A stretch of DNA of 32,505 bases from Bacteroidota bacterium (lineage in GTDB: Bacteria; Bacteroidota; Bacteroidia; Chitinophagales; LD1), in contig CANJVG010000026.1 in assembly GCA_947478005.1 (NCBI GenBank), positions 1 to 32,505 of the forward strand, given 5' to 3'. How positions within the stretch are numbered: the first letter of the stretch is position 1; each line of letters begins with the position of its first letter. The notes under the pieces were generated by a model, which ran no database searches, was not told the DNA's origin, and worked only from the letters and a program-made list of their open reading frames with translations. This document shows positions 1 to 32,505 of the stretch, piece by piece. The translations under genes were made by a program, and so were the position numbers.

Positions 1-1352
1 GCGGGAATTAAAAACTCGCTGCCCTTGTTGTTGCTTTGCTGATAGAGCGCACTGAAGCCGAAGGTGGTGTTCCATTCTTTCAGCTCGGGCAAATGATATT
101 GCAAATCGAACGAGGCGCTGTGCATCACAAAATGTAAAGCAGCCACGGTGGGCTGCAACACATCTCCGAACTCTCTGCGCTCATTCATCTGCCAGCCGGC
201 ATTCAGCAGCAAACTTCCGCGACCTATAAATACTTTGTTCTGCCAATAAACCCGTTGATGATTAATGCGCTGATAAGGCACCGAAATTTTGTAGCCCTTC
301 AAATCATTTTCGGTGACCGATGAAATCAATACACTGTCGCCACTTGCGGTTTCGTGCAGAAACCTTCCACTGCTGTCGCGTGCGCCTTCATTAAAACCAA
401 TCTGCTGATTAAAGGAACTGAACGAAATATTCGAATAACCCCATTGCTTCGTCACGCCAAATCCTCCGTTCATATTCCATTCCTTAAACCCACTGTTCCA
501 AACCCTGCCGTCATATTTATTCGAATAGTCACCGGCTGCTTTATTGCTGCCGCGAATATTCCAGTTGAATCCTTTCACATTTCCCGCGTTCATCAAACTC
601 GAACTCATCAGGTTATTGTTCGATTGATAATTCAACATTGCGTTCAGTGCCACGGTGCCTTCGGTCAAAGGTTCATGCGGCAAAAAATTTACAACGCCCG
701 CTATGGCATCGCTGCCATACATCAAACTTCCTGGCCCGCGCAAAATCTCTACGCGGCCCACACTCGCTTCATCAATCTCAATACCGTGTTCATCTCCCCA
801 CTGTTGCCCTTCCTGCTTAAATCCATCATTCAAAGTAACCACCCGGTTATAACCCAAACCGCGAATCACGGGCTTGGAAATGGCCGCTCCGGTGCTGATA
901 GCCGAAACGCCCGGAAGTTTAGCAATGGCATCTACAATATTGCTGGAAGTAAGGGCATCCAGTTCTCTTTCATTCACTAACGTAATGGCCACCGGAGATT
1001 CTTTTATCTCTGTAGCCTTCGACACTCCCGTCACAATCACATCATTCAGCTCGGCTGCGGTTTGCGAAAGCAAAATCTGAATAGTGGTGTCGCGGTAAAG
1101 TTTCAATGGAAAGTTCTGTGAGGCATAACCTACGTATTTTATGTTGAGCAAGTAGTTACCTGCTGGCAATGCGGGAAAAGAAAAATTACCGTTGGCATCA
1201 GCAGTTGTTCCGCGCTTCAATTCGGGAATGGAAACAGCTGCACTCTGCAATTTTTCACCGTTTGTTTTGTCGGCAATAGTGCCGCTTAAATTTATTTGAG
1301 AAGATGCCATCAATGCACTAAGGCACATCAACAGCAATAGACTTTTTTTCAT
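1..1352 (-). CDS. TonB-dependent outer-membrane receptor, N-terminal part (gene runs off the left edge)
   Basis: Reading the minus strand from the ATG at 1352 gives an uninterrupted frame of about 450 codons that is still open at position 1, so the beta-barrel C-terminus lies outside the window. It begins MKKSLLLLMCLSALMASSQ, a signal peptide. A carboxypeptidase-regulatory-like domain follows (about residues 20-105; GTIADKTNGEKLQSAAVSI, then GNYLLNIKYVGY). The plug domain (about 110-230) has ELNDVIVTG, a SSNIVDAIAKLPGVSAIS stretch, VIRGLGYNRV and VEILRGPGSLMYGSDAIAGVVNF, typical of TonB receptors. The rest is alternating barrel sequence. Such receptors import metal chelates, vitamins or glycans across the outer membrane using TonB energy. 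The ligand cannot be read from the sequence. The His/Cys-rich gene just upstream on the same strand suggests a metal, which is inference. Family identity is firm. Confidence 0.93.
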   Translation of the reverse strand, partial: MKKSLLLLMCLSALMASSQINLSGTIADKTNGEKLQSAAVSIPELKRGTTADANGNFSFPALPAGNYLLNIKYVGYASQNFPLKLYRDTTIQILLSQTAAELNDVIVTGVSKATEIKESPVAITLVNERELDALTSSNIVDAIAKLPGVSAISTGAAISKPVIRGLGYNRVVTLNDGFKQEGQQWGDEHGIEIDEASVGRVEILRGPGSLMYGSDAIAGVVNFLPHEPLTEGTVALNAMLNYQSNNNLMSSSLMNAGNVKGFNWNIRGSNKAAGDYSNKYDGRVWNSGFKEWNMNGGFGVTKQWGYSNISFSSFNQQIGFNEGARDSSGRFLHETASGDSVLISSVTENDLKGYKISVPYQRINHQRVYWQNKVFIGRGSLLLNAGWQMNERREFGDVLQPTVAALHFVMHSASFDLQYHLPELKEWNTTFGFSALYQQSNNKGSEFLIP

Positions 1353-1387
1353 TGCATTTATTTATGGATAGAAGAAAATGAATTGCA

Positions 1388-1410
1388 GCGCACAAAGATT
1401 TTTTGTGCGC
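1388..1410 (-). other. Perfect 9-bp inverted repeat between two co-oriented genes
   Basis: GCGCACAAA, a 5-nt loop and TTTGTGCGC form a perfect stem in the 69-bp gap between the stop of the His/Cys-rich gene and the start of the TonB receptor. There is no T-run directly after it on the minus strand, so it is a poor intrinsic terminator. It could be an attenuator, an RNA-stability element or a regulator-binding palindrome. The symmetry is seen directly; the role is inference. Confidence 0.5.
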
Positions 1411-1421
1411 AGAAAGAAAAA

Positions 1422-1751
1422 CTATCCGAATAGGGGAGGACCTCGAAGCGAGTGGGAAGAAACTTCCGTTAGGAGAATTACAGAGTGATAAGAAGTGAAG
1501 AAAAGGTTTTGGAAAAACCGGACTTCGCTGGAGGAGGGATGCGAAATTTCATCGGTAAAAAACAAAACATCAAACTTACAAACCGAACAATGCGCGTGTT
1601 CTTCCTGACTGTGCAGGTGATTTTCACAATGTTCGTTGACCGCATGATGTTCGGCAAACAAATAGTGGGTTTCGCGTACCGTTACAGTAAACAATACAAT
1701 AGCCGTAAAGACAATTGCAAATATCTTCTGTATGTAATTAGATCGCTTCAT
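1422..1751 (-). CDS. Small exported His/Cys-rich protein, putative metal-handling partner of the TonB receptor
   Basis: A 109-residue protein starting MKRSNYIQKIFAIVFTAIVL: a basic start and one hydrophobic segment (signal peptide or anchor, about residues 5-24). Next comes a dense potential metal-binding stretch at about 31-59 (HHAVNEHCENHLHSQEEHAH, then CSVC). The tail ends SLRGPPLFG. Small Bacteroidota proteins with a His-rich core, a CxxC and an RGPP-type end are commonly found beside TonB receptors or heavy-metal efflux genes; I recall this as a pattern and cannot name a Pfam family with confidence. An ATG 102 nt further upstream is possible, but the TATCTTCG -7-like box at 1759-1766 lies between the two, favouring 1751. 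It is transcribed toward the receptor with a 69-bp gap. Metal binding is inferred from composition. Confidence 0.65.
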   Translation of the reverse strand: MKRSNYIQKIFAIVFTAIVLFTVTVRETHYLFAEHHAVNEHCENHLHSQEEHAHCSVCKFDVLFFTDEISHPSSSEVRFFQNLFFTSYHSVILLTEVSSHSLRGPPLFG

Positions 1752-1758
1752 GACCATG

Positions 1759-1766
1759 CGAAGATA
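1759..1766 (-). promoter_or_regulatory. Putative -7 box TATCTTCG upstream of the His/Cys-rich gene
   Basis: On the minus strand TATCTTCG ends 7 nt before the ATG at 1751. It fits the TAnnTTCG form seen elsewhere in the window and implies a nearly leaderless mRNA. I see no convincing -33 TTTG. Confidence 0.4.
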
Positions 1767-1811
1767 TAAAAGGAAATGAGTTCCCATGTTATCAAAAATT
1801 AAATTCGCGGC

Positions 1812-1819
1812 TACATTTA
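1812..1819 (+). promoter_or_regulatory. Possible -7 box TACATTTA upstream of the SixA-like gene
   Basis: TACATTTA matches the Bacteroidota TAnnTTTG consensus at all fixed positions except the last. It ends only 4 nt before the ATG at 1824, so the transcript would be leaderless or nearly so. No -33 element is clear. Confidence 0.3.
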
Positions 1820-1823
1820 ATTT

Positions 1824-2318
1824 ATGAAACGCAACCTTATCCTTATCCGCCACACCAAATCAAGCTGGGCCGAACCCGGCATGCGCGACTTCGACCGGCC
1901 AATCAAAAACGACAGAACCGAAGATGCTGAAGATATGGCCAGGCAATTAAACAAACTGTGCCTTCAACCCGATTTGATTTTGTGCTCTCCCGCCCTGCGC
2001 ACCAAACAAACGGCTGAACACTTCTGTAATCATTTGCCTTATGATTACAACAAAATCCTTTTCGACATGAGATTGTATGAATCCAGTGCCGAAGATTATT
2101 TGCAGGTAATTCGGGAAACAGACAACAAGATTGAAACTCTTGTGGTCATTGGACATAATCCTTCCATCACCGATTTTGCCAATCTCTTTTTGAAAAATAA
2201 ACTGGAGGATATGCCAACCACCGCAGTGGCATGGCTACAGTTAGAAAACGATACCTGGGAAATTGGCGGAACATCTGCGGGCAAACTCAAGCATTTTCTA
2301 ACGCCCAAGACAATATGA
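1824..2318 (+). CDS. SixA-like histidine phosphatase family protein
   Basis: 164 residues of the histidine phosphatase (phosphoglycerate-mutase-like) superfamily, in the short SixA branch. The N-terminal strand LILIRHTKSSW supplies the RHxK/RHG-type motif, with H10 as the expected phospho-acceptor. A second histidine, H111 in VVIGHNPSITDF, is in the expected place for the conserved catalytic pair. CSPALRTKQTAEHF matches the SPxxRxxQTA segment of the family. SixA proteins remove phosphate from histidine-phosphorylated proteins in E. coli, but many relatives act on small molecules, so the substrate is open. It is the first gene of a plus-strand run that continues with a small lipoprotein (27 bp later), PPK1 and Ppx/GppA, so a link to polyphosphate or phosphate physiology is plausible. 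There is no signal peptide, so it should be cytoplasmic. Confidence 0.9.
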   Translation: MKRNLILIRHTKSSWAEPGMRDFDRPIKNDRTEDAEDMARQLNKLCLQPDLILCSPALRTKQTAEHFCNHLPYDYNKILFDMRLYESSAEDYLQVIRETDNKIETLVVIGHNPSITDFANLFLKNKLEDMPTTAVAWLQLENDTWEIGGTSAGKLKHFLTPKTI

Positions 2319-2345
2319 GTTTTTGATTGGCGTTAAATAACCGCC

Positions 2346-2474
2346 ATGAATGGCGACAAAAGTATCCTCATCCTTCTCCTTTGTTTTCTGCTGCTAATGG
2401 CTCCCTCGTGCAATGTGAAGAAGGACTGTCGCGGCCATCTTAAACACCGTTTGTCGAACGGCATCTGGATGTAA
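2346..2474 (+). CDS. 42-residue predicted lipoprotein between sixA-like and ppk1
   Basis: An ATG-initiated frame of 42 codons ending in TAA. It starts MNGDKSILILLLCFLLLMA, then P-S-C: a strongly hydrophobic core followed by a lipobox-like LMAPSC with C22 as the acylation site. The mature peptide would be only 21 residues, CNVKKDCRGHLKHRLSNGIW plus a final M: basic, with a second Cys. Very short lipoproteins with a KKDCRG-like mature part do occur in Bacteroidota, but this is memory, not a search. It lies 27 bp after the SixA-like stop and 111 bp before ppk1, so it could be co-transcribed with the former. No function can be assigned. The intact signal and lipobox make chance unlikely despite the length. 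Confidence 0.6.
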   Translation: MNGDKSILILLLCFLLLMAPSCNVKKDCRGHLKHRLSNGIWM

Positions 2475-2535
2475 ATTCTGCATTAAATCTTTTGTCGGCC
2501 TTCGGCTGGTCATTTCTTCATCTGCTCTATTCTTC

Positions 2536-2543
2536 TATTTTCG
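2536..2543 (+). promoter_or_regulatory. Putative -7 box TATTTTCG of the ppk1 promoter
   Basis: TATTTTCG, the same octamer found upstream of pyrH, thyA and the YkgJ-family gene. It ends 42 nt before the ppk1 ATG. Transcription would begin near 2547, inside the inverted repeat at 2546-2567. A weak TTTC at 2513-2516 (19-nt spacing) might serve as the -33 element. Confidence 0.4.
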
Positions 2544-2545
2544 GG

Positions 2546-2567
2546 TTTAAGCCCAATCGGGTTTAAA
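2546..2567 (+). promoter_or_regulatory. Inverted repeat at the expected 5' end of the ppk1 transcript
   Basis: TTTAAGCCC, loop AATC, GGGTTTAAA: nine pairs including one G-T wobble, followed by 18 nt and then the ppk1 ATG. It sits immediately downstream of the putative -7 box, so it is either an operator over the start site or a 5'-end hairpin affecting mRNA stability or translation. No T-run follows, so it is not a terminator for the upstream gene. The structure is seen; the regulatory role is inference. Confidence 0.45.
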
Positions 2568-2585
2568 CGTTATAAGATTTAATCT

Positions 2586-4637
2586 ATGTCTAAGAATATC
2601 AAGTTTATCAATCGGGAATTAAGTTGGCTGAGTTTTAATGAACGGGTTTTGCAGGAGGCTGCCGACCCTACTGTGCCTATAATTGAGCGCTTGCGTTTCC
2701 TCGGTATTTTTTCCAATAATCTAGATGAATTTTTCAGGGTAAGAGTTGCCACCCTCAAGCGATTGGTGCTGGTTGGTAAGAAAGCTAAGGCAGGGGTTCA
2801 CTACAAACCCAAGAAGACACTGGAAGATGTGCAGAAGAAGGTTTTAAGCCAAAGCAAGCTCTTTGAAAAAATTTATAACGAGGTGCAAAACGAATTGCGC
2901 AAGGACAAAATATTCATCATCAACGAAAAACAACTCTCCCGCGAGCAGAAAATATTTGTAAAGGATTATTTCAATGAAAATGTACGTCCGGCTCTTGTCC
3001 CTATCATGATTAATCAGGTGAAGTCGTTCCCTTATTTGAAAGACAAAACGATTTATCTCGCTATCAAACTTTCGGTTATCAATAAACCGTTGCAGAAGCA
3101 ATTCTCGCTGATTGAAATTCCGACAAATGTGGTGGAAAGGTTCATTACGCTTCCATCCCACAATCAAAATGAATACATCATTTTGTTAGATGACATTATT
3201 CGATTCAATCTTCCTGAAGTGTTTTCGTTTTTTCCTTTCAATAAAATTGAGGCCTACACCATAAAGCTGACCCGAGATGCAGAGTTAGATATTGACAATG
3301 ATATTTCGCAAAGTTTCATTGACAAAATATCGAAGAGCGTAAAGGCGAGGCAAAAAGGAAACCCTGTTCGATTTGTGTACGATGCGGCTATTCCCAAAGA
3401 CCTGCTCGATTTTATTAAACTGAAAATGAAGTTGCGTGATTTGGATAACCTGATTCCCGGAGGGCGCTACCATAACTTCAAGGATTTTATGAAGTTCCCC
3501 GCCATTGGCACCAAGAGTTTAATGTATGCTAAGCTCAAACCTCTGCAACATAAATTGCTTCGCGGTAATCAAAGCTACTTCGAAGTGTTGAAGAAGAATG
3601 ATGTGATGTTGCATTATCCTTACCAGAGTTTTTCTCACTTCATTGATTTGTTGCGCGAAGCGGCCATTGACCCGAATGTGAAGACCATAAAAATCACCCT
3701 CTATCGTTTGGCGAAAAAGTCGATGGTGATAAATGCCCTTAGTAATGCTGCGCAAAACGGAAAGCAGGTGGTGGCCGTGCTTGAGCTGCAGGCCCGGTTT
3801 GATGAAGAAGCAAACATTAAATGGGCAAAGCATTTGCAAGAGCAGGGCATCCAGGTAATTTATGGAGTGTCGGGATTAAAAGTGCATTCCAAGTTTTGTT
3901 TGATTTCAAGGAATGAAAACGGAAAGCTGCAACACTACGCCAATATCACTACGGGTAATTACAACGAGTTGACATCTCAGGTTTATTGCGATGACTCATT
4001 GCTCACCGCTGACTCACGCATTACAAAGGAAGTAGAGAATGTTTTTGAATTCTTTGAAAAGAACTATAAGGTACACAACTTCAAACATCTCGTTCTCTCG
4101 CCACAATCAACGCGTAAGAAATTGGTCCGGCTTATTCAAAACGAGATGGATGCAGCACAAAGCGGTAAGCTCGCAGAAATCTTTTTGAAAATGAATTCGC
4201 TGGTGGATGAAGAATTAATTACGCTTCTTTACGAAGCCAGCAAAGCCGGTGTGAAAATCCGAATCATCGTTCGCGGTATGTGCGGCATCATGGCAGGTGT
4301 GCCGGGCATGAGTTCAAATATCGAAGTCATCAGCATTATTGACCGGCTTCTGGAACATTCACGCATCTTCTTTTTCGGTAATCGCGGAGACCAACTGTGT
4401 TATATTTCTTCATCCGACTGGATGGTTAGAAATCTGGATACACGAATAGAGGTTACCTGCCCCGTTTACGATAAGAAATTGCAAAAAGAATTGCGCGATA
4501 TGTTGGAGCTGCAATGGAAGGATAATGTAAAGGCAAGGATACTGGATACCGCTCAAAACAACGAGCATAAAACTACTGAGTCAAAAACAAAGGTGCGCTC
4601 ACAGGAAGCTATTTACTCCTATCTGAGCAAGTTGTAG
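2586..4637 (+). CDS. ppk1: Polyphosphate kinase 1
   Basis: 683 residues, the normal length for PPK1, which reversibly transfers the terminal phosphate of ATP onto inorganic polyphosphate. The N-terminal domain opens with NRELSWLSFNERVLQEAAD and NNLDEFFRVRVA. The head domain covers roughly 120-320. The two C-terminal PLD-like catalytic domains carry HYPYQSF, ITLYRLA, LELQARFDEEANIKWA, GLKVHSKFCLI and EHSRIFFFGN. H434 (in KVHSK) and H591 (in EHSRIF) correspond to the two E. coli catalytic histidines, the former being the autophosphorylated one. NITTGNYNE is also present. All hallmark residues are intact. It is preceded by its own candidate promoter and a hairpin, and followed 98 bp later by a Ppx/GppA phosphatase, so synthesis and breakdown genes are adjacent. 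Confidence 0.98.
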   Translation: MSKNIKFINRELSWLSFNERVLQEAADPTVPIIERLRFLGIFSNNLDEFFRVRVATLKRLVLVGKKAKAGVHYKPKKTLEDVQKKVLSQSKLFEKIYNEVQNELRKDKIFIINEKQLSREQKIFVKDYFNENVRPALVPIMINQVKSFPYLKDKTIYLAIKLSVINKPLQKQFSLIEIPTNVVERFITLPSHNQNEYIILLDDIIRFNLPEVFSFFPFNKIEAYTIKLTRDAELDIDNDISQSFIDKISKSVKARQKGNPVRFVYDAAIPKDLLDFIKLKMKLRDLDNLIPGGRYHNFKDFMKFPAIGTKSLMYAKLKPLQHKLLRGNQSYFEVLKKNDVMLHYPYQSFSHFIDLLREAAIDPNVKTIKITLYRLAKKSMVINALSNAAQNGKQVVAVLELQARFDEEANIKWAKHLQEQGIQVIYGVSGLKVHSKFCLISRNENGKLQHYANITTGNYNELTSQVYCDDSLLTADSRITKEVENVFEFFEKNYKVHNFKHLVLSPQSTRKKLVRLIQNEMDAAQSGKLAEIFLKMNSLVDEELITLLYEASKAGVKIRIIVRGMCGIMAGVPGMSSNIEVISIIDRLLEHSRIFFFGNRGDQLCYISSSDWMVRNLDTRIEVTCPVYDKKLQKELRDMLELQWKDNVKARILDTAQNNEHKTTESKTKVRSQEAIYSYLSKL

Positions 4638-4735
4638 AATTATTTTTTGACAAAACGGTTCTAACATTCTTTCGTTGAAAAGTTGGCTATCTATTTATAG
4701 CTATTGACACTACTTTTCGAAAAAATTACAGCGAA

Positions 4736-5641
4736 TTGGAGATTAAGAAATTTGCAGCTATTGATATTGGTTCTAACTCCGTACGCTTGCTCATTTCAAA
4801 CGTATTGCAGAATGGCGAAGGACCTATCTTCAAAAAGAGTTCCCTCATTCGGGTGCCGGTTCGCTTGGGCGGTAACGCGTTTATAGACCATAAGATCCCT
4901 GAGATTTCTATACAGCATTTGGAGGAAACGATGTTGGCTTTTAAATATCTGATGAAAGCGAATGACGTTCTTCATTACAAAGGTTGCGCCACCTCAGCCT
5001 TGCGCGAAGTTGTAAACGGCCCCCAAATTATCAAGCGCATTAAGGACAAGAGTGGATTGAATATAGAAATCATTTCAGGCAATCTGGAAGCCGGCCTTAT
5101 CTTCAATTCACAAAATGCTTCACTTGGCCAAATGGTGAACAACTGCTTGTTTGTAGATGTAGGTGGTGGCAGCACTGAAATCACTATTTTCTCAAAAGGT
5201 AAACCTATAGCGGCCAAATCTTTTGCTATTGGCACCATTCGTATTCTCCAAAACCAAGTAAAGAAGGAAGATTGGAAACGGATGAAAGAATGGGTAAAGG
5301 AAAAAGCAGGAACCCTGAAAGATTTCTCCATGCTAGGTTCGGGTGGAAACATTAATCGCATTTCAAAGCTGGCGGAGTTAAAGCCGGGAAAGGCCCTCTC
5401 ATTTTTAAAACTGAATGCGCTTGTTGAAGATTTAAGAATGCACACCTACGAAGAGCGGATGAAATTGTATGATTTAAATCCTGACAGAGCGGATGTGATA
5501 GTTCCGGCCGGAGAAATTTTTACCAGCATTATGAAATGGGTAGATGCCGACAAAATTTTCATTCCTAAAATAGGCCTAGGCGATGGAATTGTACGGGAAG
5601 CTTACAAGGAATATTTAAACGGGAAAAAGAGTACGCTTTAA
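4736..5641 (+). CDS. Ppx/GppA-family exopolyphosphatase or pppGpp phosphatase
   Basis: 301 residues of the ASKHA-fold Ppx/GppA family. Motifs are AAIDIGSNSVRLLI (phosphate-binding P1, about residues 7-20), CATSALREVVN, FVDVGGGSTEITIF (D141 and the glycine-rich P2 loop), GTIRI and LGSGGNINRIS. The length matches the two-domain form, without the C-terminal HD-like extension of E. coli Ppx. The family hydrolyses terminal phosphates of polyphosphate and/or converts pppGpp to ppGpp; adjacency to ppk1 favours polyphosphate. The start is a TTG: no in-frame ATG or GTG lies just upstream, and TTG places the IGSNS motif at the usual distance from the N-terminus. Its stop codon directly abuts the stop of the converging rsmG with no spacer. 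Confidence 0.93.
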   Translation: MEIKKFAAIDIGSNSVRLLISNVLQNGEGPIFKKSSLIRVPVRLGGNAFIDHKIPEISIQHLEETMLAFKYLMKANDVLHYKGCATSALREVVNGPQIIKRIKDKSGLNIEIISGNLEAGLIFNSQNASLGQMVNNCLFVDVGGGSTEITIFSKGKPIAAKSFAIGTIRILQNQVKKEDWKRMKEWVKEKAGTLKDFSMLGSGGNINRISKLAELKPGKALSFLKLNALVEDLRMHTYEERMKLYDLNPDRADVIVPAGEIFTSIMKWVDADKIFIPKIGLGDGIVREAYKEYLNGKKSTL

Positions 5642-6259
5642 CTACTGCTCGGTGTACACAATATACTTGTCTTTGAAAAAGCTTTCCTCAAAGAAAGAAG
5701 AGATAGAAACCTTCCTGGCGTTTTTCACTACCGCAATTTCTTCATCTATATTTCCTCCTTTCAAACAAATCAATCCATTGTGAGTAAGGTGATGATTCTT
5801 TGGGAGATATTTCTTTTTGGTCCACTCCAGCAAATCGGTGAGCGGGGCAACAGCACGCGAAACGACAAAGTCATATTGAAACTCCATGTCCTCTGCTCTT
5901 GAATGAAATGTGAAAATATTTTTCAAACCAAGTTCATCTTTCACGGCCTCCACCACTTTTAGTTTCTTTCCAATAGAATCCACCAAATGAAACCGACAAT
6001 CGGGAAAAAGAATGGATAGAGGAATACCAGGGAATCCACCACCGGTGCCTAAGTCCATAATCTTAGTCGCGTTCTTAAACTGAATGAGTTTAGCAATGCT
6101 CAGGGAGTGGAGTACGTGGCGCTCGAGTAAATTCTCAATATCCTTTCGGGAGATTACATTTATCTTTTCATTCCACTCCGTGTAAATCTTTTGCAAGGCC
6201 GAAAACTCCTGCATCTGCTTTTGCGACAGGTCGGGGAAATATTTTAAGAGCAGTTCCAT
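5642..6259 (-). CDS. rsmG: 16S rRNA (guanine-527-N7)-methyltransferase RsmG
   Basis: 205 residues, the usual RsmG size. The SAM-binding motif I is IMDLGTGGGFPGIPLSILFP, followed by FHLVDSIGKKLKVVEAV (motif II acidic residue), FHSRAEDM and FVVSRAVAPL, all diagnostic of RsmG (formerly GidB). The enzyme methylates G527 in the 530 loop of 16S rRNA in the cytoplasm; its loss is known to give low-level streptomycin resistance in other bacteria. It is the last gene of a minus-strand run, 30 bp after the sigma factor stop. The gap contains the octamer TACTTCGT twice. The gene converges on ppx with zero spacing. Confidence 0.96.
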   Translation of the reverse strand: MELLLKYFPDLSQKQMQEFSALQKIYTEWNEKINVISRKDIENLLERHVLHSLSIAKLIQFKNATKIMDLGTGGGFPGIPLSILFPDCRFHLVDSIGKKLKVVEAVKDELGLKNIFTFHSRAEDMEFQYDFVVSRAVAPLTDLLEWTKKKYLPKNHHLTHNGLICLKGGNIDEEIAVVKNARKVSISSFFEESFFKDKYIVYTEQ

Positions 6260-6289
6260 CCGGTACTTCGTATTATTTACTTCGTACTT

Positions 6290-6895
6290 TTAGTATTTCT
6301 CTTTAGTAATCTTTAGAATATTGTAAAGCATATCCTTAGCACGGAATAACTGCGCTTTCACGGTGCCGAGTGGAATGTCGAGTTTCTCGGAAATTTCTTC
6401 GTAGGACAATTCATCCAAATAACGAAGTTCAATCAACGAACGATACTTAGGCGAAAGTTGTTCAATAGCCCCACGTATTTTTGCTGCGCGCTGCTCTTTC
6501 ACCATCGTTTCTTCCGGGTTAGCCGCATGGTCTTTTACCGCAATCGGAGTTACCTCTCCGTCTTCTGTAGTAGTGGTCTGGTCTAAAGAAGTAGTTTGTA
6601 GCTTTTTCTTACGGATAAAATCAATACAGTTATTCGTGGCGATTTTGAAAAGCCACGTACTAAAGGCAAAATCGGCTGAATAATTCGTAATGCTGTTGAA
6701 GGCTTTGCCAAACGCCTCGAGAGTCAAATCCTCAGCATCGTCACGATTGTGAACCATCTTAAGGACCATAAAAAATATAGAATCACGATAGCGATCCATC
6801 AGCTTTCCAAAAGCTACTTGATCGCCTACTTTTGCTTTGTCCACTAACTCCAAGTCCTCTTGGGCGCGTGATGAAAATTTAGGATTTACTTCCAA
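6290..6895 (-). CDS. RNA polymerase sigma-70 family factor, ECF (RpoE-like)
   Basis: 201 residues when started at the TTG at 6895 (LEVNPKFSSRAQEDLELVDK). Region 2 runs from DQVAFGKLMDRYRDSIFF through HNRDDAEDLTLEAFGKAF and FSTWLFKIATNNCIDFIRKK. Region 4 is LSPKYRSLIELRYLDELSYE followed by EISEKLDIPLGTVKAQLFRA, a helix-turn-helix. This conserved Bacteroidota sigma usually begins at xEVNPKFSSRA, which is why I prefer the TTG; the ATG at 6955 would add 20 residues inside the upstream glycosyltransferase gene. The linker between regions 2 and 4 is unusually Thr-rich (QTTSLDQTTTTEDGE). The TTG overlaps the glycosyltransferase stop by 10 nt, indicating translational coupling. No anti-sigma gene is adjacent; target genes are unknown. 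Confidence 0.9.
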   Translation of the reverse strand: MEVNPKFSSRAQEDLELVDKAKVGDQVAFGKLMDRYRDSIFFMVLKMVHNRDDAEDLTLEAFGKAFNSITNYSADFAFSTWLFKIATNNCIDFIRKKKLQTTSLDQTTTTEDGEVTPIAVKDHAANPEETMVKEQRAAKIRGAIEQLSPKYRSLIELRYLDELSYEEISEKLDIPLGTVKAQLFRAKDMLYNILKITKEKY

Positions 6896-7992
6896 CTGTT
6901 TTGAGGTTTTAGCAATAATAAGAAAAATATAATCAGGAGATAGAGCGCATAACAAAAGTCCAGCACGGGAGTCAACAAAAACAAATCTTTTGCACCGAGC
7001 TTTTTATAAACGTTGAAGACAGATAAAAGCTTGATAAGTAAAACAACGGCAAGTACACCCCCAACGGCATTCAGTGAAACGCCTTTTGCCAATAGAAGAA
7101 AAATGGAACTATAAAAAACAAAGTTGCTGAGTGCGAAAAAGAAAAGTAAAAAGATGTGATGAATTTTATACCGAAACCCCGAACGCAAATGCCTTCTCTT
7201 CTGGTTTATCCAATCCACCCAACGTGTTTCTGCTTTGGTATAAGTGAAGGTGTCTTTATCAATACAGATTTCCGTATTGCTTTGGGTAGCGGTAGCGTTG
7301 ACCAGTAAATCATCATCCCCGGTCAGAATGTTTTTTGATTTCTCAAAACCTTTGAAGGATTCAAACAACTCTTTTTTGTAGGAAAGATTTCTGCCTACAC
7401 CCATATACGGTAAACCCAATTTGGCAAATCCAAAATACTGCATGGCTGTAATGAAGTTTTCATAGCGGATTAACTTATTCAGAAAACCGCTTTGCTTTTC
7501 ATAGGGCGAATGTGCCAGCACAATTTTTGTTTCCCTCATATAGCTGCCTACCACTTTTGCCAGCCACTGAGTAGTGGCTGGTCGGCAATCAGCATCTGTA
7601 ACAACAATTGTATCAAAGCTGGCCGCTTCAATCCCTTTCATCAATGCATACTTTTTGCCGGCATACGGTTTCTTTTCATTCGTATCTATGTTGATGATTT
7701 TCAAATTGAGATTGCGCTTATAATATTCTACTAGCACATCTAAAGAATTATCGGTGCTGCCATCGTTTACAACAATCACTTCATACTGTTTGTATTGTTG
7801 AATCAATACAACCTTTAGGTTTTGCAGCAGATTCTGCGCTTCGTTTTTAACGCAGATAATAACGGATGCCGGAGGAAGATTTTCGGGCATACTAGTGAAG
7901 GGACGGACAAAATTGAGGCGGAAAAAGACAACTAGATAGTAAGTGCATTGAATAGCGGCTGCGATTAAAAACACTTTAAACTCGGTAGACAT
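6886..7992 (-). CDS. Membrane-bound family 2 glycosyltransferase
   Basis: 368 residues. An N-terminal membrane segment (about 5-25) precedes a GT-A catalytic domain: PASVIICVKNEAQNLLQNL, YEVIVVNDGSTDNSLDVL, VVTDADCRPATTQWL (DxD-type metal/sugar-nucleotide site) and LTGDDDLLVNATA (likely catalytic-base region). INQKRRHLRSG occupies the position of the QxxRW motif of processive GT2 enzymes, but here it reads QKRRH, lacking the Trp. Two to three C-terminal membrane segments follow (about 280-365). Likely cytoplasmic-face transfer of a sugar onto a lipid or growing polysaccharide; donor and acceptor are unknown. It is first of the run with the sigma factor and rsmG, an unusual set of partners. 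Divergent from pyrH. Confidence 0.88.
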   Translation of the reverse strand: MSTEFKVFLIAAAIQCTYYLVVFFRLNFVRPFTSMPENLPPASVIICVKNEAQNLLQNLKVVLIQQYKQYEVIVVNDGSTDNSLDVLVEYYKRNLNLKIINIDTNEKKPYAGKKYALMKGIEAASFDTIVVTDADCRPATTQWLAKVVGSYMRETKIVLAHSPYEKQSGFLNKLIRYENFITAMQYFGFAKLGLPYMGVGRNLSYKKELFESFKGFEKSKNILTGDDDLLVNATATQSNTEICIDKDTFTYTKAETRWVDWINQKRRHLRSGFRYKIHHIFLLFFFALSNFVFYSSIFLLLAKGVSLNAVGGVLAVVLLIKLLSVFNVYKKLGAKDLFLLTPVLDFCYALYLLIIFFLLLLKPQNSWK

Positions 7993-8053
7993 GATGCGGC
8001 AAAGAAAATAATAGGGTGGAGTTGAAAAAGTTTGGGCTGTATAAAGTTATCCT

Positions 8054-8061
8054 CAAAAATA
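8054..8061 (-). promoter_or_regulatory. Possible -7 box TATTTTTG for the glycosyltransferase-sigma-rsmG run
   Basis: TATTTTTG on the minus strand is an exact TAnnTTTG match, 61 nt before the ATG at 7992, in the divergent space shared with pyrH. No good -33 TTTG is seen at the expected spacing, so this is tentative. Confidence 0.3.
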
Positions 8062-8106
8062 GAACTCATTGGGCTATTATAATTTAGGTGATTCAGCCCT
8101 GTTTTA

Positions 8107-8114
8107 TATTTTCG
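8107..8114 (+). promoter_or_regulatory. Putative -7 box TATTTTCG of the pyrH-frr operon
   Basis: TATTTTCG ends 5 nt before the pyrH ATG at 8120. It decides the start: the in-frame ATG at 8069 would lie upstream of the predicted transcription start and adds 17 non-conserved residues. The mRNA would be almost leaderless. The -33 element is weak. Confidence 0.45.
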
Positions 8115-8119
8115 CCACT

Positions 8120-8827
8120 ATGCAATACAAGCGTATCCTCCTTAAACTTAGTGGCGAATCACTCATGGGTAGTAAGCAATTTGGTATTGATGCCGACATG
8201 GTCATGCAATATGCTAATGAAATTAAACAGGCTTCCAATGCAGGTGTGCAGGTGGCGGTAGTGATTGGCGGAGGAAACATTTTCCGGGGTATTCAGGCAA
8301 CCGCAAATGGAATAGATAGAGTGCAAGGCGACTACATGGGAATGTTAGCCACCGTAATTAATAGTATGGCCTTGCAAAGCGGACTCGAAAAAATTGGAGT
8401 AAGTACACGCTTATTAAGTGCCATTGAAATGAAAGAAATTGCAGAGCCGTTTATTAAACGCAGAGCCGTGCGTCATTTAGAGAAAGGACGCGTGGTTATT
8501 TTCGGAGCTGGCACAGGTAACCCTTATTTTACTACCGATACAGCCGCTGCACTTCGGGCTACTGAAATTGAAGCCGATGTAATTTTAAAAGGAACAAGAG
8601 TAGATGGTATCTACGATTCAGACCCTGAGAAAAATCAAAAGGCTAAAAAATATAATACCATTACCTTTGGCGAGGCGCTAAAGAAAAAATTAAGTGTGAT
8701 GGATTTAACCGCCTTTACTCTTTGTCAGGAGAATCACTTGCCGATAATCGTATTTGATGTAAACAAAAAAGGAAACTTGAAGAGGATTTTGGATGGCAAG
8801 AAGATTGGAACGGTAGTTACAGATTAA
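8120..8827 (+). CDS. pyrH: UMP kinase
   Basis: 235 residues from the ATG at 8120 ([17 protein letters not shown]), the standard length and N-terminus of hexameric bacterial UMP kinase of the amino-acid-kinase fold. [13 protein letters not shown] binds phosphate, [16 protein letters not shown] lines the UMP site, and [19 protein letters not shown] and [13 protein letters not shown] form the nucleotide-binding part. It phosphorylates UMP to UDP with ATP in the cytoplasm, an essential step of pyrimidine supply. frr follows 33 bp downstream on the same strand, the widespread pyrH-frr arrangement. The alternative ATG at 8069 is rejected because of the conserved N-terminus and the -7 box at 8107-8114. 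Confidence 0.97.
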
Positions 8828-8860
8828 ATTATCAATCATTATTTATAATAAGCAAACATC

Positions 8861-9427
8861 ATGACTGACGCAGACGTAAAAAAACTATTAGACGACACAA
8901 AAGCATTAATGCAAAAGGCCATCGAGCACTTCGAATTTGAATTGTCAAAAATTCGTGCAGGCCGTGCAACATCTGGTATGCTCGATGGAGTAGAAGTTAA
9001 TGCTTATGGAGCAATGACTCCCCTTTTTCAGGTAGGAAATATATCTACACCGGATGCACGAACCCTGACCATTCAACCTTGGGATGCTACCATGTTACCT
9101 GAAATTGAAAAAGCAATTTTGAAAGCGAACATCGGTATCACTCCTCAAAACGATGGCAAGATTATTCGTTTGAACATTCCTTCTATGACCGAAGAAAGAA
9201 GAAAGGATTTGGTGAAGAGTGCAAAAGCGGAAGCAGAGAAATGCCGCATTTCTATTCGCACACTTCGCAAAGATTCTAACGAAAAAGTGAAAAAATTTCA
9301 AAAGGATGGCTTGCCGGAAGATAGCGCTAAAGGTGCCGAAACTTCTATTCAGAATATCACAAACGATTTCTCGGCTAAGGTCGAAAAGCATTTGGAGGTG
9401 AAGGAGAAAGAAATTATGACGGTGTAA
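8861..9427 (+). CDS. frr: Ribosome recycling factor
   Basis: 188 residues, close to the usual 185. Typical RRF signatures are MQKAIEHFEFELSKIRAGRA, LFQVGNISTPDARTLTIQPW, PQNDGKIIRLNIPSMTEERR and KSAKAEAEKCRISIRTLRKD. With EF-G it splits post-termination ribosomes into subunits. Domain I is the three-helix bundle (N- and C-terminal parts) and domain II the inserted beta region at about residues 30-105. Co-transcribed with pyrH; a strong intrinsic terminator starts 28 bp after the stop. Confidence 0.98.
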   Translation: MTDADVKKLLDDTKALMQKAIEHFEFELSKIRAGRATSGMLDGVEVNAYGAMTPLFQVGNISTPDARTLTIQPWDATMLPEIEKAILKANIGITPQNDGKIIRLNIPSMTEERRKDLVKSAKAEAEKCRISIRTLRKDSNEKVKKFQKDGLPEDSAKGAETSIQNITNDFSAKVEKHLEVKEKEIMTV

Positions 9428-9454
9428 TTACAAGCAAGCACACTTGAATTATTT

Positions 9455-9490
9455 AAACAGCCGAAGAATTTCTTCGGCTGTTTGCTTTTT
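9455..9490 (+). terminator. Intrinsic terminator of the pyrH-frr operon
   Basis: AAACAGCCGAAG, loop AATTT, CTTCGGCTGTTT: a perfect 12-bp stem (extendable by A-T pairs) followed by GCTTTTT. It stands 28 nt after the frr stop. On the minus strand the following T-tract is weak, so it mainly serves frr. Confidence 0.9.
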
Positions 9491-9506
9491 GTATTGGCTG
9501 TTAAGT

Positions 9507-9527
9507 CCCCTTTAAAGGATTTAGGGG
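9507..9527 (-). repeat. Short palindromic CCCCT...AGGGG element at the end of the radical SAM gene
   Basis: CCCCT and AGGGG enclose an 11-nt loop that contains CTTTAAAGG-like symmetry; the element overlaps the radical SAM stop codon (9521-9523). Comparable CCCCTTTAAAGG/TTTAGGGG palindromes are scattered in many Bacteroidota genomes as I remember them, so this may be a fragment of such a dispersed repeat, or a weak terminator. Confidence 0.3.
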
Positions 9528-10543
9528 TTTGCCCACACCTTTGTGCCCTCGCTGCAATTGGTGCATATATCTATCTCGCTTCTACCTTTCAAAACACGCG
9601 AACGAAATGAACGATATAAATCGCTTTTCCATATTTCTAAAAAACTTTTTGAATTTAAATCGCCCAGTTGATGTTGTGCGTCTTTATCAAAACAACAGGG
9701 GACAATTTTTCCATCCCAGGTAATTACGCAACTGTGCCAGAGTTTCCAGCAATGGTTCAGCAATTCATTCTTGATTTTATAAGAACCATCGCCCTGCTTT
9801 TTGTAGCGCGAGAATTCGTCTATGGTGGGTATTAAATCACTTCCATTTTTGTAATCGTATATCTGCGCAGTTTTTAGTTTCACTTCATTCACACCAATCT
9901 CTTTTGCCAAAACATTCAACTCATCAATCTGATGTTCATTCGGCTTCACTACCAAAAACTGAAAGATTATATGAGGAGTAGCCGACTTCATTTCCTTCTT
10001 CGCACGAACTAAATTCTTAGTACCTTCAATTACCTTTTCCAAACTTCCGCCTATGCGATACTGCTCATAAGTTTCCTGTGTAGTGCCGTCTATTGAAATC
10101 AATATTCGGTCTAAGCCCGACTCTACAGTTTCAAGTGCTTTTCGTTCGGTCAAAAAATGAGCATTGGTGGATGTAACCGTGTAAATGTTTTTTTGCGAAG
10201 CATATTTTACCAGCTCTAAAAACTTGGGATGCAGATACGGCTCACCCTGAAAGTAGAAATAAAGATAAATCAGATTGTCGCCAATTTCATCTACCGTTCT
10301 TTTATAAAAATCATAATCGAGATTTCCTGTAGGTCGCGTAAATGATTTCAATCCGCTTGGGCATTCGGGGCAACCAAGGTTACAGTTGGTAGTTGGTTCA
10401 ATCGAAACATTGAAAGGCACACCCCACTGCACAGGACGTTTGCTCCACTTCGAAAAATAGTAGGACGACAACACACCCGCAGCATTAGCAAGCTTCGTTA
10501 AGTTCAGTTTTGAAATAAATTGACGACTGTCTTTGAAATTCAT
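9521..10543 (-). CDS. Radical SAM protein with SPASM-type C-terminal domain
   Basis: 340 residues from the ATG at 10543 (MNFKDSRQFISKLNLTKLAN). The radical SAM cluster motif CNLGCPEC (C54, C58, C61; CxxxCxxC) lies in VSIEPTTNCNLGCPEC, followed by FYFQGEPYLHP (GGEP-like SAM-binding motif) and ILISIDGTTQETYEQYR. The C-terminal part has HCWKLWHSCVITWDGKIVPC with CFD, and ends with ICTNC: a SPASM-like domain holding auxiliary Fe-S clusters. Such enzymes modify peptides, proteins or small molecules by radical chemistry. The substrate is unknown, and no precursor peptide gene is evident nearby. An exact TACATTTG -7 box at 10550-10557 sits between this ATG and the longer alternative at 10561, ruling the latter out. 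Divergent from the GH92 gene. Confidence 0.9.
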   Translation of the reverse strand: MNFKDSRQFISKLNLTKLANAAGVLSSYYFSKWSKRPVQWGVPFNVSIEPTTNCNLGCPECPSGLKSFTRPTGNLDYDFYKRTVDEIGDNLIYLYFYFQGEPYLHPKFLELVKYASQKNIYTVTSTNAHFLTERKALETVESGLDRILISIDGTTQETYEQYRIGGSLEKVIEGTKNLVRAKKEMKSATPHIIFQFLVVKPNEHQIDELNVLAKEIGVNEVKLKTAQIYDYKNGSDLIPTIDEFSRYKKQGDGSYKIKNELLNHCWKLWHSCVITWDGKIVPCCFDKDAQHQLGDLNSKSFLEIWKSDLYRSFRSRVLKGRSEIDICTNCSEGTKVWANP

Positions 10544-10549
10544 TCGCGG

Positions 10550-10557
10550 CAAATGTA
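10550..10557 (-). promoter_or_regulatory. -7 box TACATTTG of the radical SAM gene
   Basis: An exact match to TAnnTTTG on the minus strand, ending 6 nt before the ATG at 10543, so the transcript should be leaderless or nearly so. It fixes the start codon. No TTTG is found at the usual -33 distance. Confidence 0.5.
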
Positions 10558-10591
10558 ACAAGCCACAAAAATGATTTCTATAAATTGCGGC

Positions 10592-12814
10592 ATGAAAAAA
10601 ATATATCTACCCCTCGTTGCTTTTCTGGCTATATCATTTCTGTTTCTACAAACCGACTTATATGCTGGTCGCGCAGGCTTAGCCACTTATGTTGACCCCT
10701 TCGTAGGCACTGGCGGCCATGGTCACACTTTCCCCGGCCCAACCATGCCCTTCGGTATGGTGCAACTAAGTCCCGATACGCGACTGAAAGGTTGGGATGG
10801 ATGCTCCGGCTACCACTATTCCGATAAAGTGATTTACGGATTCTCACACACGCATTTAAGCGGAACCGGTTGTAGTGATTATGGAGATATTCTGTTGATG
10901 CCTACTGTTGGCAAACCGCAATTCAGCAACAAAAAATATTCTTCGGCTTTCAAAAAGGAGAGCGAGAAAGCAAGCGCAGGTTACTACTCGGTGTTTCTTG
11001 ATAAGCCGAAAGTGAAAGTAGAATTGACAGCTACTACACGCACGGGGCTACACAAATACACCTTTCCCAAATCAACTTCTTCCAATATCATTTTGGATTT
11101 AACCCACCGTGATTTTGCCAAGCAGGGAGAAATAAACATCACCGGCAACAATGAAATTTCAGGAACGCGTGTAAGCAAACAATGGGCAGATAATCAGATT
11201 CTCTATTTTGTTATTCAATTTTCAAAACCGTTTACTAAATCAGGAATAGCAAAAGCCGATGCAGCGAACACCAATTCCAAACACGACACTGGTTCTTTAC
11301 TCAAAGCATTCGTTAGTTTCGAGACTTTCGAAGGCGAAGTTGTTTATGCCAAAGTGGGCATTAGTGCTGTGAGTGTAGAAGGTGCGCGCAATAATTTACA
11401 GGCAGAACAAAGCGGTTTTGATTTCGAGACAACCGTGGTAGACGCTAAAGCAGCATGGAGCAAAGAACTTGGTAAAATTGAAGTTGAGAGCAAAGATGAA
11501 ACAGTACTGCGCACTTTTTACTCCGCGCTTTACCATGCCATGACTCCGCCAAATATTTATAATGATGTAGATGGCAAATATCGCGGTCGCGATTTTCAGG
11601 TGCATGAAGCGAAGGACTTTAACTATTACACCGTCTTCTCCCTCTGGGATACTTACCGCACGCTTCATCCTTTGCTCACCTTGATTGATAAAAAGCGAAC
11701 TACCGATTTCATGAACACCTTCGTTCATCAATTTCAGGAGGGCGGTCGTTTGCCGGTGTGGGAACTTTCGAGTTGCGAAACATGGTGCATGATTGGCTAC
11801 CATGCTATTCCCGTAATCACCGAAGCCTGCATGAAAGAAGTTACGGGTTTCGATGTAAATAAGGTATATGAAGCCATGAAGTTCAGCGCGATGGAAGATA
11901 GGAACGGATTGAAGAGTTACAAGGATAACGGCTACATTAAATTTACGGAAGCAGGTGAAAATGTATCTCGTACACTTGAATACGGCTATGACGATTGGTG
12001 CATTGCGCAGGTGGCCAAGAAACTCGGGAAGACCGAAGACTATACCTATTTTACGAAGCGCGCACTCAGCTACAAAAATCTTTTCGACCCTTCTACCGGT
12101 TTCATGCGCCCGCGTAGCGGAAGCTTTCTTTCTCCTTTCGACCCCTATAAAGTCGACCACAACTACACCGAAGGCAATGCCTGGCAATATTCGTTTTATG
12201 TGCCGCAGGATTTATCGGGGCAAATGAAACTCTTGGGTGGTAAAGAAAAACTCGCGGCATTTCTCGATACACTGTTTACCACATCGAGTAAACTGACAGG
12301 CCACAAACAACCCGACATCACCGGCATGATTGGCCAATATGTCCATGGCAATGAACCGAGCCACCAGATTGCCTATGAATATGATTATGCCGCGCAGCCC
12401 TGGAAAACACAAAGCATGGTGCGCAGAATAATGAATGAAGTGTATCGCGCTCAACCCGATGGCCTCGCGGGCAACGAAGACTGCGGACAAATGAGTGCCT
12501 GGTATGTTTTCAGCGCGCTGGGTTTCTACCCCGTGTGCCCTGGCAGCGACCACTATGCCATGGGCTCACCGGTGGTGGACAAAGCAACTATCCATTTAGA
12601 AAATGGCAAAGTATTCACCGTCATAGCCAACAACAACTCAAAAGAAAACGTCTATATCAACTCCGCCAAACTGAATGGCACCATCTACACCAAAAGTTAT
12701 TTAAACTATGCTGACATCACCAACGGAGCCACTCTCGAACTAAACATGAGTACCGAGCCAAACAAAAACTGGGGAAGCGCAGAAGGCGATGTGCCGGTAA
12801 CGAAGATTGAGTGA
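10592..12814 (+). CDS. Glycoside hydrolase family 92 protein (alpha-mannosidase type)
   Basis: 740 residues from the ATG at 10592 (MKKIYLPLVAFLAISFLFLQ), a clear signal peptide; the ATG at 10571 would add seven residues in front of it. The N-terminal beta-sandwich starts YVDPFVGTGGHGHTFPGPTM, then PFGMVQLSPDT, GWDGCSGYHY and GFSHTHLSGTGCSDYGD. The (alpha/alpha)6 domain carries FYSALYHAMTPPN, FSLWDTYRTLHPLLTL, YGYDDWCIAQVAKKL, YVHGNEPSHQIAYEYDYA and GNEDCGQMSAWYVFSALGFY followed by PVCPGS. These are family GH92 hallmarks: calcium-dependent exo-alpha-mannosidases acting on mannose glycans. The enzyme should be periplasmic or surface-exposed. There is no adjacent SusC/SusD pair, so it is not in a classical polysaccharide utilisation locus. 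Linkage specificity cannot be read from sequence. Confidence 0.95.
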   Translation: MKKIYLPLVAFLAISFLFLQTDLYAGRAGLATYVDPFVGTGGHGHTFPGPTMPFGMVQLSPDTRLKGWDGCSGYHYSDKVIYGFSHTHLSGTGCSDYGDILLMPTVGKPQFSNKKYSSAFKKESEKASAGYYSVFLDKPKVKVELTATTRTGLHKYTFPKSTSSNIILDLTHRDFAKQGEINITGNNEISGTRVSKQWADNQILYFVIQFSKPFTKSGIAKADAANTNSKHDTGSLLKAFVSFETFEGEVVYAKVGISAVSVEGARNNLQAEQSGFDFETTVVDAKAAWSKELGKIEVESKDETVLRTFYSALYHAMTPPNIYNDVDGKYRGRDFQVHEAKDFNYYTVFSLWDTYRTLHPLLTLIDKKRTTDFMNTFVHQFQEGGRLPVWELSSCETWCMIGYHAIPVITEACMKEVTGFDVNKVYEAMKFSAMEDRNGLKSYKDNGYIKFTEAGENVSRTLEYGYDDWCIAQVAKKLGKTEDYTYFTKRALSYKNLFDPSTGFMRPRSGSFLSPFDPYKVDHNYTEGNAWQYSFYVPQDLSGQMKLLGGKEKLAAFLDTLFTTSSKLTGHKQPDITGMIGQYVHGNEPSHQIAYEYDYAAQPWKTQSMVRRIMNEVYRAQPDGLAGNEDCGQMSAWYVFSALGFYPVCPGSDHYAMGSPVVDKATIHLENGKVFTVIANNNSKENVYINSAKLNGTIYTKSYLNYADITNGATLELNMSTEPNKNWGSAEGDVPVTKIE

Positions 12815-13041
12815 GAGAGAATTTGAGAATAACTTATAACGAGCACTACAACATTTTTGAAAACATTAATGATGAGGTTCGTTTAGGCGGTAAACTCATT
12901 GATGTGGGGCGCGGAGATGGAGTAAATATTTTTGATTTTGAAGAATCCAAGTTTGAGTTTCTTACTGGTATAACCATTTATCGCTATCCCCACAATTCAC
13001 TTACCAGCTTTCTTTTTGTTTTGGCAGCAGTCCATTTGTAG
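12811..13041 (+). CDS. Doubtful 76-codon frame after the GH92 gene, possibly a gene remnant
   Basis: A GTG-initiated frame overlaps the GH92 stop by 4 nt and runs 58 bp into the 3' end of the converging 505-codon gene. The part before that overlap reads like ordinary soluble protein (KLIDVGRGDGVNIFDFEESK, then FEFLTG), unlike the part that is antisense to the neighbour. It may be a degraded fragment, a real small gene or chance. No signal, domain or homology that I recognise. Confidence 0.2.
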   Translation: MRENLRITYNEHYNIFENINDEVRLGGKLIDVGRGDGVNIFDFEESKFEFLTGITIYRYPHNSLTSFLFVLAAVHL

Positions 13042-14501
13042 CAAACCGAGAGCAAGGTTTGCTCTGCTACAATAGTTTTATTAATCACTTTCTCGAAATC
13101 ATCTACTATAGGTTGGAGAATACCTAACTCATCTTTAGCGGCCATTCTGCCATTTTTTGAAATTTTTATAAGCGCCAGTAACAGCTTTTCCTCTAAAGTG
13201 GCAATCCCTTTCCTTTTCAAATTCTCTTTTAGTGAGTGACGGGCAAGTGACACTACCAACGAGTAATTCCTTAGCTCGTAGTGGATAATGATATTCAACA
13301 ACTCTGCCTTTGTAGAAACTTCGGGTCTTGCGCTGCCTTTGAAATCATTTAGAATTCTGTTAGTGAAATTTAAAGCTTTCAAATACGAACCGTTAAAGGT
13401 CAAGGTTTGCGCTTGCAAATAGTAGAAGTAGATAAGATGGTACGGCTCAATATCCAGGTTAAGCATAGCGGTTTGTTGCTCAATTTCATTCGCAATGGTC
13501 AAAGCCTTTCTAAATTCATTACGGAGTAGATAATACTCAAGTTCGTGAGTGCTGATGTGAATGAAAACGCGTTGAACCAAAACATCTTTCCGAATATATA
13601 TTCTGTCGGTGAATTGTTTCAGTGTTTTTATGTCATCAAAAAATGATGAACTTGTGAAATGCTTTTCGATAGAAAGCAGGCGGTTGTAAATGGAGATATA
13701 GTCAAGCGGATATTCAGTAGCGTAGGTTTTCGATAAATCCAAAATATTTACCAGTAAGCGCAATTGTTCAAGTTCCTGTTTTTTATCGTCAATAACATGA
13801 TAGTAGTTCGAATAAATGAGGTGATAATAAACCCTGGCAGAGAATGACAACGAATCCTTCTCAGATTTCAATTCAGGAGTGTTGAGAAGAACCTTGAACT
13901 TTTTCAAGATAGCAGAGTAAGCGAGTTTCTCACCGTTGGCTTGTAATAGATTACTTTGATAGTATAAATCCGTCATTTGCTTCAGGTTGTTCAGCTTCAA
14001 TATGTAATTGTCTATTGATAAGTTTACCTCTGCTGCTTTGCTTAAGCCTAGCGAATAACCACTACATCGTTTCTTCCACATTAATACATCAATCATTAAC
14101 TGAAAATTTTCACATTCCTTAGCCAGCACTTCTGCTTTAGCAATCAGTTTTAAGCACTCGTGATACAGCCCTTTGTGAAATAGAATCTCAATGGATAGGA
14201 GCATCTCCTTAATGGAAAGATTAAAAGTCTTTGAGTCGTGAAAATCATTCAGACTTCGTAAAATTAAAGTGTATAAGTAGTTCTTGTCAGCTGCTAAAAA
14301 ATTACGGGCAATTCCTGCTTTTTTCAATTCAGTCTTGATGATTTTGTCATCCTCAGCCAACATCTTGTCAAGTTGGTTAAAAAGGCCAACATACTTGTTT
14401 TTAGATCCAATAATATGCCTGTCAGAAAAGATTTTGAAATATCTTTTCTCTGACATGGTCAAGCTTTTAATTAATGTAAATACATTGCTTTTCTTCTTCA
14501 T
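12984..14501 (-). CDS. Helical, probably TPR-like cytoplasmic protein of unknown function (505 aa)
   Basis: 505 residues with no signal peptide or membrane segment. The N-terminus NVFTLIKSLTMSEKRYFKIF is, as I recall it, a recurrent beginning of a Bacteroidota family of large helical proteins of unknown role (xLIKSLTxSEKRYFKxF). The whole length is rich in Leu, Lys, Tyr and Asn, in repeated amphipathic helices of about 35-40 residues (for example HKGLYHECLKLIAKAEVLAK; NEFRKALTIANEIEQQ; GSYLKALNFTNRIL), compatible with a TPR-like solenoid used for protein binding. It has no catalytic motif. It is divergently transcribed from the T9SS surface protein with a 91-bp intergenic space, which may mean shared control. 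The function is not known to me. Confidence 0.8.
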   Translation of the reverse strand: MKKKSNVFTLIKSLTMSEKRYFKIFSDRHIIGSKNKYVGLFNQLDKMLAEDDKIIKTELKKAGIARNFLAADKNYLYTLILRSLNDFHDSKTFNLSIKEMLLSIEILFHKGLYHECLKLIAKAEVLAKECENFQLMIDVLMWKKRCSGYSLGLSKAAEVNLSIDNYILKLNNLKQMTDLYYQSNLLQANGEKLAYSAILKKFKVLLNTPELKSEKDSLSFSARVYYHLIYSNYYHVIDDKKQELEQLRLLVNILDLSKTYATEYPLDYISIYNRLLSIEKHFTSSSFFDDIKTLKQFTDRIYIRKDVLVQRVFIHISTHELEYYLLRNEFRKALTIANEIEQQTAMLNLDIEPYHLIYFYYLQAQTLTFNGSYLKALNFTNRILNDFKGSARPEVSTKAELLNIIIHYELRNYSLVVSLARHSLKENLKRKGIATLEEKLLLALIKISKNGRMAAKDELGILQPIVDDFEKVINKTIVAEQTLLSVCYKWTAAKTKRKLVSELWG

Positions 14502-14592
14502 TGGGTGCAGTTCAGACTTACTAAAAATAATAAGTTTTTTCCTTAAACAAAATATTAACCACCTAGTTTTACCCTGCTAAAAAATAGTACCA

Positions 14593-17352
14593 ATGATTAC
14601 ATCGTTAACATGCAGAAGACTTCTGGCCATTATATTTTTTGTAGGAACCGCTATGTTCATCCAAGCGCAAATTACAATTAACAACACCATTTATACTACC
14701 ACTCAATTAGTGGATGGCGTTTTAGTTCCAAGCGGTGGCGGGACTACCGTTTCGAATGTTGCTTATCAAGGAGTTTATAATGTTTCCAATAAATATCAGC
14801 TGGGTTATTTTACTACATCGACCACAACGCTGGCTCAAATGGGCTTTTCATCGGGGGTAGTCCTGTCTACCGGCAACACCTCCGACATTCCACTTGCAGT
14901 GGGAGCTGACCCGCGGGCAGCTGCGCAAATGTCTACCGGTTATACTAGCACTTGTGCTAACGGTGAAATTAGGCAAACAGGTTCCTGCCCTGTGTATATT
15001 AACGATGTAGATGTTCTAGCAGGGGCATACAATTATTACAATGCGTCCTTACTGGAATTTGATTTTGTCCCTGTCACTAACTTTGTGAAATTCCGTTATG
15101 TCTTTGGTTCTGAAGAATATTCAGACAATTCAGGTATAATCAATTACCAATGTTCTTCTTACAACGATAAGTTTGGTTTTTTAATTAGCGGACCTGGTAT
15201 CTCTGGTGGACAGGGCTATACAAATGATGCAAAAAATATAGCTCGACTCGCAAACGGTTCAGAGGTGTCGATTAACTCAGTTAATAACGGAGTTGTAGGT
15301 GGAAGTGGCGGTACCCCATCCGCTTCCAAATGTCAAGCCGCCAATGCTGGTTGGGTACAAAACGTATCCACTGCAGAATACCTTGGACCTATTGATGGAA
15401 CCGAGTTGAACGGAAATACAAGGATATTAACTGCACAGCAAAATGGATTAACTCCTGGCCAGACCTATCATATTAAACTGATTGTAACGGACGTAACAGA
15501 CGGAGCCTATGACGCAGTTGTTTATTTGGAAGCCGGAAGTTTTGTGACAACATCATCAGCGAATGCAGGCGTCAACCAATCGGTATGTTCCAATTCGGCT
15601 AACTTAAATGCACAGAGTCCTGCAAGCGGAACATGGTCTGTTGTTAGCGGCACTGGCTCTTTTTCAAATTCTTCCAGCCCCACTTCTACAGTTACCTCAC
15701 TTTCTTCAGGGCCAAATATTTTTAAATGGTCAAATGGCATTGACTCTGCCAATGTAACGATTACATTAAATGGTGCCCCTTCACTAAGTGCTGCAATTGG
15801 AGGAAATATTACTTGTTCCCATCCATCAACTACTTTAACGGGAACCTCAGCCGGTGCCACCATGGTTTGGAGTGGAGGCAGTTTAATAAATGCTGCCAAT
15901 CCCGCCACTGCCTCCGCCTCAGGTGTATATACAGTCGTTGCCACAAACTCCACCACTGGTTGTTCGGCTTCCGCTACGGTAAATGTGACCACTAACACCA
16001 TCTCACCTGACGCGAGCATTGCAAATCCAGCGTCACTTACTTGCAGTGTTTCCAGCGTAACACTTACCGCATCCTCTACTACTCCTAACGCAAATTTTAA
16101 TTGGGGCAGTGGAAATACCTCCAATAGTAAAATTGTTTCTTTAACAGGAACTTATACGGTAACGGTAACTGATCCCGCAAATGGATGCACGGCCACTGCT
16201 TCTAAATTTGTTAGTGCCGCAATAGGAGCCATCAATTTTTCCGCAACTACGTCAAATGCTACTTGTGGTAATAATAACGGTTCAGCAAGTGTGACCGTAA
16301 GCTCCGGGCAATTTCCATACACTTACTTATGGAGTAATTCAACTACGGATTCAATTATTGTAAACGTTAGAGCAGCTACTTATTCAATAACCGTTACAGA
16401 CCAAGGTGGATGTTCAGCAACGGCAGCCATTACTATTGATTCTACCAATAACCTAATGGTGGACTTTGCAGGGTTTAATGCAACATGCGGACTGAATAAT
16501 GGTGTTGCTATTGCAACACCAATTACAGGTACTTTACCTTATACCTTTACCTGGAGTAACAATGCAAACAACGATACAATCGAAAATTTAGCTATTGGTA
16601 CTTATACAGTTACCGTGTCCGATGGCAATGGCTGTTTTGTTCATGATAGCATTGACATAAATGGATTCTCCGTAAGTACTTTGATAATATCGAGTGATAA
16701 ATCTACCATTTGCGCTGGCGATACTGCTTCTATATGTGCCACCTCAGGTTTTGTGTCTTATATATGGAATTCGGGAAAGACTAGTGAATGTATTTATGCC
16801 ACCCAAGCCGGAAATTATTACGTAACAGCTACGGACGTAAATAATTGTACAGTTGCTTCAAACCATTTAGCGTTGAACGTATTTCCATTACCATCAATAT
16901 CAATTAGCATAAATGCAGATACCCTCACTGCATATAATTCAAATACATATCAATGGTACTTGAACTCTACCTTATTGGCTGGCGCGAATTCTTCCGTTTA
17001 TGTGGCATCACAGCAGGGTTATTATACGGTTGAGGTATCCGATTCGAATGGATGCTTTGCAACGTCAAATCCCATTCAATTTATTGTCTCAGGTATCGAT
17101 GAGATTTCAGATAACAATGGAATATCTGTTTACCCAAATCCTATAAATTCAAGCAATACGTGGAACTTAGTCGTTCAAGAAGGATTGGTTGGGGGTCTTT
17201 GCGAAATAGCAGATGTAACAGGTAAACTTATCTATAAAAAAGAAATTACTGATACGCATACTTTGATAAACTATGAAATTAAGAAGGGCATTTATTTTCT
17301 CTCTATTCATTCAAAACGGAAGGCGGAAGTGATAAAGTTGGTTAAGCTTTAA
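14593..17352 (+). CDS. T9SS-secreted surface protein with choice-of-anchor L domain and SprB-type repeats
   Basis: 919 residues. A signal peptide (MITSLTCRRLLAIIFFVGTA, cleaved after about residue 26 at IQAQ) leads to a choice-of-anchor L domain at about 30-320, with FRYVFGSEEYSD (FGSEEY at 171-176), FGFLISGPGISGG and YHIKLIVTDVTDGAYDAVVY. Next come Thr/Ser-rich immunoglobulin/PKD-like modules (about 325-545). Two SprB-like repeats are centred on C558 (NATCGNNNGSASV, YTYLWSN) and C632 (NATCGLNNGVA, YTFTWSN), each ending in an xYTVTVxDxxGC-like strand. The last 75 residues, from VYPNP at 846-850 to IKLVKL, form a type A T9SS sorting domain that directs export through PorU-type machinery and anchoring or release at the surface. 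Such proteins act as adhesins or matrix proteins. Low-complexity Thr/Ser/Asn content is normal for the class. Confidence 0.93.
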   Translation: MITSLTCRRLLAIIFFVGTAMFIQAQITINNTIYTTTQLVDGVLVPSGGGTTVSNVAYQGVYNVSNKYQLGYFTTSTTTLAQMGFSSGVVLSTGNTSDIPLAVGADPRAAAQMSTGYTSTCANGEIRQTGSCPVYINDVDVLAGAYNYYNASLLEFDFVPVTNFVKFRYVFGSEEYSDNSGIINYQCSSYNDKFGFLISGPGISGGQGYTNDAKNIARLANGSEVSINSVNNGVVGGSGGTPSASKCQAANAGWVQNVSTAEYLGPIDGTELNGNTRILTAQQNGLTPGQTYHIKLIVTDVTDGAYDAVVYLEAGSFVTTSSANAGVNQSVCSNSANLNAQSPASGTWSVVSGTGSFSNSSSPTSTVTSLSSGPNIFKWSNGIDSANVTITLNGAPSLSAAIGGNITCSHPSTTLTGTSAGATMVWSGGSLINAANPATASASGVYTVVATNSTTGCSASATVNVTTNTISPDASIANPASLTCSVSSVTLTASSTTPNANFNWGSGNTSNSKIVSLTGTYTVTVTDPANGCTATASKFVSAAIGAINFSATTSNATCGNNNGSASVTVSSGQFPYTYLWSNSTTDSIIVNVRAATYSITVTDQGGCSATAAITIDSTNNLMVDFAGFNATCGLNNGVAIATPITGTLPYTFTWSNNANNDTIENLAIGTYTVTVSDGNGCFVHDSIDINGFSVSTLIISSDKSTICAGDTASICATSGFVSYIWNSGKTSECIYATQAGNYYVTATDVNNCTVASNHLALNVFPLPSISISINADTLTAYNSNTYQWYLNSTLLAGANSSVYVASQQGYYTVEVSDSNGCFATSNPIQFIVSGIDEISDNNGISVYPNPINSSNTWNLVVQEGLVGGLCEIADVTGKLIYKKEITDTHTLINYEIKKGIYFLSIHSKRKAEVIKLVKL

Positions 17353-17888
17353 GATTCAAGACCCTGGCTAGTGCATTGTTTGTTGTTTTAAGAAGAAGCC
17401 GTTAAAATTCAATGTCAATTTATAATCATTGAATACAAATTGTGAATCTGTGAGAAGCAGTTTTTAGTACTAAAATAATCCTCCTTACATCTACTCTCCA
17501 AACTTTCCTCATTTAACTTCTTATACCCTCCCTTTGGTCTAAGACGCGAATGCCAGTTTTTATCCAAAACCAACCAGCTTCTTTCTAAAGCCAAATATAG
17601 CCCTCCAAGCCCCCAAAAAACCGCTTTAATATTAGTCAACGCTCAGCTAATAAGAGTCGTTCTACAAATATGAACAGACTTTCTACCCCAATTGCGTAAT
17701 AAATGGCCAATATCCTTAAAAAATAATCAAAAATGGCGAAAAAGGTTTCTTTTTGCCCATTCGCGCCTTTCTCCGAGAGGCTCGCATTACCGCTCTATGT
17801 CAACAGAAATCTCTGCTAAGATCATCGCAAATCTCAACCGGAAAACGGCAAATCCCGTTCCGGTAATTTTGAAACTAAATGCTTGTAC
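17353..17888. other. 536-bp gene-free stretch with small inverted repeats
   Basis: Between the T9SS gene and the converging YciI-like gene I see no convincing gene. ATTCAATG (17407-17414) and CATTGAAT (17427-17434) form an 8-bp stem without a T-tract, a possible transcript end for the T9SS gene. A 74-codon minus-strand frame at 17415-17639 has no recognisable domain or start signal. A stronger hairpin lies at 17837-17864. The rest is AT-rich and featureless. Confidence 0.5.
17837..17864 (-). terminator. Hairpin downstream of the YciI-like gene, possible terminator
   Basis: CCGG-AA-AACGG, loop CAAATC, CCGTT-CCGG forms a bulged stem of about nine G-C-rich pairs, flanked by A and T that also pair. 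It lies 25 nt beyond the stop of the minus-strand thyA-yciI run. On the plus strand it is followed by AATTTT; on the minus strand no T-run follows. It may act as a bidirectional or stability hairpin. Confidence 0.4.
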
Positions 17889-18269
17889 TTATTTAAAGCA
17901 GGTTCCCTTCTGCGTCATCCAGGAATGGATTTCATAAACCAAACGACCCGCCTTAATGGCCGCATCGCTCTCACAAAAGGACTTCACTTCCGCTTCATTT
18001 GGTGTGTCGAAAATGAAAATACCGCGCAGGTCACCATCATCCAAAAACGGCCCCGCCACATTCAACTTGCCAAGCGCGGCAAGGCGATTAATGTTCTCAA
18101 TATGTTCTTTCTGGATGTTCGCAGCCGTGGCCGAATCCTGGTCGCGGTTCGGCCCTTTCTTCAGCAATACGAAGTAGTAAGATTTCAAACTATCCGCTTC
18201 CTTCTGTGCTTTCACTAAATGAAAACAAATACTCAGCAGGATAAAAAGCGCGAATGCCCTTTTCATCAT
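17889..18269 (-). CDS. Exported YciI-like (YCII domain) protein
   Basis: 126 residues starting with two adjacent Met codons (MMKRAFALFILLSICFHLVKAQ), a signal peptide with a probable cleavage after KAQ. The remaining ~100 residues are a YciI-related ferredoxin-like domain: YYFVLLKKGPNRDQDSATAA, IQKEHIENINRLAALGKLNV, AGPFLDDGDLRGIFIFDTPN and EAEVKSFCESDAAIKAGRLV. The H in QKEHIENINRLA is at the place of the conserved YciI histidine, and the GPF and RGIFIF segments fit too. Most YciI proteins are cytoplasmic, so the export signal is notable; such forms occur in Bacteroidota. Biochemical function is unknown. Last gene of the thyA run, 3 bp after the DUF4199 gene. Confidence 0.85.
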   Translation of the reverse strand: MMKRAFALFILLSICFHLVKAQKEADSLKSYYFVLLKKGPNRDQDSATAANIQKEHIENINRLAALGKLNVAGPFLDDGDLRGIFIFDTPNEAEVKSFCESDAAIKAGRLVYEIHSWMTQKGTCFK

Positions 18270-18272
18270 AAA

Positions 18273-18767
18273 CTATTTATGCGTTTTCATTCTCCACGCC
18301 ATCAGTGCAGCGATAATAGAACCGAACACAAGCGTTCCGAAAAACGACATAAGTATGTAAGAGGTTAGATTGAAATAGGAAATAGCATCTGCTTTAGCTT
18401 TCGCCACATCCATATTCAATAGCATCGCTCTGTTCACAGCATAAGCGCGCATGCTGTCAAAAAAATCGGGATTAATAAGAAAATGGAATATCAATTGAAC
18501 AGGAATAGCAAAAAAAGCCGCCATCACTGTCACGGTCAATCCCGTTCTCAACCCTTGTTGAAAGCTGATTTTACCGTTCAGATCTTCCTTTTTATCGCGC
18601 AACACCATCCGGCTGCAAACGACCGGAATCACCAAAGAAAACATGGTAATGTAAGGATGAAACTGAATATAGGTATCATGCAGCCCGACTAAAAACTCAA
18701 GCGAAAGCCATAGCAGCATCAGCATACTCATCAACACCGCGTAGCGTAGTTCTAATTTTAGATTCAT
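18273..18767 (-). CDS. DUF4199-type membrane protein
   Basis: 164 residues with four predicted membrane segments at about 10-28, 37-55, 73-95 and 135-158. The sequence (LRYAVLMSMLMLLWLSLEFL; ISFQQGLRTGLTVTVMAAFF; SYFNLTSYILMSFFGTLVFG) has the layout of the DUF4199 family, a Bacteroidota inner-membrane family without known function. The KISFQQGLRTGL loop between helices 2 and 3 is typical. It sits 24 bp after the flavoprotein gene and 3 bp before the YciI-like gene on the same strand, so all are likely co-transcribed. Confidence 0.8.
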   Translation of the reverse strand: MNLKLELRYAVLMSMLMLLWLSLEFLVGLHDTYIQFHPYITMFSLVIPVVCSRMVLRDKKEDLNGKISFQQGLRTGLTVTVMAAFFAIPVQLIFHFLINPDFFDSMRAYAVNRAMLLNMDVAKAKADAISYFNLTSYILMSFFGTLVFGSIIAALMAWRMKTHK

Positions 18768-18791
18768 GTCTTGGTCCTTTGAGGCTGAAAA

Positions 18792-20087
18792 CTAATAAAA
18801 TATTTGAGACACATAATCATTCATAAACTTTCCATCAGGGTCAAATTGTTCACGAAGTGTCTTGAACGCATCCAATTTCGGATACATGGCTTTCAAATAT
18901 TCCTTATCGCAACCAAACTCTTTCCCCCAGTGAGGGCGACCTTTAAATTTCTTCGCCAGTTGCTCAAAATCGCTCTTCAATTCCTGCCACCCAAAGTTAT
19001 CCGCGTTATAAGCACCGAGCCAGATAGTGTTTCTTCCATAGCAAGGGCTAAGCGCATAATCATCGGCTTTTGTAAAACGTATTTCCTGAATAAAATTGAT
19101 GCAGTGTTTCGATTGACCAATCATGCTCACATACTCGCGCAGTAAATCTTTAGCTACCGAAACATCGAAAGCCCACTCCACTTCACGATGTAGAGGCGGC
19201 TCGGGTGTATTAAATACTTTGAAGCTTTCCGCAATGCGGTCGAGGGGCTGAATAAATTTCCTCACCAGGGTTCGATTGATTCCTTTTCGCCACTCGCGCT
19301 TAATGCTCCCTACCTTGAGCAACAACCTATACATGTTCACCGAAATAAACTCCTCCATAAACCATTGACGAAGGCGCGAATCATTCACTGCTTCATTCGT
19401 TCTGGTGAAACGATAAACAACTACCTGCTCCGTATGCGGAAACCACCACAGTTTAAAGTGGTCTGTTTCATTTATCAGTTCATCCAATCGTTCCAGCGCT
19501 TCAGAAAAATTCATTACTTCCGTTTGGTCATGAAGATTAAAAGCAGGAACAATGTTCAAAGTTATTTCTGAAATCACACCAAGGCAACCAAGATTGACCG
19601 CGCATAGGTTGAACAATTGCTTGTCACGTTCATGATGTATCGCAACCTTCTCTCCGCCTGCTTTAACCAAAATAAACTCTTCTATCTGCGAAGCGAGAAT
19701 TTGAAAGTTGATGCCGGTGCCGTGCGTTCCGGTGCTGATAGCTCCCGCTAACGATTGACGGGAAATAGAACCAAGGTTCTTCAATGCCAATCCCTGTTTT
19801 TGTAAATATTCATTCAGCTGCCACAGCTTTATGCCGGGCTGGACTTTCAGTTGCAACTTCTCCTTGTCAAGATGAAGGACTTTGTTGTAATAGTCAAGAT
19901 TGATAAGTGTGTCGGCACTCAAACAAATAGCGTTCCACGAATGGCCGGTGCCGACTATTCTTACCTTTTTGCTTTTACTGATGACCTCGATTAATTCTTC
20001 TTCAGTTTCAGGTTGAAAGTAATTCTGCGCAATGCAAGATTCGTTCTTCGCCCAATTAATAAAACGGAAAGAAGATTGCTGTTTCAT
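18792..20087 (-). CDS. FAD-linked aldonolactone/sugar-alcohol oxidase-like protein
   Basis: 431 residues of the vanillyl-alcohol-oxidase/PCMH flavoprotein family, D-arabinono-1,4-lactone oxidase branch. The FAD domain begins YFQPETEEELIEVISKSKKV, then VGTGHSWNAI, where H49 matches the histidine that binds FAD covalently in sugar oxidases of this group. NLGSISRQSLAGAISTGTHG is the second FAD loop, and VNLGCLGVISEITLNIVP follows. The C-terminal cap ends in HWGKEFG (386-392) and LREQFDPDGKFMNDY, hallmarks of aldonolactone oxidases. Expected chemistry is oxidation of a sugar lactone, sugar alcohol or similar polyol with O2 or another acceptor; the exact substrate is unknown. There is no signal peptide. 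It starts 18 bp after thyA, an unusual partner. Confidence 0.9.
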   Translation of the reverse strand: MKQQSSFRFINWAKNESCIAQNYFQPETEEELIEVISKSKKVRIVGTGHSWNAICLSADTLINLDYYNKVLHLDKEKLQLKVQPGIKLWQLNEYLQKQGLALKNLGSISRQSLAGAISTGTHGTGINFQILASQIEEFILVKAGGEKVAIHHERDKQLFNLCAVNLGCLGVISEITLNIVPAFNLHDQTEVMNFSEALERLDELINETDHFKLWWFPHTEQVVVYRFTRTNEAVNDSRLRQWFMEEFISVNMYRLLLKVGSIKREWRKGINRTLVRKFIQPLDRIAESFKVFNTPEPPLHREVEWAFDVSVAKDLLREYVSMIGQSKHCINFIQEIRFTKADDYALSPCYGRNTIWLGAYNADNFGWQELKSDFEQLAKKFKGRPHWGKEFGCDKEYLKAMYPKLDAFKTLREQFDPDGKFMNDYVSQIFY

Positions 20088-20105
20088 GGATAACTGAAAA
20101 GGAGC

Positions 20106-20987
20106 TTAAACCGCTACTTCAGCCGCAATGTGCGGATGAGGATTGTAATCGGTCAACGTAAAATCTTCGAAATTAAAACTGAAGATATCTTTCACTTCCG
20201 GGTTCATTTCCATTTTTGGCAAGGCACGTAAATCTCTGCTTAATTGAAGTTTAGCTTGGTCAACATGATTCGAATACAGGTGAACATCGCCAAAAGTGTG
20301 CACGAAATCACCTAAACCTAAATCGCAAACCTGCGCTATCATCATCGTAAGTAACGCATAGGAAGCAATGTTGAATGGAACACCGAGAAATACATCGGCA
20401 CTGCGCTGATAAAGCTGACAGCTTAATTTGCCCTCGCTAACATAGAATTGAAATATGGTGTGACAAGGCGGCAAAGCCATCTCTTCAATGTAGGGAACAT
20501 TCCATGCACTTACGATAAGTCTTCGCGAGTGAGGATTCTTTTTTATCTGCGCTATCAGGTTTGTAATCTGGTCAATCGTGCGGCCATCAGGTGCAGGCCA
20601 GCTTCTCCATTGATAACCATAAACAGGTCCGAGTTCGCCCCATTGTTTTGCGAAGGCATCATCGGTGGCAATCTTTTGTGCAAATGCTTTTATGTCTTCT
20701 CCGACAAAGGCTTTGCTCTTCTTATACTTTTCATACGGCCAGTCATCCCATATCCGCACACCGTTTTGGCAGAGATACTGAATGTTGGTTTCTCCTTTTA
20801 GGAACCATAGCAGTTCGTGAATGACTGCCTTGGTGAAAATTTTTTTGGTGGTGAGCAAAGGGAATCCTTCCTCAAGATTGAAGCGCATTTGATAGCCGAA
20901 GACGCTATGGGTGCCGGTGCCGGTGCGGTCGTCTTTCCAGACTCCTTTGTCGAGAATATGTTGTAGTAGGTCGTGATATTGTTGCAT
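20106..20987 (-). CDS. thyA: Thymidylate synthase
   Basis: 293 residues. [66 protein letters not shown] with catalytic C175, [20 protein letters not shown] and [20 protein letters not shown] are all present. It converts dUMP to dTMP using methylene-tetrahydrofolate. The length exceeds the 264 of E. coli ThyA because of an insertion at about 85-115 ([20 protein letters not shown]...), the longer form also known in Firmicutes and many Bacteroidota. No folA is adjacent, although thyA is often paired with it. It is first of a compact minus-strand run of four genes; a TATTTTCG box ends 7 nt before the ATG. Confidence 0.98.
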
Positions 20988-20994
20988 GTGGAAA

Positions 20995-21002
20995 CGAAAA
21001 TA
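20995..21002 (-). promoter_or_regulatory. Putative -7 box TATTTTCG of the thyA operon
   Basis: On the minus strand TATTTTCG ends 7 nt before the thyA ATG, the same octamer as at ppk1, pyrH and the YkgJ-family gene. A nearly leaderless mRNA is predicted. No clear -33 TTTG. Confidence 0.45.
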
Positions 21003-21071
21003 GAAATATCAGCAGCTAAGTAACGCGGCAATATTCACCGAGTGTTGAAAGCCTTTTGTGAGGCTTCGGTT

Positions 21072-22184
21072 CTACTTCGCCATCATCTTCAGACATTCAT
21101 GCAGATTATTGAGTCCGATGGTTAGTTCTTCGAGGGTAGGGTAGCCGAAGCCAATGCGCATGTAGGTTTTATCGCGTTCGAACCAATGGCCGGGGCCTAC
21201 GATGGTGGCGTAGTTGGTGAAGAGGGTTTCGTAAAATTTTTCAGCATCCAGTTTATACTCTGCTTTGAGGCGAGGGAAACAGACTACTCCTGCCTCGGGT
21301 TCTATCCATTCTAAATAATTCTGTTTCTCGAACCATTGTTTGAAATTGGCGAAGTTGGTGCGGATGTGGGCGTGATTTTTTTCGAGCAGAACGGTTTTGT
21401 TTTCGAGCAGATGAAAAGCTATTTCTTCATCTACGACTGAATTGCAAAGGCAGATTTGTTCTTTGGCGGCCAGAAAATCGTGCATTAGTTTTTCATCGCG
21501 GCAGATGAGCCAGCCGATGCGGATGCCGGGGGCACCGAAGGATTTGGAGACGGAGGAGACGGAAATTACATTGGGGGATAGTCCGGCAAAGTAGGGCTGG
21601 AGGGCGGTTTGAAAATTTAAATCGCGGTAGGTTTCATCTACGAGCAGGCGGCAGTTTTTTTCTTCTGCCAGATTAATCAGTTGTTTTATTGTTTCTGTAT
21701 CGAAGAGTTTGCCCGTTGGGTTGTGGGGGTTGGTAATGCTGATGAGTTTTGTGTTTGGACGGATGGCTTTTCTTATTTCTTCTACATCAATACTGAATTG
21801 ATTTTCGAATTTTAAATCAATGATGCTCAGTTCGCAGTTGATGGCGCGCGGTGTTTCGAGGTTGGTGGCGTAGTTTGGGCGAATGACGATGAGGTGGTCG
21901 GTGCTGTTGAGGAGGGTTGTGGAAACTATGAAGAGTGCGGTGGCGGCTCCGGTGGTGACGAGCACGTCCGCGGGGGTGAGGGAGGTCGTTTCTTGGATGA
22001 TGGCTTCGCGGAGTTTGAGGAGGCCTTTGTGTTCACCATAAAAGAGAGTGAGGTGATTGAGGTCTAGGTTTAGGTCGCGCAGGTTTAGGTCGCGCATGGA
22101 GCTTTCTGCCAGGTTGTAGCGGATGTTGGAGTAGCCCATTTCTTCGGGCGATTCTATTTCGATGGGCATTCGCGAGTATCTCAT
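21072..22184 (-). CDS. PLP-dependent aminotransferase, class I/II fold
   Basis: 370 residues of fold-type I. VLVTTGAATALFIVSTTLLN forms the phosphate-binding loop, VIRPNYATNLETPRA the substrate side, ISITNPHNPTGKLFD carries the conserved NPHNPTG, LLVDETYRDL has D183 for the pyridine nitrogen, SVSKSFGAPGIRIGW has K214 as the Schiff-base lysine, and MRIGFGYP supplies the C-terminal arginine that binds the substrate carboxylate. The substrate (an amino acid of unknown kind) cannot be decided. An exact 15-bp tandem duplication encodes RDLNLRDLNL at residues 31-40. The region is G-rich on the plus strand. It stands 84 bp upstream of thyA on the same strand, but the thyA box suggests a separate promoter. 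Confidence 0.9.
   Translation of the reverse strand: MRYSRMPIEIESPEEMGYSNIRYNLAESSMRDLNLRDLNLDLNHLTLFYGEHKGLLKLREAIIQETTSLTPADVLVTTGAATALFIVSTTLLNSTDHLIVIRPNYATNLETPRAINCELSIIDLKFENQFSIDVEEIRKAIRPNTKLISITNPHNPTGKLFDTETIKQLINLAEEKNCRLLVDETYRDLNFQTALQPYFAGLSPNVISVSSVSKSFGAPGIRIGWLICRDEKLMHDFLAAKEQICLCNSVVDEEIAFHLLENKTVLLEKNHAHIRTNFANFKQWFEKQNYLEWIEPEAGVVCFPRLKAEYKLDAEKFYETLFTNYATIVGPGHWFERDKTYMRIGFGYPTLEELTIGLNNLHECLKMMAK
22066..22095 (-). repeat. Exact 15-bp tandem duplication inside the aminotransferase gene
   Basis: AGGTTTAGGTCGCGC (plus-strand spelling) occurs twice back to back. It adds five in-frame residues (RDLNL repeated) near the N-terminus. The identity of the copies suggests recent slippage. 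Confidence 0.85.
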
Positions 22185-22890
22185 GAGGACGGTTTTAATT
22201 TTGGTGATGGGGGCGAAGATAGAGGAAGTGAGGGAACTGGTGGGCGAGGAATTGGAGTTGGGGACAGGATTTGCGGAAGCTCGGATTTTCTTTTAGGAAA
22301 TGGAGAAAAGATTAAGGCGGATATTAAAATTCTTTTGGCGAATTAAGATTTTCTGATGGCGGAGATAAAATTCAGGAAGGCGGATAATGTTTTTCTTTAG
22401 GCGGATGTTAAATTCCGAATGGCGGATAACGATTTCCGGATGGCGGACGGAAAATTCGTCTTGGCGGGTGGAAAATTCGTCCGATGGGATGGGGGTTTTT
22501 GATATCCGGGTAGGGTTTAAATACAGATAAGCCACGAATTTCACGAATTGAAACAAATTAACCGTGATTGAATGACCGGCATAGTATGAAGGGCGGCTCT
22601 TCTCTTCCCGCGCAATGGATGACGGAATGTAATTGGGACAGGGTGGGTTAGCGATTGCAGTAGAAATCCTTTTCTGATTTGCCTGAAGGGCAAAAATAGC
22701 TACCTCCGTCTTGCTCAGAGCAACGAGCCACCACTAGCGGAGGACAAAATACAGCAAAAAAAGATTACTCATGCTATAATTGATTTAGAAAAGAATTCGT
22801 GAATCGCTTCGCTTATTTGGAACGGAAAGCCCCGATCGCGCCTTGCGGGAACCCACTGATGATTGGTGTCAGGAATGGGTGTTTGCCGGT
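22185..22890. other. 706-bp gene-free stretch: 21-bp repeat plus a structured, formerly coding-looking element
   Basis: No standard gene. The minus strand is open from 22733 to 22293 (147 codons) but has only a TTG at 22556 as possible start. Its upstream half reads VALSKTEVAIFALQANQKRI, then PPCPNYIPSS, protein-like but unrecognised; its downstream half is the 21-bp repeat. CCTCCG (22703-22708) and CGGAGG (22738-22743) pair around an inner TTGCT/AGCAA hairpin. TTTGCC-TGAAG-GGCAAA near 22678-22694 is another stem. Together these look like a decayed or dispersed repeat element. Confidence 0.5.
22315..22482. repeat. Eight tandem copies of a degenerate 21-bp unit
   Basis: Units begin exactly every 21 bp at 22315, 22336, 22357, 22378, 22399, 22420, 22441 and 22462. 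Each opens WGGCGRRT-like (plus strand, TGGCGGAT/AGGCGGAT) and continues with an A/T-rich AAAATTC-like half. On the minus strand this reads as a heptad, xEFxIRH/L/Q, within an open frame that lacks a good start codon. The core GGCGG is conserved also at wobble positions, which points to selection or copying at DNA level rather than protein level. More degenerate copies may continue toward 22270. It lies between the aminotransferase start and the transporter stop. Confidence 0.85.
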
Positions 22891-24171
22891 TTATGAAAGT
22901 ATGCCGGCAATAGTAGCCGACAAGTAGGAGGCAAGCGTGCCGCAGATAAGGGCTTTGAAACCCAGTTTGGCCAAATCTTTTCTGCGCTCGGGGCAAAGTT
23001 CGCCAATGCCGCCAACCTGAATGGCGATGGAGCTGAAATTGGCAAAGCCGCAGAGTGCAAAACTGACGATAACGATGGCTTTTGGTGAAAGGGTTTTTGC
23101 GGCAATCATGGGTGAAAGATTAGCGTAGGCTACAAATTCGTTGATCACGAGTTTGGTGCCGAGCAAGGTGCCTACGGTATGGGTTTCGGCAGAGGGAACG
23201 CCCATGGCCCAGGCGAAGACGGAGAAAAGTGAACCGAAGATGGCGTCAAGCGTGAAGTTGGAGAGGTTGATGCCGATCATGTCTAAATTCATACCGGTCA
23301 TTCTTAGCAATAGGCCGAGTTTAATCAGCAGCGCATTGACTAAAGCAATGAGGGCAATGAAACCGATGAGCATGGCAATTACATTGAGTGATACTTTTAA
23401 TCCATCACCGGCACCGTGCGAAATGGCATCGAGCAGGTTGGCGTGGGCTTGTTTCACTTCTAATTTCACGGCACCCTTGGTGGCGCTTTCTTCAGTTTCG
23501 GGCCAAACGATTTTAGCTATAACTAAGGAGGCCGGGGCTGCCATGATGCTGGCGGCTAATAGATAAGGAGCGGGCACACCCATGGATATATACACGGCCA
23601 TTACTCCACCTGCAATGCAGGCCATGCTGCCGCTCATGCTGGCAAGAAGTTCGCTCATGGTCATAGTAGAAATGTAGGGCTTAATCATAATCTGGGCTTC
23701 TACTTGTCCAACAAAAGTGGAGGCTACATTACTGAGCGCTTCGCTACCCGATACGCGCATGAGAAAATGCACCGCACGGGCAATGGCCGATACCACGATT
23801 TGCATAATGCCGATGTGGTAAGCAATGCTAACCAACACAGCTACGAAAATAATAGTGGGCATAATCTTGAACATGAAAAGGAAACTGTAGTGGTCGCCAA
23901 AAATAGGATGCAGCAATTCTGGGCGCATTAGACCACCGAAAACAAACTCGCCTCCTTTGTCGGCCATTTCGAGCAGGCGTTTTATTTTGTCACCAGTCCA
24001 GCTGAAAACATATTGGCCTGTATCGGTCTTTAATACAAAGATGGCCAGGGCCAGTTGAAGACCGAGGCCGCTGAATACCAAACGCAGGTTAATGGCCTTG
24101 CGGTTGTTGGACATAGCCAAGGCAATTCCTAAAATTAATGCTACGCCAATCAATCCTGTAAATCGTTCCAT
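22891..24171 (-). CDS. Concentrative nucleoside transporter (CNT/NupC family)
   Basis: 426 residues, about 10 hydrophobic segments. MERFTGLIGVALILGIALAM is the first membrane helix. The gate domain (about 100-170) has FKIMPTIIFVAVLVSIAYHI, SGSEALSNVASTFVGQVEAQ and IMIKPY. The core domain includes MSGSMACIAGGVMAVYISMG, LLAASIMAAPASLVIAKI, SHGAGDGLKVSLNVIAMLIG and GTKLVINEFVAY, then FALCGFANFSSIAIQVGGIG, all typical of CNT proteins. They import nucleosides with Na+ or H+. The nucleoside-binding motif usually written GQTEAP is GQVEAQ here (Q156, V157, E158). An ideal promoter lies upstream. Specificity (purine or pyrimidine) is not decidable. Confidence 0.93.
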   Translation of the reverse strand: MERFTGLIGVALILGIALAMSNNRKAINLRLVFSGLGLQLALAIFVLKTDTGQYVFSWTGDKIKRLLEMADKGGEFVFGGLMRPELLHPIFGDHYSFLFMFKIMPTIIFVAVLVSIAYHIGIMQIVVSAIARAVHFLMRVSGSEALSNVASTFVGQVEAQIMIKPYISTMTMSELLASMSGSMACIAGGVMAVYISMGVPAPYLLAASIMAAPASLVIAKIVWPETEESATKGAVKLEVKQAHANLLDAISHGAGDGLKVSLNVIAMLIGFIALIALVNALLIKLGLLLRMTGMNLDMIGINLSNFTLDAIFGSLFSVFAWAMGVPSAETHTVGTLLGTKLVINEFVAYANLSPMIAAKTLSPKAIVIVSFALCGFANFSSIAIQVGGIGELCPERRKDLAKLGFKALICGTLASYLSATIAGILS

Positions 24172-24189
24172 GGGGGGCGGTTATTTTTT

Positions 24190-24219
24190 CAAACATAAAT
24201 TTTCTTACTGGTTTACAAA
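24190..24219 (-). promoter_or_regulatory. Promoter of the nucleoside transporter gene (TTTG-N18-TATGTTTG)
   Basis: On the minus strand TTTG (24216-24219), 18 nt, then TATGTTTG (24190-24197): full matches to the Bacteroidota -33 and -7 elements. The box ends 18 nt before the ATG at 24171. The same geometry is found at 27737-27766 and 31804-31833. Confidence 0.75.
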
Positions 24220-24381
24220 AGAAAAGTAGGACAGGGTGCCGTTTTTTACAAGTCGAGGCTTTTATCTATCGGAGTGATTGTCGAATCTTAAAGGCAGGGT
24301 AGCCGTATAGGATTTACAATGCCACATGGTGTAGTAGGAATGTTTAAAAGGGTAGTGAAGGTAAAGAATAAATTATAAGTT

Positions 24382-25758
24382 ATGAACCAACTGAAGAAAA
24401 TCTGGAAGAGTTTTGTGAACATTGGGGTAAGCGATGCGGTATCTAAAAAGGAAAATAAATACGTGCGCTTTAGCAATGTAATAGCCTTAATTACTGCAGT
24501 AGGAGCGGGCATGTACATTCCTTTGTATTTTTATAAAGGCGCTAATGTTTCAGCAATAATAGGGATAGGAGAGTTGCTGTGTATATCATCGGTTATCCTG
24601 CTCAATTATTTGAACCGTCAAAAGACGGCACGGTATGTTTACCTGGCCGTGGTTAATGTGTTTACGTTGGTGAACGCCTGCCTTATCGGGCACCAAAGCA
24701 CGGTTTATGAATTCTTTTCGGTGATATTCGTGGTGCCATTTCTGTTGTTCAGCATGCGCCAATACAAACATATTGTGGCGGGAGTATTGATGGCCACCGT
24801 TTCGTTTTCGCTCTACCATGCGGTGTATCCTTTCTTTACAGCTTATAATTTAGACCTTGAAACACAGGCCACCATTTTCATTGTCAGTTTGTGGGTGCGG
24901 TTTGCCATGTTTGCCATCGCCTTTAATATTCTGGCCTTCTATAATTTCAGCAGCGAAACCGAGTTGCAGGAATCGAATAAACAGTTGCTGCTGCAAATAG
25001 CAGAATTGAAACGTTCGAATGAAGAACTGGAACAGTTTGCTTATGTGATTTCACACGATTTGAGAGGGCCGGTGCGCAACATCAGCAGCTTTATGAATTT
25101 GTTGATGACCCGTTGTGCCTCCTCTTTGGCAGAAGATGCCAAGGTGTTTATGCAACACTCTAAAGACAGCTCGGATAAACTATCGGGCCAAATAGACGGC
25201 TTACTTTCTTATTGCCGAATTGACCGTAATTTACCCCCGCCTTCGGAAGTAGATATAAACGCAATGATGAGTACCATAGTTGTGGAACTGAATGGGAAAA
25301 TTGCGGAGAAGAAAGCGGAGGTTATAGTACAAGAAGATCTTCCGGTATTAACGGGTATTCACTCCACGCTTATGCACCATGTCATGTATAACCTCGTGTC
25401 GAATGCAGTGAAATTTAATACTTCAGAAAAGCCACAGATAAAGATAAGTTGTAAGGAAGAGAATGATTTGCTGGTATTTAGTATTAGCGATAACGGTATC
25501 GGTATTGATTCAAAATTTAGCAGCAAGTTGTTCCAGATGTTTAAACGACTTCACTCGCCAGAGCAGTATGAGGGAATTGGAGTTGGGTTGGCGGTGTGCA
25601 AGAAGATTATCACTTTCTATCACGGGAATATTTGGTTTGAAAGCGAACAGGATAAAGGAACTACATTTTACTTCACACTCGATAAACGTTACGGACAAAA
25701 GATAGCGACACCTCTGCCAACTAACTACGGACGTATGCCGATTTTGAGGGCTGCCTAA
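24382..25758 (+). CDS. Membrane sensor histidine kinase, orphan
   Basis: 458 residues. The N-terminal ~190 residues hold about six membrane segments (approx. 28-50, 55-73, 80-98, 104-123, 128-150, 165-186), a 6TM sensor module without a large extracytoplasmic domain. A coiled-coil linker ELQESNKQLLLQIAELKRSN follows, then the HisKA box FAYVISHDLRGPVRNISSFM with H225. The ATPase domain has MYNLVSNAVKFN (N box), FSISDNGIGID (G1) and YEGIGVGLAVCKKIITFYHG (G2), then GTTFYFTL. This arrangement resembles phytochrome-type and other Bacteroidota kinases with an ISHDLR/KxP box. Phosphotransfer partner unknown: no response regulator is next to it. The membrane sensor may detect a lipid-soluble or membrane signal; this is inference. 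Confidence 0.92.
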   Translation: MNQLKKIWKSFVNIGVSDAVSKKENKYVRFSNVIALITAVGAGMYIPLYFYKGANVSAIIGIGELLCISSVILLNYLNRQKTARYVYLAVVNVFTLVNACLIGHQSTVYEFFSVIFVVPFLLFSMRQYKHIVAGVLMATVSFSLYHAVYPFFTAYNLDLETQATIFIVSLWVRFAMFAIAFNILAFYNFSSETELQESNKQLLLQIAELKRSNEELEQFAYVISHDLRGPVRNISSFMNLLMTRCASSLAEDAKVFMQHSKDSSDKLSGQIDGLLSYCRIDRNLPPPSEVDINAMMSTIVVELNGKIAEKKAEVIVQEDLPVLTGIHSTLMHHVMYNLVSNAVKFNTSEKPQIKISCKEENDLLVFSISDNGIGIDSKFSSKLFQMFKRLHSPEQYEGIGVGLAVCKKIITFYHGNIWFESEQDKGTTFYFTLDKRYGQKIATPLPTNYGRMPILRAA

Positions 25759-25806
25759 GCAAATATTTAATATTCAGCCTTCGATAGGGAACGCCACCTA
25801 AAATTT

Positions 25807-25814
25807 TATTTTCG
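25807..25814 (+). promoter_or_regulatory. Putative -7 box TATTTTCG of the YkgJ-family gene
   Basis: TATTTTCG ends 16 nt before the ATG at 25831, the fourth copy of this octamer just upstream of a gene in the window. The -33 region is not convincing. Confidence 0.45.
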
Positions 25815-25830
25815 TGCCTCTAATAACTAT

Positions 25831-26337
25831 ATGGCAGAAATAAAAGTATCAACGTATCAGCGCAGAGCAACACGCAAAAAGAAACCTCTTGCTGCATTTC
25901 TTCGCAGAGTGGGTAAATCAAAAACAAAGGGGATTTTGAAGCAAGCGGCAGAAGCTGAGAAGGCTGCCTGGGATGAAGTAGCTTGCTTGAATTGTGCCAA
26001 CTGCTGTAAGAAGATGACTCCTACTTATACCAAGAAGGACATCAATCGCATTGCCAAACATTTCAAAATGACTTACCAAGAGTATTTTGATAAGTGGCTG
26101 AAGTTCGATACCAACAAAGACATCATTAATAAGAGTACACCTTGCCAATTCTTAGGTAAGTCTAATAAGTGCACTATTTATTCCATTCGCCCAGATGATT
26201 GTGCAGGCTTTCCGCACTTTGCGCGTAAGGATGTTCGCTACCAGGCACAAGAAAAAACATATCTCAATAACCTGGCTCTTTGTCCTGCTACACTTGTGTT
26301 CGTTGAAAAACTTCAAGTGATTATAGAGGGAAAGTAA
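25831..26337 (+). CDS. YkgJ family cysteine-cluster protein
   Basis: 168 residues. After a basic, helical N-terminus (RRATRKKKPLAAFLRRVGKS) comes CLNCANCCKK (C52, C55, C58, C59), then TPCQFLGKSNKCTIYSIRPD with DCAGFPHF, the second cysteine set of the YkgJ (UPF0153/CxxCxxCC) family, probably chelating zinc or an Fe-S cluster. A further Cys occurs in NLALCPAT. Family function is uncertain; some members resemble proteins of metal handling or flagellin lysine methylation, but nothing here supports the latter. No signal peptide; cytoplasmic. Probably transcribed alone from the TATTTTCG box. Confidence 0.88.
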   Translation: MAEIKVSTYQRRATRKKKPLAAFLRRVGKSKTKGILKQAAEAEKAAWDEVACLNCANCCKKMTPTYTKKDINRIAKHFKMTYQEYFDKWLKFDTNKDIINKSTPCQFLGKSNKCTIYSIRPDDCAGFPHFARKDVRYQAQEKTYLNNLALCPATLVFVEKLQVIIEGK

Positions 26338-26403
26338 ATCGCATAAAGAGAGGCACTTTCTTATGATTCAAAACTTATTTTTCTTCGCACCAAATAGTGA
26401 TGG

Positions 26404-26526
26404 ATGTTGCCCTTTAGAGAATTAATAAATTGGAAAGACAGGTTGAAAGAGGCAGGTAGAATTATGCCTATGATTCTTCTAGTTCTGCTTTTTATAGCTT
26501 TAATTGTAATGATAGTTAGGAGCTAG
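26404..26526 (+). CDS. 40-residue single-pass membrane protein
   Basis: ATG-initiated frame of 40 codons ending in TAG. It has an amphipathic basic half, MLPFRELINWKDRLKEAGRI, then a hydrophobic helix MPMILLVLLFIALIVMIVRS. A TATTTTTC sequence at 26376-26383 (seven of eight positions of TATTTTTG) ends 20 nt upstream and could be its -7 box, and a strong terminator begins 28 nt after the stop, so a short dedicated transcript is likely. Bacterial single-helix proteins of this size often adjust larger membrane complexes; the partner is unknown. No homologue recognised. Confidence 0.55.
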   Translation: MLPFRELINWKDRLKEAGRIMPMILLVLLFIALIVMIVRS

Positions 26527-26554
26527 TTGTAAAAAAATCAAGAGCACCTTGTGT

Positions 26555-26595
26555 AAAAAGCAAATGGACAGATTTCTCTGTCCATTTGCTTTTTG
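26555..26595. terminator. Strong bidirectional terminator between the small ORF and tRNA-Leu
   Basis: AAAAAGCAAATGGACAGA, loop TTTC, TCTGTCCATTTGCTTTTT: 18 perfect pairs with an A-tract before and a T-tract after. It therefore works on both strands and serves the plus-strand 40-codon gene and the minus-strand tRNA, whose 3' end (26596) abuts it. Confidence 0.92.
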
Positions 26596-26677
26596 TGCCC
26601 GGGAAGGGATTCGAACCCACACACCTTGCGGCTCTCGCACCTGAAACGAGCGCGTCTACCAATTTCGCCACCCGGGC
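26596..26677 (-). tRNA. tRNA-Leu (anticodon CAG)
   Basis: Minus-strand cloverleaf of 82 nt. The acceptor is GCCCGGG paired with CCCGGGC plus discriminator A. The D arm is GCG-AAATTGGTAGA-CGC. The anticodon stem CTCGT/GCGAG holds loop TTCAGGT, anticodon CAG for codon CUG. A long class II variable arm (about AGCCGCAAGGTGTG) follows, then T arm TGGG-TTCGAAT-CCCT. The long variable arm and A73 fit leucine. CCA is not encoded (CAA follows), so it is added post-transcriptionally. A candidate promoter is at 26733-26740 and the terminator at 26555-26595 follows directly. Confidence 0.96.
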
Positions 26678-26692
26678 TTTCTAGCAGATGAT

Positions 26693-26729
26693 GCTGACAA
26701 CAGTCAGCGGCACTTCTCTATTCAGAGAA
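26693..26729 (-). other. Two adjacent hairpins in the tRNA-Leu leader / end of the dehydrogenase gene
   Basis: GCTGAC-AACA-GTCAGC (26693-26708) and TTCTCT-ATTC-AGAGAA (26714-26729) are two perfect 6-bp stems between the tRNA 5' end and the stop of the upstream dehydrogenase. They may end the dehydrogenase mRNA or structure the tRNA precursor leader for processing. No T-runs follow. Confidence 0.4.
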
Positions 26730-26732
26730 CCG

Positions 26733-26740
26733 CAAAAGTA
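26733..26740 (-). promoter_or_regulatory. Putative -7 box TACTTTTG of tRNA-Leu
   Basis: An exact TAnnTTTG on the minus strand, with TTTA (three of four positions of TTTG) exactly 18 nt further upstream at 26759-26762, inside the end of the dehydrogenase gene. Transcription would start about 45-50 nt before the tRNA. Confidence 0.5.
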
Positions 26741-26745
26741 TTCTT

Positions 26746-27597
26746 TCACTTGTAATCGTAAAATCCTTTACCGGTTTTCTTCCCTAAATGTCCGGCATCC
26801 ACTTTCTGCTGCTGAATGCGCGATGGGCGAAACTTAGCTTCCTGATGGAAGGATTCGTAAAGCGAGGATGTAACGGCAAAGTTGATGTCGTTGCCTACAT
26901 GGTCCATCAATTTGAATGGGCCCATCTTAAAACCGGCACTTTCCATTAAGGCATCTATGGTTTCGGTGCAGGCTACTTTTTCTTCCAGTGCTTTCAGACT
27001 CTCCACATAATAATGTCGGGCTACTCTGTTCACAATAAAGCCCGGAGAGTCGTTGCACATGATTGGGGTTTTACCTATTGTAATAGAAAGTTGCTTAATG
27101 GTCTCAGCTACTTCTTTAGATGTTTCTTCGCCCGAAATTACTTCAACCAGCTTCATTAGATGAGCCGGGTTGAAGAAGTGCATGCCAATGACTCTTGCCG
27201 GATTTGAAATGCCTTTTGCTATGCGTGTAACGGGAATGGAAGATGTATTGGTAGCCAGGATAGTTTCCGAAGAATTTATGGATGCTAATTTTTGAAACAG
27301 GTCTTGTTTGGGTTCTAACTTCTCTACGATTGCTTCTATAATTAAGTCGCCTGTCAGGAAGTTTACGTCAGTAGTGAAAGTGATTTTGCTTAATGCACCT
27401 TGCTTATCCGTTTCTGAAATCTTGCTTTTGGAAACTGCGATGGCCAGATTGTTTTCAATTTCCGCTTTAGCTTTTTCTAATTGCGCTGGGTGAACATCAA
27501 ACACAACTACCTCAAAATTTGCCTGCGCAAATACCTGTGCAATGCCGGCTCCCATAGCCCCTGCACCAGCTACTCCTGTTTTTTTAATGCTTATCAT
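26746..27597 (-). CDS. 3-hydroxybutyryl/3-hydroxyacyl-CoA dehydrogenase
   Basis: 283 residues from the ATG at 27597 (MISIKKTGVAGAGAMGAGIAQ). The Rossmann NAD-binding motif is G11-A-G13-A-M-G16, closed by VVVFDVHPAQ. LIIEAIVEKLEPKQDLF, ILATNTSSIPVTRIAKGISN, RVIGMHFFNPAHLMKLVEVI (with the H of HFFNP as the catalytic His) and GKTPIMCNDSPGFIVNRV are family marks. The C-terminal dimer domain ends GHLGKKTGKGFYDY. It oxidises (S)-3-hydroxyacyl-CoA to 3-ketoacyl-CoA with NAD(P)+, in fatty acid or butyrate metabolism. The size is that of single-function enzymes, without the hydratase half of FadB. A -7 box at 27618-27625 excludes the longer start at 27636. No other beta-oxidation gene is adjacent. Confidence 0.94.
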   Translation of the reverse strand: MISIKKTGVAGAGAMGAGIAQVFAQANFEVVVFDVHPAQLEKAKAEIENNLAIAVSKSKISETDKQGALSKITFTTDVNFLTGDLIIEAIVEKLEPKQDLFQKLASINSSETILATNTSSIPVTRIAKGISNPARVIGMHFFNPAHLMKLVEVISGEETSKEVAETIKQLSITIGKTPIMCNDSPGFIVNRVARHYYVESLKALEEKVACTETIDALMESAGFKMGPFKLMDHVGNDINFAVTSSLYESFHQEAKFRPSRIQQQKVDAGHLGKKTGKGFYDYK

Positions 27598-27617
27598 TCT
27601 TGGTGATTTTCGAGAGT

Positions 27618-27625
27618 CAAAATTA
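27618..27625 (-). promoter_or_regulatory. -7 box TAATTTTG of the 3-hydroxyacyl-CoA dehydrogenase gene
   Basis: Exact TAnnTTTG on the minus strand, ending 20 nt before the ATG at 27597 and lying inside the alternative longer reading frame, which it therefore argues against. No clear -33 TTTG. Confidence 0.5.
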
Positions 27626-27736
27626 AAAACCTTCATGGGTTTGTGTTGGGTAAACTGTCAACAAGATAATTGTTTCCTTTTAGCGCAATGCCTGATTGAC
27701 AAGGATTTCAGCAACCAGCTTGAATTTGAATCTTAT

Positions 27737-27766
27737 TTTGACTAATAGTAAATTCATGTAGGTTTG
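27737..27766 (+). promoter_or_regulatory. Promoter of the M16 protease gene (TTTG-N18-TAGGTTTG)
   Basis: TTTG (27737-27740), 18 nt, TAGGTTTG (27759-27766): both Bacteroidota promoter elements match fully. The box ends 17 nt before the ATG at 27784. Confidence 0.75.
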
Positions 27767-27783
27767 CCGCCTCAATTTTCTAC

Positions 27784-29025
27784 ATGATAAAATTTGAAGA
27801 ACACGTTTTAAAGAATGGACTGAAAGTGATTGTGCATGAAGATGCCTCTACTACTATGGCTGCGGTGAATATTCTATACAAAGTAGGCTCACGCGATGAA
27901 GAGATTAAGCAAACCGGTTTCGCCCATTTGTTCGAACATTTCATGTTTGAAGGTTCGGTGAATATTCCTGAGTTCGATACACCATTGCAAAATGCCGGAG
28001 GAGAAAATAATGCTTTTACTTCTAACGACATAACTAACTACTACGACATTCTTCCCGCCAATAACTTGGAAACGGCTTTTTGGTTGGAGAGCGATCGGAT
28101 GATGTCCTTGGCGTTTGAAGAGGAGAGTTTGGCTACGCAGAAGAATGTAGTAATGGAGGAGTTTAAGGAACATTATATCAATCAGCCTTATGGTGATGTA
28201 TGGCATAAGATGTGTGCTTTGGCCTATAAGGTGCATCCATACCAATGGCCTGTAATTGGTTTAACGCTGGAGCATATCGAGCAGGTGAAAATGCAATCGG
28301 CTAAGGATTTTTTCTTCAAATATTATCGACCAAATAATGCAGTGATGGTGGTAGCCGGTAACGTAAAGACCAATGAGATTTTTAAGTTAGCTGATAAATG
28401 GTTTGGAGAGATTCCTGCCGGTGAAAAAATCATTCGCAACCTTCCTAAAGAGCCTAAACAAACTGAACAACGGGTGCTGGAAGTGAAAGCTGATGTGCCG
28501 GTGAATGCAATTTACAAAGCGTATAAGATGTGTGCACGAGCTGATGAAGAATTTCATGCTTCTGATTTACTGCGCGATATTTTAAGTTCGGGTGATTCAT
28601 CGCGGTTGTATCAGAATCTGGTGAAGGACAAAAAGATATTTAGCAGCATTAGTGCATATGCCACCGAGACAATTGATGACGGGTTGATGATGGTAGAAGG
28701 GCGATTGAGTAATAATGTAACGATGGATGCGGCCGATGCCGCTATTGAAGATGCGTTGAACGAAATGGTACAACAGAGAATTTCAGACGAGGAAATGCGC
28801 AAGGTGCAGAATAAAATAGAAGCGCACTTAGTTTTCAGTGAAGTGAATGTTCTTAATCGCGCTATTAATTTGGCTACTTCAGAAATGCTCGGCAATACCA
28901 ATTTGGTGAACGAAGAAATTGAAAGGTACGCGGCAGTTACACCGGCTAAAATGCAGGAAGCAGCAGCTCAAATTTTTAGACCAGAGAACTCTAGTACTGT
29001 TCGATATTTCTCCAACAGCAATTGA
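27784..29025 (+). CDS. M16 family zinc metallopeptidase (single-domain-pair form)
   Basis: 413 residues. The inverted zinc motif HxxEH is H48-L-F-E51-H52 in GFAHLFEHFMFEGS, with metal-binding Glu expected in KNVVMEEFKEHY about 75 residues on. GGENNAFTSNDITNYYDILP, YRPNNAVMVVAGNV and LLRDILSSGDSSRLYQNLV complete the M16 N-terminal (peptidase) and C-terminal (inactive-fold) halves. No signal peptide is visible, so it may be cytoplasmic, unlike periplasmic PqqL. M16 enzymes degrade or process small unfolded peptides. In many Bacteroidota two M16 genes stand side by side; here only the catalytic one is present. It has its own ideal promoter. Confidence 0.93.
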   Translation: MIKFEEHVLKNGLKVIVHEDASTTMAAVNILYKVGSRDEEIKQTGFAHLFEHFMFEGSVNIPEFDTPLQNAGGENNAFTSNDITNYYDILPANNLETAFWLESDRMMSLAFEEESLATQKNVVMEEFKEHYINQPYGDVWHKMCALAYKVHPYQWPVIGLTLEHIEQVKMQSAKDFFFKYYRPNNAVMVVAGNVKTNEIFKLADKWFGEIPAGEKIIRNLPKEPKQTEQRVLEVKADVPVNAIYKAYKMCARADEEFHASDLLRDILSSGDSSRLYQNLVKDKKIFSSISAYATETIDDGLMMVEGRLSNNVTMDAADAAIEDALNEMVQQRISDEEMRKVQNKIEAHLVFSEVNVLNRAINLATSEMLGNTNLVNEEIERYAAVTPAKMQEAAAQIFRPENSSTVRYFSNSN

Positions 29026-29051
29026 TTGAAAACAAACGACTGTTAGTTTTG
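29022..29051 (+). promoter_or_regulatory. Promoter of the GT2-DUF2062 gene (TTG-N19-TAGTTTTG)
   Basis: TAGTTTTG at 29044-29051 is an exact -7 box ending 13 nt before the ATG at 29065. TTG at 29022-29024 is 19 nt upstream and overlaps the M16 stop codon. It suggests transcription independent of the M16 gene despite the 39-bp gap. Confidence 0.6.
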
Positions 29052-29064
29052 GCTACTTAAATAA

Positions 29065-30249
29065 ATGGACAAGAATATTTACAAGCAGAAGTTCAAAGAT
29101 TTATGTTGTTGTGTGCTTATTCCCACCTTCAACAATAGTGCAACTATTGCTGACGTAATTAAGGATGTTCTTGAATACTGTGATGATGTTTGTGTGGTAA
29201 ACGATGGTTCCACCGACCATACTTTAGAAATCCTGTCTCAATTTTCTTCCATCAAGTTGCATACTTACCCCGCCAACGTTGGTAAGGGTTGGGCTTTACG
29301 CGAGGGCTTTGCTTTTGCCAGACAACAAGGCTATGAGTATGCGATTACCCTTGATTCTGATGGCCAACATTTTGCCGATGATTTGCCAACTATGCTGGAG
29401 GCTTTAGAAAAAAATAACCATGCTATTGTCATTGGTGCACGCAACATGAATCAAAGTTCTGTGCCGGGTAAAAGCAGTTTCGGTAATAAGTTCTCTAACT
29501 TTTGGTTCACTCTTGAAACCGGCATTTCAGTTCCCGACACACAATCCGGTTATCGTTTATACCCTATTAAGAAATTGGAAGGCATTCGGTTTTTTACCTA
29601 CAAGTATGAGTTTGAAATTGAGGTAATCGTGCGTGGCTCATGGAGTGGATTAGATGTAATAGCGGTGCCGGTGAAAGTGTATTACCCACCCGCTGAAGAG
29701 CGCATCTCCCACTTCCGTCCTTTCAAGGACTTTTCACGCATCAGTGTGTTGAATACCGTACTGGTGTTTTGTACCTTTTCCTGGATAAAGCCACGCGATT
29801 TCTTTCGCCATATTTTGAGAAACGATTGGCGCACCTTGTTGGAAGATTACCTGATTCGTTCGCACGAAACGCCCGAGGTAAAAGCATGGTCGGTGGCAGT
29901 TGGAGTGTTCTTTGGTATTACTCCTTTTTGGGGTTTTCAAATCTGGTTTGTAATTTTCTTTGCATGGGCGTTTAAATTGAACAAAGCGCTTTCTATTCTG
30001 GCTTCCAATATCAGTATTCCACCCATGATTCCTTTTATTGTTTTTGCCAGCTATCAGGCAGGCAGGATATGGTTAGGAGGAAATGCCATGAGTTTAAGTT
30101 TCTCCGAAAATTTTAAACCCGAAATGATTGGAAAAAATTTTTTGCAGTATGTGGTGGGTAGTTTTACACTCGCTGCCATCGTTGCTTTTTTGCTGGGCAG
30201 CATCACCTATATCTTTGTGCGCACCGTGAAGGCACGCAAAGCAAAATAG
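29065..30249 (+). CDS. Family 2 glycosyltransferase fused to a DUF2062 membrane domain
   Basis: 394 residues. The GT-A domain (about 12-225) has CVLIPTFNNSATIADVIKDV, DDVCVVNDGSTDHTLEIL, NVGKGWALREGFAFARQQGY, ITLDSDGQHFADDLP (metal-binding DxD) and DTQSGYRLYPIKKLEGIRFF, as in dolichyl/polyprenyl-phosphate-type transferases. The C-terminal part (about 265-390), from GVFFGITPFWGFQIWFVIFF through ASNISIPPMIPFIVFASYQA and GSFTLAAIVAFLLGSITYIF, is a DUF2062 domain with three or more membrane helices. The fusion is common in Bacteroidota; it should transfer a sugar from a nucleotide to a lipid or glycan at the inner membrane. Acceptor unknown. Converges on coaE with 5 bp between the stops. Confidence 0.9.
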   Translation: MDKNIYKQKFKDLCCCVLIPTFNNSATIADVIKDVLEYCDDVCVVNDGSTDHTLEILSQFSSIKLHTYPANVGKGWALREGFAFARQQGYEYAITLDSDGQHFADDLPTMLEALEKNNHAIVIGARNMNQSSVPGKSSFGNKFSNFWFTLETGISVPDTQSGYRLYPIKKLEGIRFFTYKYEFEIEVIVRGSWSGLDVIAVPVKVYYPPAEERISHFRPFKDFSRISVLNTVLVFCTFSWIKPRDFFRHILRNDWRTLLEDYLIRSHETPEVKAWSVAVGVFFGITPFWGFQIWFVIFFAWAFKLNKALSILASNISIPPMIPFIVFASYQAGRIWLGGNAMSLSFSENFKPEMIGKNFLQYVVGSFTLAAIVAFLLGSITYIFVRTVKARKAK

Positions 30250-30254
30250 AATTC

Positions 30255-30845
30255 CTAAGCTAACAACTGTTCGTGGATAGCGATTACCTGCTTCTGCAGG
30301 TGTTCTAAGTCAGCATCATTTTTTATTACAAAATCAGCCAGTTTCACTTTCTCTGCTTCCGGCAATTGATTTTTTACACGTGCCATTACTTCATCGCTGT
30401 TGATACTGTCGCGTTCGCTCACTCGTTTTATTCTGATATCAAGCGGTGCGGTAACTACTATCAGTTTATCTAAGTCTTTATAAGAACCTGTTTCAACCAA
30501 CAGAGCCGCTTCCTTTAAACTGTAAGGCTGTTTTTTTTCTTCCTGCTCGGCCATCCACATAGCCACATCGTGAAACACGGCCGGGTGCACCAGCGAATTC
30601 AAGATAGCCAGTTTTGCTTTGTCCTTGAACACTTTTTCTGAAAGCTGCTTACGATTGAGTTGCCCATCGGTATACACTTCGGCTCCGAAATGCTTTTTAA
30701 TTTCATCAATTAAATGATGCTCATGTTGCATTAAATATTTGGCTCGGTCATCGGCATAATACACCGGCACACCCAATTGTTCAAACAACTTGCACACGGT
30801 TGTTTTACCGCTGCCTATTCCGCCTGTTATGCCAACCTTTTTCAC
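30255..30845 (-). CDS. coaE: Dephospho-CoA kinase
   Basis: 196 residues from a GTG start at 30845 (MKKVGITGGIGSGKTTVCKL). The P-loop is GGIGSGKT at 8-15; VYYADDRAKYLM has the DxxA-like dephospho-CoA site; LVHPAVFHDV, EAALLVETGSYKDLDKLIVV and RIKRVSERDSINSDEVMARV are typical of CoaE. It phosphorylates the 3'-hydroxyl of dephospho-CoA, the last step of coenzyme A synthesis, in the cytoplasm. In Bacteroidota it is usually found downstream of DUF1573 and yajC, as here, but a hairpin in the 112-bp gap before it may separate the transcripts. Confidence 0.96.
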   Translation of the reverse strand: MKKVGITGGIGSGKTTVCKLFEQLGVPVYYADDRAKYLMQHEHHLIDEIKKHFGAEVYTDGQLNRKQLSEKVFKDKAKLAILNSLVHPAVFHDVAMWMAEQEEKKQPYSLKEAALLVETGSYKDLDKLIVVTAPLDIRIKRVSERDSINSDEVMARVKNQLPEAEKVKLADFVIKNDADLEHLQKQVIAIHEQLLA

Positions 30846-30899
30846 TTGATGGATAGATTTTAGTTTCCGTGTTATAGCAACTGATTTACTATAAAACGA

Positions 30900-30933
30900 A
30901 ACGGCACTAAGATATATTATTCTCAGTGCCGTT
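30900..30933 (-). terminator. Hairpin terminator after yajC
   Basis: AACGGCACT (30900-30908) pairs with AGTGCCGTT (30925-30933): 9 bp, then a mismatch and further AGA/TCT pairing. On the minus strand it is followed by TCGTTTTATAG, so it can end the DUF1573-yajC transcript; on the plus strand it is followed by TTC. It lies between yajC and coaE. Confidence 0.7.
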
Positions 30934-30957
30934 TTTCAACCAATTATTTTTTTGCGC

Positions 30958-31266
30958 TTATTTCTTTTCTTCTGCCAGCTCAGCTTTTTTCTCAGTAGGA
31001 TAAGCTTGTTGCGTCATCTCCATGCTGATAGCCGATTTCTCTATTCTTATCTTCACGTTGTTATCTATCTCCAACAACACACTGCCGTTTTCATCGGTCT
31101 TAATTATTTTACCATGAATCCCACCGGTTGTTACTACGCGCGCGCCTTTATCTATAGCTACTACAAAGGCGGCTTGTTCCTTGGCTTTTTTGGCCTGTGG
31201 ACGAATAAAGAAAAACCAGATAACGACTAAGAGAGCTCCGTAAAAAACAATGATAATAGGATCCAT
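30958..31266 (-). CDS. yajC: Preprotein translocase subunit YajC
   Basis: 102 residues. A short periplasmic start MDPIIIVFYGALLVVIWFFF is a single membrane helix followed by IRPQAKKAKEQAAFVVAIDK, the invariant FxxRPQxKKxKE-type YajC signature. Then GARVVTTGGIHGKIIKTDEN and VLLEIDNNVKIRIEKSAIS form the small cytoplasmic domain. YajC associates with SecDF in the inner membrane and supports Sec export. Its size and motif order are standard. It lies 48 bp after the DUF1573 gene and before coaE, a conserved Bacteroidota order. Confidence 0.96.
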   Translation of the reverse strand: MDPIIIVFYGALLVVIWFFFIRPQAKKAKEQAAFVVAIDKGARVVTTGGIHGKIIKTDENGSVLLEIDNNVKIRIEKSAISMEMTQQAYPTEKKAELAEEKK

Positions 31267-31314
31267 GATTTGTGTTTGATATTTAGTTGAGTGATTAACG
31301 AATGAGGACTTGAC

Positions 31315-31758
31315 TTATTTTTTTGCTTTTACAAAACCATTCAGGTGCAGCATTTCGTTGCGCTTCACGGTGTTGCAAACAAGGGTTACATCTTTCTTTT
31401 GCTCATCGTGTTTGCCCGTAGAGTTGAAGGTCACTTTAATAGTCGCAATATCTCCCGGTTTCACCGGGTCTTTTGGATATTCGGGCACCGTGCAACCACA
31501 AGAACCAAAGGCGCTCGCAATCAACAAATTCTTTTCGCCCACATTTTTCAGGCGGAAGTTATGCGTTACCTTATCACCTTCTGTAATGGTATCGAAAGCG
31601 AAATTGATAGAATCCAGAAATTCGATTTGAGTTGTATCTTTCAACAGCTCAGCTTCCAGTTTGGCGCCCAACCGAAGTTCGCCTTTTTTGCGACACGAAA
31701 ATATGCCGAGCACAAACAGCACAGAGAACGTAAGGACAATTGTTTTTTTCATAGCCAT
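31315..31758 (-). CDS. DUF1573 domain lipoprotein
   Basis: 147 residues starting MAMKKTIVLTFSVLFVLGIF, then S-C-R: a lipoprotein signal with LGIFSC as lipobox (the ATG at 31752 is an equal alternative). The rest is a DUF1573 immunoglobulin-like domain: ITEGDKVTHNFRLKNVGEKN, LLIASAFGSCGCTVPEYPKD (with the conserved SCGCT), PVKPGDIATIKVTFNSTGK. Such proteins are found throughout Bacteroidota; the role is unknown and probably structural at the cell envelope. An excellent promoter precedes it. It is followed by yajC (48 bp). In related genomes nusB is frequently upstream; here there is none. Confidence 0.92.
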   Translation of the reverse strand: MAMKKTIVLTFSVLFVLGIFSCRKKGELRLGAKLEAELLKDTTQIEFLDSINFAFDTITEGDKVTHNFRLKNVGEKNLLIASAFGSCGCTVPEYPKDPVKPGDIATIKVTFNSTGKHDEQKKDVTLVCNTVKRNEMLHLNGFVKAKK

Positions 31759-31803
31759 TTATTTTTGAAGCGCCAATCGTTGATTCTTCTTTTTTAAGCG
31801 CGG

Positions 31804-31833
31804 CAAAAGTAATTTCAATCTTCAATCTTCAAA
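31804..31833 (-). promoter_or_regulatory. Promoter of the DUF1573-yajC transcript (TTTG-N18-TACTTTTG)
   Basis: On the minus strand TTTG (31830-31833), 18 nt containing a repeated GATTGAA, and TACTTTTG (31804-31811). Full match to the -33/-7 consensus; the box ends about 45 nt before the start codon at 31758. Confidence 0.75.
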
Positions 31834-31985
31834 CTTTTAGCAAACCCATTCCCAATATCTTGAGCATATTTAACGCAATACGGTTTCATATATTAATAGG
31901 CAGAGTGAAATGATTAATTCTCCCTGGATGCTTATATAACGCTAAGCCTCTGTAATATACATCAAGCCCTGTTTTATAGTTGCTT

Positions 31986-32221
31986 TCGACATTCGTCTAT
32001 TGGCCCTATGGTTTCCATAGAGGGTCTCGACATTCGTCTATTGGCTCTGTGGTTTCCAACGAGGGTCTCGACATTCGTACATTGGTTCTATGGCTTCCAT
32101 AGAAGGCCTCAACATTCGTCTATTGGTTCAGTGGCTTCCATAGAGGGTCTGGACATACGTCTATTGGTTCTATGGTTTCCATAGAAGGTCTCGACATTCG
32201 TCTATTAGCTCTATGGCTTCT
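31986..32221. repeat. 41-bp tandem repeat, five full copies and one partial
   Basis: Units begin exactly 41 bp apart at 31986, 32027, 32068, 32109, 32150 and 32191 (the last stops near 32221). Each reads approximately TCGACATTCGTCTATTGG, then YTCTATGGYTTCCATAGARGGTC. CTATGG-TTT/CTT-CCATAG is a hairpin, perfect in units 1, 3 and 5 and damaged in units 2 and 4. Stops occur in all frames because 41 is not divisible by three, so the array is not coding. It fills most of the 533-bp gene-free stretch 31834-32366, between the DUF1573 promoter and the last gene. There are no spacers, so it is not a CRISPR array. The remaining flanks are AT-rich. Confidence 0.92.
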
Positions 32222-32243
32222 TTGCCAAACTTCAATTCTATAC

Positions 32244-32258
32244 CTCTATATAATAGAG
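32244..32258. other. Small perfect hairpin after the 41-bp repeat
   Basis: CTCTAT-ATA-ATAGAG, followed by TGCTTTT on the plus strand. It could close a short transcript across the repeat array, but the T-tract is offset by three bases. Confidence 0.35.
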
Positions 32259-32366
32259 TGCTTTTGCCATTAACAATTTTTTAGGGCAAGGTACATAATA
32301 AAAAAGGAGGAGTTTGCGTTATCCATTTGTAATTCATTTTTTATTAAACAATAAATTTCAAAAATC

Positions 32367-32505
32367 ATGGAACGCATATTCCGAATGTTGCAAAACTCGT
32401 TTGAAATTCAAACGCGCAACACACACAAAACAGCGGTGAGTTTAATTACCGACTCATTGCAAAAGCTGGAGGCCGGCAGCACGGCTGCGCTCGTAGCTAT
32501 TTACA
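32367..32505 (+). CDS. Unidentified gene, N-terminal 46 codons (runs off the right edge)
   Basis: An ATG at 32367 starts an open frame reaching the window end: MERIFRMLQNSFEIQTRNTH, then KTAVSLITDSLQKLEAGSTA. It looks soluble and helical, without a signal peptide. TAAATTTC at 32352-32359 (seven of eight for TAnnTTTG) ends 7 nt upstream and could be its -7 box, with TTTG at 32326-32329 (22-nt spacing, longer than usual). The family is not recognisable from this fragment. Confidence 0.6.
   Translation, partial: MERIFRMLQNSFEIQTRNTHKTAVSLITDSLQKLEAGSTAALVAIY

Follow-up and report, generated by a model that had tools for sequence, protein, structure and literature searches.

The DNA analyzed here, referred to as the window, is a 32,505-nucleotide stretch of contig CANJVG010000026.1 from a Bacteroidota bacterium (Chitinophagales; LD1; assembly GCA_947478005.1). 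A short-period tandem array sits in it between two minus-strand genes, one of which was named by eye as aminotransferase-like; in the genomes of six other members of the genus, the orthologous gene lacks an upstream array. Read from the sequence, the plus-strand cores of the array start at 22316, 22337, 22358, 22379, 22400, 22421, 22442 and 22463, the last ending at 22467, and the spacing of all eight is exactly 21 bp. Across the 706-bp intergenic stretch, lag 21 was the best of lags 15–40, with an identity of 0.655 over 84 bp compared with a maximum of 0.524 among 300 first-order Markov shuffles. Core positions and autocorrelation confirm the eight units at exact 21-bp spacing that an earlier note on this DNA had described. 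That note also held the core GGCGG to be preserved in every unit, which is correct for seven cores but not for the one at 22337, where the sequence is GGCGA. TRF reported a period of 42 at 22336–22457 and of 21 at 22441–22481, and a weak 42-bp super-period is visible in the alternation of AAATTC and GATTTC.

Along the minus strand, each unit consists of CCGCC, a variable stretch, a GAATTT or GAAATC block and a second variable stretch. One decayed in-phase unit stretches the array to ~22300–22488. The TCGGACGAATTTTCC part of the leading unit (Table 1) was found again on contig C47 of the same genome and on G001:C21, in both at the point where the array starts, as well as within the array on contig C94. 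Just beyond the array, at 22530–22550, a CACGAATTTCACGAATT stretch is shared with the C47 copy and, we assume, resembles a dispersed motif. Rfam, applied at the gathering score to the whole window, matched a tRNA alone and assigned the array to no known RNA family. A second tandem array in the window (31986–32220, TRF) is built of 5.7 copies of a 41-bp unit with an internal palindrome, CTCTATGG...CCATAGAG.

Table 1 Features at the array locus in the window.
Feature	Positions	Strand	Basis
Eight-unit 21-bp array, CCGCC core on the minus strand	22300..22467	-	Sequence, TRF, autocorrelation against shuffles, 82–87% sister copy on C47
Leading unit CCCATCGGACGAATTTTCCAC	22468..22488	-	Sequences
87-aa frame from a TTG start, reading as IR heptads; not considered a gene	22293..22556	-	ORF list; substitutions and stops against
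264-bp extent aligning without gaps to the C47 copy (same genome)	22296..22559	-	BLAST alignment
Aminotransferase-like gene (named by eye), start 115 bp beyond the array	21072..22184	-	ORF and neighbourhood

The array has copies elsewhere, as expected of the dispersed repeat that the earlier note had considered; they were recovered both by BLAST of its own genome and by profile searches of relatives. The gap-free copy on C47 has an identity of 87% across the 191-bp query and of 82% across 264 bp; C94 carries shorter pieces of the window array. A profile built from the arrays (R1) matched 11 of the 18 genus genomes at E-values up to 0.01 and, at 1e-4, 10 of 298 genomes in an order-level sample, nine of which belong to this genus. 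A broader profile (R2) matched nine of the 18 genus genomes at 0.001 and, at 1e-5, four of 395 genomes in a phylum-level sample, the own genome included; the other three gave (CCGCCAT)n 7-bp repeats in two cases and a weak stretch in one. These 7-bp repeats (L159, L160 and L161) are intergenic, and 7 × 3 = 21. Where several profile hits fell within one array, all were in one 21-bp phase, as checked by hand. An orthologous array has been retained before the same gene in G014 and G015, where 147 bp align without gaps at 12 differences. Scanning named species genomes with the window unit pattern gave five loci, of which only CAMBIM010000021.1 (titled a Chitinophaga pinensis MAG) is an array, the other four being lone matches.

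Arrays seem to be copied whole, because two 13-unit arrays on different contigs of one genome (L152 and L153 in G009) carry nearly the same units in the same order. At L153, a 1134-aa ORF with a beginning that looks Cas9-like by eye lies 408 bp from the array. The array on C94 (L010 2000–2470) continues in frame into a short ORF, as though it had cut into a gene; the ORF begins like what we take to be a heme-binding SOUL protein. The G-poor strand of the arrays is usually the sense strand: at co-directional sites, a hand tally counted the CCGCC strand as sense 12 times and the reverse three times. Despite this bias, a promoter-only location was rejected, because arrays also occur between divergent genes (~7) and between convergent genes (~6). 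The G-poor strand also raises Rho-type loading on C-rich RNA as a candidate reading.

An open IR frame in the first core arrays, together with a plus strand that looks amphipathic and coiled-coil-like, led us to weigh coding seriously. In the window, the minus frame is indeed open from a TTG start, as had been noted. The window and C47 arrays differ at 24 of 168 bases, split 8/8/8 over the codon positions and with none in the five core bases; in the IR frame, two codons changed synonymously and 16 non-synonymously. The comparison that the earlier note had proposed for detecting a heptad protein, synonymous against non-synonymous change between copies, therefore gave no excess of synonymous change. 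Over six array pairs (a seventh, G4a/G4b, with 59 mismatches and one in the core, was left out of the sum), 172 mismatches were distributed as 59, 67 and 46 over the codon positions, and the core held 16 against 41 expected. Among 25 non-redundant arrays, stops occur in every frame; the IR frame holds five against a prediction of 10.6 from column composition, and composition thus accounts for most of its openness in the window. Eleven further arrays contain 11 IR-frame stops. In addition, some equivalent places are occupied by arrays of 22 bp, a period that rules out codon repeats. Coding on either strand was dropped on the substitution pattern, the stop codons and the 22-bp arrays. The class to which the window array belongs is non-coding, and the earlier preference against a gene is upheld by the even substitutions and by the stops in related arrays.

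Variability within the unit instead follows the helix turn. Over the 21 columns, it has minima near columns 21–5 and 12–14 and maxima near 8 and 17–18. A 10.5-bp harmonic accounted for 51% of the variance (P 0.0018, column permutation) and a 3-bp harmonic for 0.3%, and in ten arrays found later with R2 and held out, the shares were 47% (P 0.0033) and 0.7%, both P values being approximate because the permutation assumes exchangeable columns. Within single arrays, the helix-turn share exceeded the codon share in 36 of 39. Three doubtful arrays (C90, G4c and G4d) were excluded from the variability and non-redundant stop tests and are included among the 42 arrays considered below. Since the harmonic lies at 10.5 bp, the constraint reads as concentrated on one face of B-DNA, and each unit in the class has two conserved blocks about one turn apart with variable DNA between them. 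No dyad symmetry was found in the units; because they are not palindromic, binding, if it occurs, would be directional. Neither strand showed an excess of RNA folding across 31 arrays (mean z about -0.2).

Eight of the 42 arrays sit 18–545 bp away from genes of one protein family, a partner that the earlier note had not anticipated. Genomes of the genus contain between zero and seven matches to this family. The genome of the window has one, on C47; this gene has no array upstream, and the sister of the window array lies ~0.5 kb downstream of it. The window array itself does not adjoin any family gene. Arrays and family occur together in eight of the 18 genus genomes and are both missing from eight, with arrays alone in G015 and the family alone in G003, a co-occurrence that is weak as a test because the genomes share descent. 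G079, a genome of another family, likewise has arrays and no detected family gene.

Members of the protein family combine an N-terminal domain of ~220–240 aa with a variable C-terminal part. The N-terminal consensus includes the motifs YxCxQxELYS, NMPAxF, KIxANN, DGQxIF and FVW; it has no Pfam match common to the members and no match in NCBIfam, PADLOC, PHROGs or PDB that would name it, PADLOC matching none of seven members. Some C-terminal parts match CarboxypepD_reg, and others appear by eye to be FN3-like domains or proline-rich tails; no signal peptide was apparent by eye. Phages, plasmids and viral contigs yielded no relative of the proteins searched, and the C47 protein had no match in the plasmid collection. 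Because no neighbouring gene cluster, the family itself aside, recurs in more than four of 27 loci, the module looks like one gene plus one array. A profile of 26 N-terminal domains added five genomes of the phylum sample that encode distant relatives.

We then compared the 800 bp upstream of family genes with shuffles at lags 15–40. Genes were taken as longest ORFs rather than from a gene finder, the genomes being mostly drafts, and hits missing the N-terminus were left out. An array was present upstream at 35 of 46 family loci, with a period of 21 in 30 and of 22 in five; no other period among the lags tested occurred at these 35 loci, and the remaining 11 had no array above threshold. The count leaves out L185 (the same gene as L169). 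L192 and L194 share an array by descent; at L164, the array is short and escaped the lag test, L215 has no upstream DNA, and L180, where a (CTCCCAT)n repeat lies upstream of a family gene, is a 7-bp repeat scoring at 21. With the eight seed loci removed, which had been picked for array proximity, 29 of 38 loci retained an upstream array. Of 50 control genes (six aminotransferase orthologues, 15 window genes and 29 thyA genes), none had one. Distances from array to start codon ranged from 18 to 589 bp across 29 positive loci. Downstream arrays were found at seven of 43 loci, five with period 21. For the distant relatives, lag 21 was best at all seven loci with upstream DNA, and six exceeded the threshold, the exception being the AT-rich L211.

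The unit sequence is mostly unrelated between family loci, and family genes with no profile match nearby also carry 21-bp arrays, whose sequence is unrelated. The likeness of arrays increases with that of the proteins (Mantel r 0.34 against protein identity; 0.21 with P 0.0045 for pairs below 60% identity), yet at 81% protein identity an array likeness of only 0.51 was seen. In 14 family-adjacent arrays outside the first set, the half-unit harmonic took 0.298 of the variance against 0.098 expected, a value reached in none of 3000 permutations, and the codon harmonic was not raised. In summary, arrays lie upstream of most members of the family, from the genus to distant relatives in the phylum, with a fixed period and a mostly unrelated sequence.

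We therefore describe the window array as one of the solitary members of a non-coding, helically phased class whose 21- or 22-bp, two-turn units are tied to this protein family and may serve as a protein platform, a reading that we hold somewhat likelier to be right than wrong. The earlier preference for a phased protein-binding array or a dispersed repeat over a gene is well served by these data, in that copies are dispersed, the frame is not conserved as protein and variability follows the helix turn; binding itself is putative. The window array is probably such a putative platform for the family protein. Mechanistically, the protein, or a partner, would bind along one DNA face, unit after unit, and the array upstream would act as an operator or nucleoprotein platform for the family's own gene, with a binding specificity that drifts quickly. 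Solitary arrays such as that in the window could be additional targets for action in trans, or remnants of modules that have since moved; for the window array itself, action in trans is a guess. More broadly, the patterns in sequence could reflect an undescribed two-part module of Bacteroidota, in which a protein reads its own fast-evolving, two-turn upstream array, the two specificities change together and solitary arrays are trans targets, as a regulon or a self-marking platform. We put this wider proposal at a little below an even chance.

The strongest competing explanation is a neutral or selfish dispersed minisatellite that grows by slippage, is copied between intergenic sites, has no function and shares its cores through descent alone. 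Arrays within one genome are often mutual copies, sites differ between species and are missing from the aminotransferase orthologues, and the flanking genes have no functional theme that we could see by eye, all of which suit such an element. It sits poorly with a period fixed at 21 or 22 bp in unrelated sequences upstream of one family across the phylum, with variability tied to the helix turn, with a core depleted of substitutions and with long alignments that stay gap-free despite many mismatches (in one case, 271 bp aligned without a gap at 41 mismatches). We consider this explanation unlikely, though deserving of attention.

Improbable, and a step further down, is an RNA-level system in which the array is transcribed and cut into 21- or 22-nt units bound by the family protein, in effect a small system styled like TIGR or the repeat-RNA antitoxins. 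The make-up of the unit (two conserved and two variable blocks), the adjoining single protein gene and the usual sense orientation of the G-poor strand (12 to 3) would fit it. Against it stand the lack of folding excess on either strand, the family's lack of a Nop domain match and the variable blocks themselves, which, at ~4–5 nt, lack the length needed for guides and are mutual variants, not random sequence. A translated heptad-repeat protein, read either from the IR frame (open in the arrays of C47, C94, G001:C21 and the window and in others found first) or from the plus-strand AExKF-like frame that looks by eye like an amphipathic 3-4 heptad, albeit interrupted by stops, is very improbable given the substitutions, IR-frame stops and 22-bp arrays described above and the absence of a 3-bp signal from column variability.

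Returning to the phased platform, the gene family retains arrays of two-turn units ahead of it even as the unit sequence is lost and remade, and this pattern, period kept and sequence lost, escapes ordinary homology searches. A conserved repeat length, an unconserved repeat sequence and a single unnamed family point to a protein–DNA recognition pair with fast turnover of specificity. A literature search, with most subscription journals outside its coverage, found no published description of this pairing of array and protein family.

Several known systems share parts of this arrangement. Plasmid replication iterons are direct repeats, spaced by about two helix turns, that precede the gene encoding their binding protein. 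The present arrays are likewise two-turn direct repeats upstream of a gene, but the family has no replication-initiator match, the sites are many and chromosomal, and the C47 protein is unmatched among plasmids. In type III toxin–antitoxin loci, a repeat RNA antitoxin lies upstream of an endoribonuclease gene and the repeats act as RNA. The pairing of tandem repeats with a single protein gene is similar, whereas the folding results and the lack of PADLOC matches set our class apart. TIGR-Tas systems place arrays of 8–12-nt repeats and 9-nt spacers, yielding 36-nt RNAs, beside Nop-domain proteins (PMC12045711). They resemble our class in setting an array next to a single protein gene, in having two conserved and two variable blocks in each unit and in repeats that differ between loci; in contrast, our units span 21 or 22 bp with ~4–5 variable bases per block, and no Nop family appeared among Pfam matches up to E 0.1. 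In ParR/parC, tandem repeats lie upstream of the gene for the binding protein, whose dimers align on them, and repression of the promoter is possible (PMC5016525). Our class shares the tandem repeats in one locus upstream of a protein gene; it differs in that the family has no ribbon-helix-helix match in Pfam and no conserved neighbouring motor gene (ParM), repeats at different loci are for the most part unrelated in sequence, and solitary copies occur elsewhere in the chromosome. The array class thus departs from TIGR-Tas, ParMRC and repeat-RNA toxin–antitoxin loci in the defining features tested. By analogy, we infer that the array would work most like a partition-site or iteron array.
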